Shown here piece by piece: positions 1-64,000 of a stretch of DNA of 64,000 bases (its first letter is position 1; every line of letters starts with the position of its first letter). Location of the stretch: positions 1-64,000 of the forward strand of contig NZ_SNUA01000015.1 of NCBI RefSeq assembly GCF_004360225.1. The letters run 5' to 3'. The notes below the pieces were generated by a model. The model was not told where the DNA came from. It saw only the letters and a list, made by a program, of their open reading frames with translations, and did not search any database. The stretch is from Alcanivorax sp. 24. GTDB taxonomy: Bacteria; Pseudomonadota; Gammaproteobacteria; Pseudomonadales; Alcanivoracaceae. Made by a program: the position numbers and the translations under genes.

Positions 1-85
1 TCGGCGTTTGAAGGTGCGGGGTGGGGCCATATCTCCCACAGTCTGTACCCTAGGGTCAGAAGCCAGCCTGGTCCCTCCACCCCGA

Positions 86-176
86 CAAGTCTTCTCCTTC
101 TAAGACTTGCCGGGAAACCATACAAGCCAGCCTGCTGGCGAATGAGCCCTTCCGAACGATGGAAAAATTCGCCAGC
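86..176. repeat. Hairpin and REP-like inverted repeat at window start
   Basis: Two structures lie downstream of the ABC permease gene. A hairpin has an 8-bp perfect stem (86-93 with 102-109) and an 8-nt loop, and is extended by CCCG/CGGG on the outside. A REP-like palindrome pairs GCTGGCGAAT at 134-143 with ATTCGCCAGC at 167-176. The hairpin could act as a terminator for the minus-strand operon, but it has no T-run. No coding region is convincing in bases 1-228. Confidence 0.5.
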
Positions 177-228
177 GGGGTTGGCTGCCACAGAATGTTG
201 CCCTGGTGTACCAGCCAGGGCGTGGCAT

Positions 229-1317
229 TCAATCCAGCCGTTTATGCACCCGCGTCACCGCGACAACCAGCAGGACCAGGGCGAAGGCGGCCAGGGCCAA
301 TAACTCCGGCCACAGATCGCTGAGTCCGGCGCCGCGCAGCATGATGCCCCGTGCCAGGCGGATGAAATGGGTTAGCGGCAGCACCTCGGCGATCCATTGA
401 GCGGCCTTGGGCATGCCTTCATAGGGAAACATGAAGCCGGATAGCAGAATCTGCGGCAGAAACGTGAAGATCGCCGCCTGGATCGCCTGGAACTGACTGC
501 GCACCAGGGTGGAAATAAAGATACCCAGCGCCAGGCTGGCGATGATGAACAGCAAAGCCGCCAGATAGAGTTCAAGCGGCGAGCCCCGCACCGGCACCTG
601 GAAAATCCACTTTCCCAGCAGCAGCACCAGCGAGGTCTGAATCAGGCCGATGGCGATGAAGGGCAGTACCTTTCCCAGGGTCAGCTCCGCCGAGGACAGC
701 GGCGTGGTGATGAGGAATTCCAGGTTGCCCTGTTCCCGTTCCCGCACCAGCGCGATGGCGGTGAACATGACCATGGTCATGGTCAGGATCACGCCGATCA
801 GCCCGGGCACGGTGTTCAGCGGCGCGTTGCGGTGCGGATTGTAGTAGGGCAGCACTTCCACCGAAGCCGTGCTGGTGGCGCCGCGCAAAGGGAATTGGGC
901 GATTTGGCGGGCGGCTTGTTGCACTACCTGGTCGGAACCGTCGACGATCAGTTGCAACGGCGGTCGTTGACCTTGCCGGCGGCGCTCGAAATCCGACGGA
1001 ATGATCAGCACCGCTTTCACTTCTCCCCGTCGCAACAGGGCCTCGCCGGTGGCCGGATGAGGCACGGCGCGATTGAAATTGAACACTCGTGATTGCTGTA
1101 GTTCCGCCACCACCCGCCGGCTTGTTTGTGTTTGGGCCTGATCCACCACGGCGGCGGGCAGGTGGCGCACATCCATATTGATGGCGTAGCCGAACAGGAT
1201 CAGCTGCAGGGTGGGAATGCCGATGATCATGCCGTAGGTGAGGCGGTCCCGGCGCAGCTGCCGCAGTTCCTTGATCACCACCGCGAGCAGGCGCGCAAGG
1301 CTGAAACGATCGCTCAC
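229..1317 (-). CDS. ABC-2 type transporter permease (YbhS/YbhR-like)
   Basis: Inner-membrane permease of an ABC export system, 362 aa. One membrane segment lies near the N-terminus (about residues 25-47), then a periplasmic domain of roughly 120 residues, then about five hydrophobic segments between 170 and 356. This is the usual layout of the ABC2_membrane_3 family. Its ATG overlaps the stop codon of the ATPase gene by 4 bp (ATGA), so the two are translationally coupled. The set TetR-adaptor-ATPase-permease resembles E. coli cecR-ybhGFSR, but only one permease gene is present, so it probably works as a homodimer. Substrate is unknown; drugs or other small amphiphiles are likely by homology. 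Confidence 0.88.
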   Translation of the reverse strand: MSDRFSLARLLAVVIKELRQLRRDRLTYGMIIGIPTLQLILFGYAINMDVRHLPAAVVDQAQTQTSRRVVAELQQSRVFNFNRAVPHPATGEALLRRGEVKAVLIIPSDFERRRQGQRPPLQLIVDGSDQVVQQAARQIAQFPLRGATSTASVEVLPYYNPHRNAPLNTVPGLIGVILTMTMVMFTAIALVREREQGNLEFLITTPLSSAELTLGKVLPFIAIGLIQTSLVLLLGKWIFQVPVRGSPLELYLAALLFIIASLALGIFISTLVRSQFQAIQAAIFTFLPQILLSGFMFPYEGMPKAAQWIAEVLPLTHFIRLARGIMLRGAGLSDLWPELLALAAFALVLLVVAVTRVHKRLD

Positions 1318-2249
1318 GATGCTCCCTCCGTGTGGCGGTGGGTGGCGGCGACGAAGACATCTTCGAGATTGACCCCGGTGTAGTCCACCTCGCCTTCGAT
1401 GCCCTCCTTATGCAGAGCGTCACGTACCGCTGGTAACTGATCCGGGGACGAGACCAGCACCCGCAGGCTGGCGCCGATTTGCGCGCAGGACCGCACGCCG
1501 TCCAATGTTTGCAATACCGTCTGGGCCTTTCTCGGCGTTGCCGTTACCACCAGCAAGGGCGTCGCGCCGACCTCGGCTTTCAGTCGCTCGGGGCTGCCCT
1601 GAGCCATCAGCCTGCCTCGTTGCAGGATAGCCAGTTGGTGGCAACGTTCCGCCTCATCCATGTAATGGGTGGAGACCAGCAGCGTGGTGCCGGCGTCGGT
1701 GAGGGCGAACAGCTCGTCCCAGAAATCCCGCCGCGATTGCGGGTCCACGGCACTGGTGGGCTCGTCCAGGAACAACAGTTCCGGCCGGTTCAGTACCGCG
1801 GTGGCCAGGGCCAGGCGCTGTTTCTGGCCGCCACTGAGCGTGCCCGCCAACTGGCCGGTCAGCTCTTCCAGATGATAGCGATGGCAGAGTTCTTCCACCC
1901 GCTGGCGGGTATGCGAGCGGCTCAGTCCGAACAGCCGGGCAACGAACTCCAGGTTCTCGCGCACGGTCAGATCGCGGTACAGCGAGAACGTTTGTGTCAT
2001 GTAACCGGCCCGGCGTTTCAGCGCTTCGGCGTGTTTCGGGATGTCCAGGTCGAGCACGCGGATATCGCCCTCACTGGGTAACAGCAGGCCGCAGAGCATG
2101 CGGATGGTGGTGGACTTGCCGCAGCCATTGGGGCCGAGAAAGCCGTAGACCTGGCCGCGCGGCACACTGAGATCCAGGTGATCGACGGCGGTGAAGTCGC
2201 CGAACCGGCGGGTCAGATCATGGGTCTCGATGGCGTTGTCAGTGCTCAT
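1314..2249 (-). CDS. ABC transporter ATP-binding protein (YbhF-like)
   Basis: Cytoplasmic ATPase that powers the neighbouring permease, 311 aa. Visible motifs are Walker A GPNGCGKST (39-47), ABC signature LSGGQ (138-142) and Walker B LLFLDEP (158-164) with catalytic Glu163. It holds a single nucleotide-binding domain and is about half the length of E. coli YbhF, which has two. The last 90 residues form the usual C-terminal regulatory extension of drug-export ATPases. Its start overlaps the end of the upstream adaptor gene by 11 bp, so the operon is tightly packed. Confidence 0.92.
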   Translation of the reverse strand: MSTDNAIETHDLTRRFGDFTAVDHLDLSVPRGQVYGFLGPNGCGKSTTIRMLCGLLLPSEGDIRVLDLDIPKHAEALKRRAGYMTQTFSLYRDLTVRENLEFVARLFGLSRSHTRQRVEELCHRYHLEELTGQLAGTLSGGQKQRLALATAVLNRPELLFLDEPTSAVDPQSRRDFWDELFALTDAGTTLLVSTHYMDEAERCHQLAILQRGRLMAQGSPERLKAEVGATPLLVVTATPRKAQTVLQTLDGVRSCAQIGASLRVLVSSPDQLPAVRDALHKEGIEGEVDYTGVNLEDVFVAATHRHTEGAS

Positions 2250-3228
2250 CGTCTTGCTCTGGCCAGACCTGACAGGGGACGCCCGCCGGCAACTCGCGGG
2301 CGGCGTCTCCGAGCAGCGTCAACTCCGCCATATAGGACAGCCGGGCGGCATCGTCACCGCTGAGCGCGTAGTAGGGGGTGAAGGCCGGGTCCTGACGGAT
2401 GCCGCGCACCTCGGCGTCGAAGGGCGTGTCGATGCCGTCCACGGCGACACGGAAGCGATCGCCGGGCCGGATCGCCGCCCGCCGGGGTTCCGGGATATAG
2501 ACCCGCGCGTAAGGCGCGTCGCCACCGAGCAGGCTGACCAGCACCGCGCCCTGGGCGGGTTGATCGCCGAGCCGGTGGGGCAGGGCATCCACCCGGCCGG
2601 TGGTGGGGGCCACTGCGTCCAGACGTTGCCGCTGGCGCTGTAACTCCGCCACGGCCGCCTGTGCCGCCAACAAGGCGGCACGCGCCTGATCCAACTGTTC
2701 CGGGCGGGTGCCGGCGAGCAGTTCGTCCAGCCGTGCCTGACGGGCGTCCACCTGAGCGCCGAGACTGCTCACTCGGGTACGGGCGTCGTCCAGATCGGCG
2801 CGAGCCACGCTGCCCCGTTCGAACAGCGTTTGTGTCCGCCGCAGATCCTGCCGCGCCAGGGCGTGTTCGCTGCGCGCCTGGGCAAGTTCGGCACGGTTGG
2901 CGTCGATGGTTTCCTGCCTCGGGCCGCTTTCCAGCTCGGCAAGCCGGGCCTGTTGCCCGGCCAGGTCCGCCCGCGCCGCGTCCAGCCGTGCCTGCACCCG
3001 GGTCGGGTCCAGGCGCAGCAAACGCTGGCCGGCGGTCACCGCCTGACCTTCCCGCACGGCCAGTTCGATGACCGGTTCGGAGGCTTCGGCCAGGATCGCC
3101 ACGCGGTCCCATTCGATAGTGCCGAGCAGGGGCTCGGGTTGGTCGCCGCAGCCGGAGAGCAGCAGCAATAAGGTGGTGACGACAGCGTAATGCGTGATGG
3201 GAGCGGAGTGGTCGCGGATTGCTTTCAC
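2239..3228 (-). CDS. HlyD/YbhG-family membrane fusion lipoprotein
   Basis: Periplasmic adaptor of the ABC exporter, 329 aa. The N-terminus is a hydrophobic signal ending in a lipobox LLSGC, with Cys27 as the predicted lipidation site, so it is probably a lipoprotein rather than a single-pass membrane protein. A lipoyl/barrel half (about 45-75) is followed by an Ala/Gln/Arg/Leu-rich coiled-coil hairpin (about 75-195) and a second barrel half with a beta-barrel domain. It should bridge the permease to an outer-membrane channel, which is not encoded here. Only 4 bp separate it from the TetR gene upstream. Confidence 0.88.
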   Translation of the reverse strand: MKAIRDHSAPITHYAVVTTLLLLLSGCGDQPEPLLGTIEWDRVAILAEASEPVIELAVREGQAVTAGQRLLRLDPTRVQARLDAARADLAGQQARLAELESGPRQETIDANRAELAQARSEHALARQDLRRTQTLFERGSVARADLDDARTRVSSLGAQVDARQARLDELLAGTRPEQLDQARAALLAAQAAVAELQRQRQRLDAVAPTTGRVDALPHRLGDQPAQGAVLVSLLGGDAPYARVYIPEPRRAAIRPGDRFRVAVDGIDTPFDAEVRGIRQDPAFTPYYALSGDDAARLSYMAELTLLGDAARELPAGVPCQVWPEQDDEH

Positions 3229-3232
3229 GCCT

Positions 3233-3883
3233 TTATCCTCCGGTCAGACCGCCGTGCAGCAAGGCGCGCACATGGCGGATCAGGGTGGCGGTGTCGATGT
3301 TCTGGTTGCCCGGAAAACGGGACCACAGCGAGCGGGTGGCAAGGGCGAAGATCGTCAGGCCGATCAACGATATTGGTACCAGGCGCGGTTCGATATCCGG
3401 GTTCAGCAGGCCTCGCCGTTGATCCCGTTCGATCGCATCGGTGATGGTGCCGGCGACTCGTGGTGCCACTTCCCGCACCAGCATTTCGCGCAATTGGCCG
3501 CCTTCGGTCAGCACTTCCCGTACCCACAGTGGGGGAAGCCAGGAGGCACCCGACACGGTTTCCAGTATTGTCACAACGAAGCGGTCGAGAATCTGGCCGG
3601 CGCCGTCGTCCGGGGCGTGTTCGGTGATGCTGTCAAGGGCGGGGGCGATCAGCGCCAACAGGCGTTCCCGCACTACCGCCTCCACCAACTGATCCTTGTT
3701 GCCGAAGTAGTAGTGCATCAATGCCGGGGTAACGCGTGCTTCGCGGGCGATACGGCTTAACGGGGTGCCGCTGATGCCGTGTTCGCTGAACTGTCGCACC
3801 GCCACATCCAGCAGTTGTGAGCGCTGATCGGGACCGGTTCCGGTTTCCGGGCGCCCGGGCCGGCGGCCACGGGGAGGGCTCAT
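3233..3883 (-). CDS. TetR-family regulator of the ABC export operon (CecR-like)
   Basis: Transcriptional repressor, 216 aa. The N-terminal helix-turn-helix domain lies at about residues 22-68, including the family signature around ALMHYYFGNKDQL. The C-terminal part fits the DUF1956-type ligand domain found in CecR/YbiH. It is the first gene of the adaptor-ATPase-permease operon, so autoregulation plus control of the pump is the simple reading. An AT-rich palindrome 30 bp upstream of its start is the likely operator. The N-terminus is rich in Arg and Pro (PRGRRPGRP), which is common in this subfamily. Confidence 0.88.
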   Translation of the reverse strand: MSPPRGRRPGRPETGTGPDQRSQLLDVAVRQFSEHGISGTPLSRIAREARVTPALMHYYFGNKDQLVEAVVRERLLALIAPALDSITEHAPDDGAGQILDRFVVTILETVSGASWLPPLWVREVLTEGGQLREMLVREVAPRVAGTITDAIERDQRRGLLNPDIEPRLVPISLIGLTIFALATRSLWSRFPGNQNIDTATLIRHVRALLHGGLTGG

Positions 3884-3912
3884 GGTGACTCTCTCTGATA
3901 ACGGTATTCGGC

Positions 3913-3933
3913 AATTTAATTAATAATTAATTT
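3913..3933. promoter_or_regulatory. Candidate TetR operator, 21-bp AT-rich palindrome
   Basis: Two perfect 7-bp arms, TTAATTA (3916-3922) and TAATTAA (3924-3930), flank a central A. Two more matching pairs extend the palindrome to 21 bp with one mismatched pair. It is all A/T inside a GC-rich genome and sits 30-50 bp upstream of the TetR start, in the gap shared with the AraC gene. Operator function is inferred from position and symmetry. Confidence 0.55.
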
Positions 3934-4122
3934 AATTACCAGCCCCATGGAAAATTTCACCGATCGGCATGGGCGTCGACGGCGCCGACAGTCTGGATTG
4001 GCGGTATCACCATGCCAATCGCCGGCGCTTTTATTTATCATTGGGCCTTTCCCGGGGGATGGCCGGGGCAGGCGGCTTTTTCGCCGCCGCGCAAGCCGTC
4101 GTCCCCACGTTCAGGATCGCGG

Positions 4123-5151
4123 ATGAATCAACGAAGAACCATCAATGTGCGGCGAGTGGTCAAGGTGCTGCAGGGGGCGGCGCGCAGCGGCGTGAGCATC
4201 CCCGAACTGCTGGATCAGTGCGGCATCGAGCGGCGCGTTCTGGAGCAGCCGGACGCCCGTATCGAACGGGACACCTTTATCCGGCTGATGCTGCTGGTGA
4301 TGGAACAGACCCAGGACGAGTTTCTTGGCTTCGGCCAGGGCCGCAAGTCCAAGCCCGGCACCTTCTCGATGATGGCTCATGCGGTGATCAATTGTCCCAC
4401 TCTGGAGGCGGCGGTACGCCGGGGGATCCGTTTTTATGCGTTGTTCGATCTCAACGTGCGCACCTGGCTGCGGCGCGAGGGTGACCAGGCCCGGCTGATC
4501 ACCGAAGTCGATCCGCGCCTGGATTTTCGTGACGTGATCATCGATGCCATGCTGTTTCTCAGCCTGCGCTTCATGAGCTGGCTGGTGGGCAAGGTGGTGG
4601 AGCCCCAGGCGGTCTACCTGGATTATCAGCCGCTCAAGGAAGACGATGAACACCGTTTCATGTTCAACTGTCCGACTTACTACAATAGCGGCGTTAATCA
4701 GGTGGTGTTTCCCGCCCACTACCTGGACCTGCCCTTGGTGAGAAACGAGCTGTCGTTGTCCCATTTCCTGCGTGAGTCTCTGGCTCAGTTGTTCGAAGGC
4801 AACGTGCATAATGTGGGGCTGCCGGCGCGTATCCGTGGTTTGCTGTCGGAGAGCTACGATGGCCATTTTCCGGACTTCGGTGAAGTCTGCCGGCGCCTGG
4901 AGATGACACCGCAGACCCTGCGCCGCCGTCTCAAGGACGACAACACCAGTTACCAGGAAATCAAGGATTCGATCCGCAAGGACGCCTCGGTGTACTACCT
5001 GTCCAAGGCGGAACTCAGTATTGACGAAATCGCCCTGTTGATGGGCTTCAGTGAAGCCAGCTCGTTCCACCGGGCGTTCAAGAAATGGACCAACATGACC
5101 CCGTCGGCGTACCGGCGGACCCACTTTGGAGAAACGAATGAGCACCCCTGA
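4123..5151 (+). CDS. AraC-family transcriptional regulator (OruR/ArgR-type)
   Basis: DNA-binding regulator, 342 aa from the preferred start. The N-terminal part matches the arabinose-binding-type domain seen in AraC regulators of fatty-acid and amino-acid genes (PF12625-like). The C-terminal ~100 residues hold two helix-turn-helix motifs, with the conserved run IDEIALLMGFSEASSFHRAFKKW split over the second HTH. An upstream ATG at 4012 stays open, but its translation (Pro/Gly/Ser-rich) is unlike the family, so ATG 4123 (MNQRRTINVRR) is chosen. The 3' end overlaps purU by 14 bp. The effector is unknown. Confidence 0.85.
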   Translation: MNQRRTINVRRVVKVLQGAARSGVSIPELLDQCGIERRVLEQPDARIERDTFIRLMLLVMEQTQDEFLGFGQGRKSKPGTFSMMAHAVINCPTLEAAVRRGIRFYALFDLNVRTWLRREGDQARLITEVDPRLDFRDVIIDAMLFLSLRFMSWLVGKVVEPQAVYLDYQPLKEDDEHRFMFNCPTYYNSGVNQVVFPAHYLDLPLVRNELSLSHFLRESLAQLFEGNVHNVGLPARIRGLLSESYDGHFPDFGEVCRRLEMTPQTLRRRLKDDNTSYQEIKDSIRKDASVYYLSKAELSIDEIALLMGFSEASSFHRAFKKWTNMTPSAYRRTHFGETNEHP

Positions 5152-6010
5152 CGCCGCCACCGCGCGGTTGCTGGTGACCTGTCCGGACCAGCCCGGCATC
5201 ATCAGCGCGGTTTCCACCTTCTTCTATAACCATGGCGCCAATATCACCGATCTGGATCAGCACTCCAGCGATACCCAGGACGGTACTTTCTTTTTGCGCC
5301 TGGAATTCCAGACTCCGGATCTGGATTGCTCGCGGGATGCCCTGGAAAATAATTTCCGCAAGCGGGTGGCGGAACGGTACGGCATGCAGTGGCACATCAG
5401 CTACGCCGCCGAGAAGAAGCGCATGGCGATCCTGGTGTCCCGTCATGACCACGTGCTCATGGACTTGCTGTGGCGGGTCTCGAGGGATGATCTGTCCGCC
5501 GACATCACCATGGTGATTAGCAACCACGACGATCTGCGCGACGAGGTGGAGCGCTTCGACATTCCCTATCATCACATTCCGGTGACCCGGGAAAACAAGG
5601 CGGAAGCCGAGGCCCGGGCGCTGGAATTGCTGGAAGGCCAGGTGGATGTGATCGTGCTGGCCCGCTACATGCAGATTCTCAGCCCGGAGTTCGTCGCCCG
5701 GCATCCCCATCGCATCATCAATATTCACCATTCTTTCCTGCCGGCCTTCGTCGGCGCCAACCCTTACCAGCAGGCCTGGGACCGGGGCGTCAAGCTGATC
5801 GGCGCCACCAGTCACTACGTCACCGAGGATCTGGACCAGGGGCCGATCATCGAGCAGAACGTACAACGCGTCTCCCACCGCCATTCGGCCAGGGAGTTGC
5901 GCGCCCTGGGGCAGGACGTGGAACGCCAGGTAATGCAGCGCGCGGTACGCTGGCACCTGGAGGACCGGGTCATCGTCGACGGCAACAAGACGGTGGTGTT
6001 CGTTAAGTAA
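5138..6010 (+). CDS. purU: Formyltetrahydrofolate deformylase
   Basis: Hydrolyses 10-formyl-THF to THF and formate, balancing one-carbon pools and supplying formate for PurT. The protein is 290 aa. An ACT domain (about 10-85) is followed by a formyltransferase-fold catalytic domain (about 92-275). The catalytic Asn-His-Asp set is visible as N195 and H197 (NIHHSFLPAF) and D233 (DLDQGPI). ATG 5138 is chosen because GGAGA at 5128-5132 is well spaced and the protein then starts where the family does. It overlaps the end of the AraC gene, suggesting coupled expression. Confidence 0.95.
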   Translation: MSTPDAATARLLVTCPDQPGIISAVSTFFYNHGANITDLDQHSSDTQDGTFFLRLEFQTPDLDCSRDALENNFRKRVAERYGMQWHISYAAEKKRMAILVSRHDHVLMDLLWRVSRDDLSADITMVISNHDDLRDEVERFDIPYHHIPVTRENKAEAEARALELLEGQVDVIVLARYMQILSPEFVARHPHRIINIHHSFLPAFVGANPYQQAWDRGVKLIGATSHYVTEDLDQGPIIEQNVQRVSHRHSARELRALGQDVERQVMQRAVRWHLEDRVIVDGNKTVVFVK

Positions 6011-6017
6011 GAACAAA

Positions 6018-6209
6018 TTGACAGTTGATAGTGGACAGTTGACAGCGGAAGGAAAAAGTCACTTCCTGTGTTTTCTGTGGGAGCTTGCTTGCAAGCGAAT
6101 ATTGCCAAGTGCCGAGCGAACCTCATTCGCTTGCAGGCAAGCTCCCACATCGGCTAAAGATCGCCTGTTCCTGTTTTTCCGCTGTCAACTGTCCACTATC
6201 AACTGTCAA
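6018..6209. repeat. 192-bp element: 31-bp perfect inverted repeats around a REP palindrome
   Basis: The arms at 6018-6048 and 6179-6209 are exact reverse complements over 31 bp. Each arm contains the internal near-repeat GACAGTTGA twice. Inside lies a REP-type palindrome, with GTGGGAGCTTGC... at 6077-6100 pairing with ...GCAAGCTCCCAC at 6125-6148. The nested symmetry suggests a small non-autonomous element inserted between purU and rlmM. There is no coding capacity. Confidence 0.85.
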
Positions 6210-6226
6210 CTTTCCCCCGAGGGTTT

Positions 6227-7267
6227 ATGGCTGAGCAACCACAACGTTACCTCGCCTTGTGCCGGCCCGGGTTCGAGTCGGATCTGGCGGCGGAGTTGTC
6301 GGATCGGGCCGCCGATCTGGGCGCCGCCGGTTACCCGCGGACACAGCCGGGCAGTGGCTCCGTGTTCTGGGAAAACCTGCAAGGGGACCCGGCTCCGATT
6401 CTGGAAAGCGGGCTGATTTTCGCGCGGACCTTCTATCCGCTGGTGGCGGCGTTCGATGATTTGCCGGAGCGGGATCGCATCGGTGCCCTGTGGCCGGAGT
6501 TAAAACGTAACGGCCCTTACACGGAGCTGTATCTGGAACACGCGGACACCAATGACCGCCGTGAACTGGCCGGCTTCCTGCGTGGCTTCCGCAAGGCGCT
6601 GGAGCCGCGTCTGCGTAAGGAAGGCGTGCTGCGCGCAAATTCCAGTCGACGTCTGCATCTGTATTTCGACGATTCCCGCCATGGCTATATTGGCGTCAGC
6701 CCGGCCCGGCTGCCGTTGCCCGAAGGGGGTATTCGACGGCTGCGGCTGGCGCCGGAGGCGCCAAGCCGGTCGGCACTGAAGCTGGAAGAAGCAATGCTGC
6801 GTTTCCTCGGGCGCGGCCGGCCGGAGGGGCTGCACACCGCGGTGGACCTTGGCGCGGCGCCCGGCGGTTGGAGCTGGCAGCTGGCGCGCCTGGGCATCAA
6901 GGTCACCGGTATCGACCATGGTCGCCTCGATACCCGCCTGCTGGAGGAATACCCGGTGCGTCACGTTTCCGCCGACGCCTTCACCTGGCGCCCGGAGCGA
7001 CCGGTGGACCTGGTGGTTTGCGATGTGGTGGACAAACCGGCCCGCACGCAATCACTGATGTTGAAATGGCTGACCCAGGGCTGGGCCCGGACCGCCTTGT
7101 TCAATCTGAAATTGCCGATGGCGCGCCGTTATCGTGAGTCGCGGGTGCTGTTGGAGCGATTGGCGGAGGGCATGGAAAAACAGGGCCTGGCCGCCCGTAT
7201 CAACGCCGCGCATCTGTACTACGACCGCGAGGAAATCACCGTCTGGGTGGATACTCGTGCCCCCTGA
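6227..7267 (+). CDS. rlmM: 23S rRNA C2498 2'-O-ribose methyltransferase
   Basis: SAM-dependent enzyme that methylates the ribose of C2498 in 23S rRNA, 346 aa, close to the family length. The N-terminal THUMP-like region (about 1-165) precedes a Rossmann methyltransferase domain with SAM motif DLGAAPGGW (207-215). The K-D-K-E catalytic set expected for 2'-O-methyltransferases is consistent with K185, the Asp of VCDVVD, the Lys of LKLPM and the Glu of EEITVW. The gene starts 18 bp after the inverted-repeat element, and its stop overlaps the GTG of the next gene. Confidence 0.95.
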
Positions 7268-8528
7268 GCGCGGTCCGGCCCCGGCATACGTACTGCTGAC
7301 TCTGGCCGGACTCTATTTTCTGCAAGGCCTGCCGTCCGGTTTATTGGCCAAGGCGGTACCGGCGCTGGCCCGGGAAGCGGGGCTGTCCACCGAATGGATC
7401 GGTCTGCTGGCCCTGGCGGCGTTGCCCTGGGCGCTGAAGTTCCTGTGGGCACCCTGGGTGGATCCGATGGCCGGTGCCCGCGCCGGTCACCGCCTGCGTT
7501 GGGTGGCGGCGGCGCAAGTGCTGGTGATGGCGCTGTTGCTGGTGCTGTCGTTGTTGGAGCGCCCGCTTTGGTTTGGTGAGGCGTTTCCGGTTCTGCTGTT
7601 GATCCTGTTTCTGATCAATCTGGCCAGTGCGACTCAGGACGTGGCCGCCGATGGCCTGGCGGTACGCTGGTTGCGGGGTGATCTGTACGGCCTGGGCAAC
7701 GGCATCCAGGTGTCCGGTTACAAGGTCGGGCTGATTCTCAGTGGTGGTCTGTTTCTGATCGCCAACGACCTGATTGGCTGGCGCGGTTCATTGTGGTTGC
7801 TGACCATCATGATTGGCGTGCTGTTGATTGGGATTCTGCGTTTCCCGGAGCCGGCGGAGGCCGCGGCGTCGTTTCCACGGCGCCGTGGCGTGCGGTGGTG
7901 GTGGCGGCGGTCGCGTGGCTTCTGGTGGCGGCCGGGGCTGCTGCCCTGGGCTGTGATCCTGCTTGGTTACAAGGTGGGTGACGGGTTTGGTAGCCGCATG
8001 ATCAAGCCCTATCTGGTGGATCAAGGCTGGACACTGGCCGCCATCGGACGGCTCGATCTGGTGGCCTCTCTGGTGGGGCTGCTCGGTGCCTTGCTGGCCG
8101 GCGTGCTGATGCGCCGCTGGGATTACCGGCGTGCCCTGGTGGGGCTGGGCCTGGGGCAGGGGCTGGCGTTCGTGGGCTGGTGGTGGGTGGCGCGGGCTGA
8201 TGCCGCGACGCCGTTGATATGGATGGTCTCCCTGTTTGAACAGGCGGCGGACGGTGCCTCCACGGTGGTCTTGTTCGTGGTGATGATGGCTTACTGCCGG
8301 TCGGGCTCGGAAGGTGGTGACTACACGCTGCAAGCGTCATTGCAACTGATGGCGGTGGGGATGTTCACGTTGGTCAGCGGATTCAGCGCCGGCTATTTCG
8401 GCTACGCTGGTCATTTCCTGCTGGCGGCGCTGTTGGGCTGCGCGGTGGCCTTGCTGGCCCTGGCCTGGCGCCCGCCGCTTGGGCCCGGCGCGGCAGGGCG
8501 TTATACTGGCGCGCCCGATCACTCCTGA
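7257..8528 (+). CDS. MFS permease of the PAT/RhtX-FptX type
   Basis: Inner-membrane transporter of 423 aa with about 12 hydrophobic segments. The N-terminal run [17 protein letters not shown] and the segment [15 protein letters not shown] are typical of the PAT branch of the major facilitator superfamily, which includes AmpG (muropeptides) and RhtX/FptX (siderophores). The start is taken as GTG 7257, which overlaps the rlmM stop; an ATG at 7134 would add 41 Arg/Trp-rich residues that are out of character. A His/Arg/Trp-rich cytoplasmic loop occurs near residue 215. The substrate cannot be decided from sequence. Confidence 0.8.
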
Positions 8529-8545
8529 CCCTTCGCGGAAACACC

Positions 8546-8788
8546 ATGTCCGACGCCATTGACGCCCAGCACCACCTCGACGCCACCGGTCTGCTATGCC
8601 CGGAGCCGGTGATGTTGCTGCACAGCAAAGTGCGTGACATGGCGCCGGGCGAGGTATTGGAAGTCCGCGCCACAGATCCCTCCACCGAACGGGATATCCC
8701 CAAGTTTTGCCAGTTCCTGGGCCACACTCTGTTGGCCCGGCGGCAGGATGGCGAGCTGTTCCTTTATTGGATCGAGAAGAAGCGCTGA
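8546..8788 (+). CDS. tusA: Sulfurtransferase TusA
   Basis: Small sulfur carrier, 80 aa, that takes persulfide sulfur from IscS and passes it on toward TusBCD/MnmA for 2-thiouridine in tRNA, and to other sulfur pathways. The active-site Cys is C18 in the family signature GLLCPEPV. The rest of the fold is full length, with the conserved [12 protein letters not shown] segment. It begins 18 bp after the MFS gene and is probably co-transcribed. Confidence 0.95.
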
Positions 8789-8796
8789 GGCGGAAT

Positions 8797-8862
8797 TTCG
8801 CTGGCAAGCCAGCTTCCCACAGCCTCTTAGAGCCCCCTGTGGGAAACTGGCTTGCCAGCGAA
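8797..8862. repeat. REP palindrome downstream of tusA
   Basis: Inverted pair TTCGCTGGCAAGCCAG...TCCCACAG (8797-8822) and CTGTGGGA...CTGGCTTGCCAGCGAA (8837-8862), separated by 14 nt. It has the same TTCGC...CCCAC grammar as the REP units elsewhere in the window. It may protect or terminate the purU-tusA transcript. Confidence 0.8.
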
Positions 8863-9278
8863 TGCTTTTGTGTCCTTTCCTGTCCTTTTTCAAACGCGAT
8901 TCCTCTCCGAATCTTTCCTTCATTTCAATGAATTTTTTGTTGTTCTTTGTTGAATCAAAGACATCATCGACAACGAATAACCTCATAAAAAATAGTGCTT
9001 TGCGCGATTTCCAGGGCCCAGTTCCTATTTCATGACATCGCACTTGTTTTCTCTTTCCTGTCCTGGCTAGATGCTGTCATCGATTGTTCAGACGAATCGG
9101 TTAGAACGATAACCGTGACACCGGGAAGACGGTGACGCTCGGGATGCAAGCCGCTTATAACGCCGAACATAACATCAGATAAGCAACGCCAAACAGGGAC
9201 CATGGTTCCGGTTTCTGCCGGACGGGAATCGCCGTGCCATGGCGCGGCCAAACACATCATCAAGGATGGAGAAGGAAC
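8863..9278. other. Long AT-rich leader upstream of the four-gene cassette
   Basis: This 416-bp gap is clearly AT-richer than its surroundings, especially 8870-9040 with T-runs and AATGAATTTTTTG-like stretches. It is the only long non-repeat upstream region before the GNAT-GH3 cassette, so the cassette promoter should lie here. No clean sigma-70 or sigma-54 hexamer pair could be chosen by eye; TTGTTC around 9086 with GATAAC 18 bp later is a weak candidate. No ORF in it is convincing. Confidence 0.5.
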
Positions 9279-10052
9279 ATGGCGGGTGACACCGGCAATA
9301 CGTTGAAAACACGCTACGTGCCCATCGAGCGGATTTCCTTCATCGACATGAAGGAGATGTATGGACTCTACGAAAAGTACTATCAAAACGTGTCCCTGGA
9401 GGTCTTCGTCAAGGATATGTCGGAGAAGAGCGGTGTCTTCATGGTACGCCGGACACTGGACCGGCAAGTGGTGGGTTTTTCAACATTGAAAACCGTGCCG
9501 ATGAGCGTCGGGGGGCGCGCCGCCACCGGCGTCTTCAGTGGTGATACCATCCTTGAGAAACAATACTGGGGGGATCGCTCCCTGCAGACTGCTTTCCTGC
9601 GCTGGATGGTGCGGGAAAAAATGAAGCGGCCAACAAGAACGCTGGTATGGCTGCTGATCTCCAAGGGCTACAAGACTTACTTACTGCTGGCCAATAACTT
9701 CAATCGGTACTATCCCCATCCCGATGGTGAGCATCAGGATCTGGCGGCATACGTCGACCATTACTGCGAGAAGCTCTACTCCGACAGCTATTGTGCCGAG
9801 CGCAAGTTGCTGGACTTCGGTGACAACTATTCCTCGCTCAAAGGCGCGGTGGCACCGATTTCCCAGGAAATGCGCGACGGCAACGTCAAGATCCGCTTCT
9901 TCGAAGAGCGCAATCCCACCTGGGAGCGGGGCACCGAACTGCCCTGTGTGGGCATCTTTGATCGCGGCACGGTGCAGGCCTACCTGGCCAAACTCTGGCG
10001 TAAGCGGCCCCGCCGTCTGCGTTTGGCCGTTCGCCCGGCGGCTTACGAGTAA
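9279..10052 (+). CDS. GNAT-like acyltransferase, first gene of cassette
   Basis: Protein of 257 aa with no specific function that I recognise. The central part (VVGFSTLKTVPM..., FSGDTILEKQYWGDRSLQ) has the strand-turn-helix pattern of a GCN5-type N-acyltransferase, in which the acyl-CoA loop is followed by a helix. A conserved-looking stretch KGYKTYLLLANNFNRYYP follows. ATG 9279 is chosen over 9234 because GGAGAAGGA at 9268-9276 is a strong ribosome binding site. It is followed after 9 bp by the GH3-family gene. Inference: it transfers an acyl group to a substrate shared with the three genes behind it. Confidence 0.65.
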   Translation: MAGDTGNTLKTRYVPIERISFIDMKEMYGLYEKYYQNVSLEVFVKDMSEKSGVFMVRRTLDRQVVGFSTLKTVPMSVGGRAATGVFSGDTILEKQYWGDRSLQTAFLRWMVREKMKRPTRTLVWLLISKGYKTYLLLANNFNRYYPHPDGEHQDLAAYVDHYCEKLYSDSYCAERKLLDFGDNYSSLKGAVAPISQEMRDGNVKIRFFEERNPTWERGTELPCVGIFDRGTVQAYLAKLWRKRPRRLRLAVRPAAYE

Positions 10053-10061
10053 GGAGAGGTT

Positions 10062-11666
10062 ATGCTCAGCCAACGGCTATTGCATCTGGGGGTGCTGCCC
10101 GCCGGGCGGCGTTTCCGTACCGGGCTCTCCCATTTGGAACAGACCCAGCGATTCCGTCATCGCCAGTTGATGCGGCAGGTGGCGGCGTCAGCAGTGGGGC
10201 GGGAGCAAGGGATCGGCGAGGACTGGTCCTGGGAGCGTTTCGCCGAACGACTACCGGTTACCAGCTATGAGGACTGGCGCCTCCGGGTGGAGCAGGGCAG
10301 ACGGGAGGGCGCCAATCCGCTGATCGCCTCGCCCACCGCCCGTTACCAGCCCACCAGCGGTTCCACCTCGGCGATCAAGTGGATTCCGTACAGTCGCGCC
10401 TTTCTCGGTGAACTGGACGGCGCCATCGGCCCCTGGCTGGCGGACCTTTATCATCGTTATCCGAAGCTGCGGCGCGGCCGGCACTACTGGTCGCTGTCCT
10501 GGATGCCCACCGCGCTGCGGCAGTCTCTTGGCGAGGAATTGAATGACGATCTGGCGCTGATGTCCTGGGGCAAGCGGCTGATCGCCGGCGCCACCCAGAG
10601 CGTGCCGTCCTCGGTGGCTTTGGCCCGTACCTCCGACGATTCCCTGTTCGCCACTCTGGCGCACTTGGTCGCCGACAGCCGCCTGAGCCTGCTGTCGGTG
10701 TGGAGTCCGACCTTCGGCATTGGCCTGCTGGAAGGTCTGGCCAAGTGGCGCGAGGAACTGGCGCAAGTGCTGAGCCGTGGTGACTGGGGGGCGCGGCGGG
10801 CCGCGATGGCGGAGTCCAGGTGTCCGCGCAGTCCTCGTGGGGCGGCTTTGCTGCGAGCCTGGGACGGTGAACTGACGGCGGATTTTTTCCTGGCGCTGTG
10901 GCCGGCGCTGGCGCTGGTCAGTGCCTGGGATACCGCCGCGTCGGAGCCCTGGGCGCGGCGCCTGCAAGCGCTGTTGCCGCACGCGGATTTTCAGGGCAAG
11001 GGACTGTGGGCCACCGAAGGGGTGGTGACCTTTCCCTGTCAGGGCCGTTACCCGCTGGCGTATCGCAGCCACGTGTATGAGTTCCAGGATCCGGATGACG
11101 GAGCCATCCATGCCCCCTGGGAGCTGGAAGCCGGGCAGCGGGTGATGCCGTTGCTGAGTACCGGCAGCGGCTTGCTGCGCTACCGGCTCAATGACTTGGT
11201 GGAAGTGACCGAACATTGGCGCACCGTGCCTTGCCTGCGTTTCCTCGGGCGGCGTGGCACCGTTGATCTGGTCGGCGAGAAGCTGACTGGCGAGGTGGTC
11301 AATGAGGCTTTCGCGCGGGCGCCGTTGCCACCCGGCGTAACGCCGGTGGGCGTGGTGGCCTGTGATGACGCCGGCGATGGCAAACCCGGTTATCTGGCGC
11401 TATTGGAAGGGTCGCCGCAAGTGCCGGTGGCGTCGCTGGCCGAGCATCTGGAGCAGGCTCTTGGTGGCCATTTTCATTATCGTCTCGCACGCAATCTGCA
11501 CCAGTTGGCGCCGCTGCGGTGTGTGGTGCTGGCGGACATGCGCGAACGCTATCTGGGCCATTGCCGGGACCAGGGCATGATCGAGGGCAACATCAAGATC
11601 GAGGCCCTGCGTGCCTGGCCGGGAACCGCGCCGGCTTTCCTCGCGCCATCGCCGGTTTCAGCCTGA
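10062..11666 (+). CDS. GH3-family acyl-adenylating (amide synthetase-like) enzyme
   Basis: Member of the GH3 auxin-responsive promoter family (PF03321), 534 aa, close to full family length. In plants, GH3 enzymes adenylate a carboxylic acid and conjugate it to an amino acid. Visible ATP-site motifs are TSGSTS (98-103), ATEGV (317-321), YRLNDLVEV (374-382) and GRRGTVDLVGEKLT (396-409). The start is preceded by AAGGAGAGG. Bacterial GH3 proteins are little studied. Next to two GNATs and a condensation-like protein, it probably supplies the activated acyl or amide intermediate. The substrate acid and acceptor are unknown. Confidence 0.85.
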   Translation: MLSQRLLHLGVLPAGRRFRTGLSHLEQTQRFRHRQLMRQVAASAVGREQGIGEDWSWERFAERLPVTSYEDWRLRVEQGRREGANPLIASPTARYQPTSGSTSAIKWIPYSRAFLGELDGAIGPWLADLYHRYPKLRRGRHYWSLSWMPTALRQSLGEELNDDLALMSWGKRLIAGATQSVPSSVALARTSDDSLFATLAHLVADSRLSLLSVWSPTFGIGLLEGLAKWREELAQVLSRGDWGARRAAMAESRCPRSPRGAALLRAWDGELTADFFLALWPALALVSAWDTAASEPWARRLQALLPHADFQGKGLWATEGVVTFPCQGRYPLAYRSHVYEFQDPDDGAIHAPWELEAGQRVMPLLSTGSGLLRYRLNDLVEVTEHWRTVPCLRFLGRRGTVDLVGEKLTGEVVNEAFARAPLPPGVTPVGVVACDDAGDGKPGYLALLEGSPQVPVASLAEHLEQALGGHFHYRLARNLHQLAPLRCVVLADMRERYLGHCRDQGMIEGNIKIEALRAWPGTAPAFLAPSPVSA

Positions 11667-11677
11667 GGAGGGGGCCC

Positions 11678-12766
11678 ATGCGTATTCGAAGAGCCACCAG
11701 CCAGGACAACCCGGCGATTCTGGCGCTGCTGGAAAACACGCCACAACCTGGGGCGATGACCCTGACGTTTGAACGGCGCCCGGATTATTTTCGGGGCGCG
11801 GCCATTACCTGTGAAGAACCGGAAGTCTGGTTGGCGGAAAGTGACGGGCCATCGCCGGAGCTGGGCGCGGTGTACAACGTGGGCCGTCGCCGGGTGTGGG
11901 TGAACGGTGATTGCGTGCCAATCCGCTATGCGCACGATTTGCGTATTGCCCCCCGGCACCAGGGCAGCCGTCTGTTGTTTCGCCTGTTCCGCACGTTGAA
12001 AGCCACTTTGCATCAGGAGGAGTGGATGCAGACGGTGATCCTGCGCGATAACGGCGTGTCGCGGAACACCGTGGCCAGCGGCCGCGCCGGGCTGCCGCGC
12101 TATTATCCGTTCGGCGCCATCGAAACCAGCGTGATTTACACACGGCCTGGTCGCTTCCAGGCACCGACGGGGCTTTCCGTGCGCGCCATGACCGGGGCCG
12201 ATCTTGGCGCGCTGCTGGCGCTGCTGGAGCGGGAAGGGCCGCGCAAGCAGTTTTTTCCCTGGCTGGACCTGAGTGAGCTGCATTTCTCTCCCTACTTTCA
12301 CGGCCTGAGTCTTGGCGACTGGGTCGGTGTCTGGCAGGGGACGACGCTCAAAGGCGTATTGGGAAGCTGGAATCAAAGCGATATCAAACAGACGCGGGTC
12401 AATGGCTATCGCGGTGCTCTGCAGTGGTTGCGGCCGCTGCATAATGTCACCCGTCCGCTGCATGGCGGTTTGCGGCTGCCGGCGCCGGGCGAGTGTTTGT
12501 CGTTCGTCACCTTGCACACTCTGGTGACGGAGAACAATGACCCGCGATGGCTGGCGCCACTGCTGGAGCACGCCCTGCATGCCCATCATCGTGATCACGG
12601 GGCGGTGGTGTGCGGCTTCTTCATCCAGGACCCGTTACGCGACGCGGTGCGTGGCCTTCGCCGTCGTACTCTGCTCAGCGACCATTATCTGGTCAGCTAT
12701 GGCGAAGACCCGCGCCCGCGACTGGACCCGGAACGGATCCCTTACGTGGAAGTGGCCCGACTATGA
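11678..12766 (+). CDS. Tandem GNAT-domain acyltransferase
   Basis: Protein of 362 aa. The N-terminal half (MRIRRATSQDNPAILALLE...) begins like a classical GNAT and carries an acyl-CoA-loop-like segment LRIAPRHQGSRLLFRL (about 89-104). A second GNAT-like start, LSVRAMTGADLGALLALLE, appears near residue 168, so two degenerate GNAT halves are likely. ATG 11678 is chosen for its GAGGAGGGGG ribosome site and the family-like N-terminus. The stop overlaps the ATG of the next gene (ATGA). It has no close named family that I recognise; a role in the cassette's pathway is inferred from coupling. Confidence 0.7.
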   Translation: MRIRRATSQDNPAILALLENTPQPGAMTLTFERRPDYFRGAAITCEEPEVWLAESDGPSPELGAVYNVGRRRVWVNGDCVPIRYAHDLRIAPRHQGSRLLFRLFRTLKATLHQEEWMQTVILRDNGVSRNTVASGRAGLPRYYPFGAIETSVIYTRPGRFQAPTGLSVRAMTGADLGALLALLEREGPRKQFFPWLDLSELHFSPYFHGLSLGDWVGVWQGTTLKGVLGSWNQSDIKQTRVNGYRGALQWLRPLHNVTRPLHGGLRLPAPGECLSFVTLHTLVTENNDPRWLAPLLEHALHAHHRDHGAVVCGFFIQDPLRDAVRGLRRRTLLSDHYLVSYGEDPRPRLDPERIPYVEVARL

Positions 12767-13722
12767 AGGTGGTGGAGAAAGATTATATCGGCATGTGGTA
12801 CCAGGCTCGGCGCCGCTGCGGTATCGACGACGCTATCCACTTCGCCGTGATGGATCCGGATGGCGTCGGCGAGCGCTACTATTCGATTCCTCATCGGCAT
12901 CACGATGGCATCGGCGGCTTGCTGGTGTTGTTGCGGCAATGGGGCGTGCCTCTACCACCGGTGCCTCGCAGTCGCCAGAGCGCGTCGCCGCCCCTCTGGC
13001 AATGGTTGAGGGCTCAGGGCGCGCCGCCCGGACAGCCGCTTCCCTGGCGCCGTCTCCGTGGGCCCGAACCCCATGGTCAGGTGGAAACCATCTGTTTCGA
13101 TCCCGAAGCCACGGCGGTGATCATGGCGCGGGCGAAGCAGGAGCAGGGTTCGTTGAACAGTTTATTGCTGCATCGTCTGCATCGGGCGGTAGGCGAAACG
13201 CTGTTGGAGACGCCGTCCACCGGCAGCTGGTTGTATCCGGTGAACATGCGTGGCGCGGTGAGCCGTGCCCGGGATGACATGAACCTGTCCAGTGGCTTCT
13301 ATGTGCCGGTGGCACCGGAGCAATCGGTGGCGGCGCTGTACACCACTTTGCGCGAGAGGTTGCGCCAGCAGCAGCACTGGCGTTTCTGGCACCTGGCGCA
13401 TGTGGGCCGCTGGATTGGCGAGCGCGGGGTGGATTGGTTATGCCGGCGCCTGCTCGAGGGGCCCGGTCATATCGGCTCCTTCAGTAATCTGGGGGTTTGG
13501 CGGCTCGATCTTGGCGCCGCCGGCTTTTCCGATTCCGCTTGCCTGGCGGTATGCGGGCCGGGCAGTCCCAACCACCCGGTCGCTAATGGCGCCATTATCG
13601 TCAACGGCCGGTTGACCCTGTCACTGCGGGTGGACGCCTCTTTGACGGCGGGGCGTCTGGCCACACGAAAATGTTTGAATCTGTGGCGTCATTTTTTGTT
13701 GGAAGAGGGGGCTGGACGCTAG
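12763..13722 (+). CDS. Condensation/WES-like acyltransferase
   Basis: Protein of 319 aa that resembles the CoA-dependent acyltransferase fold of NRPS condensation domains, PapA proteins and wax ester synthases. The active-site motif HHxxxDG appears as P-H44-RHH-D48-G49: the catalytic second His and the Asp-Gly are kept, and the first His is Pro. YPVNMR (158-163), SNLG (241-244) and a late NHPVANG segment also fit the fold. It is shorter than a full two-lobed condensation domain (~430 aa). It is the last gene of the cassette and would join an acyl group to an amine or alcohol. The stop lies in heptamer-type repeat sequence. Confidence 0.72.
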   Translation: MKVVEKDYIGMWYQARRRCGIDDAIHFAVMDPDGVGERYYSIPHRHHDGIGGLLVLLRQWGVPLPPVPRSRQSASPPLWQWLRAQGAPPGQPLPWRRLRGPEPHGQVETICFDPEATAVIMARAKQEQGSLNSLLLHRLHRAVGETLLETPSTGSWLYPVNMRGAVSRARDDMNLSSGFYVPVAPEQSVAALYTTLRERLRQQQHWRFWHLAHVGRWIGERGVDWLCRRLLEGPGHIGSFSNLGVWRLDLGAAGFSDSACLAVCGPGSPNHPVANGAIIVNGRLTLSLRVDASLTAGRLATRKCLNLWRHFLLEEGAGR

Positions 13723-13723
13723 A

Positions 13724-13837
13724 AGCCGGACGCCGGACGCTTTAGAACATCGAGGCGTGGAGCATTGCGGATATAAATGAACGCTTTCAATGCTTGCGAG
13801 GGCGGCGGGCCCGGTTTTTCATCATTGGCGTCCGGCT
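13724..13837. repeat. 114-bp mini-element with GCCGGAC-type inverted ends
   Basis: The left end AGCCGGACGCCGGACG (13724-13739) faces the right end GGCGTCCGGCT (13827-13837); the outer 11 bp are exact inverted repeats. It fills the gap between the converging stops of the condensation-like gene and the RND gene. It looks like a deletion derivative of the large heptamer-bounded elements at 38.1 and 49.7 kb. Confidence 0.75.
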
Positions 13838-13838
13838 C

Positions 13839-16800
13839 TTATGCCACGTTCTCGTTACTCTCCGGCTCCGCATTCTTGCGCTTGCCGGCGAACAATCCGG
13901 TTACGTCGTCCATCACCATATAGAGCGTCGGAATCAATACCAGTGTGATCAAAGTGGCGAAGACGATGCCGAAGGACAGTGATACCGCCATCGGTTTCAC
14001 CACCTGTGCCTGCAGGCTGTATTCCAGGAACACGATCGGCACCAGCCCCAGAAAGGTGGTCAGCGACGTCAGGATGATCGGCCGGAACCGGGCCCGCGCC
14101 GCCTTGATCGCGGCTTCCACCAGAGGCTCGCCATCGCGGCGGTAGCGATTGACGAAATCCACCAGAATCAGACTGTCGTTCACCACCACCCCGGCCAGGG
14201 CGACGATGCCGAACATGGACAGCAGGCTGAAGGGCATGCCCAGCACCAGGTGGCCGACCGCCGCGCCGATGGTGCCGAACGGAATCACCGACATGATCAT
14301 CAGCGGCTGCACATAGGACTTCAACGGGATCGCCATCAGCGCATAAATCAGGAACAGGGCCAGGCCGGTGCCATAGAGCAGATCGACCATCATCTTTTCC
14401 TGATCCCGGGTGGCGCCGGTGACACGATAACTGACGCCGGGATGATGGCTGAGAATGTCCGGCAACTGGTGCTCGATCAGATCCTTGGTGATGCGGCCGG
14501 GTTCGGCCACGGCTTTGTCCACCCGGGCGGTGATGCTGATCGAACGCTGACGATCGAAGCGGCGGATGGTGGCCGGGCTGCTGCCCATGTCCAGATCGGC
14601 CACGGCGGAGAAGGGCACGGCCTGACCGTCGCCGGTGCGAATGCGCATGTCTTCCAGATAACCCTCGGACCGTCGCTCCGCTCTGGGATAGCGAACCATG
14701 ACTTTCACTTCGTCCTGGCCTCGCTGGATGCGTTGCACTTCCTCGCCGTAGAACGCCTGGCGCACCTGCCGTGCCAGATCCCGCTGGCTCAGCCCGAGCA
14801 GCTCCGCTTCCGGTTTGATCCTGAGCTGGATTTCACGCACGCCGCTGTCATGGGAATTACGCAGGTCGTAAACGCCGTTGTAGTCCCGCAATCGTTGTTC
14901 CAGTTCGGCGCTGGCTGCCTCCAGATGGGCCTGATTCTGGCCAACCAGTTCCAGTGAGATATCGTTGTCGTCGGGGCCGCCCTCGCCACCTATGTGGAAA
15001 GTCCGGGCCCCGGGAATGCGGCCGACTTTCTCCCGCCAGCGCCGTGACAGCTCCGGCACCGACACCAGACTGTTCTCGCTCTTTACCAATTCCACCACGA
15101 TGCCGCCGGTGGTGTCGCTTTCGGTCCAGGCCAGCTGGGTGCGCACCAGTGGCTCATTCAGTCCCAATTCCTGCTGGAGTTCCTGGTCCACTTCGGTGAG
15201 CGCTTTGCCGATGGTGTCCAGGTTGGTCTGGGTCACGTAGGCCGGCGTGCCTTTGTTCATTTCCAGTTCCACCTGAACGAAGTCGCCGCTCAGGTCGGGA
15301 ATGAACACCACCCGCAACAGTCCGCCGACAATCAGGCCCACGGCCAGAATCAGCACGGAAAGGGCGCCGGCCAGTGCCAGATAACGATGACGCAGGATGC
15401 GCCGCAGCAGGGGCAGGTAGGTGTTGTCGACGAAACGGAACAGGCCGTCGGAGAAGCGCCGCTGGAAGCGGATCATCCGATTCGGTTTTGAGGTTTCCGC
15501 GGGAGCGTCGCGCATGTGCGCCAAATGGGCGGGCAGAATCAGTTTTGATTCGATCAGCGAATAGAACAGACAGATCACCACCACACCGCCAATGGAGGCG
15601 AAAAACTGCCCCCAGATACCGGAGACCAGCAGAATCGGCAGGAACGCGGCCATGGTGGTGAGCACGCCGAAGGTGGCGGGGCCGGCCACATCGAGCACAC
15701 CCAGCACCACGTTGTTGGTGGAGTGGCCATCCCGTTGAATCCGGGTATAGGCGGATTCGCCGATAATGATGGCGTCGTCGACGACGATACCGAGCACCAC
15801 CAGAAAGGCGAACAAACTGATCAGATTGATGGTGATGCCGAACAGCGGCAGCGTGAACAGGGTGCCGAGGAAGGCGGTGAGCAGCCCGGCCATGACCCAG
15901 AACGCCAGTTTCAGACGCAGGAACAACGACAGGATCAGGAACACCAGCACCGCGCCCATCAACAGGTTTTCCGACATCATGTTGAGCCGGCCTTCCAGGT
16001 AGTAGGACACGTCGATCATCCAGTTTACCTGGACACCGTCGGGCAGACTTTCCTGCATCCGGTCCACGTAGTCGCGGACTTCCCGGGAAAGCGCCAGCGC
16101 GTCCTGTTCGCCCAGGGCCAGTACACGGATGCCCACGGCGGGGCGGCCGTTGTGGGTCAGGTAGTAGTTGTCCTCGACGAAGCCGTCGCGGATATCAGCG
16201 ATGTCGCGGAGCAGTAGCCGGCTGCCGTCCGGGTTGGTGCGCACCACGATATCCTCGAAATCCCGGCCCACGTAGGCCTGGCCCACGGTGCGCACCAGAA
16301 TATCGCCGCCGGCGGCCTGGATGCGGCCGCCGGGCAAATCCAGGGAGGAGCGGCCCACGGCGTCCGCCACTTCGGTCAGCGTCAGGCCGTAATTGCGCAG
16401 GGTTTCCTCGCTGACCTCGATGCCGATCTCATAGGGGCGGTCGCCGATCAGTTCGGTTTTGGTCACCGAGGGCAGGGCGGTGATGTCATCGCGCACCCGC
16501 CGCGCCACTTCCTTGAGGGTGCGGTCATCCACGTCGACGCTGGACACCGCCACCCAGATCACCTCGGTGCTCCAGACGTTGCGCTGGTATACCGGCCGCT
16601 CGGTCTCCGCCGGGAAAGTGGTGATCGAATCCACCCGCATCTTGATGTTGTCCATCACCTCGCGGATGTCGTAATCCGGAGCCACCTCCACTTGCACCGA
16701 ACCGTTGCCTTCACTGGCGATGGAGACGATTTCCCTGATCCCTTCGAGGTCCTGGATCGCTTCCTCGATCTTGATCAGCACACCCTGTTCCACATCCGTG

Positions 16801-17027
16801 GGCGTGGCCCCCAGGTAGGGCACCGTGATGGTGACGTAGTTGGTCTCCACCTGCGGCTGGATTTCCTTGGTGATGGTGAACGCGGTGATGGCGCCACCAA
16901 TGATCAGGATCGCCATCAACAGGTTGGCGGCCACCGGGTTGTGGGTGAACCAGGCGATCAGACCGGTGTAAGCGTTCAGCCGTGGCGCACCGGATTGCTG
17001 GTGATCCGCATCAGGGGGTGACGACAT
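13839..17027 (-). CDS. RND efflux pump inner-membrane subunit (AcrB/HAE1 superfamily)
   Basis: Proton-driven resistance-nodulation-division transporter, 1062 aa, about the standard length. It has a first membrane helix near residues 30-52, two large periplasmic loops, and two blocks of membrane helices containing the proton-relay signature GIVVDDAIIIGES in the first half and VVVNDSLILVDFVNRYR in the second. It overlaps the upstream adaptor gene by 17 bp. No TolC-like outer-membrane factor is encoded nearby, so the pump must borrow one. The substrate is unknown; the VexF/MdtC-like group usually exports lipophilic compounds. Confidence 0.93.
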   Translation of the reverse strand: MSSPPDADHQQSGAPRLNAYTGLIAWFTHNPVAANLLMAILIIGGAITAFTITKEIQPQVETNYVTITVPYLGATPTDVEQGVLIKIEEAIQDLEGIREIVSIASEGNGSVQVEVAPDYDIREVMDNIKMRVDSITTFPAETERPVYQRNVWSTEVIWVAVSSVDVDDRTLKEVARRVRDDITALPSVTKTELIGDRPYEIGIEVSEETLRNYGLTLTEVADAVGRSSLDLPGGRIQAAGGDILVRTVGQAYVGRDFEDIVVRTNPDGSRLLLRDIADIRDGFVEDNYYLTHNGRPAVGIRVLALGEQDALALSREVRDYVDRMQESLPDGVQVNWMIDVSYYLEGRLNMMSENLLMGAVLVFLILSLFLRLKLAFWVMAGLLTAFLGTLFTLPLFGITINLISLFAFLVVLGIVVDDAIIIGESAYTRIQRDGHSTNNVVLGVLDVAGPATFGVLTTMAAFLPILLVSGIWGQFFASIGGVVVICLFYSLIESKLILPAHLAHMRDAPAETSKPNRMIRFQRRFSDGLFRFVDNTYLPLLRRILRHRYLALAGALSVLILAVGLIVGGLLRVVFIPDLSGDFVQVELEMNKGTPAYVTQTNLDTIGKALTEVDQELQQELGLNEPLVRTQLAWTESDTTGGIVVELVKSENSLVSVPELSRRWREKVGRIPGARTFHIGGEGGPDDNDISLELVGQNQAHLEAASAELEQRLRDYNGVYDLRNSHDSGVREIQLRIKPEAELLGLSQRDLARQVRQAFYGEEVQRIQRGQDEVKVMVRYPRAERRSEGYLEDMRIRTGDGQAVPFSAVADLDMGSSPATIRRFDRQRSISITARVDKAVAEPGRITKDLIEHQLPDILSHHPGVSYRVTGATRDQEKMMVDLLYGTGLALFLIYALMAIPLKSYVQPLMIMSVIPFGTIGAAVGHLVLGMPFSLLSMFGIVALAGVVVNDSLILVDFVNRYRRDGEPLVEAAIKAARARFRPIILTSLTTFLGLVPIVFLEYSLQAQVVKPMAVSLSFGIVFATLITLVLIPTLYMVMDDVTGLFAGKRKNAEPESNENVA

Positions 17028-18276
17028 GCGAGGCTCCCTGATCGTCAGCGGACTCGGCGCCGCCGTGTTCCCCCGGTGCCGTCATCGGTGCCGGGGCGGA
17101 TGGCTCGCTGTCGTCCTGGTCCGCGTCCAGATCCCGGATTTTCAAGGCCATGCCCTGTATCGGTGTCTGAATCGCGGTGATCACCGCGCGGTCGCCGGGT
17201 CGAAACACGTCGTTGGTGTAGACCTGCTCCGGCGTACTGCGTACCACCTGGACCCGGCGTATGGCGAGCTTGTCGTCGCTGTCCGCCACATAGACCTGGT
17301 CGCCGTTACGCAAGGCGACTCGTGGCAACACCACCAGTCCCTCGGCTGAGCGGCCCTGGATACGGGCGCTGACAAAGGTGCCAATGGGCAGTGGCGGCTG
17401 CTCGTCGCCGCCTTCGAGATCGTACGGATCCTGTACCCGGGCCACCGCGTAGATCAGCCGGGTGCGCTCATCGACCACCCCTTCGGTACGGACGATTTCG
17501 CCGCGCCAGATTACCGTTTCGCCGCCGATCCGCGCTTGCAGGGTCACTTGGGGCAGCGAGGGCGGCCGATAGCCCGGGCGAGGCAGATCAACGAAGGCGC
17601 TGTCCTGCTGGGATAACGGCAGCCGTATTTCCGCCTCCTTGACGCTGAAGGCGGTACCGAGTGGATTGCCGGCGGCGACGAACTGCCCCAGGTCCACACT
17701 GCGTTCCTTGACCAGGCCGTCGTAGGGGAGATGGATGCGAGTCCGCTCCAGGTCCCGTTGCGCCTGTTGAACCAGGGCCTGCTGTGACTGGATCGCGGCC
17801 TGGGTCTGTTCCGCTTCCGATTGCCGCTGCTCCAGATCCGATTTCGATATGTTCTTGCGCTGATAAAGATTCTCGAACCGGTCCAGCTGTTGGCGGGCCA
17901 GGCGATGCGCCGCCCGCAGCCGTTTTAATTCCGCCTGCGCCTGGGCGAGGGTGTTGCGATAATTGCTGGGGTCTATTTCGATCAGTACCTGATCGGCCTG
18001 AAACAAACCGCCGGCGACGAACTCATCGGCGATGCGGATGACCTTGCCGGACACCTCCGCCACCAGTTGGGTTTCGATGCGCGGTTGCACGGTCCCCTGG
18101 GAGCGCAGCTGAAACTGGCTGTGGGCGGTTTCGATCGGCAGCACATCGACGATTTCCGCCATCGCCGGCCGCTCCTCCACCTCCGGTTGCGGGCGCATGG
18201 CCGCCAGTATGGCCACCACGGCCACGGCGCCGAGCACCATGGCGGCGGCGATCAATACGAGAGTGGTTTTTTTCAT
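17011..18276 (-). CDS. RND efflux periplasmic adaptor subunit
   Basis: Membrane fusion protein partnering the RND pump, 421 aa. An N-terminal signal-anchor (about residues 5-27) leads into a lipoyl half-domain, a coiled-coil hairpin (about 100-185, rich in Gln, Arg, Ala and Glu), a beta-barrel and a membrane-proximal domain (RVQVVRSTPEQVYTND...). The C-terminal ~35 residues are acidic and Ser/Pro/Ala-rich and probably disordered. It is the first gene of a two-gene minus-strand operon. No dedicated regulator lies upstream. Confidence 0.92.
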   Translation of the reverse strand: MKKTTLVLIAAAMVLGAVAVVAILAAMRPQPEVEERPAMAEIVDVLPIETAHSQFQLRSQGTVQPRIETQLVAEVSGKVIRIADEFVAGGLFQADQVLIEIDPSNYRNTLAQAQAELKRLRAAHRLARQQLDRFENLYQRKNISKSDLEQRQSEAEQTQAAIQSQQALVQQAQRDLERTRIHLPYDGLVKERSVDLGQFVAAGNPLGTAFSVKEAEIRLPLSQQDSAFVDLPRPGYRPPSLPQVTLQARIGGETVIWRGEIVRTEGVVDERTRLIYAVARVQDPYDLEGGDEQPPLPIGTFVSARIQGRSAEGLVVLPRVALRNGDQVYVADSDDKLAIRRVQVVRSTPEQVYTNDVFRPGDRAVITAIQTPIQGMALKIRDLDADQDDSEPSAPAPMTAPGEHGGAESADDQGASHVVTP

Positions 18277-18615
18277 AAAAGTCCGATTAGACGCGTATCA
18301 ATCCGTTGATGATTCCCTTGCCACACCGGCGCCCTGGCATCGTGTTCAAGCACGGGTTCGTTCAATAAAAGTGACAGACTAGCATTCCTGTTTTGCGCGG
18401 ATATGACCGCCTGGCCCGGACGTCTCGCCAGTAAGCCACATGCTGGGTGTCACCGGTCTGACAGCCGGGAGAGTAAGCGGGTGTAGGAAAACTACAGGGT
18501 GTCGCAGGGGGCGTAAAGCACGTTCAACCGGCGAGGGCCACCGGTGGTCGGCGGAGCCGGCCACGGGGGCATCGGCGGTCCACCTGTCGCGGCGGACCGG
18601 GGAGCGATGTCGGCG
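18277..18615. other. Intergenic region upstream of RND operon
   Basis: This 339-bp stretch lies between the adaptor start and the end of the hypothetical gene at 18616. It must contain the minus-strand promoter of the RND operon, but no hexamer pair stands out by eye. The section 18490-18610 is GC-rich with several short inverted repeats (for example ACCGGTGGT-type motifs). No gene is seen. Confidence 0.4.
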
Positions 18616-19299
18616 TCAGTAACGGGCCGCCAGCATGGCGATGGCGGCCAGGGCTTCGGGGTCGTGTTCCTTGAGCCGGTTGGCGATGCCATGCTGGAAG
18701 AAATAGCGGAACCCTTCCTGTTGTTCGGCGGCGACCAGACTGGCGTCGCCGGGCAATACCGGTGTCTGTGTCACCGCCGCCTCGTCCGCCACCATGGCCT
18801 GGGGGGTACCGTCACCCTGCACGCGCCAGCTCACCACTTCCATCAACGACAGTGTCTCGAATTCGTCCTGGGAGAACACCGCGTGGGTGCCGATGGTGTC
18901 GGGAATTTCCTGGCAGCTGTGGTCGCCTGGTTTGCCGAAAAAACGCAGCGCCGCATCCAACTCCTGCACCTTGTGTTCCGGTGCGTCACGGAACAGGTAG
19001 TCGCTGTCGGGCAGGCGGTAACCTTCCCAGCGGCCATTGAGTGGATCGGACAAAGCACTGGCGGTGACCAGATCGCGCAGCCAGGGCACCAGCGCCTGAG
19101 TGGTGCCGTCCTCGAGACGTGCCCAGGCGAGAATTTTCAGGGAAAACAGGGTGTCGGGATGTTGATCGTTGGCATAGAGCAGCTCCATGCCGTCGTACTC
19201 CGGAGAGAGTCTGAGAATGGACGGCTTGCCGGAGCGCCGTCTCGGGGTGAAGGGGATGACGTTACTGCCGCGTGGATCCTGCCGGTTAGCCCGAACCAT
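18616..19299 (-). CDS. Conserved-looking hypothetical protein
   Basis: Protein of 227 aa that I do not recognise. It has a good ribosome site (GGAGG just upstream of the ATG) and typical high-GC third-position use, so it is very likely real. There is no signal peptide or membrane segment. The N-terminus is basic (VIPFTPRRRSGKP) and the remainder is acidic and helical with many Asp and Glu, which suggests a soluble cytoplasmic protein. It stands alone between the RND operon and a MATE gene on the same strand, 130 bp from the latter. No function can be assigned. Confidence 0.7.
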   Translation of the reverse strand: MVRANRQDPRGSNVIPFTPRRRSGKPSILRLSPEYDGMELLYANDQHPDTLFSLKILAWARLEDGTTQALVPWLRDLVTASALSDPLNGRWEGYRLPDSDYLFRDAPEHKVQELDAALRFFGKPGDHSCQEIPDTIGTHAVFSQDEFETLSLMEVVSWRVQGDGTPQAMVADEAAVTQTPVLPGDASLVAAEQQEGFRYFFQHGIANRLKEHDPEALAAIAMLAARY

Positions 19300-19428
19300 A
19301 AGCGCCTCCGCCCAAGAGAACCATGGAATACCCCTGCGTCGGCACCGATCCCGTGGCGGATCGTCCTCGCACGGGCTATTCCAGACTCTACGATTTTCAC
19401 ACTAGACGGTTGCGGGCGGAGGCGCAAG

Positions 19429-20817
19429 TCAGGCGGCGTGGTCCAGAGACTGATCGCCGTTACCGGCACGGGCGGTCAGCGGTTGCCGCAGACGCCAGCG
19501 CAGGCGGATACCGAGCAAAATGGCGGCGCAGGTGAGCCCGGCCACCAGACCGATCCAGAAGCCGCTGGGGCCCATGGCCGGCACCAGCAGGTCGGTGAGG
19601 GCGAGCGCATAGCCCAGCGGCAGGCCGATCCCCCAGTAAGCGAACAGGGTCATTACCATCGGCCAGGCGGTGTCCTCGAAACCGCGCAGACAGCCGTTGG
19701 CCACCACCTGAATGGCGTCGGAGATCTGGTAAAGCGCGGCGAACAGCAACAGATGCGAGGCCAGGGCGATGACTTCCGGGTTGCGGGTATAGATCCAGGG
19801 AACCCAGTGCCGGATCAGCACCAGCAGGACCGCGGCGGCAACGCCGACCAGGCTGACCATGCGTATCGCGCTGCCCACCGCCAGATTCAAGTCATCGCGG
19901 TTGTGGCGGCCGCGAGCGTGGCCTACCCGCACCGTGGCGGCCAGGGAAAAACTGAGCGGCACCATGAAAATCAGCGAGGTGAAGTTGAGCGCGATCTGAT
20001 GACCGGCGACGATTTCCGGCCCCAGGCTGCTGATCAGCAGGGCGATCACGGCGAAAATACTGACCTCGAAAAAGATCGATAACCCCACGGGCAGCCCCAG
20101 CCGCAGCATGTACGCGAGACTGGCGAATTCCAGATGGCGCCGCCGCAGATTCAGACGTGCCGGCTGATAAACCGGATGGCGGCGGATGTACAGCCCCATC
20201 ATCAGCGCCATGGACCACATCACCACGCTGGTGGCCCAGCCGCAGCCGACGCCGCCCATGGCCGGGAAGCCCAGTTTGCCGTAGATCAGCACATAGTTGG
20301 TGGGAATATTGATCAGCAGCCCGATAATGCTGATCCACAACACCGGACGGGTGTGGCGCATGGCTTCCGTGTAGCTGCGCATGGCCAGCATCAAGGCGGC
20401 GCCGGGCATGCCCCAGCTGAGACCTTCCAGGTAGCCCTGTACCAACGGCAGCATGGCCGGGTCCACGTCCATGGCGTGCAGGACCGGAGACATGCCGCGC
20501 AGTGCCACCGCGGTGAACAGTCCCAATCCCAGCCCCAACCACAACGCCTGCTGGGCCAGCGGGTTGACCCGATGGTAAGCTTCGCCCCCCAGGTGGCGCG
20601 ACAGAATCGGCGTGGCGCTGGTCAGTACCCCGGTCATGAACAGAAACAACGGGACCCAGATGCTGGCGCCCACCGCCACCGCGGCCAGATGCTCGGCACC
20701 CACGCGGCCGGCCATCATGGTATCGACGAAGCCGTTGGCGGTTTGCGCCAACTGACCACCCAGAATCGGCAGGGCGAGAGCGAGTTGAGCAGCGTATTCC
20801 TTACGGCGAATGGACAT
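19429..20817 (-). CDS. MATE-family multidrug exporter (NorM-like)
   Basis: Cation-coupled antiporter of the MATE family, 462 aa with about 12 membrane helices in two similar halves. The N-terminal half shows LALPILGGQLAQTANGFVDT and MAGRVGAEHLAAVAVG, the usual MATE helix-1/helix-2 signature; the second half repeats the pattern at GLPVGLSIFFEVSIF. The start is set at 20817 (MSIRRKEY) rather than at upstream in-frame codons, because the upstream extension is Arg/Pro-rich and would overlap the divergent epmC gene. The substrate is probably cationic drugs or metabolites. Confidence 0.92.
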   Translation of the reverse strand: MSIRRKEYAAQLALALPILGGQLAQTANGFVDTMMAGRVGAEHLAAVAVGASIWVPLFLFMTGVLTSATPILSRHLGGEAYHRVNPLAQQALWLGLGLGLFTAVALRGMSPVLHAMDVDPAMLPLVQGYLEGLSWGMPGAALMLAMRSYTEAMRHTRPVLWISIIGLLINIPTNYVLIYGKLGFPAMGGVGCGWATSVVMWSMALMMGLYIRRHPVYQPARLNLRRRHLEFASLAYMLRLGLPVGLSIFFEVSIFAVIALLISSLGPEIVAGHQIALNFTSLIFMVPLSFSLAATVRVGHARGRHNRDDLNLAVGSAIRMVSLVGVAAAVLLVLIRHWVPWIYTRNPEVIALASHLLLFAALYQISDAIQVVANGCLRGFEDTAWPMVMTLFAYWGIGLPLGYALALTDLLVPAMGPSGFWIGLVAGLTCAAILLGIRLRWRLRQPLTARAGNGDQSLDHAA

Positions 20818-20874
20818 GATGCGGGTCGGGAGCAGAGGCACGGGGCGGCTACCATACCGCAAAGCGCTGCCGGG

Positions 20875-21441
20875 ATGTACTGCTCCGCGACTCTGGAAGG
20901 ACTGTTCCGCGATACCTTTTCTTCGCGCTATCACACGGTCCTGGAGGGGGGCGCCGAGGAGCCCGTGTACTCGCCCGGAGCGCCCCATCGTATTGTCTAT
21001 ACCCGTGACTATTTCCGCAGCGCCCTGCACGAGGTGGCGCACTGGTGCGTGGCGGGACCGCGGCGCCGTACCCTGGAGGATTACGGGTACTGGTACGCAC
21101 CGGATGGCCGTGATGCCGGGCAGCAGCAACTGTTTGCCCGGGTGGAGGTGGCGCCACAGGCGCTCGAGGCGCTGTTCTGTGCCGCCTGCGGCCATGATTT
21201 CCGTGTCTCCATGGATAATCTGGACGGTGACGAAGCGGCGCTACGGCTGGAAGCCGCTTTCGCCGAGCAGGTGCACCGCCGGGCCCATCGCTATCTCGAA
21301 GAGGGCCTGCCACCGCGCCCGCTGGCCTGGTGCCGGGCGTTGGCGGCTTGTTTCAATACCGGCTGGAATGGCGGAGCGGAAAGTCTGGATCGGGTCTTTA
21401 TCTTCTCCGCTGAACGCATGACGCCAGACGCCGGACGCTAG
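20875..21441 (+). CDS. epmC: Elongation factor P hydroxylase
   Basis: EpmC (YfcM) hydroxylates the beta-lysyl-lysine modification of EF-P, 188 aa. The family signature is clear: EEPVYSPGAPHRIVYTRDYF, then SALHEVAHWCVAG, where HEVAH resembles a metal-binding HExxH, then YGYWYAPDGRD. It diverges from the MATE gene with a 57-bp gap. EpmA and EpmB are not in the window. The last seven codons (MTPDAGR and stop) are made of the heptamer repeat sequence found at the ends of the composite elements, so the native C-terminus may have been changed by an insertion. Confidence 0.93.
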   Translation: MYCSATLEGLFRDTFSSRYHTVLEGGAEEPVYSPGAPHRIVYTRDYFRSALHEVAHWCVAGPRRRTLEDYGYWYAPDGRDAGQQQLFARVEVAPQALEALFCAACGHDFRVSMDNLDGDEAALRLEAAFAEQVHRRAHRYLEEGLPPRPLAWCRALAACFNTGWNGGAESLDRVFIFSAERMTPDAGR

Positions 21442-21445
21442 AGCA
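21425..21445. repeat. Heptamer repeat end inside the epmC 3' end
   Basis: The sequence CGCCAGACGCCGGACGCTAG matches the left terminus of the composite elements at 38.1, 49.7 and 58.1 kb. It supplies the epmC stop codon (TAG at 21439-21441). No right-hand partner is seen before the convergent DUF2062 gene, so this is a solo or decayed end. Confidence 0.65.
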
Positions 21446-21567
21446 ATCGCCGCTCACGAGTCGCGCATGGTGTGTTAGCGTGCAGGCGTGTTGCGTGTGA
21501 GCGAAATATCCGCCCTGGCTTACAGCACATCACCACGAAAGCTTACAGCCACCGCCGCGGCGCCGGA

Positions 21568-22086
21568 TTAGGGTTCATTCATCGGCTTCCGGCGTTTTCT
21601 GGAGCGCAGCTTCCAACTGCGCACCACCGCCAGACGCCAGAACACCTTCACCGCCCCATAGGACAGCAGCCCGGCAATCAGGGCCACGATCAGTGAGCCG
21701 ATCCACAGGGGAACCAGTTGTTGCAGGAACCAGGCCGTGGTGATGCCTTCGCCATGATGGGGAGGCAGGCCCATCAGCCAGGCACCGACGCGGTAGTTGA
21801 AATAGAACACCGGAACATAGGTGAGTGGATTGGACAGCCAGACCAGCATCATCGACAGCGGCAGGTTGCAGTGGAAACGTACCGCCAGGAAGGCCGCCAG
21901 GCCCATCTGCATGGGAATGGGAAGCAGTCCGGTAAACACGCCTATGAAAGCGGCACCGGCCAGTGAATGCCGATTAATGTGCCACAGGTTCGGATCCGAC
22001 AGGATCTCGCCAAGGAACTTCAGGGAGGGATGTCCGCGAAGCTTCTCGGGGGAAGGCAGGTATTTTCGGAATAACCGTTTCGGCAT
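21568..22086 (-). CDS. DUF2062 domain membrane protein
   Basis: Small membrane protein, 172 aa from the preferred start MPKRLFRKYLP. The DUF2062 pattern is present: a short basic N-terminus, then two hydrophobic regions around GVFTGLLPIPMQMGLAAFLAVRFHCNLPLSMMLVWLSNP-type sequence and a third (LWIGSLIVALIAGLLSYGAV), and a basic C-terminal tail (KLRSRKRRK). An in-frame ATG at 22119 adds 11 residues without a better ribosome site. The function of the family is not established. It is convergent with epmC. Confidence 0.82.
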   Translation of the reverse strand: MPKRLFRKYLPSPEKLRGHPSLKFLGEILSDPNLWHINRHSLAGAAFIGVFTGLLPIPMQMGLAAFLAVRFHCNLPLSMMLVWLSNPLTYVPVFYFNYRVGAWLMGLPPHHGEGITTAWFLQQLVPLWIGSLIVALIAGLLSYGAVKVFWRLAVVRSWKLRSRKRRKPMNEP

Positions 22087-22205
22087 GAAAGTCGAGAATC
22101 CGGTTCCAGGTGCGCGCATTATGCCGATGTGGGACGGTCGCGCCTAGTGCGCGTGATCCACCCCGCCGCTCAGAGAACTTCTGAAAACCACCCCGTCATC
22201 CCGAC

Positions 22206-22358
22206 GGGGGAGTTCAATGGCTTAAGATCATTGAACTCCCCCTTCGGGGCGCCCCGCGGGGCGTCCAAACGGTGCTCCAAGCACCGTTGTGTGACCCGGG
22301 GTCTCCCTCCGCGGGGCGGATGGTTTCGTGGAAGGAGATGCCGGATCGAATCCGGCAT
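22206..22358. repeat. Three-hairpin intergenic repeat before comEC
   Basis: The gap 22087-22446 holds three strong hairpins in a row: a 14-bp perfect stem (22206-22219 with 22229-22242), an 8-bp stem ACGGTGCT/AGCACCGT (22269-22276 with 22280-22287), and a 9-bp stem ATGCCGGAT/ATCCGGCAT (22338-22346 with 22350-22358). It resembles dispersed intergenic repeats of gammaproteobacteria. Otherwise the gap holds only the comEC upstream region. Confidence 0.7.
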
Positions 22359-22446
22359 GACGTTTTCCACAGGCTCTTAGGCAGTGTAGAACAGACAAAC
22401 TGAACGGAAGCTGTCAACACTAGAGGGTTGGTGGCGGGAGGCAAGG

Positions 22447-24678
22447 ATGCCTTGGTGGCGTATGGCCGCGGCGATGACGGCGGCGGTGTGGTATGGCCCG
22501 TTATGGCCGTTGGTGCTGGGGTTGGCGCTGGCGCTGCTGGCCCGGCGCCGCGGTGGCTCCGCCGGAGGCTGGATGTGGCCGGCGCTGGCTTATCTTTACG
22601 CCGTGGTGGTACTGCAACTGGCGCTGGAGGCGCGGTTGCCGGAGCACCTGAACGGGGAGGAGATGGTGTTTGTCGGACGGGTGGTGTCGCTGCCCGAGAC
22701 CCACGGCGGGGTGCATTATGGTCAGACCGGCATCAATCAGAGCGCGCTGCTGGAAGGCCGCGTCAGCGCCCCGGAACGCCGTTGGCCGGGCCGGCATCGG
22801 CTGCGGGTAAGTTACTGGAACCCGGATCCGCCATTACGCGCCGGCGAGTGGATACGCGCCCGGCTGCGCCTCTACAGGCCCCGCGGTACCTACAACGAAG
22901 CGGGTTTTGATTCTGAGCGCTATTTTCTTGCCGAGGGCATTGATGCCCGCGCCACGGTGCGAGCCGTGGAAGCACGCTGGGGCGGCGGCGGTCTGCCGGG
23001 CTGGCGGCAGGCAGTGAGCGACCGCATCGTCGGCCATCTGGCCGTCAGTCCCCATGGCGCGGCGGTGGTGCCGGCCCTGGTGGTGGCGGACCGCCGTGGC
23101 TTGCCAGCGCCGCTTTGGGACCTGTTCCGTGAGACCGGTACGGCGCATTTGCTGGCCATCTCCGGGCTTCATCTGACCCTGGTGAGTGGCATGATCTGGT
23201 GGCTGGGCAGAGTCCTGTTCGGCCCCGCCGCTCAATGGCTGTACCGTCCGTTACGGCGGATCCCACTGGCGTTGCTGGCGTGGCCCCCGGCAGTGACGGC
23301 GGCCTGGGGGTACGCCGCGCTTGCCGGATTCAGCCTGCCCACCCAGCGCGCCGCCCTGATGATCTCGGTGCTGGCGCTGGCGGTTTGCCGGCGTCGCCCC
23401 CGGCCGCCGCTGGGGGTTCTCGCCCTGGCGCTGTTCGTGGTCTTGCTTTGGGATCCGCTGGCGGCGCTGTCGGCCAGCCTGTGGCTGTCCTTTGGCGCGG
23501 TATTGGCGATTTTGCTGATCGCGGGGACCGGAGGCCCCTGGTTATGGGCCGGTCTGCCACTGGTCATGGGCGTGATCAGCGCGGTGATGTTCGACAGTTG
23601 GACCTGGGCATCACCGGTGGCCAACGCCGTGCTGGTGCCCCTGTTCAGTGTGTTGATCGTGCCGCTGGCGTTGAGTGGCGCCATATTCGATTGGCCGGCA
23701 CTGTCTTTGGGGGCGGCCACCGGGGTGGAGGCGGCGGTGGCGTTGATGGCGATGCTGGCACGGTTCACTCCGGGGGCGCCGCCGGTGCTGACAGGCATGG
23801 CGGCGGCGGCGTTGTTGCTGGCGGTGGCGCTGGCGACGTTGAGGGCCTGGCCCTGGCCACGCCGTATGCTGCCGCTGCTGATGGTGCCCTGGCTGTGGCC
23901 GCAGAATGCCGCGCCGCCACCTGGGCAACTGCGAATGACGGTGTTTGACGTGGGGCAGGGGCAGGCGGTGGCGCTGCGTACTCACGGGCATCTGCTTCTA
24001 TACGACACCGGCCCGGCCTGGCCGGGCGGGTCCGTTGGCGCCAGCGTGCTCGAACCGTGGCTGCGCCGCCAGCGGTTGCGGCCATCGATCACCGTCATCA
24101 GCCACGGCGACCTGGATCACGCCGGCGGTTTGAGGGACCTGCGCGAGCCGGGCTTGTTGCTGTCTGGTGAGCCGGATCGTACCGTCGGCGCGGCGCCGTG
24201 CCAGGCCGGGCAGAGCTGGACCCTGGACGGCGTCACGTTCCGTTTTCTGTGGCCCCGTGATCAGGCCTGGCAGGGCAATGACGCCAGCTGTGTCCTGTGG
24301 GTGGAGGCCGGCCCGCATCGTGTGTTGTTGACCGGCGATATCACCCACCAGGTGGAATACCGGTTACTGGGGCAGGTGGCGCCGGTGACCGTTCTGGTGC
24401 TGTCCCACCATGGCAGCGATACCGGCACGTCGCGGGCCTGGGTGTCGCGATTGCAACCTCGTTGGGCGGTGGCGTCGGCCGGCTATGGCAACCGGTTCGG
24501 GCATCCGGCGCCGGCGGTGCTGGAGCGTCTGGAAGCGGCAGGCGTCACGGTTCTGCGCACCGACCGGGCCGGCATGATTGAGTTTCAATTGGGGGCCACC
24601 GATAATGCCGCGCCTATAACAAGGTGGCGTGACGACCACGGCCGGCCCTGGCATGGGCCCGGCGGATGGCGCTGGTAA
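22447..24678 (+). CDS. comEC: DNA internalization protein ComEC/Rec2
   Basis: Inner-membrane channel for single-stranded DNA uptake in natural transformation, 743 aa, standard length. An N-terminal DUF4131-type region with two membrane helices and an OB-like loop is followed by the multi-helix Competence domain (about 190-470, with HLLAISGLHLTLVSG), then a C-terminal metallo-beta-lactamase domain (about 490-720). The latter has DVGQGQAVAL, SHGDLDHAGG (about 550-560) and LSHHGSDTGTS, all typical metal-site blocks. GGGAGGCAAGG precedes the ATG. It heads the envelope operon that runs to murB. Confidence 0.94.
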   Translation: MPWWRMAAAMTAAVWYGPLWPLVLGLALALLARRRGGSAGGWMWPALAYLYAVVVLQLALEARLPEHLNGEEMVFVGRVVSLPETHGGVHYGQTGINQSALLEGRVSAPERRWPGRHRLRVSYWNPDPPLRAGEWIRARLRLYRPRGTYNEAGFDSERYFLAEGIDARATVRAVEARWGGGGLPGWRQAVSDRIVGHLAVSPHGAAVVPALVVADRRGLPAPLWDLFRETGTAHLLAISGLHLTLVSGMIWWLGRVLFGPAAQWLYRPLRRIPLALLAWPPAVTAAWGYAALAGFSLPTQRAALMISVLALAVCRRRPRPPLGVLALALFVVLLWDPLAALSASLWLSFGAVLAILLIAGTGGPWLWAGLPLVMGVISAVMFDSWTWASPVANAVLVPLFSVLIVPLALSGAIFDWPALSLGAATGVEAAVALMAMLARFTPGAPPVLTGMAAAALLLAVALATLRAWPWPRRMLPLLMVPWLWPQNAAPPPGQLRMTVFDVGQGQAVALRTHGHLLLYDTGPAWPGGSVGASVLEPWLRRQRLRPSITVISHGDLDHAGGLRDLREPGLLLSGEPDRTVGAAPCQAGQSWTLDGVTFRFLWPRDQAWQGNDASCVLWVEAGPHRVLLTGDITHQVEYRLLGQVAPVTVLVLSHHGSDTGTSRAWVSRLQPRWAVASAGYGNRFGHPAPAVLERLEAAGVTVLRTDRAGMIEFQLGATDNAAPITRWRDDHGRPWHGPGGWRW

Positions 24679-24746
24679 GGGGGTTACCGGATTGGCCTGG
24701 TATCGTGTCGCGGCGCGCCATCGCAACTGACCAAGGGGATAACAAC

Positions 24747-25418
24747 GTGCAGGAATTGGTGCGGTCCGGGGGCTGGATGATGCTCCCGATCCTGATCTGT
24801 TCGGTGGTGGCGCTGGCCATCGTGGCGGAACGATTCTGGACTTTACGTCCGTCCCGGCTGGCGCCGGCGGGCACCCTGGCGGAGGTGCGGGGGTGGTTGA
24901 AGAAAGGGCAACTGTCCGATGAGCGGCTGGAAACCCTGAGATCGCAGTCCGCCCTCGGTGTGATACTGGCGGCGGGGCTGGCCAACGCCCGGCACGGCCG
25001 CGAGATCATGAAAGAGAGCATCCAGGAAGCGGCCACCGGAGTGGTCCACGACCTGGAGAAGTACCTGGCGACACTGGGCTCGGTCGCCGCCATCACGCCC
25101 TTGCTGGGTCTGCTCGGCACGGTGGTGGGGATGATCGACGTGTTCGCCGCGATCATGATCCACGGCACTGGCGATGCGGCGCAGCTTGCCGGCGGTATTT
25201 CCCAGGCCCTGCTGACCACCGCCGGCGGGCTGGTGGTGGCGATTCCTGCGATTTTCTTTCACCGTTTCTTTGTGCGCCGGGTGGAGGAGATCACCGTCGG
25301 GCTGGAACAAAACGCGGTGCATCTGGTCGATTTGGTCCACGGTGACCGCGAACCGGCGCGGGGACAAGGGCAAAGGCAAGGGCAAAGACAAGGGCAAAGG
25401 GAAGGAGCGACGTTGTGA
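24747..25418 (+). CDS. exbB: ExbB/TolQ-type proton channel protein
   Basis: MotA/TolQ/ExbB family inner-membrane protein, 223 aa from GTG 24747, which is preceded by AAGGGGA. Three membrane helices are visible: near the N-terminus (MLPILICSVVALAIVAE), and a pair around ATLGSVAAITPLLGLLGTVVGMIDVF and LLTTAGGLVVAIPAIFF, the proton-path helices. It forms a proton-motive-force-driven stator with the next gene. The C-terminus is an odd Gly-Gln-Arg tail (GQGQRQGQRQGQREG) encoded by a purine repeat. The partner may be TonB or another energised envelope protein; none is nearby. Confidence 0.87.
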   Translation: MQELVRSGGWMMLPILICSVVALAIVAERFWTLRPSRLAPAGTLAEVRGWLKKGQLSDERLETLRSQSALGVILAAGLANARHGREIMKESIQEAATGVVHDLEKYLATLGSVAAITPLLGLLGTVVGMIDVFAAIMIHGTGDAAQLAGGISQALLTTAGGLVVAIPAIFFHRFFVRRVEEITVGLEQNAVHLVDLVHGDREPARGQGQRQGQRQGQREGATL

Positions 25419-25840
25419 GATTCCCGCGGCCCAGGCAGGAAGAAATCAGCGTTAACCTGACGCCGTTGATCGACGTAGTGTTTCTGCTGTTGATTTTCTT
25501 CATGGTCTCCACCACCTTCACCCGCCAAACGCAGTTGTCGCTGACTCTGCCGGAAGCGCAGGGCACGCCGCCGGAGCAGGCGCCCCAGGCGGTGGAGATT
25601 CTGGTGTCGTCGGCGGGGGAATATGTGATCAACGGCGAAAAACTGATCGACAATAGCGACGCCGGCCTGCGCTCCGCTCTGTTGCGGTTGGGCCAGGACA
25701 AGACCGAGTGGCCCATGCTGATCACCGCCGATGCCCACGCCAGCTATCAGGCGGTGGTGACGGTGATGGACGTGGCGGGCCAACTGGGCTTTGATAAGCT
25801 GTCGCTCACTACACGTGAAGCCACTGAAGAGGGCCAATGA
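25415..25840 (+). CDS. exbD: ExbD/TolR-type biopolymer transport protein
   Basis: Partner of ExbB, 141 aa. Short cytoplasmic N-terminus, one membrane helix (about 17-37) carrying the essential Asp20 in NLTPLIDVVFLLLIF, then a periplasmic domain. It starts at GTG 25415, overlapping the ExbB stop by 4 bp, and its own stop overlaps the msbA ATG. In related bacteria this exbB-exbD pair before msbA-lpxK is conserved, which suggests an envelope role beyond iron uptake. Confidence 0.9.
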   Translation: MRFPRPRQEEISVNLTPLIDVVFLLLIFFMVSTTFTRQTQLSLTLPEAQGTPPEQAPQAVEILVSSAGEYVINGEKLIDNSDAGLRSALLRLGQDKTEWPMLITADAHASYQAVVTVMDVAGQLGFDKLSLTTREATEEGQ

Positions 25841-27585
25841 GCCAACAATCGGAAAGTGCATGGCAAACGTATAAACGACTGCTGGGCTATGTAAAACCTC
25901 ACTGGTTTCTGTTACTCGCCAGTTTTTTCGGCTATGCCATCTACGCCGGTACTCAGGCCGCCGCCGCGCAACTGGCCGGTTACCTGGGTGAAACCGTGGT
26001 CGACCCGCAGCCTCACCGGGTCCTGGTGGTTTCCGTCGCGCCGCTGCTCATCGCCCTGGCTCAAGGGGTCGGGCAGTTCCTTGGTAGCTACACGCTGGCC
26101 TGGGTGGCCCAGGAAATCGTCTATTTCATGCGCAATGAAGTGTTTGGTCATGTGTTGCGGCTGCCTCAGTCGGAGTACAACAACAACGCTTCCGGCCGCA
26201 TCATGTCCAAGATCATCTTTGATGCCCAGCAGGTCACCAGCGCCGGCACCGACGCGGTGATGGTGATTTTCCGGGAAGGATTGACGGTGATCGGACTGAT
26301 GGCGTTCCTGTTCTATCAGAATTGGAAACTGACGCTGATTCTGCTGGTGGTGGCGCCGGTGATTGGCCTGGTGGTGAATGTCACCAGCAAACGGTTCCGT
26401 CACATCAGCCGCCGTATTCAGTCGTCCATGGGCAACATCACCCAGTTTCTTGGTGAAGCCATCGAGGGCAATCAGGCGGTGAAGATTTTCGGTGGCCAGA
26501 AGCTGGAAGGCGACCGCTTCCACAGCGTCAGTCGCCGATTCGCGCGCCAGAACACCAAGCTCAATGCCAGCAAGATTGCCTCCACGGTGATCGTGCAGCT
26601 GTTCGTGGCGGTGGGCATTGGCGCCATCACTTATCTGTACATCACGATGATGGGCGAGCAGCTCACCGTGGGTGGTTTCCTGTCCTACATCGCCGCCGCC
26701 GGCATGGTGCAGAAACCGCTCAAGCAGCTTACCGACGTCAATGTGAAGATTCAGCGTGGCGTTACCGGCGCCGCCTCCTTGTTTGAATTGATGGACCGCC
26801 CGGTGGAGCAGGACCTGGGACAATTGACGCTGCCGCGCACCGAAGGCAACGTGGAATTCCGGGATGTCACCTTCGGCTATGACGAAAATCAGCCGGTGCT
26901 GCGCAACCTCAGTTTCTCCATTCGCAGTGGTGAGACGGTGGCACTGATTGGCCGCTCCGGCGCCGGCAAGAGCACCATCTCCGCCATGCTGCCCCGGTTC
27001 TTCGACCCGGATCAGGGCCAGGTGCTGCTGGACGGCGTGTCGTTGCCGGACTACAGGCTGGCGGACCTGCGTCACCAGATCGCCATGGTCAGCCAGAAGG
27101 TGGTGCTGTTCAACGATACCGTGCGCAATAACATCGCCTATGGCGAGATGCGGGACGCCGACGACGCGGCAGTGGAGCAGGCGGCCCGTAACGCCTATGC
27201 CTGGGATTTCATCCAGGGCCTCGACAAGGGCCTGGACACCATGGTCGGCCAGGACGGCGCCCAACTGTCCGGCGGCCAGCGCCAGCGCGTGGCTATCGCC
27301 CGGGCTCTGCTCAAGGACGCGCCGATCCTGATCCTGGACGAAGCCACCAGTGCGCTGGACACGGAATCGGAGCACCATATCCAGAAGGCGCTGGAACGCC
27401 TGATGGAAGGTCGTACCACCCTGGTGATCGCGCACCGCTTGTCCACGATTGAAAAAGCGGACCGTATTCTGGTGCTGGATCAGGGCCAGTTGATCGAACA
27501 GGGCACGCATGCCGAGCTGTTGGAAAAGAATGGACTCTACACACAACTCTATAAGATGGATTTCGCCGACGACGTTAATGACTGA
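25837..27585 (+). CDS. msbA: Lipid A export ATP-binding/permease protein MsbA
   Basis: Homodimeric ABC flippase that moves lipid A-core across the inner membrane, 582 aa, identical to the usual length. A six-helix transmembrane domain (about 1-320) is fused to a nucleotide-binding domain with Walker A GRSGAGKST (about 371-379), signature LSGGQRQR (about 476-483) and Walker B LILDEATS (about 500). It overlaps exbD by 4 bp and lpxK by 8 bp. The context with lpxK and kdsB supports MsbA over other ABC exporters. Confidence 0.95.
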   Translation: MSQQSESAWQTYKRLLGYVKPHWFLLLASFFGYAIYAGTQAAAAQLAGYLGETVVDPQPHRVLVVSVAPLLIALAQGVGQFLGSYTLAWVAQEIVYFMRNEVFGHVLRLPQSEYNNNASGRIMSKIIFDAQQVTSAGTDAVMVIFREGLTVIGLMAFLFYQNWKLTLILLVVAPVIGLVVNVTSKRFRHISRRIQSSMGNITQFLGEAIEGNQAVKIFGGQKLEGDRFHSVSRRFARQNTKLNASKIASTVIVQLFVAVGIGAITYLYITMMGEQLTVGGFLSYIAAAGMVQKPLKQLTDVNVKIQRGVTGAASLFELMDRPVEQDLGQLTLPRTEGNVEFRDVTFGYDENQPVLRNLSFSIRSGETVALIGRSGAGKSTISAMLPRFFDPDQGQVLLDGVSLPDYRLADLRHQIAMVSQKVVLFNDTVRNNIAYGEMRDADDAAVEQAARNAYAWDFIQGLDKGLDTMVGQDGAQLSGGQRQRVAIARALLKDAPILILDEATSALDTESEHHIQKALERLMEGRTTLVIAHRLSTIEKADRILVLDQGQLIEQGTHAELLEKNGLYTQLYKMDFADDVND

Positions 27586-28624
27586 TTTTGCCCGCCGCGT
27601 GGAGCGGGGCTGGTACCAAGGCAGCCCCTGGCTGACGCCGCTACGCCCGCTGGGGTGGCTGGTGGGGCGGGTTGCCGGGCGCCGTCTGGCCGCCTTCCGC
27701 CGGCAGCGAACCGCTCCGCCGGTGCCCGTACTGGTGGTCGGCAATATCACCGTCGGTGGCACCGGCAAGACCCCCCTGGTAGTGGCTCTGGCCCAGCGCG
27801 CCAGCGAGCGGGGCCTCAGTGTGGTAGTGATCTCCCGGGGCTATGGCGGCAAGGCCGGCCGATATCCGATGACCGTGACACCCTCCAGCGATCCGGCGGT
27901 GGTCGGTGACGAGCCGCTGTTGATCGTGCGCCGGGCCGGCGTGCCGGTGGTGCTGGATCCGCGCCGGGACCGCGCCTTGAGCTATGTGACGCGCGAACTG
28001 GCGCCGGATCTGGTGATCAGTGACGACGGCCTGCAGCATTACGCGTTGCCCCGTTCCGCCGAAATCGTGGTGATCGATGCCCGCCGGGGGCTTGGCAATG
28101 GCCGCTGCCTGCCCGCCGGTCCGCTGCGCGAGTCGGCCGACCGTCTCGATCAGGTGGATTTTCTGGTGGCCAACGGCGGGGTCTGGCCGGGGGCCGTCAC
28201 CATGCACCTCAAACCCGGTAAACTGACCCGCCTGAATGATGGCCTGACCCTGGACGGTGAGGCGTTTCGGGAGCGTTTTGGTGCCGTGCACGGCGTTGCC
28301 GGTATTGGCCACCCGGAGCGTTTTTTTCATTCCCTGGCGGTGCTGGGACTGGCGGTGACACCACACGCGTTTGCCGATCACCATGCGTTTAAACCCGAGG
28401 ATCTGGCGTTCGCCGACGGCCGCCCGGTGGTGATGACCGAGAAGGACGCAGTGAAATGCCAGGGCTTCGACAATAGCCGGCTGTGGATGCTGCCGGTGCG
28501 GGCGGCCTTGCCGGACACGGTGCTGGACGCCATGATCGACCGCGCATTGAATCCGGACCCGGCGCTGCTCAAGACGGCGCCGGCATCCGTCGAGAAGGCA
28601 TCCGTCGAGAAGGAGAGAGAATGA
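27578..28624 (+). CDS. lpxK: Tetraacyldisaccharide 4'-kinase
   Basis: Adds the 4'-phosphate to the lipid A precursor at the inner membrane, 348 aa. The N-terminal membrane-associated region is followed by the P-loop-like VGGTGKTP (about 59-66) and the [13 protein letters not shown] segment that supplies catalytic Asp residues. The ATG lies inside the end of msbA. The extreme C-terminus holds a 15-bp direct duplication giving [13 protein letters not shown], which is not part of the fold. Unlike in E. coli, no Trm112-like ycaR gene lies between lpxK and kdsB; the two genes overlap by 4 bp. Confidence 0.95.
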
Positions 28625-29385
28625 GTTTTTCCGTGGTGGTTCCGGCCCGTTATGCGTCGGCGCGTCTGCCGGGCAAGGCATTGGCGGATCTGGCTGGTAA
28701 ACCGATGGTGCTGCGGGTGGCGGAACGTTGCCTGCTCAGCGCCGCCGGCAAGGTGTGGGTGGCCACCGACGATCAACGCATCGCCGATGCCGTTGGTGAC
28801 CGTTGTCCGGTGGTGATGACGCGGCCGGATCATCCCTCCGGCACCGATCGTTTGCAGGAAGTGGTAACGCAACTGGGGCTCGCTGACGACGACATCATCG
28901 TCAATGTGCAGGGGGACGAGCCGCTGATTCCGCCGGCGGTGATCAACCAGGTGGCGGAGAATCTGGCCGCCAATCCGGAGTGTCAGATGGCCACCCTGTG
29001 TGAGCCGATCACCGCCGCCGGGGATTTGTTCAGCCCGGATATCTGCAAGGTGGTATTCGATAACCAGGGGCGCGCGCTGTACTTCTCGCGGGCGCCGATT
29101 CCCTGGGATCGTAATGCGTTCACCAAGGATCGCGAGCAGCTCGGTGAGGGTGAGTGGTGGCGGCACATCGGTATCTACGCCTATCGCGCCGGCTTTCTGC
29201 ACCAGTTCGTCAACTGGCCGCCGGCACCGCTGGAAACGCTGGAATCCCTGGAGCAATTGCGGGCGCTGGCCAATGGTGTGGCGATTCATGTGGCGCCGGC
29301 CCGCGAGGACGTGCCCGGGGGCGTGGATACGCCGGAGGACCTGGAACGTATGAGAGCGCTGTTGCGGGGAGAGGCGCATGACTGA
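28621..29385 (+). CDS. kdsB: 3-deoxy-manno-octulosonate cytidylyltransferase
   Basis: Activates Kdo to CMP-Kdo for LPS inner-core synthesis, 254 aa. The nucleotide-binding start [16 protein letters not shown], then [12 protein letters not shown] and [12 protein letters not shown] with the metal-binding Asp, are all typical. The ATG at 28621 overlaps the lpxK stop and follows a purine-rich GGAGAGAGA ribosome site. The 3' end overlaps the phosphatase gene by 8 bp. Confidence 0.96.
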
Positions 29386-29863
29386 TCTCAACGCGCCGGC
29401 GGTGCTGTTTGTTTGTCTCGGTAATATCTGCCGTTCGCCCACCGCTGAAGCGGTATTCCGTCAGCGGGTGGATGCGGCGGGGCTGAGCGGGCGGTTGGAG
29501 ATCGACAGCGCCGGCACCGGTGACTGGCACATCGGCCGCCCCCCGGACCACCGTGCCGCGGCGGCGGCGGCACGGCGCGGTTACGCCATGGAGACGTTAC
29601 GCGCCCGTCAGATCACGGTGGATGATTTTCGCCGTTTCGATCTTATCCTGTGCATGGACCACAGTAATTTCCACGATGTCTCCGAGCTGGCGCCGGCCCA
29701 AGCCCGCGCGCGGGTGGCGCGCTTCCTGGAAGTGCTGGGAGAAGGCGAGCCGGAGGAAGTGCCGGACCCTTACTATGGCGGCGAGGATGGCTTTGATCAG
29801 GTGCTGGACCTGGTGGAACGGGCCAGCGAGCTGTGGCTGGAACAGTTGCGGGCGTCACTGTGA
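29378..29863 (+). CDS. Low molecular weight protein-tyrosine phosphatase
   Basis: Cytoplasmic phosphatase of the LMW-PTP family, 161 aa. The P-loop is CLGNICRS with nucleophile Cys13 and Arg19, and the general acid is the Asp of PDPYYGG (about residue 130). Such enzymes dephosphorylate tyrosine kinases of polysaccharide export or arginine-phosphorylated proteins. The place between kdsB and murB suggests envelope control, but the true substrate is not known. The stop overlaps the murB GTG. Confidence 0.92.
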
Positions 29864-30891
29864 TCGAGACCGATGTGGATCTGAGCACGGCCAATACCCT
29901 GGCCCTGCCGGCCCGCGCCGAGCGCCTTGCCTGCCCCTCCGATGTGGACGAACTGGCCCGGGTGCTGACCGGGCGCGGGACTGACCCGCTGTTCGTGCTC
30001 GGCGGCGGCAGCAATCTGGTCCTGACCGGGGACCTGCCCGGCCTGACGGTGATGCCGGCTTTCGACGAGGTAAGCTACCGGCAGGTGGATGAGGGCCAGG
30101 CCCGGGTCCGGGTTGGCGCGGGGGTGGTCTGGGACCGGCTGGTGGCGGACACCGTCGCCGCTGGCTGGCAGGGTCTGGAGAATCTCTCCCTGATTCCCGG
30201 CAGCGTCGGCGCGGCGCCCTTCCAGAATATCGGTGCCTACGGGGTGGAGCTGGCGGACGTGGTCTCCACGGTGGAAGCGGTGTCGGTGGAAGACGGCAGC
30301 AATATCCGCTTCGATGCCGATCAATGCGAATTCGCCTATCGGGACAGCCTGTTCAAGAGCCGCTGCCGGGGTGAATTCATTATTACCCACCTGACGTTGA
30401 ATCTGCGCCGTGGCAGCGACTGCCCGCCGGACTCTTTCCGATTGGACTATGGCGGGCTGGCGGAGCGGCTGGAAGGCGATGGGCCGGTGACCCCGGCCCG
30501 GGTGCGCGAAGCGGTCATCGCCTTGCGGCGAAGCAAGCTGCCGGACCCGGCTGATTTGCCCAATGCCGGCAGTTTCTTCAAGAATCCGGTGGTCTCTCTG
30601 GCGCACTATCAGCGGTTGCTGGAATCGTATCCGGAACTGGTTTCTTTCCCGGTGCCTGAAGGTCGTAAGCTGGCCGCGGGCTGGCTGATCGAGCGCAGCG
30701 GCTGGAAAGGCCGGCGTCTCGGCCCGGTGGGCATGCACGATCAGCAGGCGCTGGTACTGGTCAATCATGGTGGCGCCACCGCCGTGGATGTCCTGACGCT
30801 GGCGGCGGCGGTACGGGAAGACGTGCGGCAGCGCTTTGGCGTGGAACTGGAGCAGGAGCCGGTGTTGATGCCGGGCGCCCTGGCAATCTGA
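29860..30891 (+). CDS. murB: UDP-N-acetylenolpyruvoylglucosamine reductase
   Basis: FAD enzyme that reduces UDP-GlcNAc-enolpyruvate to UDP-MurNAc, a committed step of peptidoglycan synthesis, 343 aa. FAD-binding block VLGGGSNLVL, then ENLSLIPGSVGAAPFQNIGAYGVE, and the C-terminal type I layout with Glu in LEQEPVLM are visible. GTG 29860 overlaps the phosphatase stop and gives the family N-terminus ([13 protein letters not shown]). It is the last gene of the comEC-to-murB operon, closed by a bidirectional terminator shared with rne. Confidence 0.95.
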   Translation: MIETDVDLSTANTLALPARAERLACPSDVDELARVLTGRGTDPLFVLGGGSNLVLTGDLPGLTVMPAFDEVSYRQVDEGQARVRVGAGVVWDRLVADTVAAGWQGLENLSLIPGSVGAAPFQNIGAYGVELADVVSTVEAVSVEDGSNIRFDADQCEFAYRDSLFKSRCRGEFIITHLTLNLRRGSDCPPDSFRLDYGGLAERLEGDGPVTPARVREAVIALRRSKLPDPADLPNAGSFFKNPVVSLAHYQRLLESYPELVSFPVPEGRKLAAGWLIERSGWKGRRLGPVGMHDQQALVLVNHGGATAVDVLTLAAAVREDVRQRFGVELEQEPVLMPGALAI

Positions 30892-31010
30892 GATATCAAT
30901 CGTGGCTCGTGGGCCAGTGGTGTCCCACAGTTGGGGAGGCTCTGGCGCTTGCCGCCGAATCCACGGCCGTGGTCAGTCTATTGGTCTTGGAAATATGAGC
31001 TCATGCTGTA

Positions 31011-31079
31011 TTCGCTGCCAAGGCAGCTTCCCACAGCAGGACCACGAAGTCGCCGTGGGAAGCTGCCCTGGCAGCGAAT
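31011..31079. repeat. REP palindrome between murB and rne
   Basis: Inverted pair TTCGCTGCCAAGGCAGCTTCCCAC and its imperfect complement GTGGGAAGCTGCCCTGGCAGCGAA, with a short spacer. Same family as the other REP units here. It sits just ahead of the shared terminator of the converging murB and rne genes. Confidence 0.8.
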
Positions 31080-31100
31080 CAGTGTGCAGGGCACCACAAA

Positions 31101-31135
31101 AAAGCCCTCGCCGGTAACCCGGCGAGGGCTTTTTC
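31101..31135. terminator. Bidirectional rho-independent terminator, murB/rne
   Basis: A 14-bp stem (31101-31114 pairing with 31119-31132), loop TAAC, GC-rich core GCCCTCGCCGG, with T-run on one side and A-run on the other. It is placed so that it can end both the plus-strand murB operon and the minus-strand rne transcript. Confidence 0.92.
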
Positions 31136-31155
31136 ATGCCTGAAGGATCAGGGCA

Positions 31156-34100
31156 TCAGGCGCCGGTGTCGGCGTCCTTGGTGCTGTCCGCCGCGGCAGT
31201 CGCCTCCTGTTGTTGCTGGCGGCGGCGCAGGCGTGGGTCATTGCTGGCCCGGCCTTGCGGCGCGGCTTCGGAGCCGGTGCTTTTGGCGTCGTTTGCCGGT
31301 GCCGGCTGTTCCGGGCTGACCGCCGGCTTTGCTGCTTCCTCCGGTTTGCTGTCCGCCTTTGGCTTGGCGTCGTCGGAGGGGAAGGTTTCAGTCTTGGCTT
31401 CCGCTTTGGGCTCGGCCTTCGGTTCCGCTTGCGGTTCCGCCGCCGGTGCCGCCGGTTTCGGCTGCTCGGTCGGTGCCGGCTTGCTGGCCTCGGCTTTCTC
31501 CGGCGCTTTTTCTGGCGCTTTCTCCTCGGCTTTCACTGGAGCAGGGGTGGGCTCCGCCGTCGGTTGCGGTTTTTCCGCCGCCGGTTTTTCCGCTACCGGT
31601 TTGGCAGCGTTTTCCGGCTGCGTGGCCGGGCCGCCGTTGGCTTTTTCCGGCTCGGGCGCTTCAGGCTTGTTCTGAGCCTGAGCCTGAGCCTGAGCCGCGG
31701 CCTGGCGGTTACGCTGGCGCGGATCGTTGCCGGCACGTCGTACCGGCTGCTCTTCCACTTGGGCGGAGGCCGCCGGCTTGGCGTCCTGGACCGGCGCTTC
31801 AGCGGCGGGCCGGGGTGCTTCCCGCTTGCTTTCCTGTTCCGGCTGTTGTGGCTTGCTCACCGGCTGCTCGTGCTGCTGCCGGGAGCTGTCCTTTTGCTGT
31901 TGCGCCGATGGTTGCTCCGCCGGAGCCTCTTTGGCATCGCCGCCCTGAGCCGGTTTGGTCTGGGCCGGTGCCTGGTCGGCTTGCGCCTTGCCTTCTCCGC
32001 CTTCCTGAGCCGGAACCAGCTTGGCCTTGGGCGGACGGCTGTCGCCACGTTCCTGATCGCGTCCCGGCGTGTTGTCTTCGCTGGTCATCAGCGGAGGCTG
32101 AGCCGGGGCACCGCCTTTCGCGGTGTCCTGCTTGCTTTCCGCCTGCTCGCCACGGCCGGTGTTTTGCTGGCGCTGATCATTACGGCGCTGGTCGTTATCC
32201 CGTTGCGTGGCGGCCTTATTGCCTTCGTTGCGGGGTTCTTCCTTGCCTTGTTGATCCTTGCGCTGCTGAGCATCGCCACTATTTTGCTGTTGAGCGGCTT
32301 GCTGTTGAGCCTCCTGCTGCTGAGCCTTGCGATCATCCTGGCTCTTGCGCGGCCGTTCCCGTTCGCGCAGCGGGCGATCGTCCTTGGCGTCCTGGCGCCG
32401 GTTGGCTTTCGGGCCCTCGCCACGGCGTTCCTGGCGGCCCTGGTTGTCATTCGTCCTGGCGTCATTGGACCGGGTATCACTGGACTTCGTGTCGCTGGAC
32501 TTATTGTCCGTGCTCTTATTGTCCGAGGACCGGTCGCCACCACGGTTGCGACCGCGACGGTTATTGCCGCCGCCGGCGTTGTCGCCGTCGCGACCGTCCG
32601 CCTTGTTGCGGTTGCGGTTCTGATTGCCACGGTTGCCACGACGGTTATCGTCCTGCTGCTCCGTGTCTTCCCGCCGGTTCCGGTTATTGCGGTTGTTGCC
32701 CCGATCCTGCTGACGGCGGCCGCGTTCCTTGTCGCGGTTGCCGCGCTGGTCGCGGTTCTGGGGCTGGCGATCCTGCTGACGGCGTGCGTCTTTCTGGCCG
32801 CCTTTGGATTCCTGCTTCTGTTCTTGTTCGGCACCGCCACCGAACACGGCGGCGAACCAGCCCAGCAGCCGGGCGAGCAGACCGGGAGTGCTTTCACTTG
32901 CCGCCGCCGGCGCGGCCGGTTCCGCCGGTTGCGCTTTGGGGGCAGGGGGAGCCGTGTCCGGGGTGACCAGCTTAACCGCTGGTTCCTGTGGTTTCGCCGG
33001 GGCTTCCTGGGTGTTGGTGGTGGGCTCCTCGGCGCTGGTGTCCACCAGTTCCAGCTCATGGCTGGTTTGCGATTTGACCTGATCGTCGCGGATCCGCTCG
33101 ACCTGGAAATGAGGGGTTTCCAGGTTCGGGTTGGGGATCACCAGCACCCGGGCGTTGTGCGCGGTTTCGATGTCACGCAGCACCGGGCGCTTTTCGTTGA
33201 GCAGGAAGGTGCCCACCGCCACCGGCACTTGGGCCTGTATTTCGCCGGTGCGTTCCTTCATCACCTCTTCTTCGATCAGGCGCAGGATGCTCAGTGCCAG
33301 GGACTTCACGTCACGGATATGGCCCTGGCCATCACAGCGCGGGCAAACGATGCTGGAGGTCTCGCCGAGGCTGGGACGCAGCCGCTGACGGGACAGTTCC
33401 AGCAGGCCGAAGCGTGAAATGCGGCCAAGCTGGATGCGGGCGCGGTCCGCTTCCAGGGCGTCGCGCATGCGGTTTTCCACTTCGCGCTGATTGCGGGCCG
33501 GCCCCATATCGATGAAGTCCACCACGATCAGGCCGCCGATATCCCGCAGCCGCAGTTGCCGGGCGATCTCGTCGGCGGCTTCCAGGTTGGTCTGCAGGGC
33601 GGTCTCCTCGATGTCCGCGCCCTTGGTGGCCCGGGAGGAGTTGATGTCGATGGACACCAGCGCTTCGGTGGGGTCGATGACAATGGAGCCGCCGGAAGGC
33701 AGCTTCACTTCCCGCTCGAAGGCGGTCTCGATCTGGGACTCGATCTGGAAACGGGAGAACAGCGGGATCTCCTCGTTATACAGCTTGATCTTGTGCTTGT
33801 AGTCGGCCATCACCTGCTGGACGAAGGCCTGGGCTTCCTCGAACACCTTCTCGGAGTCGATCAGCACCTCGCCGATGTCCTTGCGCAGGTAGTCGCGGAT
33901 GGCGCGGATGATGACGTTGGATTCCTGATAGATCAGGAACGGGGCCTTGCGGGATTGCGCCGCTTCGGAAATGGAATCCCACAATTTGAGCAGGTAGTCC
34001 AGGTCCCATTGCAGCTCCTCGGCGCCACGGCCGAGTCCGGCGGTGCGCACGATCACGCCCATTTCATCGGGCAGCTTGAGGCTGGCCAGGGCTTCCTTTA

Positions 34101-34554
34101 GCTGCTGGCGTTCCTCGCCCTCGATACGGCGGGAAATACCGCCGGCACGCGGGTTGTTGGGCATCAGCACCAGGTAGCGGCCGGCCAGACTGATAAAGGT
34201 GGTCAGGGCGGCGCCTTTGTTGCCGCGCTCTTCCTTGTCCACCTGGATGATCACTTCCTGACCTTCCTTGATCACATCCTTGATATTGATGCGACCCTGG
34301 ATGTCCTTGGGATCCTTGGTGAAGTACTGGCGGGAAATTTCCTTCAGCGGCAGAAAGCCATGGCGTTCGGCGCCGAAGTCCACGAAAGCGGCTTCAAGAG
34401 AGGGTTCAATGCGAGTGATCTTGCCTTTGTAAATATTGGCTTTTTTCTGCTCGCGGGAGCGGTGTTCGATATCCAGGTCATAAAGACGCTGTCCGTCCAC
34501 CAGGGCCACCCGAACCTCTTCGGGATGGGCGGCGTTGATCAACATACGTTTCAT
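31156..34554 (-). CDS. rne: Ribonuclease E
   Basis: Essential endoribonuclease and degradosome scaffold, 1132 aa. The catalytic half is numbered like the E. coli enzyme: S1 domain about 36-120, metal-binding D303 and D346, and Zn-link C404 and C407 (CPRCDGQG). After residue ~520 the chain is disordered and very rich in Gln, Asn, Arg, Lys, Ala, Pro and Glu. It contains two NDPR short motifs (GNDPRQRN and SNDPRLRR) like those in Pseudomonas RNase E. ATG 34554 (MKRMLINA) is the family start; the upstream in-frame codons are not. Expression is probably autoregulated through a long leader. Confidence 0.95.
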
Positions 34555-35326
34555 TGTGCTACCACGTTGTTCGTGGCGGCATGCAGCGGGCCGGCTTGGT
34601 GCCGGTATCAGACCCTGACCCTGAACGAGGAAAAGCCGCGCAGGCATCGACGTCACGTGTGTACGGCGCTTTTCGGGCGCGGAGACGACGGTGATGATTC
34701 TGCCTGTTCGTTACTCTTTCTCCTCCGGATATAGGAAGTCGTTCCGTTGGTGTTGCGCCGGGGATGTCATGCCCCGTGGTTGTGCTTCACGCTGTGCCCG
34801 GCGCTTGGATTTTCGTGGCGCCGGACCGGGTAAACTTTGGTTTGTCTGTATACCGGTTCTCTGTCTTCAGCCTGGCTGCAGTCCGCCTGTTTAGGTTGTC
34901 GGCAACCTGCCGGGCAATGACGCGGCCCGGGAGGTCATGCTGCAGCGTCGCGCTCCGGTGGGAGTTCTCGCGACGTCATCATGGTCGGGCGGGGCGGGCG
35001 GTCTGATCTTGACGGCGAATGGTCGCTGCGCGTCGCCGTTGGCCTGCCGCGGCCGACATGAGTCTGTCATCAGCGTTCCGATCGCGCATCGGAGGCCATC
35101 TTTTCACGGTAACCGGGCGCAACGAGCGTCTCTGATTGGGTGGGCGGGCACGGGAAGCGGCAAGGATAATGTTTCCGGTGGCGTCCTGACTTGACCCGAT
35201 AGGGGAGCAGGGCGCCGGCCCGGGCCGCCCGTCATGCTCACGGGACCACCGGCTTCACTGTTCGCGCCCCGCCATCCGTGAATCTCAGTAATGGGCGGAC
35301 ACAACGATCGTAAAGCTGTTGCCAGA
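34555..35326 (-). promoter_or_regulatory. Putative long 5' leader of rne
   Basis: If the promoter at 35333-35362 is used, the rne mRNA has a leader of about 770 nt with no convincing ORF in either direction. RNase E in E. coli controls its own synthesis through a structured leader of several hundred nucleotides. The leader here is inferred to do the same. It contains many GC-rich inverted segments, but no homology to the E. coli leader could be judged by eye. Confidence 0.5.
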
Positions 35327-35332
35327 CAAGGC

Positions 35333-35362
35333 ACTATAGCAACAAAACCGCAATAAGATCAA
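35333..35362 (-). promoter_or_regulatory. Candidate sigma-70 promoter for rne
   Basis: On the minus strand TTGATC (35362-35357) and TATAGT (35338-35333) are spaced by 18 bp, a near-consensus pair. The predicted start is near 35326. The rluC gene on the plus strand begins 67 bp on the other side, so the region is a divergent promoter area. Confidence 0.6.
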
Positions 35363-35428
35363 TCTGATGGCGCTGCCGCCCCGGCGAGGCGATTGACCTG
35401 CGCGGGGGCGGAGGTCAGAATCCCCCGC

Positions 35429-36385
35429 ATGTCCGAGACCCCCTCCGCCGACCGCGTTTCCTTCGTTACCATTGATGAAGGTCGTGACGGTCAACGCCTG
35501 GATAATTTCCTCATCACGCACCTCAAGGGCGTGCCCCGTTCCCGTATCTACCGGATCATCCGTTCCGGCGAAGTGCGGGTGAATAAAAAGCGTGCCAAAC
35601 AGACCACGCGCCTGGCGAGCGGGGATATCGTGCGGGTTCCGCCGATCCGCACCGCCGAATCCGAGGCGCCGCCGAAAATCAGTGACGCTCTGGCGGAGCG
35701 GCTTTCGCGCACCCTTATTTATGAAGACGAGCACCTGTTCATCTTCAACAAGCCGGCGGGCCTGGCGGTGCATGGCGGCAGCGGCGTCAGTCTTGGTTTG
35801 ATCGAGGCGTTGCGGGTGCTCTATCCGGAGGAGCGGGAGCTGGAGCTGGTGCACCGGCTCGACCGGGATACCAGCGGCTGCATCATGGTGGCGCGCCGGC
35901 GCGGTTTTTTGCGCCGATTGCAGCGGTTGATGCAGCAGGGCGGTGTGGAAAAACGCTATTGGCTGTTGTGTCAGGGCTTCAAGGGCAAGGAACGCCGTAT
36001 CGAGGCGCCGTTGCTCAAATTAATGCAGGGCAACGAGCGGGTGGTACGCGTATCCCGGGAAGGCAAGCCCTCGGTCACCGACTTCCGGCTGCTCGAACGG
36101 CTCGGCGGTGTCAGCCTGGTGGAAGCCACTCTGGGCACCGGACGGACCCACCAGATCCGCGTGCACAGTCAGTTCGGCGGCTTCGCGCTGCTGGGGGATG
36201 ACAAGTACGGCAATGATCAGGGTGATCGCCTGCTTGGGGAACTCGGCGTGCGTCGTTTGTGTCTGCATGCCCATAGCCTGGCTTTCCGGCATCCGCTCAG
36301 CGAGCGCCGGGTGCGGGTGGAGGCTCCCCTGGACGAGGATTTCGAGTCGATCCTGGCGGCACTGCGGCGCCGCTCCCGATCCTGA
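35429..36385 (+). CDS. rluC: 23S rRNA pseudouridine synthase RluC
   Basis: Makes pseudouridines at 955, 2504 and 2580 of 23S rRNA, 318 aa. An N-terminal S4 RNA-binding domain (about 21-75) precedes the RluA-type catalytic domain with HRLDRDTSG (142-150), catalytic Asp145. It is divergent from rne, a synteny kept in E. coli. The start at 35429 gives the normal family length; an in-frame ATG at 35393 adds 12 residues and is less likely. Confidence 0.95.
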   Translation: MSETPSADRVSFVTIDEGRDGQRLDNFLITHLKGVPRSRIYRIIRSGEVRVNKKRAKQTTRLASGDIVRVPPIRTAESEAPPKISDALAERLSRTLIYEDEHLFIFNKPAGLAVHGGSGVSLGLIEALRVLYPEERELELVHRLDRDTSGCIMVARRRGFLRRLQRLMQQGGVEKRYWLLCQGFKGKERRIEAPLLKLMQGNERVVRVSREGKPSVTDFRLLERLGGVSLVEATLGTGRTHQIRVHSQFGGFALLGDDKYGNDQGDRLLGELGVRRLCLHAHSLAFRHPLSERRVRVEAPLDEDFESILAALRRRSRS

Positions 36386-36423
36386 TCCTGAAGTGAAGTA
36401 AGGCTACCCGAGGCGCTGGCAAG

Positions 36424-37140
36424 ATGAGCTACGATCTGGTGATTTTCGACTGGGACGGCACGGTGATGGATTCCACCGCCCGCATCGTCGCCTGCATGCA
36501 CGGCGCCGCCCGCGACCTGGCGTTGCCGGCGTTGGAAGATGAGCAGGTGCGCGGCATCATCGGCCTTGGTTTGCCGGAAGCGATCCTCACTTTGTACCCC
36601 TTCCTGGACGAAGCCATGGTGAGCACCATGCGCGACCGGTATGCTCATCATTTCGTATTGGCGGAGCGGTCCCCCAGTGTGCCTTATCCGGGCGCCCGCG
36701 ATACTTTGCTGGCGCTGCGCGAGCGGGGCATGCGATTGGCGGTGGCCACTGGCAAGTCGCGCAAAGGGTTGGACCGGGTCTGGACCAACACCGGCCTCGG
36801 GGCGTTGTTTCACGCCTCCCGCTGCGCCGACGAGAGCCGCTCCAAACCGCATCCGGCCATGGTGCTGGAGCTGCTGGAGGAATTGAGAGTGGCGCCGGAG
36901 CGGGCACTGATGGTGGGGGATACCACCTTTGATCTGGATATGGCGGAGGCCGCCGGGGTTGACCGGGTGGCGGTCAGCTATGGTGCCCACACGCCGGAGC
37001 GCCTGCGTCAGCGCAATCCGCGGGCGATGATCGATGCTTTGCCACAGTTGCTGCCCCTGGTCGGGGCAGGGGTAATCACGCGAGGAGCAGATGTAGATGG
37101 AATCGAATCAACCACCGTCCCGGCCGCAGGGCAGCAATAA
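36424..37140 (+). CDS. HAD-superfamily phosphatase (Gph/YjjG-like)
   Basis: Haloacid dehalogenase-type hydrolase, 238 aa. Motif I is FDWDGT with nucleophile Asp9 and Asp11, motif II the Thr of AVATGKS, motif III the Lys of SKPHP, and motif IV GDTTFDLDMA. The small cap domain places it with phosphoglycolate phosphatase-like enzymes. In related genomes a HAD gene sits between rluC and sppA. The last 44 bp overlap the start of sppA. The true substrate is not known. Confidence 0.88.
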   Translation: MSYDLVIFDWDGTVMDSTARIVACMHGAARDLALPALEDEQVRGIIGLGLPEAILTLYPFLDEAMVSTMRDRYAHHFVLAERSPSVPYPGARDTLLALRERGMRLAVATGKSRKGLDRVWTNTGLGALFHASRCADESRSKPHPAMVLELLEELRVAPERALMVGDTTFDLDMAEAAGVDRVAVSYGAHTPERLRQRNPRAMIDALPQLLPLVGAGVITRGADVDGIESTTVPAAGQQ

Positions 37141-38074
37141 AGAGTGGCAGCTGATCGAGAAGCTGCTGGGGCAGGCCCAGGCGGAGCAACGTAAAAGCCG
37201 CCGCTGGGGGATTTTCTTCAAGACGCTGACCTTTGTTTATCTGTTCGTTGTTCTGTTCATGCTGATTCCCAGTCGCGATGGCGCTCTGGCGGTGGCCGAG
37301 CCCCATGTGGCGGTGGTGGACCTGAATGGGGTCATCAGCGCTGACAGTGAGGCGTCGGCGGATCTGATCAGCGCCGGCCTGAGGGAGGCGTTCGAGGCGA
37401 AAAATGCCAAGGCGGTGCTGTTGCGCATCAACAGCCCGGGCGGCTCGCCGGTGCAGTCCAATCAGGTTTACAACGAGATCCGGCGGTTGCGCGAGAAGTA
37501 CCCGGAGAAGAAGGTCTACGCGGCGATCACCGATACCGGCGCGTCCGGGGCTTATTACATCGCCTCGGCCGCGGATGACATCTACGCCGATCCGGCCAGT
37601 ATTGTCGGTTCCATTGGCGTGATCATGGCCGGATTCGGTCTGGAAGAAGCGGCGGAGAAGCTGGGCGTGGAGCGCCGCGTTTACACCGCCGGCGAGAACA
37701 AGGACCTGATGGACCCGTTCGCACCGGTGAATCCGGCCCATCGCCGGCACGTGCAGGAGATGCTGGATGAGATTCACCAGCAGTTCATTGGCGCGGTGAA
37801 ACAGGGGCGCGGTGATCGCCTGCGGGTGGATGGCCACCCGGAATTGTTCTCAGGCCTGTTCTGGACTGGCGAGCGGGCTCTGGATTTGGGCTTGATCGAC
37901 GGCCTCAAGAGCCCGGGTCAGGTGGCCCGGGATGTGATCGGCGTCGAGGAATTGGTCAACTACACCTACAGCCCGTCTCCGGTGGAGCAATTGTTGCAGC
38001 GCTTCGGTGTTTCCATTGGCAAGGGGCTGGGTGGCAGCCTGGGCTTGGAGCAGTACCTGCCGGATCTGCGTTGA
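37097..38074 (+). CDS. sppA: Signal peptide peptidase SppA-type S49 protease
   Basis: Inner-membrane serine protease that clears cleaved signal peptides, 325 aa, the short single-domain form. One membrane helix lies at about 38-58, then the S49 fold. The Ser/Lys dyad is probably S150 in DTGASGAYYIAS and K202 in GENKDLMDPF. It starts inside the HAD gene, with GAGGAG as ribosome site. Downstream lies a composite repeat element that separates it from the convergent maf gene. Confidence 0.93.
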   Translation: MESNQPPSRPQGSNKEWQLIEKLLGQAQAEQRKSRRWGIFFKTLTFVYLFVVLFMLIPSRDGALAVAEPHVAVVDLNGVISADSEASADLISAGLREAFEAKNAKAVLLRINSPGGSPVQSNQVYNEIRRLREKYPEKKVYAAITDTGASGAYYIASAADDIYADPASIVGSIGVIMAGFGLEEAAEKLGVERRVYTAGENKDLMDPFAPVNPAHRRHVQEMLDEIHQQFIGAVKQGRGDRLRVDGHPELFSGLFWTGERALDLGLIDGLKSPGQVARDVIGVEELVNYTYSPSPVEQLLQRFGVSIGKGLGGSLGLEQYLPDLR

Positions 38075-38391
38075 TGGGGGGTGAGGCGCCGGACGCCGGA
38101 CGCCAGACGCCAGACGCTAAAGTCAAAACCCGGGGCTGCGGGCGTTGCGGAAATAAAAAATTGCCGGGAGCAATTTTTAACGTTGCTGTGCGACGGCCCG
38201 AAGGGTGACCGCCATGGACGGCGGTCATAAAAAAGGTTCCTCGCGGTTTAGCGGGAAGGGTCGCTCTGGCGGGGGCTCCCGTATTGCCCGGTTACCTCGA
38301 AGACCTCCCTTCAGAGGTGGCTACAGCGCCGCTGTGGGAAGCTTGCTGGCAAGCGAATCGCCAACGGCTCAGGGCATTCGCGGCCAAGCGG

Positions 38392-38745
38392 AGCGCCGCC
38401 CGGGCCGCTTCCCACAGCAGTTTCGTGGCGGACCTGTGGGAGGCCAGCTTGCTGGCGAATTCCGGCCCTCTGGTGTTGGGATATTCGCTTGCCAGCAAGC
38501 TTCCCACAGCGGCTTCGTGGCAGATCCGTGGGAGACCAGCTTGCTGGCGAGTTCCGGCCCTCTGGTGTTGGGATATTCGCTTGCCAGCAAGCTTCCCACA
38601 GCGACTTCGTGGCAGATCCGTGGGAGACCAGCTTGCTGGCGAATTCCGGCTCTCTGGTGTTGGGATATTCGCTTGCCAGCAAGCTTCCCACAGCGGCTTC
38701 GTGGCATGATCCGTGGGAGACCGGCTTGCCGGCGAATGGCGAATA
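38392..38745. repeat. 92-bp tandem REP-hairpin array, copy 1
   Basis: Nearly identical 92-bp units in tandem. Each has a hairpin formed by ATTCGCTTGCCAGCAAGCT and AGCTTGCTGGCGAATT with inner TCCCAC/GTGGGA. The linker differs slightly between units. It resembles a BIME-type cluster of REP sequences. Confidence 0.85.
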
Positions 38746-38877
38746 TAGCGGCTTGATAGCCCCTTCCGTTACAGGTCCGTGCCCATGATTGAAGCGCCGC
38801 TTCCCGCTAAGCCGCGATGAACCATAAAAAAAGCGTTGTTAGTACTTGCCAGGGCGTTGTGTCTGGTTTTGCATTAT

Positions 38878-38989
38878 CGGCGTCCGGCGTCCGGCGTCCG
38901 GCGTCCGGCGTCCGGCGTCCGGCGTCCGGCGTCCGGCGTCCGGCGTCCGGCGTCCGGCGTCCGGCGTCCGGCGTCCGGCGTCCGGCGTC
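38878..38989. repeat. Heptamer microsatellite (CGTCCGG)16
   Basis: About 16 uninterrupted copies of CGTCCGG. The array ends exactly at the maf stop codon (TGA on the minus strand, 38988-38990). It is the reverse complement of the left-end motif of the same composite element. A perfect short tandem array of this size should vary in copy number between strains. Confidence 0.93.
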
Positions 38990-39581
38990 AGGGCAGGCTG
39001 ACGCCTTCCGCCGCCAGGAAGTCGGTCAATAGAATCAGCGGCAGTCCCACCAGAGCGTTGGGGTCGCGACCTTCGAGCGCCTTGAACAGAGTGATGCCGA
39101 ACCCCTCGGACTTGAAACTGCCGGCGCAATTGAAGGGTTGTTCCTTGTCCACGTAGCGGCGGATGCGGTCCTGATCCAGGGTGCGAAAATGCACGGTGAA
39201 GTTCTCGCAACCGCTTTGATAGCGGCCGGTGGCGCTGTTGTACAGGCACAGACCGGTATGAAACACCACGCTGCGGCCACTGGCACTGCTCAACTGCTTG
39301 ATGGCGTTGTCGCGGTCGCCGGGTTTGCCGAGAATGGTGTCATCCAGGACGCACACCTGGTCGGAGCCGATGATCAGGGTATCGGGATGGTCCGCGGCCA
39401 GGGCCTGGGCTTTCCGCCGGGCCAGGCGCAGTACCAGCTCGGTGGCGCTTTCGCCGGGCAGAGCGGTCTCGTCGATATCCGGGCTGGCGGCGCTGAAAGG
39501 CAGCCCCAGTTTGCCCAGCAACTCACGGCGAAACGGAGAGGAAGAGGCCAGAATCAGAGTCGGCGGAATGTCGTTCACCAT
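38988..39581 (-). CDS. maf: Maf/YceF-family nucleotide pyrophosphatase
   Basis: House-cleaning enzyme that hydrolyses modified nucleoside triphosphates (the YceF group prefers 7-methyl-GTP), 197 aa. The N-terminal signature [14 protein letters not shown], then PDIDET and GSDQV, are typical. The start MVNDIPP at 39581 is preceded by GAGGAG; an upstream ATG at 39647 is less likely. It is divergent from yceD, as in E. coli (yceF-yceD-rpmF). The stop codon touches the heptamer microsatellite, so array changes could alter the C-terminus. Confidence 0.92.
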
Positions 39582-39729
39582 GGTCTCCTCGGTTTTCAAA
39601 GCAGCGAGTGTAAAAGAGGTGGGCATGGCAGTGCACGAAAAATCCAAATTTCTCAGACGGTTAGGTCTTGGCCACTGGCGTGATTTTCGCTTTGACAGCG
39701 CCGCGGCGCGGCCCTAGAATTGCGCGCTT

Positions 39730-40260
39730 ATGTTTTCAGGGCAACTGCCACCGTACCTGGAACCGCGCAAGTTCGCGGATCAGGAGCGCGTCATCGAGGG
39801 CGAGGCCCGGGTTGGGGATCTGCCCCGGCTGCGGGAATATCGCGAGAGCCTGGACCAGCCGGTCCGGGTGTCGCTGGCTTTTGGCCGCGATGAGGACGGG
39901 CACCGGTGCGTTCGGGGCCAGGTGGAAACCACGCTGGTTTTGATCTGCCAGCGCTGCCTTGAACCCGTGCACCAGCGGATCCTCGCCAATGTGGACCTGA
40001 CCATGGTCTGGAGCGAGGAACAGGCAAAGGCGTTGCCCACGCACCTGGATCCTCTGCTGGTCACCGAAGAGCGCCTGCCATTGGCGGATGTGCTCGAGGA
40101 AGAGCTGCTATTGGCGATGCCACTGGTGGCGCTGCACGATCAATGCCCGAATCCGCTGCCGGATACCCGCGACGATGGGGAAGACGGCGAGGGCCGGGAC
40201 AAAGACAATCCGGATAACCCTTTTGCCGTGCTGGCCCAGCTCAAGGGTCGCCGCAAGTAA
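39730..40260 (+). CDS. yceD: YceD/DUF177 23S rRNA accumulation protein
   Basis: Protein of 176 aa of the DUF177 family, needed for normal 23S rRNA levels in E. coli. The conserved Cys-containing motif CQRCLEPV and the later CPNP are visible, with an acidic C-terminal half. It directly precedes rpmF by 19 bp and is very probably co-transcribed with it, the usual arrangement. Confidence 0.9.
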
Positions 40261-40279
40261 CACGCCGAGGAGCTCGACA

Positions 40280-40471
40280 ATGGCTGTTCAACAGAATCGC
40301 AAAACCCGTTCCAAGCGCGGTATGCGTCGTTCCCACGATGCGCTGTCCGCCGCCACGCTGACCGAGGACAGCAACACCGGTGAAGTGCATCGCCGTCACC
40401 ATATCTCTCCGGACGGCATGTACCGCGGCCGTCAGGTTCTGCGCACCGCGGACCTGGACGAAGAAGAATAA
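40280..40471 (+). CDS. rpmF: 50S ribosomal protein L32
   Basis: Ribosomal protein L32, 63 aa, starting [20 protein letters not shown], the family hallmark. GAGGAG lies just upstream. The zinc-binding Cys residues found in some L32 proteins are absent, so this is the Cys-less form. It is closed by a strong terminator, after which plsX begins a new block of the fatty-acid cluster. Confidence 0.96.
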
Positions 40472-40475
40472 GTCG

Positions 40476-40526
40476 AACGGCGCCCGTCACCCGGTTTCAT
40501 CCGGCGTCTGACGGGCGCCGTTTTTC
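40476..40526 (+). terminator. Rho-independent terminator after rpmF
   Basis: A long GC-rich stem (AACGGCGCCCGTCA at 40476-40489 with TGACGGGCGCCGTT at 40509-40522), a 19-nt loop, then TTTTT. It separates yceD-rpmF from plsX. Confidence 0.92.
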
Positions 40527-40610
40527 GTTCTGGGGCACTGGCCTGTGTCCGGCCTTTACCTGGGCCGGATTAGGAGTATTCTGGGTGCCGCCATGCCTCT
40601 GAGGAATTGA

Positions 40611-41651
40611 GTGGCCATGTCAGACGTGACTCTGGCGGTGGACGCCATGGGGGGGGATCACGGGGTACCTGTCACCGTTCCCGCCGTCAGCCGTGCGCTT
40701 TCCCGTCATTCCAGTCTCCACATCATCCTGGTTGGTAATCCCGACGTTCTGGCGCCGGCACTGGCCAAGGCCGGTCTCGAGGGCCATGCCCGCGTTGCCA
40801 TAGAGCCCGCTTCCGAAGTGGTGGCCATGGACGATCCGGTGGCGGTGGCGCTGCGCCAGAAAAAAGACTCCTCCATGCGGGTGGCCATCAATCTGGTCAA
40901 GGAAGGCCGTGCCCAGGCCGCGGTCAGCGCCGGTAATACCGGTGCCCTGATGGCGGTCAGCCGTTTCGTGTTGAAAACCCTTCCCGGGATCGACCGTCCC
41001 GCTATCTGCACCGCCATTCCTTCCGCCAAGGGCCATTGTCACATGCTGGACCTGGGCGCCAATGTGGACTCCCAGCCCGGGCATCTGTTGCAGTTCGCGC
41101 AGATGGGGCAGGCCGTGGTTCGCGCCGTCGACGGACTGAGCCAGCCCCGCGTGGCGCTGCTCAATATCGGCGAAGAGGACATCAAGGGCAACGAGCAGAT
41201 CAAGGAGGCCGCTGCTTTGATGCAGGCCGCCGAGGACCTCAATTACGTGGGGTTCGTCGAAGGCAATGGCATCTTCCTCGGTGACGTGGACGTGGTGGTC
41301 TGCGATGGCTTTGTCGGTAATGTGTCATTGAAAACCATGGAAGGCGTGGCCACCATGATCGGTGGGATGATCCGTGAGGAGATCGGCCGTTCCTGGTGGC
41401 GCAAGCTGAGCGGCCTGTTTTCCCTGCCGGTGTTGAACGGCCTCAAGCACCGTATGGACCCGGAGCGCTACAATGGCGCCAGTCTGGTGGGGCTTAACGG
41501 CGTGGTGGTGAAAAGCCACGGCGGCACTGGCGAAGCCGGCTTTACCAGCGCTCTGGAAGTGGCCCTGCTGGAAGCCCGCCGCAACGTGCCGGCGTTGATC
41601 CGCGACGCCGTGGCGCCGTTGGCCCAGGTCTCTGAACAGCCCGCCTCCTGA
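40611..41651 (+). CDS. plsX: Phosphate acyltransferase PlsX
   Basis: Converts acyl-ACP to acyl-phosphate for PlsY in phospholipid synthesis, 346 aa. The family start LAVDAMGGDHG and the blocks AVSAGNTGALMA and LLNIGEEDIKGNE are present. GAGGA at 40601-40605 fits GTG 40611 better than ATG 40617, but either may be used. Unlike in E. coli, no fabH follows; fabD is next, 154 bp away, as in Pseudomonas. Confidence 0.95.
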   Translation: MAMSDVTLAVDAMGGDHGVPVTVPAVSRALSRHSSLHIILVGNPDVLAPALAKAGLEGHARVAIEPASEVVAMDDPVAVALRQKKDSSMRVAINLVKEGRAQAAVSAGNTGALMAVSRFVLKTLPGIDRPAICTAIPSAKGHCHMLDLGANVDSQPGHLLQFAQMGQAVVRAVDGLSQPRVALLNIGEEDIKGNEQIKEAAALMQAAEDLNYVGFVEGNGIFLGDVDVVVCDGFVGNVSLKTMEGVATMIGGMIREEIGRSWWRKLSGLFSLPVLNGLKHRMDPERYNGASLVGLNGVVVKSHGGTGEAGFTSALEVALLEARRNVPALIRDAVAPLAQVSEQPAS

Positions 41652-41805
41652 TCGATGCCGCGCCGGGGTCATTCATACTTTGTTGCAGCCCGGAACGGAC
41701 AAGCCGGGCGGGTAAAGGCATACTGCCGCCAAATCCGATAACCCGACGCCCGGGGCGGGCTCTCGCGGAGTCCCACCGGCCGTCCTTCGCGAATCAGGGA
41801 AACGC

Positions 41806-42732
41806 ATGTCAAAAACCGCTTTCGTTTTTCCCGGTCAGGGCTCGCAGAGCCTGGGTATGCTGGCCGATTTCGCCGATCACACCGCCGTGCGCCAGGCTTT
41901 CCAGGAAGCTTCCGGCGCCCTCGACATGGACCTCTGGGAATTGGCCCGGAACGGCCCCGAAGCTGATCTCAATCGCACCGAAAATACGCAGCCGCTGTTG
42001 CTGACCGCCGGCGTCGCCCTGTGGAAGGAGTGGGAGCAGAGCGGTGGTCCGCGCCCGGCGCTGCTGGCCGGGCACAGCCTGGGTGAATACACCGCCTTGA
42101 CCTGTGCCGGGGTGATCAGCCTGGGGGATGCGGTGCGCCTGGTGCGCACCCGTGGCGAGCTGATGCAGCAGGCGGTGGCGGAAGGCGAGGGCGCCATGGC
42201 GGCGATCCTCGGTCTGAATGACGATCAGGTGCGTCAGGCCTGTGCCGAAGCCGCCGAGGGTGAAGTGGTGGAAGCGGTCAACCTCAACGCGCCTGGCCAG
42301 GTGGTGATCGCCGGGCAAGGCAGTGCCGTGGAACGCGCCATTGCCGCTTGTAAGGCCGCCGGCGCCAAGCGCGCCATGCCGCTCCCGGTGAGCGTGCCCT
42401 CCCATTGCGCACTGATGAAGCCGGCGGCGGAAGCGCTGGCGGAAACGCTCGCCCAGGTCCGTTTCCACGCCCCGGAACTGCCAGTGATCAATAACGCGGA
42501 TGTGGCCTGGGAAACCGACCCCGAGGCGATTCGCAGCGCCTTGATCCGGCAATTGTATTCCCCGGTGCGCTGGGTGGAGACGGTGCAGGCCCTGGCCGCG
42601 GATGGCGTGACCACGCTGTACGAATGTGGCCCCGGCAAAGTGCTGTGTGGCCTGGCCAAACGTATTGACCGGGGGTTGGACGCCAAGCCCCTGGAATCCC
42701 TGGACGCCTTTCAGGCGGCTTTGAACGGTTGA
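41806..42732 (+). CDS. fabD: Malonyl-CoA:ACP transacylase
   Basis: Loads malonyl groups on ACP, 308 aa. Catalytic Ser91 is in GHSLGEY (89-95), the partner His near 200 in VPSHCALM, and the N-terminal FVFPGQGSQ is typical. A 154-bp gap upstream may hold a promoter. It is followed after 9 bp by fabG in the same operon. Confidence 0.96.
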   Translation: MSKTAFVFPGQGSQSLGMLADFADHTAVRQAFQEASGALDMDLWELARNGPEADLNRTENTQPLLLTAGVALWKEWEQSGGPRPALLAGHSLGEYTALTCAGVISLGDAVRLVRTRGELMQQAVAEGEGAMAAILGLNDDQVRQACAEAAEGEVVEAVNLNAPGQVVIAGQGSAVERAIAACKAAGAKRAMPLPVSVPSHCALMKPAAEALAETLAQVRFHAPELPVINNADVAWETDPEAIRSALIRQLYSPVRWVETVQALAADGVTTLYECGPGKVLCGLAKRIDRGLDAKPLESLDAFQAALNG

Positions 42733-42741
42733 GGACGCCTC

Positions 42742-43476
42742 ATGAGCGACGAACGTAAAGTGGCCCTGGTCACCGGTGCCAGCCGCGGTATCGGCAAGGC
42801 CATTGCCGAAAACCTGGTCAACGCCGGTTTCTTCGTGGTCGGCTCCGCCACCAGCGAAAACGGCGCCAAGGCCATCGCCGACGCCCTCGGAGAGAACGGT
42901 GACGGCGTGGTGCTGAACGTGTCCGAGGATGCCTCGGTGGAGGCCGCGATCAAGTCCATCGTGGAAAAGCACGGTGCGCCTCTGGTGCTGGTGAACAACG
43001 CCGGCATCACCCGGGACAACATCATGTTGCGGATGAAAAGCGATGAATGGATGGATGTGATCAACACCAACCTGAACTCGCTGTACCGGGTCACCAAGGC
43101 CTGCATCAAGGGCATGACCAAGGCCCGCTGGGGCCGGGTGATCAATATCAGTTCCGTGGTGGGGACCATGGGCAACGCCGGCCAGGCCAACTATGCCGCG
43201 GCCAAAGGTGGCGTGGAGGGCTTTACCCGGGCCCTTGCCCGCGAGCTGGGCTCGCGTAACATCACGGTGAATTCGGTGGCGCCGGGCTTTATCCAGACCG
43301 ACATGACCGATGTTCTGCCCGAGGCTCAGCGCGATGCGCTGCTGCGGGAAATCCCCCTGGGCCGCCTCGGCAGCCCCGATGAAGTGGCCAGCGCGGTAGC
43401 GTGGCTGGCCGGAGACGGTGGTAGCTATGTAACCGGTACCACGGTCCACGTTAACGGTGGCATGTTCACCGGGTAG
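42742..43476 (+). CDS. fabG: 3-oxoacyl-ACP reductase
   Basis: NADPH-dependent reductase of the fatty-acid elongation cycle, 244 aa. SDR motifs: TGASRGIG (11-18), NNAG (85-88), and catalytic Ser138, Tyr151, Lys155, with the same numbering as E. coli FabG. The C-terminus GTTVHVNGGMFTG is also typical. It is followed by a 274-bp gap that holds the acpP promoter. Confidence 0.96.
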   Translation: MSDERKVALVTGASRGIGKAIAENLVNAGFFVVGSATSENGAKAIADALGENGDGVVLNVSEDASVEAAIKSIVEKHGAPLVLVNNAGITRDNIMLRMKSDEWMDVINTNLNSLYRVTKACIKGMTKARWGRVINISSVVGTMGNAGQANYAAAKGGVEGFTRALARELGSRNITVNSVAPGFIQTDMTDVLPEAQRDALLREIPLGRLGSPDEVASAVAWLAGDGGSYVTGTTVHVNGGMFTG

Positions 43477-43672
43477 GGACAAATCCTCCCGAAACCGCTA
43501 AGCTGCCGGTTCCGGTTGGAATGCGCCGGTCTTTCGAGGCCGGCCTGTGCAATGGATTCGCCCGGGCCGCAGCTTCAGGGTGGCCCCCACGGAGAGGGTA
43601 CTGCCGTCTCAGTGGTGGGTGGGGTTCAACATATTTGGAAACGTATCCGTGAAAACGGGCACCGGCGGCGGC

Positions 43673-43702
43673 TTGCAAGCGCAAATCGCGTTCACCTAGA
43701 AT
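43673..43702 (+). promoter_or_regulatory. Candidate acpP promoter
   Basis: TTGCAA (43673-43678), an 18-bp spacer and TAGAAT (43697-43702), followed by a start region about 40 bp before acpP. AGGAG at 43734-43738 is a good ribosome site. A separate strong promoter fits the high expression of acpP. Confidence 0.55.
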
Positions 43703-43750
43703 AGCCGCTCATAGGTGCTTGCACACCATTAATAGGAGAGTAATAGGATC

Positions 43751-43984
43751 ATGAGCAGCATCGAAGAACGGGTCCAGAAGATCATTGTCGAGCAATTGGG
43801 CGTTAAGCCGGAAGACGTGAAATCCGAAGCTTCCTTCGTGGAAGACCTGGGCGCCGATTCCCTGGACACCGTTGAACTGGTAATGGCCCTCGAGGAAGAA
43901 TTCGAGACCGAAATCCCCGACGAAGAAGCTGAAAAAATCAGCACCGTACAAGCAGCCGTGGACTACATCAAAGCCCACAGCTGA
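43751..43984 (+). CDS. acpP: Acyl carrier protein
   Basis: Carrier of growing acyl chains, 77 aa and very acidic. Ser37 in GADSLDTVE is the 4'-phosphopantetheine site. Codon use is strongly biased to preferred codons, in line with high expression. It is followed at once by a terminator and then by a block of tandem repeats, so fabF is probably transcribed separately. Confidence 0.97.
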
Positions 43985-44009
43985 TTTCGGTCGTAACGCT
44001 GCGTCAAGG

Positions 44010-44045
44010 AAAACCGCAGGCTCGGTATGGGCTTGCGGTTTTTTT
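44010..44045 (+). terminator. Rho-independent terminator after acpP
   Basis: Stem AAACCGCA (44011-44018) with TGCGGTTT (44034-44041), followed by a T-run to 44045. It should end the abundant acpP transcript. Confidence 0.85.
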
Positions 44046-44300
44046 GTGATCACCATCCATGGTGATCACCCTGCGGGCCGTCGCTGGAGCGACGTCAAAA
44101 ATCGTTCCGGACGATTTGTTTGTGATCACCATCCATGGTGATCACCCTGCGGGCCGTCGCTGGAGCGACGTCAAAAATCGTTCCGGACGATTTGTTTGTG
44201 ATCACCGCCCGTGGTGATCACCCTGCGGGCCGTCGCTGGAGTGAGGTCAAAAATCGCTCCCGGCGATTTGTTTGTGACCACCATCCGTGGTGGTTACTCT
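44046..44300. repeat. 76-bp tandem repeats between acpP and fabF
   Basis: Units start at 44046, 44122, 44198 and (degenerate) 44274, all 76 bp apart. Each has the palindrome GTGATCACCATCCATGGTGATCAC, written here as a split motif around CATCCATGG, then CTGCGGGCCGTCGC and a second palindrome around AAAATCGTTCCGGACGATTT. Read on the other strand, this is the 74-bp unit found at the left side of the composite elements. Confidence 0.88.
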
Positions 44301-44337
44301 GCGTTTGTTGGTGTTGGAGATATGAAGTTGCGCTGCA

Positions 44338-44405
44338 TTCGCGAGCAAGCTCGCTTCCCACGGAGAGCGCTACGGAGCCGCTGTGGGAGCTGCCCTGGCA
44401 GCGAA
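44338..44405. repeat. REP palindrome upstream of fabF
   Basis: TTCGCGAGCAAGCTCGCTTCCCAC and its imperfect complement GTGGGAGCTGCCCTGGCAGCGAA, with an 18-nt centre. It lies about 75 bp before fabF and follows the 76-bp repeats. Confidence 0.75.
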
Positions 44406-44478
44406 TCGGCACGCTATAATCCGAGGGCGCCGGCGCTGACTGTCCGGCCCTGGAATCGTCATTTTGGGAGGAATACAG

Positions 44479-45717
44479 GTGACACGACGTCGAGTAGTGG
44501 TAACCGGCCTGGGCATGCTCACGCCCCTGGGCGCCGATGTGAACAGTACCTGGGAGGGTATCAAGGCGGGCCGTAGCGGCATTCGTCCGATCGAGCACTT
44601 CGACACCTCGGATTTCTCCACCAAATTCGCCGGGCTGGTGCCGGATTTCGAACTGGGTGATTACCTGTCCGCGAAGGAAGGACGGAAAATGGACCTGTTC
44701 GTCCAGTACGGCATGGTGGCGGCGATCCAGGCCATCGGCGACGCCGGCCTGGATATGGACAAGGAAGAGGGTGAGCGCATCGGCGTGGCCATTGGTTCCG
44801 GCATCGGCGGGCTGACCAATATCGAGGATAATCACCGCAAGCTGCTCGACTCCGGGCCGCGCAAGCTGTCTCCGTTTTTCGTGCCCAGCACGATCATTAA
44901 CATGATCGCCGGTAACCTGGCCATCATGTACGGGTTCAAGGGCCCGAACTTCGCCACCGTGTCGGCGTGTACCACCGGGACCCACAACATCGGCTTCGCC
45001 GCCCAGCAGATCCAACTGGGCGTGGCCGACGTGATGATCGCCGGTGGCGCCGAAAAGGGGTCCACGCCGCTGGGCATGGGCGGTTTCGCCGCGGCACGGG
45101 CGCTGTCTTCCCGCAACGACGATCCGCAGGCGGCCAGCCGGCCCTGGGACCGCGACCGCGACGGTTTCGTGCTCGGTGACGGTGCCGGCGCGGTGGTGGT
45201 GGAGGAATACGAAAGGGCCAAGGCCCGGGGAGCCACCATTTACGCGGAGCTGGTCGGCTATGGCATGAGTGATGACGCTTACCACATGACCGCGCCCTCC
45301 GAAAACGGCGCCGGTGCCGCGCTGTCCATGCGCAACGCCTTGCGCGACGCGGGCATGGACGCCGGTGACGTGGACTACATCAATGCCCACGCCACCTCCA
45401 CCAAGCTCGGCGATCTGGCCGAACTGAACGCGGTGAAGCAGGTGTTCGGCGAGCATGCCGACAAGCTGGCGGTGAGTTCCACCAAATCCATGATTGGCCA
45501 TCTTCTGGGCGCTGCCGGTGCCGTGGAGGCGATCATGTGTCTGTTGGCCATGCGCGACAATGTGGCACCGCCGACCATCAACCTGAATGATCCGGACGAG
45601 GGCTGCGATCTGAACCTGGTGCCCAATCAGGCCCAGGACCGCCAGATCGACGTGACCTTGTCCAACTCCTTCGGTTTCGGCGGCACCAACGGCACCCTGC
45701 TGTTCCGTCGCGTCTGA
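44479..45717 (+). CDS. fabF: 3-oxoacyl-ACP synthase II (KAS II)
   Basis: Condensing enzyme of fatty-acid elongation, 412 aa. Catalytic Cys164 in SACTTGTHN, His near 304 in NAHATST and His near 341 in [11 protein letters not shown], with the typical end [10 protein letters not shown]. The start is GTG 44479 with GGAGG at 44467-44471. In E. coli fabF follows acpP closely; here 494 bp of terminator and repeats intervene. It begins the pabC-mltG-tmk-holB-pilZ run. Confidence 0.96.
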
Positions 45718-45727
45718 GCGGAGCGCC

Positions 45728-46516
45728 ATGCTGTCCCGCAGTGACCGCGGCCTGGCTTACGGGGATGGTCTGTTCGAGACCCTGAGGGTCAGCGCCGATG
45801 GCCGGGTGCCATTGTGGCCCCGGCACCGGGCGAGAATGCTGGCCGGTGCCCGCCGGCTGGCGATTCCGCTGACGGAGGACAGACTCGAACGGACGCTGGC
45901 GGCGCGACTGCGCGATCATGACGGAGGCGCCGGCGTGATCAAGCTGGTGCTTACCCGTGGCAGCGGCGGCCGGGGGTATTTGCCGCCGGAGAGGCCGCAA
46001 CCCACCTTGTTTGGCCAATGGTTTCCGTTCACGGAGGAGCCGTGCGCCCACCTTCGTCATGGCGTTGAGATCGGCCTCTGCGATACCGTGTTGCCGGACG
46101 ATCCTCTTGCCGGACTCAAGCATCTGAACCGCCTGCCGCAAGTGGTGGCGCGCGCCGAGGCCGGGCGGCGTGGCTGGCGCGAGGGGCTGCTGCTGGATCG
46201 CCACCGGTGCCCGGTGGAGGCCACTTCGATGAACCTGTTCGCCGTGTTTGGCGACCTGTTGTGGACACCCTCCCTGGAGCGCGCCGGGGTGGCCGGCGTG
46301 GCGCGTGGCTGGCTGCTGGACGTCGCCCGTGATCAGGGTTGGCGGGTGGAAGTGAGGGCGAGGCCCCTGTCACATCTGCGTCGGGCGGATGGCATTTTTC
46401 TGACCAACAGTATTGTCGGCCTGTTACCGGTGCGTAAACTGGCGCAGTGGACGTGGCCGGTCGATCCGCAGGTCCCACAATGGCAGCGGCTCTGGCAGGC
46501 GCGGTTCAACCACTGA
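45728..46516 (+). CDS. pabC: Aminodeoxychorismate lyase
   Basis: PLP enzyme of folate synthesis that releases pyruvate from 4-amino-4-deoxychorismate to give p-aminobenzoate, 262 aa. The start LAYGDGLFETLRV and the segment AGLKHLNRLPQVV, whose Lys131 is expected near the PLP, are family marks. It lies 10 bp after fabF, the usual place in gammaproteobacteria. Confidence 0.93.
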   Translation: MLSRSDRGLAYGDGLFETLRVSADGRVPLWPRHRARMLAGARRLAIPLTEDRLERTLAARLRDHDGGAGVIKLVLTRGSGGRGYLPPERPQPTLFGQWFPFTEEPCAHLRHGVEIGLCDTVLPDDPLAGLKHLNRLPQVVARAEAGRRGWREGLLLDRHRCPVEATSMNLFAVFGDLLWTPSLERAGVAGVARGWLLDVARDQGWRVEVRARPLSHLRRADGIFLTNSIVGLLPVRKLAQWTWPVDPQVPQWQRLWQARFNH

Positions 46517-46603
46517 GCGCGCGGTGACGCGCTGGCGTCAGGCTCTAACCCCGATCCCGCTCCATGGCCTGGGATCGCCAATACAGGCATTAGCATTCAA
46601 TCC

Positions 46604-49292
<2,689 letters not shown>

Positions 49293-49349
49293 TCGCCCGC
49301 GGCACTGGCACGCACAACAATACAAGCACTACCGCGACAGGGGGGTGGC

Positions 49350-49697
49350 ATGAAGATGCCGGGGGGCCGTAGTGGCATTCTTTCGCTGAGTATCAAGGAC
49401 AAGGCGGCGCTGTACGCCGCTTACATGCCGTTTATCGGCAACGGCGGCCTGTTCGTGCCGACCGAGAAAGCCTATCAACTGGGGGAGGAAATCTTTCTCC
49501 TGCTCAACATCATGGATGAGCCGGAGAAAATACCGGTGGCTGGCCGGGTGGTCTGGATCACGCCTCGAGGCGCCCAGGGCAATCGTAGCGCCGGTATTGG
49601 CGTGCAGTTCTCCGATCAAGACGACACCGCCCGCCGCACCATAGAAAATCACCTCGCGGGCTCGCTGCAATCGGACCGGCCCACGCATACGATGTGA
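49350..49697 (+). CDS. pilZ: PilZ-domain type IV pilus protein
   Basis: Type IV pilus biogenesis protein of the PilZ family, 115 aa. It fits the non-c-di-GMP-binding PilZ group: the RxxxR and D/NxSxxG motifs are not both present, while the core LFVPTEKAYQLGEEIFLLL and GRVVWITPRGAQGNRSAGIGVQF are conserved. It follows holB by 57 bp, as in Pseudomonas and Xanthomonas. It supports pilus assembly, probably through the PilB/FimX-type partners. Confidence 0.93.
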   Translation: MKMPGGRSGILSLSIKDKAALYAAYMPFIGNGGLFVPTEKAYQLGEEIFLLLNIMDEPEKIPVAGRVVWITPRGAQGNRSAGIGVQFSDQDDTARRTIENHLAGSLQSDRPTHTM

Positions 49698-50069
49698 CGT
49701 TTGAAGCCGGACGCCGGACGCTAAAGCCGAAACCCGGGGCGGCGGGCATTGCGGTCATAAAAAATTGCCGGGAGCAATTTTTAACGTTGCTGTGCGACGG
49801 CCCGCAGGGTGACCGCCATGGACGGCGGTCATAAAAAATTGCCGGGAGCAATTTTTAACGTTGTTGTGCGACGGCCCGCAGGGTGACCGCCATGGACGGC
49901 GGTCATAAAAAAGGTTCATCGCGGTTTAGCGAGAAGGGTCGCTCCGGCGGGGGCTCCCGTATTGCCCGGTTACCTCGCAGATATCCATTCAGAGGTGGCT
50001 ACAGAGCCGCTGTGGGAAGCGGCCCGGGCGGCGCTCCGCTTGGCCGCGAATGCCCTGGACCGTTGGCGA

Positions 50070-50420
50070 TTCGCTTGCCAGCAAGCTTCCCACAGCGGCT
50101 TCGTGGCATGATCCGTGGGAGACCAGCTTGCTGGCGAATTCTGGCCCTCTGGTGTTGGGATATTCGCTTGCCAGCAAGCTTCCCACAGCGGCTTCGTGGC
50201 ATGATCTGTGGGAGACCAGCTTGCTGGCGAATTCTGGCCCTTTGGTGTTGGGATATTCGCTTGCCAGCAAGCTTCCCACAGCGGCTTCGTGGCATGATCT
50301 GTGGGAGACCAGCTTGCTGGCGAATTCTGGCCCTCTGGTGTTGGGATATTTGCTTGCCAGCAAGCTTCCCACAGCGGCTTCGTGGCAGATCTGTGGGAGC
50401 CCAGCTTGCTGGCGAATAGA
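50070..50420. repeat. 93-bp tandem REP-hairpin array, copy 2
   Basis: Four near-identical units of 93 bp. They are one base longer than in copy 1 because of GCATGATC in place of GCAGATC. Each carries the TTCGCTTGCCAGCAAGC / GCTTGCTGGCGAA hairpin. Confidence 0.85.
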
Positions 50421-50549
50421 GCGGCTTGGTAGCCCCTTCCGTTACAGACCCGTGCCCATGATTGAAGCGCCGTGGCCTGCTAAACCGCGATGAACCATAA
50501 AAAAGGCGTTTTAGTGCTTGCCAGGGCATTGGGTCTGGTTTTGCATTAT

Positions 50550-50630
50550 CGGCGTCCGGCGTCCGGCGTCCGGCGTCCGGCGTCCGGCGTCCGGCGTCCG
50601 GCGTCCGGCGTCCGGCGTCCGGCGTCCGGC
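50550..50630. repeat. Heptamer microsatellite (CGTCCGG)11
   Basis: Eleven perfect heptamers ending 42 bp before the tatD start, so the array lies in the tatD upstream region. Length changes could affect tatD expression. Confidence 0.93.
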
Positions 50631-50671
50631 GGTTTCATGTAGAATGCCCGCAGTTCAATACGGAGTGTTTC

Positions 50672-51469
50672 ATGTCTACGGAGCCGCTTGATCTGGTGGA
50701 TTCCCACTGCCACCTGGACCGTCTCGATCTGGACGCCTACCAAGGTGATTTTCAGGCCCTCATGGCCGCCACCCGCGCCGATGGCGTGGGCACCATGCTG
50801 TGCATTGGCGTTGATCTGGAGACCTTTCCACGGGTGCGGGCCATGGCCGAAGCCCAGCCGGAGGTGTTCGCCACCGTCGGAGTGCATCCGCTCTACAAGG
50901 ACGTGCATGAACCGGAAGCGGCGGAGCTGATCGGCCTGGCGGATCACCCCAGGGTGGTGGGCATTGGTGAAACCGGTCTGGATTACTTCTACGCCAAGGA
51001 GCAACGGGAGTGGCAGCAAAAGCGTTTTGTTGAGCATATCCGTGCCGCCCGCGACACTGATTTGCCGCTGGTGGTGCATACCCGTGGCGCCAAGGACGAT
51101 ACCCTGGCACTGCTGCGTGAGCATGGCGAGGGGCGGGTGCGCGGCGTGCTGCATTGTTTCACTGAGGACCGTGATATGGCGGAGCAGGCCATCGAACTGG
51201 GCTTTTATATTTCCATCTCCGGTATTGTCACGTTCCGTAATGCGGAGGCGCTGCGCGAAACCGTCGCCGCGTTGCCGGTGGAGCATCTGCTGATAGAAAC
51301 CGATGCCCCCTGGCTGGCGCCGGTGCCTTACCGGGGCAAGCCCAATGAGCCGCGTTTCGTCGCCAAGGTGGCGGAGTGCGTGGCGGAATTGAAAGGGTTG
51401 CCGGTGGCGGAGCTGGCTCGCATTACCCGGAATAATTTCTTCCAGCTGTTTAATAAGGCGGTACCGTGA
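50672..51469 (+). CDS. TatD-family metal-dependent hydrolase (YcfH-like)
   Basis: Mg-dependent DNase/hydrolase of the TatD family, 265 aa. Metal ligands appear in DSHCHLD (N-terminal HxH), in the Glu of GIGETGLDYFY, in the His of VVHTRGA and LHCFTED, and in the Asp of ETDAPWLAPVPYRGKPNEP. Its place after holB-pilZ fits YcfH rather than TatD proper. The stop overlaps the rmuC GTG. Role: DNA end processing or a related house-cleaning hydrolysis. Confidence 0.93.
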   Translation: MSTEPLDLVDSHCHLDRLDLDAYQGDFQALMAATRADGVGTMLCIGVDLETFPRVRAMAEAQPEVFATVGVHPLYKDVHEPEAAELIGLADHPRVVGIGETGLDYFYAKEQREWQQKRFVEHIRAARDTDLPLVVHTRGAKDDTLALLREHGEGRVRGVLHCFTEDRDMAEQAIELGFYISISGIVTFRNAEALRETVAALPVEHLLIETDAPWLAPVPYRGKPNEPRFVAKVAECVAELKGLPVAELARITRNNFFQLFNKAVP

Positions 51470-52803
51470 CGACAGCGATGTTTTGGTGGTGGTTGGCGGC
51501 CGCCGCCGTGGTCGCGGCGGTGATCGCCGCGCTGCTGGTGTGGCTGCCGATGCGCCGTCGCCGTGCTCTGCTGGAGCAGGAAGCGGAACGGCTGGCACTG
51601 CGGGGCCAGGCGCTGGAGCAGGAGCGCGATGAACAGCGCCAGCGTCTGGAGCAGCAAAGTCAGCAATGGCGCCAGGCGGAAGAGAACCTGTCCATCGCCC
51701 GCGCCGAGCAGGCCCGCCTGGAGGAGCGTTTGTCCGGCCAACAGGACAAGCTGCGCTTCGCCGAGGAGAGCCGGGAGCAGTTACGCAAGGAATTCGAATT
51801 GCTGGCCAGCCGTATCTTCGAGCAGCGCAGCCGTCAGTTCGAGGAAAAGAACCGCGAAGGTATCCATACCCTGTTGCAGCCGTTTCGTGAGCAACTGACT
51901 GAATTCCGTCGCCGGGTCGATCAGATTCACGGTGACGATGCCCGGGCCCAGGCGGCGTTGACCGAGCAACTCCAGCACCTCAAGAGTCTTAATCAGCAGA
52001 TGCACCAGGACGCTCGCAATCTCACCGAGGCTCTGCGCGGCCAAGTAAAGACCCAGGGCAACTGGGGCGAGATGATTCTGGAGCGGGTGCTGGAAAGTTC
52101 CGGTCTGAGCAAAGGACGGGAATACGATACCCAGGTGGCGTTGCGCGCCGAGGACGGCGGCCGGCGGCTGCCGGACGCCATCGTCCATCTGCCCGAGGGC
52201 AAGGACGTGGTCATCGACGCCAAGGTGTCACTGGTGGCTTATGAGCGCTTCACCAGCACCGAGGACGAGGAGGAGCGCCGCCAGGCCCGCGACCAGCATC
52301 TGCAATCCCTGCGCGCCCATATCAAGGGGCTCGACATCAAGGACTACAGTCGTCTGGACGGGATTCGCAGTCTCGATTTCGTGTTACTGTTCATTCCCGT
52401 GGAAGGGGCTTTCATGGCCGCGATGGAAGCGGACCCCGGGCTCTACACGGAGGCTTATGAGCGTAATATCGTGCTGGTCAGCCCCACCACGTTGCTGGTG
52501 ACCCTGCGCACCATTCAGAACATCTGGCGGTATGAGTATCAGAACCGCAATGCCCTGGACATCGCCGACCGCGCCGGCCATATCTGCGATCAGGTATCAC
52601 GGATCAGCGAATCCCTGGTGGACGTGGGGGATAAGCTGGGCAAGGCTCAGCAAGCCTGGGAAACCTCTTACAAACGGCTCACGGAAGGGCGCGGCAACCT
52701 GCTGGGGCAGGCCCATAAATTGCGGGATTTGGGGGCCAAGGCCCGGCGCAATTTGCCGCCACCGGTGGATGATGACGACGGTGAGGAGACCGACGAGCAA
52801 TAA
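51466..52803 (+). CDS. rmuC: DNA recombination protein RmuC
   Basis: RmuC family protein, 445 aa. An N-terminal membrane helix (about 5-25) is followed by a long Glu/Gln/Arg coiled coil (about 30-180), then the nuclease-like RmuC domain with GNWGEMILERVLESSGL, PDAIVHLPEGKDVVIDAKVSL and FIPVEGAF. It is thought to limit inversions at short inverted repeats, which is notable in a genome region full of such repeats. It starts at GTG 51466 inside the tatD stop. Confidence 0.93.
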   Translation: MTTAMFWWWLAAAAVVAAVIAALLVWLPMRRRRALLEQEAERLALRGQALEQERDEQRQRLEQQSQQWRQAEENLSIARAEQARLEERLSGQQDKLRFAEESREQLRKEFELLASRIFEQRSRQFEEKNREGIHTLLQPFREQLTEFRRRVDQIHGDDARAQAALTEQLQHLKSLNQQMHQDARNLTEALRGQVKTQGNWGEMILERVLESSGLSKGREYDTQVALRAEDGGRRLPDAIVHLPEGKDVVIDAKVSLVAYERFTSTEDEEERRQARDQHLQSLRAHIKGLDIKDYSRLDGIRSLDFVLLFIPVEGAFMAAMEADPGLYTEAYERNIVLVSPTTLLVTLRTIQNIWRYEYQNRNALDIADRAGHICDQVSRISESLVDVGDKLGKAQQAWETSYKRLTEGRGNLLGQAHKLRDLGAKARRNLPPPVDDDDGEETDEQ

Positions 52804-52845
52804 GCTGTTTTTTAAAGTGCCATAAATTGTTGATAAAAAACTTAA

Positions 52846-52892
52846 ATAGGCGCCTATCGTGTTGTTAATCCGCACGGAAAGGCGCCTTTTTT
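52846..52892 (+). terminator. Terminator-like hairpin after rmuC
   Basis: AGGCGCCT at 52848-52855 and 52880-52887 can pair, with an inner CGTG/CACG pair, followed by a T-run. It would end the tatD-rmuC transcript. The region after it to 53020 is AT-rich and should hold the protease promoter. Confidence 0.7.
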
Positions 52893-53020
52893 GTTGGTGC
52901 GACACTTTTTTTGTGATATGGGTCACGCTGATATATCCCTATAAAAATAATAGGTAGAATTTCTTATTTTTCTGGAGTTAATTTCCCGTCTCTTTGCGAA
53001 ATCGCCTTGTGGGGGATGGT

Positions 53021-54649
53021 GTGAATTTGCATATTCTTGTTGTTTTCTCCTGTGTTCTGCTATGCGTGGCGCCCGTTGGGGGCCACGCACGGACCATGTC
53101 GCCGCGGATCATCGGTGGGGAAGTGGTCGCCACCGTCCCATCCTGGATGGCGGAACTGGAGGTGAGCCGCTCGGGTGATCCGGAGCAAGGTTCATTCTTG
53201 TGTGGGGCGGTTCTGGTGGCACCTGGCTGGGTGCTGACGGCGGCGCACTGTGTACGCGGCCAGAGCAGCGATCAGTTGGATCCGGGGCAGCTGTTCGTGG
53301 CGCTGGGCAGCGCGGACCGCTACCAGGAGCCGGTGGAACGCCGGGCGGTGCGGGCGGTCCATGTTCACCCCGAATTCGTCCACGGCGTTTTCCACAACGA
53401 CCTGGCGTTACTGCAAATGCAGGGGGAATCCGCTTTGGCCGCGCTGGATCTGGCCAAGAACCGGGAAATGCAGGCGTTGATCGATGGCGCCGCCGAGCAG
53501 GCCTTGACCGCTTACGGCTGGGGCACTACCGAGAGCGGAAGCGCCCCTCGGGTATTGCATCAAGTGGCGCTGGATTACATCACCCCGGAGCGCTGCGCGC
53601 GGCACTGGTCCAATCTCGGCGGGCGGCAACTGTGCGCCGGTGAATTGCAAAGGCAGGGTGAGCCGGGGCGCGATACCTGCCGGGGCGACAGCGGCGGCCC
53701 CCTGGTTTATCGCTATGACGGCCGGCCGTGGCTGGCCGGTATCACCAGCTACGGCCCGCCCCGGTGTGCCACGCCGGAGGTGCCGGGGGTCTACACCCGG
53801 GTCAGTGATTACCTGGCCTGGCTGGAAAGCACTTCCCGCGAGGCGCTGGTGGATTTGCACAGCCGGCCGCTGGCCGGGCGGCGCTACGGCCGCCCCGGGG
53901 AGACGCTGGCGCTGTCTCTGCGGTTGGAGAATCAGAGCCGGGTCAATGCGGCATACCAGGTGGGTGCCCGTATAGACCATGACCCTGGCGTCACGATCAG
54001 CGCCGACGATCTGGTCTGCGACGACCATGAGGGCTACAGCCTGTGCCGGGGGGAGGCCTCACTGGCGCGGGGCGCCAGCAGCGGGGATTACCGCCTGCGG
54101 CTGCGTTCCCGCTCGGGCGCGGCGGTGCAATCCCGGTTATGGATCCGGCCGGATAGCGCCGCCCATGACTATTACCAATTGGAACGAGACGCGGTGACCG
54201 CCATTTTCAGCGATCAGCCGGACCTGATGATGGTGGGAACCCAGCGTCTCAACGCGGAGGCGGTGACGCTGGAAGCCCGGCTGATCAATCGAGCCACCCA
54301 TGTTGCCGCCCGGGACGCCTGGATGTGGTTCCGGATTCCGCAAGGCTGGTCCTGGAGGAACCTGCCCGAGGGATGCAGTGGCGGTGCCACGGTTCGCTGT
54401 CAATTGGGGGATCTGGCCGAAGGGGCGGAGGCCAGCCGGTCGCTGGTGATCGAAGGGGAGGGAGAGGGGCGGGTGCACCTGGAAGGCGGCTCTTCCAGCG
54501 GCGATTTCCCGGCCGGTGATACCGGCTTGTCGTTCCTGCCATCCCAGGCGCGGGCGGAGACGCCTCGCGCCAGTGCTGGCGGTGGCGGCGCCCTGGGATG
54601 GGCATGGTGTCTATTGCTGGCTTACGGGTTGTCCACCAGGCTCAGGTGA
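53021..54649 (+). CDS. Secreted trypsin-like serine protease with GlyGly-CTERM tail
   Basis: S1-family protease, 542 aa from GTG 53021 (GGGGGA ahead); a TTG at 52994 is the longer option. Signal peptide about 1-23. Activation site RIIGG (29-33). Catalytic triad His76 (TAAHC), Asp127 (NDLALL) and Ser224 (GDSGGP). After the protease domain (to ~275) come two beta-rich repeat-like domains. The C-terminus has a GGGG run (520-523), a hydrophobic helix and a basic end (STRLR), the layout of a GlyGly-CTERM sorting signal. Such proteins (for example VesB of Vibrio) are exported by type II secretion and processed by rhombosortase. Confidence 0.9.
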   Translation: MNLHILVVFSCVLLCVAPVGGHARTMSPRIIGGEVVATVPSWMAELEVSRSGDPEQGSFLCGAVLVAPGWVLTAAHCVRGQSSDQLDPGQLFVALGSADRYQEPVERRAVRAVHVHPEFVHGVFHNDLALLQMQGESALAALDLAKNREMQALIDGAAEQALTAYGWGTTESGSAPRVLHQVALDYITPERCARHWSNLGGRQLCAGELQRQGEPGRDTCRGDSGGPLVYRYDGRPWLAGITSYGPPRCATPEVPGVYTRVSDYLAWLESTSREALVDLHSRPLAGRRYGRPGETLALSLRLENQSRVNAAYQVGARIDHDPGVTISADDLVCDDHEGYSLCRGEASLARGASSGDYRLRLRSRSGAAVQSRLWIRPDSAAHDYYQLERDAVTAIFSDQPDLMMVGTQRLNAEAVTLEARLINRATHVAARDAWMWFRIPQGWSWRNLPEGCSGGATVRCQLGDLAEGAEASRSLVIEGEGEGRVHLEGGSSSGDFPAGDTGLSFLPSQARAETPRASAGGGGALGWAWCLLLAYGLSTRLR

Positions 54650-55452
54650 GGTGCCTGGGATTCCGCCGCCATGGCGCTGGCGTTCCCCTTCCAGGGGATG
54701 GCCTGAAATCCAGAGGGAATTCGATCCAGCAGATAAGGGGTCTTGATCACGTCGAAATAGGGCGAGTGATCGAAATCGGCGGCGTGAAACAGGCGTGGCT
54801 GTAGACGCAGCAGTCGTGAGCCGTCGTCCTCCGGCTGCTTCACCAGCGGATAAACCGGGAACTGAATGAAGGCGAAAGCTTCGCCCACCAGGCTGCCGCT
54901 GAGGGTACGCAGCAATTCGGTGGCCAGGCGATTGGAAAGCCGCCGGCGCCACCGGTTTGGCAGCGCGCGCCAGGGAAACAACCAGAGCAGCATGAGGGTG
55001 CTCCAGGAGGTGGTGCTGCCGGTGCCGACCCGGCTGATGGCGTAACGTAGCGCGTCCTGCCGCTCGTCCGTGGACAGATTCTGTGCCCGGCAGACGCGCA
55101 GATGCAGGCCGCTGAGCGTGCCCAGCTCGCGCACCCGTAATCCTCGCTCCAGGCTGGCATCCAGCACCAACTGGGTGTCCGGCTCGCAGGGTACGTAATC
55201 GGCGAGCAGGGCGCGCAGGGCCGGGTCGGCGACGTCGTGCAGACGGCCTATATAAAGCAGGGCGCGGGAGAACCGGCTGCCGGTGAGTCGCCGCAGGCGC
55301 CGGTCCAGGGCACTGTCGCTGTCCACCAACAGTACGTCGCAGGGTTGCAGCAGGACACGCTGATGGTCCAGGCTGCTTTGTGGCCAATCCTTGCCGCCGT
55401 CCTGACGTTGCAGGCGCTCGCACAGCCATTGGTAGAGTCGTTGCGTTCGCAT
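54622..55452 (-). CDS. Degenerate YiiX/YebB-like permuted papain-fold protein
   Basis: Protein of 276 aa that resembles the YiiX-type NlpC/P60 cysteine hydrolases (PF05708-like). The blocks PCDVLLV, LTGSRFSRALLYIG and SGSLVGEAFAFIQFPVYP line up with the family. From memory of the family, the His of SHAALYVG is Arg63 here and the Cys of CSTLIAQAF is Ser185, so the catalytic pair seems lost. It overlaps the end of the convergent protease gene by 28 bp. It may be a pseudoenzyme that binds lipid or peptide. The family assignment is moderate and the loss of activity is inference. Confidence 0.6.
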   Translation of the reverse strand: MRTQRLYQWLCERLQRQDGGKDWPQSSLDHQRVLLQPCDVLLVDSDSALDRRLRRLTGSRFSRALLYIGRLHDVADPALRALLADYVPCEPDTQLVLDASLERGLRVRELGTLSGLHLRVCRAQNLSTDERQDALRYAISRVGTGSTTSWSTLMLLWLFPWRALPNRWRRRLSNRLATELLRTLSGSLVGEAFAFIQFPVYPLVKQPEDDGSRLLRLQPRLFHAADFDHSPYFDVIKTPYLLDRIPSGFQAIPWKGNASAMAAESQAPHLSLVDNP

Positions 55453-55463
55453 GGGGCGCTATC

Positions 55464-56585
55464 CTACAACAGCGCCACGGCGCGGTCGATGACTGACTGG
55501 TCAGTATGGAAGTGGGGGGAGAAGCGTATGCCGCCGCCGCGTTGGGCGCAGACCACGCCACCCTGGCGCAGGCGGTCAAAGGTGGACTGGGGCGCCTCGC
55601 CGGGCAGACGGAAGGTGACGATACCGGCGCGGCGACGGGCGGTTTCCGGGGTCAACAACTCCGCGCCGCGCGCCTTGAGCGCATTGATCAGGCCGCTGAC
55701 GATATCGGTCAGCCGCTGTTCCACCGGGACCATGCCCACCTCCTGCAGTAACGACAGCGAGGCGTTGAGTGCATGGGCGCACAACAGGTTGGGGCTGCCG
55801 CATTCGAAACGCCGGGCATCGTCCGCCGGCCGCCAGTCCTGGCGATCATAGTCGCCGGACGCCGCCACCATGTGCCAGCCGAACTGGCGCAGGCGCAGCC
55901 GGTCGCGGGCTTCCGGCCGGGCATAGAACAGCGCCAGGCCTTCCGGCCCCAGCATCCACTTGTGGCCGTCGGCGACGACGAAGTCCGCGCTGATGCTCTC
56001 CGCGTCGAAAACATGGGCTCCCAGACTCTGGATCGCATCCACGCAGAACAACACCCCTCGTTCCCGGCACGCGGCGCCGATCCGGGCCAGATCCAGGCGG
56101 ATGCCACTGGCGTATTGCACCGACGACAGCGACACCAGGCGCACCCGGGGTCCAAGCGCGTCAATAATGCGCTGCTCGGCGTCATCGCCGCCCACCGCCA
56201 CCTGGATCACTTCCACCCCCTGTCCGGACAGCGCTTGCCAGGGGATACGGTTGGAGGGGAACTCCTGATCACTGATCAGCACCTGATCACCGTCCCGCCA
56301 GGATAAGCCCTGGGCGATCACCGACAGCCCCTCGGAGGTGTTCTTGAGCAAGGCGATGTCCTCCTGGGGCACGCCTCCGATCAGAGCGGCGAGGCGTCCG
56401 CGCAGGGTCTGCTCAGTGTCGAGCCAGCGCGGATAATCCCGCGCTCCCACGGTGATGTTTTGCTCGGCGAAACGCACCACCGCGTCCCGGGTGCGTTTTG
56501 GCCAGGGCGCCACGGCGGCGTGATTCAGGTAAAGCACGTCCTTTTCAAGGGGAAATTCCGCGGACAGATCCAGAGCGCTGGTCAT
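55464..56585 (-). CDS. Class V aminotransferase (PLP-dependent)
   Basis: PLP enzyme of the class V/NifS-SelB fold, 373 aa. PLP Lys209 in DGHKWMLGPEG, Asp183 in CVDAIQSLG, and the N-terminal LYLNHAAVAPWP are typical of the isopenicillin-epimerase/cysteine-desulfurase-like group. No Cys loop for desulfurase activity is evident. It lies 11 bp upstream of the degenerate amidase gene on the same strand and may be co-transcribed with it. The substrate is unknown. Confidence 0.88.
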   Translation of the reverse strand: MTSALDLSAEFPLEKDVLYLNHAAVAPWPKRTRDAVVRFAEQNITVGARDYPRWLDTEQTLRGRLAALIGGVPQEDIALLKNTSEGLSVIAQGLSWRDGDQVLISDQEFPSNRIPWQALSGQGVEVIQVAVGGDDAEQRIIDALGPRVRLVSLSSVQYASGIRLDLARIGAACRERGVLFCVDAIQSLGAHVFDAESISADFVVADGHKWMLGPEGLALFYARPEARDRLRLRQFGWHMVAASGDYDRQDWRPADDARRFECGSPNLLCAHALNASLSLLQEVGMVPVEQRLTDIVSGLINALKARGAELLTPETARRRAGIVTFRLPGEAPQSTFDRLRQGGVVCAQRGGGIRFSPHFHTDQSVIDRAVALL

Positions 56586-56661
56586 GTGATGATCGACTCC
56601 ATTGTCATTGCCGGGCGGGGGGGTATCATCCTGCCCAAAAGGGCATCGATAATTCGTCAGC

Positions 56662-56778
56662 GAGCCTGTTTACGCTTTGCTCGCCATCGCGTTGCCGCTG
56701 GCAACGCCGCGAGAGGGTGTCGCGAACCGCGGGCTTTATGAGCTCCGGCGCGGCGGCGAATGGATGGTAAACAGGCTC
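56662..56778. repeat. 117-bp inverted-repeat element between aminotransferase and TetR
   Basis: The ends GAGCCTGTTTAC (56662-56673) and GTAAACAGGCTC (56767-56778) are exact inverted repeats. An inner hairpin CGTTGCC-GCT-GGCAACG lies at 56690-56706. It resembles a small MITE-like or REP-like element. The rest of the 56586-56892 gap contains the divergent promoters. Confidence 0.75.
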
Positions 56779-56892
56779 TTACAGCATGACCGATTGCCGT
56801 GGCAGGTCAACCTGGCTCGTGATGCATGGTGCCGGGGGGTGGGATAAACTGTGGTGAATCGCGGGATTCACCGGTCTTGGGAGTAAGGATGA

Positions 56893-57525
56893 ATGGCTGA
56901 TCTGGAAAAAGCGACGCGTAAGGCGCAGGAGTTCCGGCAACGGGAACAGCAAATCCTCGATACCGCTCTGGAGCTGTTCCTGGAGCAGGGGGAGGACCGT
57001 GTCACCGTGGAAATGATCGCCGACCGGGTGGGGATTGGCAAAGGCACCATCTATAAACACTTCGAAACCAAGAATGAGATTTATCTGCTGCTGATGCTCC
57101 GTTATGAAGAGGATCTGGCGGCGGTGTTCAACAGTATTTCCGAGGAGGACGACAAGGAAAAACTGACCCGCGAATATTTCCGGTTCCGTATCAATGATCC
57201 GGCCCGTTATCAGCTGTTCGACCGGCTTGAGAACAAGGTGATCAAGGATCATGCGGTGCCGGAACTGGTGGAAAAACTGCACAACATCCGTGAAGCCAAT
57301 TTCGAGCGCCTCAAGAGCATCGTCAAGGCACGGATCAGCGAAGGCTCCCTGGAAGACGTGCCGCCGATTTATCACATTTGCGCGGCCTGGGCGCTGGCCC
57401 ATGGCGCCGTGGCGCTGGTGCAGTCGCCATTTTATATGGGGCTGATCGATGAAAAGGAGGATTTCCTCGACTTTCTGATCGAAATCGGTATCCGCATGGG
57501 CAACAAAGGACAACGCCGAAAATGA
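56893..57525 (+). CDS. TetR-family transcriptional regulator
   Basis: Regulator of 210 aa. The HTH domain lies at about 18-66, with VEMIADRVGIGKGTIYKHFETKNEIY. The C-terminal domain is helical and acidic. AAGGA precedes the ATG. The stop overlaps the next gene by 4 bp (ATGA), so it forms an operon with the DUF1285 protein. The ligand is not known; fatty-acid-type signals are common among relatives. Confidence 0.9.
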   Translation: MADLEKATRKAQEFRQREQQILDTALELFLEQGEDRVTVEMIADRVGIGKGTIYKHFETKNEIYLLLMLRYEEDLAAVFNSISEEDDKEKLTREYFRFRINDPARYQLFDRLENKVIKDHAVPELVEKLHNIREANFERLKSIVKARISEGSLEDVPPIYHICAAWALAHGAVALVQSPFYMGLIDEKEDFLDFLIEIGIRMGNKGQRRK

Positions 57526-58082
57526 CTTCCGCTGATTCCCTGTTGGCCCTGCTGGAAAAAGCCGAACGGGACGAGCAAGGGTTGCCGCCAGTGCACCGGT
57601 GGCACCCGGAGCATCAGGGCGAAAGCCGTATGCGCATCGCCCGCGACGGCACCTGGTTCTACCAGGAATCGCCGATTGAGCGGGAACGCATGGTGCGGTT
57701 GTTCTCCACCATTCTTTTGCGGGAAGGCGATGACTACTTCCTGATTACGCCGGTGGAGAAGTTGCGCATCGAGGTGGATGACGCTCCCTTTGTCGCCACC
57801 GACGTGCAGCGGGTGAAGGACGGTGGTGTCGACAAGCTGGTGTTCACCACCAACGTGGGAACTCACGTGGTGGCCGGCGAACGGCACCCGTTACGGATAG
57901 AACACGACCCGGACAGCGGTGAGCCATCTCCCTATCTGCATGTGCGCGACAACTTGGAAGCACTGATCTCCCGCAACATGTTTTATCAACTGGTGGAATG
58001 GGCTGGCCATGAAGAGCGGGACGGCGTGACCCACTTATATATCGACAGCGACGGTGCCCGTTTTCCCCTCGGTTCGTTTTAA
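57522..58082 (+). CDS. DUF1285 family protein
   Basis: Protein of 186 aa of the DUF1285 family. The conserved start LPPVHRWHP, then MRIARDGTWFYQESPIERERMVRLFSTIL as a split block, and the end SDGARFPLG are all family marks. No enzymatic motif is known to me. It is translationally coupled to the TetR gene, which suggests a shared regulatory role. A composite repeat element begins 5 bp after its stop. Confidence 0.88.
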   Translation: MTSADSLLALLEKAERDEQGLPPVHRWHPEHQGESRMRIARDGTWFYQESPIERERMVRLFSTILLREGDDYFLITPVEKLRIEVDDAPFVATDVQRVKDGGVDKLVFTTNVGTHVVAGERHPLRIEHDPDSGEPSPYLHVRDNLEALISRNMFYQLVEWAGHEERDGVTHLYIDSDGARFPLGSF

Positions 58083-58086
58083 AAGT

Positions 58087-58925
58087 GCCGGACGCCGGAC
58101 GCTAAAGTCAAAACCCGGGGCCGCGGGCATTGCGGGAATAAAAATTGCCGGGAGCAATTTTTAACGTTGCTTGGCGACGGCCCGCAGGGTGACCGCCATG
58201 GACGGCGGTCATAAAAAGGTTCCTCGCGGTTTAGCGGGAAGGGTCGCTCGGGCGGGGGCTCCTGTATTGCCCGGTTACCTCGAAGACCTCCCTTCAGAGG
58301 TGGCTACAGCGCCGCTGTGGGAAGCTTGCTTGCAAGCGAATCGCCAACGGCTCAGGGCATTCGCGGCCAAGCGGAGCGCCGCCCGGGCCGCTTCCCACAG
58401 CGGCTTCGTGGCAGATCCGTGGGAGCCCAGCTTGCTGGCGAATTCCGGCCTTCGGCGTTGCCCCATTCGCTTGCCAGCAAGCTTCCCACGGCGGCTTCGT
58501 GGCAGATCCGTGGGAGCCCAGCTTGCTGGCGAATTCTGGCCTCCGGCGTTGCCCCATTCGCTTGCCAGCAAGCTTCCCACGGCGGCTTCGTGGCAGATCC
58601 GTGGGAGAGCAGCTTGCTGGCGAATTCCGGCTCTCTGGTGTTGGGATATTCGCTTGCCAGCAAGCTTCCCACAGCGACTTCGTGGCAGATCCGTGGGAGA
58701 GCAGCTTGCTGGCGAATTCTGGCCTCCGGCGTTGCCTCATTCGCTTGCCAGCAAGCTTCCCACAGTGGCTTCGTGGCAGATCCGTGGGAGCCCAGCTTGC
58801 TGGCGAATTCCGGCCTCTGGCGTTGCCCCATTCGCTTGCCAGCAAGCTTCCCACGGCGGCTTCCTGGCAGATCTGTGGGAGAGCAGCTTGCTGGCGAATA
58901 TAGCGGCTTGATAGCCTCTTCCGTT
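58087..58925. repeat. Composite repeat element, copy 3 (right arm missing)
   Basis: It begins with GCCGGACGCCGGACG (58087-58101), then one 74-bp unit (about 58141-58210), the left arm around 58217-58245, and a hairpin array with units starting at 58466, 58557, 58649, 58740 and 58831 (91-92 bp). The end motif GCGGCTTGATAGC..TTCCGTTACAG is shared with the other copies. After that the inverted right arm and heptamer array are absent; the sequence changes to the nirB upstream region. Confidence 0.87.
58374..58905. repeat. 91-92-bp tandem REP-hairpin array, copy 3
   Basis: Five full units plus a partial first one, the largest array of the three. Two linker types alternate (GGCGTTGCCCCA and GGTGTTGGGATA), which suggests units have been shuffled between arrays by recombination or gene conversion. 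Confidence 0.85.
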
Positions 58926-59072
58926 ACAGACCCGTGCCCCGTTTTTGTCCCAAGATGGCGCACCATAATCTGCCTCGAATTGGGGCGCTCTTGCCCGCCA
59001 CTAAAGCGAACCTCCCGTCCCTTGATCGTTCTCCATGGCATTAAGTCCATTTAAATCAAATGGTTATGCATG

Positions 59073-59088
59073 TGGCATGGGCTTTGCT
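59073..59088 (+). promoter_or_regulatory. Sigma-54 promoter of nirBD
   Basis: TGGCATG-N4-TTGCT matches the -24/-12 consensus TGGCACG-N4-TTGCW in all but one position, with exact spacing between GG (59074-59075) and GC (59086-59087). The start should fall near 59099-59100, about 40 nt before the nirB ATG. An NtrC-type activator is expected; its binding site was not identified. Confidence 0.85.
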
Positions 59089-59139
59089 TTCACCCTGTTC
59101 AACAGTTGGCAAGCGGAAACGGTGAAAGGGGACATTCCC

Positions 59140-61671
59140 ATGACGAAACAAAAGGTGTTGCTGGTAGGCCACGGTATGGTGGGGCAGCGCTTTCTGGAGG
59201 CGCTGGCGGACCGTGGTGGTCTTGATCACTACGACGTGACGATCCTGTGCGCGGAGAGCCGGCCGGCCTATGACCGGGTTGGCTTGACCCGGTATTTTAC
59301 CGAGCGCGATGCCGACGCCCTGTCGTTGGTGCCGGAGGGGTTCATGGCACAACCGGGGCTGACCCTGAAGCTGTCCACCCGGGTGCGCGAGATCGATCGG
59401 GACGCCAGGGTGGTGATCACCGAGGCGGGGGAACGGCTCGATTACGATAAACTGGTGCTGGCCACCGGTTCCTATCCGTTCGTGCCGCCCATCGATGGCA
59501 ACGACCGTCCGAACTGCTTTGTTTACCGTACTCTGGATGATCTGGACGAGATTATCGCCGCCTCGGATCAGGCCCGTGTTGGCACCGTGGTGGGTGGCGG
59601 GCTGCTTGGCCTGGAAGCGGCCAAGGCCCTGCACGACCTGGGGCTGGAAACCCATGTGGTGGAGTTCGCGCCGCGTCTGATGGCGGTGCAGGTGGACGAT
59701 CTCGGCGGCGGTTTGTTGAAGGACAAAATCGAGACCCTGGGCGTGACGGTCCACACCAGCACCGGCACCCGTGCCATCGTCGACGGCGAACAACACCGCC
59801 ATCGCATGGATTTCGGTGAAGAGCGTCACCTGGAAACCGACATCATCGTGTTTTCCGCCGGTATTCGTCCCGAGGACAGCCTGGCCCGCGCCTGCGGGCT
59901 GGAGCTCGGTGAGCGCGGCGGGGTGGTGATCGATGATTACTGTCTCACCTCCGACCCGGATATTTTCGCCATTGGCGAGGTGGCGTTATGGCAAGGGCGG
60001 ATCTTCGGTCTGGTGGCGCCGGGCTATCAAATGGCGGAAACCGCCGCGGCGCGGTTGTGCGCGGATTCCGAGCCGAGTTTCCAGGGCGCCGATATGAGCA
60101 CCAAGCTGAAGCTGATGGGCGTGGATGTGGCCTCGGTGGGGGACGCCCATGGCCAGACGCCGGGTGCCCGCAGCGCGGTGTTCTTTGACCAGAGCACCGG
60201 CGTGTACAAGAAAGTGGTGGTCAGCGAGTGCGGCAAGAAGCTGTTGGGCGCGGTGCTGGTGGGGGATGCCAATGACTATGGCAGCCTGCTGCAACTGTGC
60301 TTGAATCAGATCGATTTGCCGGGAGAGGCCGCCGCTCTTATCGCACCGGCCGCCGGCGATGCTCCCATGCTCGGCGCTGACGCCTTGCCGGACAGTGCTC
60401 AGATCTGCTCGTGTAACAATGTTTCCAAGGGGGCCCTGTGTGCGGCCATTGATGAAGGTGCCACCACCGTTGGTGACCTCAAGGCCTGTACCAAGGCCTC
60501 CGCTACTTGCGGCGGCTGCACGGCTCTGGTCAAACAGGTGCTCGACAGCGAGCTGACCAAGCGCGGCGTGGCGGTGAACAACCACGTGTGCGAACACTTT
60601 CCGTACTCCCGCCAGGAGATCTATCACCTGGTGCGGGTAGGGGAAATCAAAACGTTCGACGAACTGCTGGATAAACACGGCAGCGGCGATGGCTGTGATA
60701 TCTGTAAACCTCTGGCCGCGTCGGTGCTGGCGTCCTGCTGGAACGACTATGTACTGAGCAAACCCCACGCCGGTCTGCAGGACACCAACGATTATTTTCT
60801 CGGCAACATGCAACGTGATGGCACCTACTCCATCGTGCCCCGCGTACCCGGCGGCGAAATCACGCCGGACAAGCTCATCGTGCTGGGGGAGGTGGCCAAG
60901 CAATATGATCTGTACACCAAGATCACTGGCGGCCAGCGGGTGGATCTGTTTGGCGCTCGTGTCGAGCAGTTGCCGGAAATCTGGAAGATCCTGGTGGACG
61001 CCGGGTTCGAGACCGGCCACGCCTACGGCAAATCGCTACGCACGGTGAAATCCTGTGTTGGCTCTACCTGGTGCCGGTATGGCGTCAAGGATTCGGTGGG
61101 TACCGCCATCCAGGTGGAGGAGCGCTACAAGGGACTGCGCAGCCCACACAAGATCAAGATGGCGGTGAGCGGCTGCACGCGGGAATGCGCCGAGGCGCAA
61201 AGCAAGGACGTGGGCGTGATCGCCACCGACAAGGGCTGGAACCTTTATGTTTGTGGTAACGGCGGCATGCGTCCTCGCCACGCGGATCTGATCGCCTCGG
61301 ATCTGTCCGATGAACAGTTGATCAGGACCATCGACCGCTTCCTGATGTTCTACATTCGCACCGCCGACCGGCTGCAGCGCACCAGCGTGTGGCTGGAAAA
61401 TCTGGACGGCGGGCTGGACTACCTCAAGCAGGTGATCCTGGATGACTCGCTGGGTATCGGCGATGAACTGGAGTCGCAGATGCAGCGGGTGATCGAGACC
61501 TATCAGTGCGAGTGGAAAACCACGGTGGAAGATCCCGAGGCGGTGAAACGTTTCAAACATTTCGTCAACGACGATATCGCCGACGACAACCTGCACTACG
61601 TCCGCGAACGTGGGCAGCGTCGTCCGGCCTATGAACATGAACGTATCGAACTGGTGCAACAGGAGGGTTAA
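59140..61671 (+). CDS. nirB: Nitrite reductase (NADH) large subunit
   Basis: Assimilatory siroheme nitrite reductase, reducing nitrite to ammonium, 843 aa. Domains in order: FAD/NAD(P)H oxidoreductase (about 1-400, with LVGHGMVGQRF), a BFD-like [2Fe-2S] domain (about 420-560, with ICSCNNVSKG and CTKASATCGGC), then the sulfite/nitrite reductase domains with C639, C645, C679 and C683 (CX5C...CX3C) for the 4Fe-4S/siroheme centre. The start is ATG 59140 after AAAGGGGAC; the in-frame ATG at 59035 lies upstream of the sigma-54 promoter and cannot be used. nirD follows after 3 bp. Confidence 0.96.
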   Translation: MTKQKVLLVGHGMVGQRFLEALADRGGLDHYDVTILCAESRPAYDRVGLTRYFTERDADALSLVPEGFMAQPGLTLKLSTRVREIDRDARVVITEAGERLDYDKLVLATGSYPFVPPIDGNDRPNCFVYRTLDDLDEIIAASDQARVGTVVGGGLLGLEAAKALHDLGLETHVVEFAPRLMAVQVDDLGGGLLKDKIETLGVTVHTSTGTRAIVDGEQHRHRMDFGEERHLETDIIVFSAGIRPEDSLARACGLELGERGGVVIDDYCLTSDPDIFAIGEVALWQGRIFGLVAPGYQMAETAAARLCADSEPSFQGADMSTKLKLMGVDVASVGDAHGQTPGARSAVFFDQSTGVYKKVVVSECGKKLLGAVLVGDANDYGSLLQLCLNQIDLPGEAAALIAPAAGDAPMLGADALPDSAQICSCNNVSKGALCAAIDEGATTVGDLKACTKASATCGGCTALVKQVLDSELTKRGVAVNNHVCEHFPYSRQEIYHLVRVGEIKTFDELLDKHGSGDGCDICKPLAASVLASCWNDYVLSKPHAGLQDTNDYFLGNMQRDGTYSIVPRVPGGEITPDKLIVLGEVAKQYDLYTKITGGQRVDLFGARVEQLPEIWKILVDAGFETGHAYGKSLRTVKSCVGSTWCRYGVKDSVGTAIQVEERYKGLRSPHKIKMAVSGCTRECAEAQSKDVGVIATDKGWNLYVCGNGGMRPRHADLIASDLSDEQLIRTIDRFLMFYIRTADRLQRTSVWLENLDGGLDYLKQVILDDSLGIGDELESQMQRVIETYQCEWKTTVEDPEAVKRFKHFVNDDIADDNLHYVRERGQRRPAYEHERIELVQQEG

Positions 61672-61674
61672 GGC

Positions 61675-62016
61675 ATGAACAGTTCCGTGACTCTGGAATG
61701 GAAAACGATCTGCAAAGTGGACGAAATCCTGCCCGGTACCGGGGTGGGCGTGCGTCTGCCCCAAGGGCAGGCGGCGCTGTTCCGCACCCGTGAGGGCCAG
61801 TTCCATGCGCTGGATAACATGGACCCGTTCAGTCGCGCCAATGTGATCAGCCGCGGTCTGCTGGGTTCGCTGGGGGATACCCGGGTGGTGGCCTCTCCGC
61901 TGTACAAACAGCACTTCTGTCTGGAAACCGGGAAGTGCCTGGAGGACGAGACGGTATCCCTGGCCGTGTACCCGGTCCGGTTGCGCGGCGAGCTGGTGGA
62001 AGTCGCTGTCGGCTGA
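61675..62016 (+). CDS. nirD: Nitrite reductase (NADH) small subunit
   Basis: Rieske-like small subunit, 113 aa. It keeps the Rieske fold (FRTREGQFHALDNMDPFSRANVISRG, split) but lacks the Cys-His ligand pairs, as is normal for NirD. It is co-transcribed with nirB. Its stop TGA is immediately followed by the stop of the convergent K+ channel gene, so the two reading frames touch without any spacer. Confidence 0.95.
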   Translation: MNSSVTLEWKTICKVDEILPGTGVGVRLPQGQAALFRTREGQFHALDNMDPFSRANVISRGLLGSLGDTRVVASPLYKQHFCLETGKCLEDETVSLAVYPVRLRGELVEVAVG

Positions 62017-62853
62017 TCAGGGCTCGCCGCCACCGGGCTTCGGCAAACCGGTACCGCATTGCTTGCAGAAGCGGGCGTCCGGATCGTGGTCATGGCGGTG
62101 GCAGTTGGGGCATTCCCGTTCATAACGGCGAGCGATGTGCGCGGCGGAAATCTCGGCGGTGACGATGCCGGTGGGCACGGCGATGATCGCGTAGCCCGTG
62201 ATCATCGCCAGGGACGCCACCGCCTGACCGATGGGGGTTTGCGGTGAGATATCACCGTAGCCCACCGTGGTCACGGTGACGATGGCCCAGTAAATACTGC
62301 GCGGAATACTGGTGAAGCCATTGTTTGGTCCTTCGACCACATAGATCAGGCTGCCGAAGATGATGATCACCACCAGCACCGAGAACATGAAAATACCGAT
62401 CTTGCGGCGGGTGCGAATCAGTGCGTTGCCCAATTGATTGGCCTCGCTCATTAGCGCCGCCAACTTCATGATCCGGAAGATTCTCAGCACCCGCAGAGCG
62501 CGGATGGTAAGCAGGTAATTGGCGCCCGGCACCAGCAGACTGATATAGGTGGGGACCACGGAGAGCAGGTCCACCACACCAAAAAAACTGCGAGCGTATC
62601 GCACTGGACGATCGCTGACCCAGAGGCGAACCAGATATTCCAGGGTGAACAGAATAGTAAAGAACCACTCCACACCGTATAACCAGGGGCCAAAATGCTG
62701 GTGGATGGATTGCACGCTGTCCAGCATCACGGCCAGCACACTGGTGATGATGGCGACGATCAGCAGCAGATCGAAATAGCGTCCGGCCGGGGTGTCGGTA
62801 CCGAAGATGATATGGCGCCAGCGTTCACGCTGTGAGGAATAGCGAGGCGACAT
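62017..62853 (-). CDS. Voltage-gated-type potassium channel with C-terminal zinc ribbon
   Basis: Ion channel of 278 aa with six membrane helices. The S4 segment has Arg118, 121, 124 and 127 and Lys130 every third residue. The selectivity filter is TVGYGD (196-201). After S6, the C-terminus carries a short zinc ribbon with C248, C251, C263 and C266. The S4 charges support voltage sensing, and the zinc ribbon could sense metal or redox state, or hold subunits together. It is convergent with nirD. Confidence 0.92.
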   Translation of the reverse strand: MSPRYSSQRERWRHIIFGTDTPAGRYFDLLLIVAIITSVLAVMLDSVQSIHQHFGPWLYGVEWFFTILFTLEYLVRLWVSDRPVRYARSFFGVVDLLSVVPTYISLLVPGANYLLTIRALRVLRIFRIMKLAALMSEANQLGNALIRTRRKIGIFMFSVLVVIIIFGSLIYVVEGPNNGFTSIPRSIYWAIVTVTTVGYGDISPQTPIGQAVASLAMITGYAIIAVPTGIVTAEISAAHIARRYERECPNCHRHDHDPDARFCKQCGTGLPKPGGGEP

Positions 62854-63092
62854 GCTGCCGGTTGCTCCATGGTTGTGCGGGTTGGCCGGAATGGCGTTAT
62901 AAGGACGGTCACCCTTATTAATCGGTTGATATTCTCTCTTGTTAAACCTTCCATGACCACCTAACTTATCCCTTGTAACGTATTCCGAAACGTTGGGAAA
63001 AACGTTTAAGCGAGATACGCAATCACCTCCGATAGCGGCGGCCTGGCCCCGCGATCCGCATAATGAAAGTCAATAACAGTCAGGGGGCGACA

Positions 63093-64000
63093 ATGAGGGG
63101 TATGGCATTGGCGCGGCGAGGGCGACGCAAGGACACTGTGTCGCGGACCGTGATAATGCCCATGGATGGGGGTGTGAACGGGGATGGCAAGCAGCACATG
63201 ATGAAACGGATCCGGGCTTTCCTGATCGCCGTGCATCCGCTGGTGGCCGCGGTGATCTGTTGCCACGCTTTCTGGATGGCGGTCTCCCAGCGTCACTGGA
63301 TCTGGCTTGGCCCTTTGCTGGTCAACGCGCCAACCCTGTCTCTGGCGGTATGGCTGGTGCGGCGTGGCCGTTCCGGTTGCGGCACGCAACTGCCGGTGGT
63401 GCTGCTGTGCGCCTGGCTTGGCAGTGCCTGGACCCTGCTTGCCACATTGTCGCTGGATGATCCCCAGCCACTGGCCTGGACATATACCGCAATCGGCCTG
63501 GCCGGACTGGCCGCCTGCCTGTTGTGGTACTTCCCGCCCTACCGCGAGCGTAACGACGGGCCTCGTCCCGGTCAGCGGTTACCGGTTCTGACGTTTCAGG
63601 ACTTGCGCGGCAACGCGGTTTCTTCTTGTTCATTGCGAGGCGCTCCGGCGGTTCTGCTATTTCATCGCAGTGACTGGTGCCCCAAAAGCGTGGAGTTGCT
63701 GCGTCTTCTGGCCAGGCACCGTGGTGCGCTGGGGCGCCGCGGCGCTCGTATCGTGCTGATCAGTGCCGACAGCGACGCCCGCTCCTGTCGCATGGCGGAT
63801 CGGCTCGGGGTGCCGCTTGAACGTTGGATCGATCCGCAACTGGCCGCTGCCCGGGAACTGCGCTTGCTGGATCCCGGCGGCACGCCCCTGGGGCTGGAAT
63901 TGCTGGGGCATCAATCCGATACCGTGGACCCCACGGTGATCATCATCGATAGCCTGGGTGATATCCGCTACGTGGACAAGGCCGGAAATTCCCGTTACCG
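63093..64000 (+). CDS. Membrane-anchored peroxiredoxin-like protein (partial)
   Basis: The gene runs off the window end, with at least 302 codons. GGGGGCGA precedes ATG 63093; ATG 63198 (MMKRIRAFL) is a shorter option without a clear ribosome site. Three or four hydrophobic helices lie at about residues 40-145, followed by an AhpC/TSA-like thioredoxin-fold domain: GQRLPVLTFQDLRGN, then LLFHRSDWCPKSVELLR. The Cys of DWCP is where the peroxidatic or resolving Cys is expected. The domain appears exposed on one face of the membrane. The function could be thiol-based redox defence; it is not a family that I can name. Confidence 0.7.
   Translation, partial: MRGMALARRGRRKDTVSRTVIMPMDGGVNGDGKQHMMKRIRAFLIAVHPLVAAVICCHAFWMAVSQRHWIWLGPLLVNAPTLSLAVWLVRRGRSGCGTQLPVVLLCAWLGSAWTLLATLSLDDPQPLAWTYTAIGLAGLAACLLWYFPPYRERNDGPRPGQRLPVLTFQDLRGNAVSSCSLRGAPAVLLFHRSDWCPKSVELLRLLARHRGALGRRGARIVLISADSDARSCRMADRLGVPLERWIDPQLAAARELRLLDPGGTPLGLELLGHQSDTVDPTVIIIDSLGDIRYVDKAGNSRY

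Follow-up and report, generated by a model that had tools for sequence, protein, structure and literature searches.

Known GH3 and PapA5-type systems

Plant GH3 acyl-acid amido synthetases, such as GH3.15, GH3.12 and JAR1, are stand-alone enzymes, and the enzyme type is best known from plant hormone chemistry. GH3s are also widespread in bacteria, where they have hardly been explored, and GH3-dependent amide synthesis is already known there. In particular, OlsH, a characterised bacterial GH3 from the OlsH/OlsI ornithine-lipid pathway of Singulisphaera acidiphila, couples ornithine with free fatty acids and uses neither CoA nor ACP, according to passages of the report on it, which also leave the functional implications of bacterial GH3 diversity for elucidation (PMC12493201). 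The bagremycin and ferroverdin synthetases BagE and FevW are bacterial GH3-type proteins as well. Moreover, in the mycobacterial layout, a PapA5-type acyltransferase is paired with MmpL export.

Here, a window of 64,000 nt (the whole stretch of DNA that was analysed) from Alcanivorax sp. 24 was studied, in which a GH3 gene (protein 2) lies between the genes of two GNAT-like proteins (proteins 1 and 3), followed by that of a putative condensation-type acyltransferase (protein 4). With a probability of about 50%, this cassette is the core of an NRPS/PKS-free biosynthesis-and-export module for an acyl conjugate, possibly a lipoamino acid. The OlsH/OlsI pathway, as passages of its report describe it (PMC12493201), likewise has a bacterial GH3 that activates and forms the amide, with a separate acyltransferase nearby, whereas the cassette has GNATs and a condensation-fold protein in place of an alpha/beta-hydrolase or OlsG, together with an adjacent exporter. 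The word 'GNAT' is absent from the text of that paper. Protein 2 was rejected as an orthologue of OlsH (11.7 of 620 bits for NF052613) and of BagE/FevW, which it matched weakly (17.3 of 800 bits for NF041217), while the plant GH3.15, GH3.12 and JAR1 belonged to the same family by profile (E-values from 1.2e-30 to 9.5e-21), with low identity. As for PapA5-type acyltransferases, they share with protein 4 the predicted fold, a weak profile match and a place beside an RND-superfamily exporter; in contrast to the mycobacterial layout, no PKS is present at the cassette, and protein 4 is shorter (319 aa vs. 422 for the PapA5 chain).

These comparisons draw on protein families and folds, gene order, co-occurrence and exporter linkage, all obtained by computation. 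A GH3 and GNAT cluster of this make-up was not found described in the titles and abstract beginnings listed by searches of the open-licence literature. The GNAT-GH3-GNAT module, in which exporters have been exchanged, seems to be a new variant or perhaps a new cluster class. More tentatively, it may represent an undescribed NRPS/PKS-free class built on a dedicated GNAT-GH3 pair, usually with a tandem GNAT, in which exporters (RND, EmrAB, MMPL) and tailoring enzymes (Rieske, B12 radical SAM, AurF-like, desaturase) are interchangeable, and which would make a family of exported acyl conjugates across Pseudomonadota and Bdellovibrionota (as well as in a Myxococcota MAG without protein 1).

Gene layout of the cassette

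The four genes were separated by 9 bp and 11 bp and then overlapped by 4 bp, the spacing originally reported (Table 1). The original prediction also described a cassette without a transporter, which was correct for the plus strand but not for the locus, since the minus strand carries an RND pump and its fusion protein immediately after the cassette (13839-18276). The absence of a carrier protein from the cassette was borne out by Pfam, and neither the four proteins nor the pump genes showed carrier-protein, AMP-binding or ketosynthase domains; the NRPS condensation domains found in this genome sit on contig C10. Scans of the region gave two promoter-like sites (1.4 in shuffled sequences) and two terminator-like sites (5.2 in shuffled sequences). 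An AraC gene was found 4 kb upstream of the cassette (4012-5151), and divergent AraC-type regulators preceded protein 1 in four other loci (L005, L030, L033 and L034).

Table 1. Genes of the cassette and of the adjacent pump in the window
Feature	Positions	Strand	Assignment
Protein 1 gene, 257 aa	9279-10052	+	Open frame; predicted GNAT fold
Protein 2 gene, 534 aa	10062-11666	+	Open frame; predicted GH3 acyl-adenylating enzyme
Protein 3 gene, 362 aa	11678-12766	+	Open frame; tandem GNAT-like (weak profile matches)
Protein 4 gene, 319 aa	12763-13722	+	Open frame; predicted short condensation/PapA-fold acyltransferase with HxxxDG
RND (AcrB-type) pump gene	13839-17027	-	Convergent to cassette; ACR_tran 550.7 bits
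HlyD-type membrane fusion protein gene of RND pump	17011-18276	-	HlyD_3 47.3 bits

Protein families and predicted folds

Protein 2, the only GH3 found in the genome of the window, is assigned by its sequence as a GH3 acyl-adenylating enzyme. It passed the Pfam cut-off of 23.6 bits for the N-terminal GH3 family (PF03321, 90.3 bits) and for GH3_M (41.3 bits), remaining under the same cut-off for GH3_C (19.3 bits). The ATP-site residues T98-S101, K106, A317-E319, R373 and Y374 were invariant in all 17 aligned relatives, as were D378, D402, G405-K407, G509 and K512, and the 17-row profile retrieved plant GH3 structures, with GH3.15 as the best match. The PF03321 score and the invariant ATP site uphold the initial GH3 call for this gene.

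The two flanking proteins had both been read as GNATs, which the predicted fold supported for protein 1 and weak profile matches suggested for protein 3. Neither matched any Pfam family at an E-value of 1, although some of their relatives did: 3 of 28 relatives of protein 1 matched Acetyltransf_9 (best E-value 6.5e-4), and 5 of 14 relatives of protein 3 matched Acetyltransf_1 (best E-value 3.7e-5). A PDB profile search with protein 1 gave weak unrelated matches only. However, its predicted model (mean pLDDT of 85.9), made as the original prediction had proposed, found GNATs in the PDB (best E-value 6e-7, with a TM-score over the query of only 0.3-0.4), and the best 50 of 1,325 matches were GNATs and N-myristoyltransferases, so that protein 1 is modelled as a single GNAT-fold protein. 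For protein 3, the profile search against structures gave weak GNAT matches (best E-value 0.092), which suggest a tandem GNAT-like protein.

The usual acyl-CoA loop of GNATs reads Q/R-x-x-G-x-G/A. At the corresponding loop of protein 1, W97-G98 was invariant in 28 of 28 rows and was followed two places later mostly by R, K or Q (22 of 28); neither G nor A was listed with the six most frequent residues at that place, contrary to the usual motif. Thus, judging from the alignment, the acyl-donor loop appears unusual in not having the usual second small residue.

Regarding protein 4, the HxxxDG motif that the original prediction had pointed out was retained (H44, D48 and G49 invariant in 9 of 9 rows). 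There was no PF00668 match at an E-value of 1, no Pfam cut-off was passed for the condensation or PapA families (15.9 of 30 bits for PapA_C), and a PDB search with the single sequence returned nothing useful, while the profile reached PapA5 with an E-value of 0.016. The predicted model (mean pLDDT of 76.4) resembled epimerisation, condensation and cyclisation domains as well as PapA5 in the PDB (best E-value 1.7e-9). Protein 4 is accordingly modelled as a short acyltransferase of the condensation/PapA type, the kind of fold expected from the start.

Conservation and co-occurrence of the set

GH3 relatives were found in 18 of 194 genomes of the order (threshold E-value of 1e-10) and in 34 of 46 Alcanivoracaceae genomes (E-value of 1e-20), and the neighbourhoods of 27 of these 34 were read. 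Proteins 1 and 3 accompanied the GH3 in all 27 loci, and protein 4 was present in 25 (missing in L034 and L114). Outside the family, 23 loci were picked through protein-1 or GH3 searches, so that shares among them are not genome frequencies, and several of these stretches stop at contig ends. Protein 1 was present in 22 of them (missing in L008) and protein 3 in 17, 16 of which had it on the same strand. On the other hand, a GH3 was found without protein 1 within 19 kb and 12 kb (L042 and L043, respectively), protein 1 occurred beside radical SAM genes with no GH3 in L065, and it stood alone in L063. The tightest pairing is that of protein 1 with the GH3, followed by protein 3. Chance neighbourhood was rejected, as the set recurs across loci of the order and the family; the co-directional group of an activating GH3 with GNAT-type and condensation-type acyltransferases, as first described, is conserved, and it was found in many other genomes.

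In a class sample of 369 genomes, protein 1 was detected in nine (E-value of 1e-6) and GH3 in 19 (E-value of 1e-5). All nine genomes with protein 1 carried a GH3 (hypergeometric probability of 2.9e-13, kinship ignored), and the two genes were adjacent in seven; in the other two, each gene lay at a contig end (G358) or they were on different contigs (G491). A phylum sample had protein 1 in 6 of 398 genomes. Furthermore, a tree of 46 GH3s placed all those linked to protein 1 in one 35-row clade (99/98), with a warning of the program about long branches. Also in this clade are L008 and L042, in which protein 1 was not found, as well as L162 (contig end) and L163 (apart), whereas ten unlinked GH3s and L043 fell outside it. 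It reaches Moritella, Acinetobacter, a Citrobacter plasmid, Burkholderia and Bacteriovorax, and the set occurs in marine oil-eating bacteria and scattered relatives. The Citrobacter plasmid cluster had no megablast match in E. coli genomes. The distances of proteins 1, 2 and 3 correlated with r of 0.92-0.94 over 25 loci (0 of 2,000 permutations each), species history being uncontrolled. No known pathway was found linked to this GH3 clade, whose context now comprises protein 1 as a constant partner, protein 3 as the usual third member and a route for export.

Exporters beside the set

Of 50 loci, 36 had an exporter close to the set (32 RND, two EmrAB and two MMPL), the other 14 being without these labels. 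In Alcanivoracaceae, all 27 loci had an RND pump beside the set, with an adjoining fusion protein, 23 of the pumps being co-directional and four convergent (the window, L002, L003 and L044). Among the 23 loci outside the family, five had RND, two EmrAB (L032 and an A. baumannii record), two MMPL (L038 and L041) and 14 none of these; in the A. baumannii record, an outer-membrane factor lay between the GH3 and protein 3. An exporter belongs to the conserved neighbourhood of the set. Moreover, export is taken to be part of the function because EmrAB and MMPL occur as alternatives and because Moritella has protein 4 and the fusion protein of the pump joined in one protein.

The pump of the window was 34% identical to the co-directional pump of the genus-mate G043, for which it was the best match in the genome of the window (the next ones at 25-30%). 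Beyond orthologues of 98-99% identity, its nearest relatives in the family were 37-39% identical and occurred mostly in genomes without a GH3 match (G953, G935, G939 and G933), G936 having both a GH3 and a close relative of this pump. In the pump tree, it formed a separate long branch. For these reasons, it was rejected as an orthologue of the co-directional pumps, and, being of another lineage, it indicates that a pump was kept beside the set while the lineage changed.

The pumps scored best against multidrug RND models, under their cut-offs, in agreement with a detoxification module that would conjugate or acetylate a harmful acid or amine and pump it out. Combining acylation with efflux is a common plan for detoxification, and some GH3s of plants inactivate the compounds they act on. 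However, related clusters contain several genes dedicated to oxidation, desaturation and radical SAM chemistry, which resembles biosynthesis, and a detoxification role seems highly improbable.

Proposed function and alternative products

In the proposed synthesis of an exported acyl conjugate, the GH3 would activate a free carboxylic acid by turning it into its AMP ester and would then couple it with an amine; the acid is most likely a fatty acid and the amine most likely an amino acid. Further acyl groups would be added or transferred by proteins 1 and 3 and, in Alcanivoracaceae, also by protein 4, and the amphiphilic product would exit via the adjacent tripartite pump. We infer these substrates, the order of the steps, the product class and the carriage of the product by the pump. 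A lipoamino acid or a similar conjugate is favoured by the chemistry of OlsH, by the supply of alkane-derived fatty acids, since Alcanivorax converts alkanes into free fatty acids according to passages of PMC5174103, and by the lipid-directed accessory genes of the relatives. Among the 23 outside loci, Rieske genes were found in eight, desaturases in four, ASPIC-type membrane proteins in four, radical SAM genes in three and an AurF-like gene in one. Desaturases, MMPL and fatty-acid-hydroxylase-like genes accompany some related clusters, the two Rieske proteins scanned were nearest to a sterol monooxygenase model, and the two radical SAM proteins scanned were nearest to BchE and HpnJ, all far below cut-off. 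By their sequences, these accessory genes (desaturases, sterol-type Rieske, radical SAM and MMPL) lean towards a lipid.

The same Rieske and AurF-like relatives could instead tailor an aromatic acid, in which case the set would yield a conjugate that is not a lipid, for example an aromatic amide, and the GH3s BagE, FevW and plant GH3.12 do act on aromatic acids. Nevertheless, the sterol-type resemblance of the scanned Rieske proteins, the lipid-related genes of some clusters and the lack of any aromatic-acid gene seen beside the Alcanivorax cassette make such a product quite unlikely. Several observations also count against a lipid module, namely that 14 of the 23 outside loci show none of the exporters sought, that the window has a convergent pump whose lineage differs from that of the co-directional ones, that protein 2 is far from OlsH, and that the acyl-donor loop of protein 1 looks atypical. 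In addition, the two GNATs might only acetylate and do not by themselves imply a lipid. None of the analyses run points to a siderophore, which had been among the products first suggested.

A more specific reading takes the proline-lipid surfactant of Alcanivorax dieselolei as the product, with the GH3 joining alkane-derived fatty acids to proline and the pump serving for export. This species is a proline-lipid maker according to passages of two reports (PMC6669457, PMC5174103). A genome that is putatively A. dieselolei B5 (G182) carries the whole set, and another that is putatively that of the glycolipid maker A. borkumensis SK2 (G915) had no GH3 match at an E-value of 1e-20, but this contrast between two genomes with putative names offers a lead rather than proof. 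As a secondary amine, proline is an unusual GH3 acceptor. Moreover, the set also occurs in genomes without a reported proline lipid, the GH3 being present in 34 of the 46 family genomes, and other possible producers were present in the four genomes searched (PF13444 N-acyltransferase genes in all four and NRPS condensation domains in three). No genes for this surfactant were found named in the literature passages on it, and, in passages of an expression study, proline metabolism is equal on both carbon sources in the results and upregulated in the discussion, a self-contradiction. Altogether, this surfactant is an unlikely product, for which the cassette nonetheless provides candidate genes in oil-degrading Alcanivorax.

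Distribution of protein 4

The proteins had originally been described as a set for a small acyl-amide or acyl-ester conjugate, and the activator, the GNATs and the condensation-type enzyme are indeed co-conserved, but protein 4 is not constant. By profile, it was present in 12 of the 194 order genomes, 11 of which also had a GH3 (P-values of 1.3e-12 by genome and 6.6e-6 by genus, kinship ignored). However, in five of these 11 genomes it lay away from the cassette (G109, G104, G132, G178 and G151), and outside Alcanivoracaceae it was linked in only 1 of the 23 loci, the Moritella fusion. An obligatory linked role for protein 4 was rejected on these grounds. In G151, its neighbours were a second relative of protein 3 (41% identical), an MMPL-type gene and a small GNAT-like protein, whose best PDB match was glyphosate N-acetyltransferase (E-value 0.0045). 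In G142, the protein-4 genome without a GH3 match, protein 4 had as neighbours a ketoacyl-synthase-III-like protein, an AMP ligase, an SDR and another protein of the NAD-binding kind, which was recognized by eye.

Related loci in other genomes

A version of the cassette was found on a plasmid of Citrobacter portucalensis (L061, NZ_CP134684.1); megablast gave no matches to this plasmid cluster in E. coli genomes. The Acinetobacter baumannii sequence carrying locus L060 (NZ_CP064203.1) is 3.97 Mb long and is recorded as a plasmid. Moreover, the GH3 set was adjoined in four loci by a protein of ~900 aa, for which Pfam gave an NQR2/RnfD-like membrane part, FG-GAP repeats and an UnbV/ASPIC end in L066 and L009, the copies of L067 and L068 being recognised by BLAST.

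Relatives of protein 4 also appeared in other surroundings. In the cassette-bearing genome G151, a third locus (L198) was adjoined by an MMPL-type gene and lacked GH3. In genome G142, the relative lay in a cluster (L199) similar to an olefin/beta-lactone (ole) cluster.

Coordinates and content of the related loci and of the inverted repeats in the window
Locus	Coordinates	Content
L061	10019-19328	protein 1, GH3, two radical SAM, N-acetyltransferase, two further radical SAM, PAP2 phosphatase
L060	7162-15939	EmrA-EmrB-protein 1-GH3-outer-membrane factor-protein 3-SurE-like
L066	7017-9728	~900-aa ASPIC-type protein
L009	4215-7040	same
L067	5315-8074	same
L068	12768-15503	same
L198	8966-11594	small GNAT-like protein, second protein-3 relative (41%), protein-4 relative
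L199	5264-11030	protein-4 relative, ketoacyl-synthase-III-like protein, AMP ligase, SDR
Window	8797-8862	inverted repeat, arms 8797-8822/8837-8862, 96% complementary
Window	6076-6149	inverted repeat, arms 6076-6100/6125-6149, 96% complementary
Window	6015-6212	36-nt inverted pair, arms 6015-6050/6177-6212, 97%

Intergenic inverted repeats

All three inverted repeats of the window were intergenic and, judged by eye, resemble REP-type elements or mini mobile elements; the two with 96% complementary arms had similar core words.
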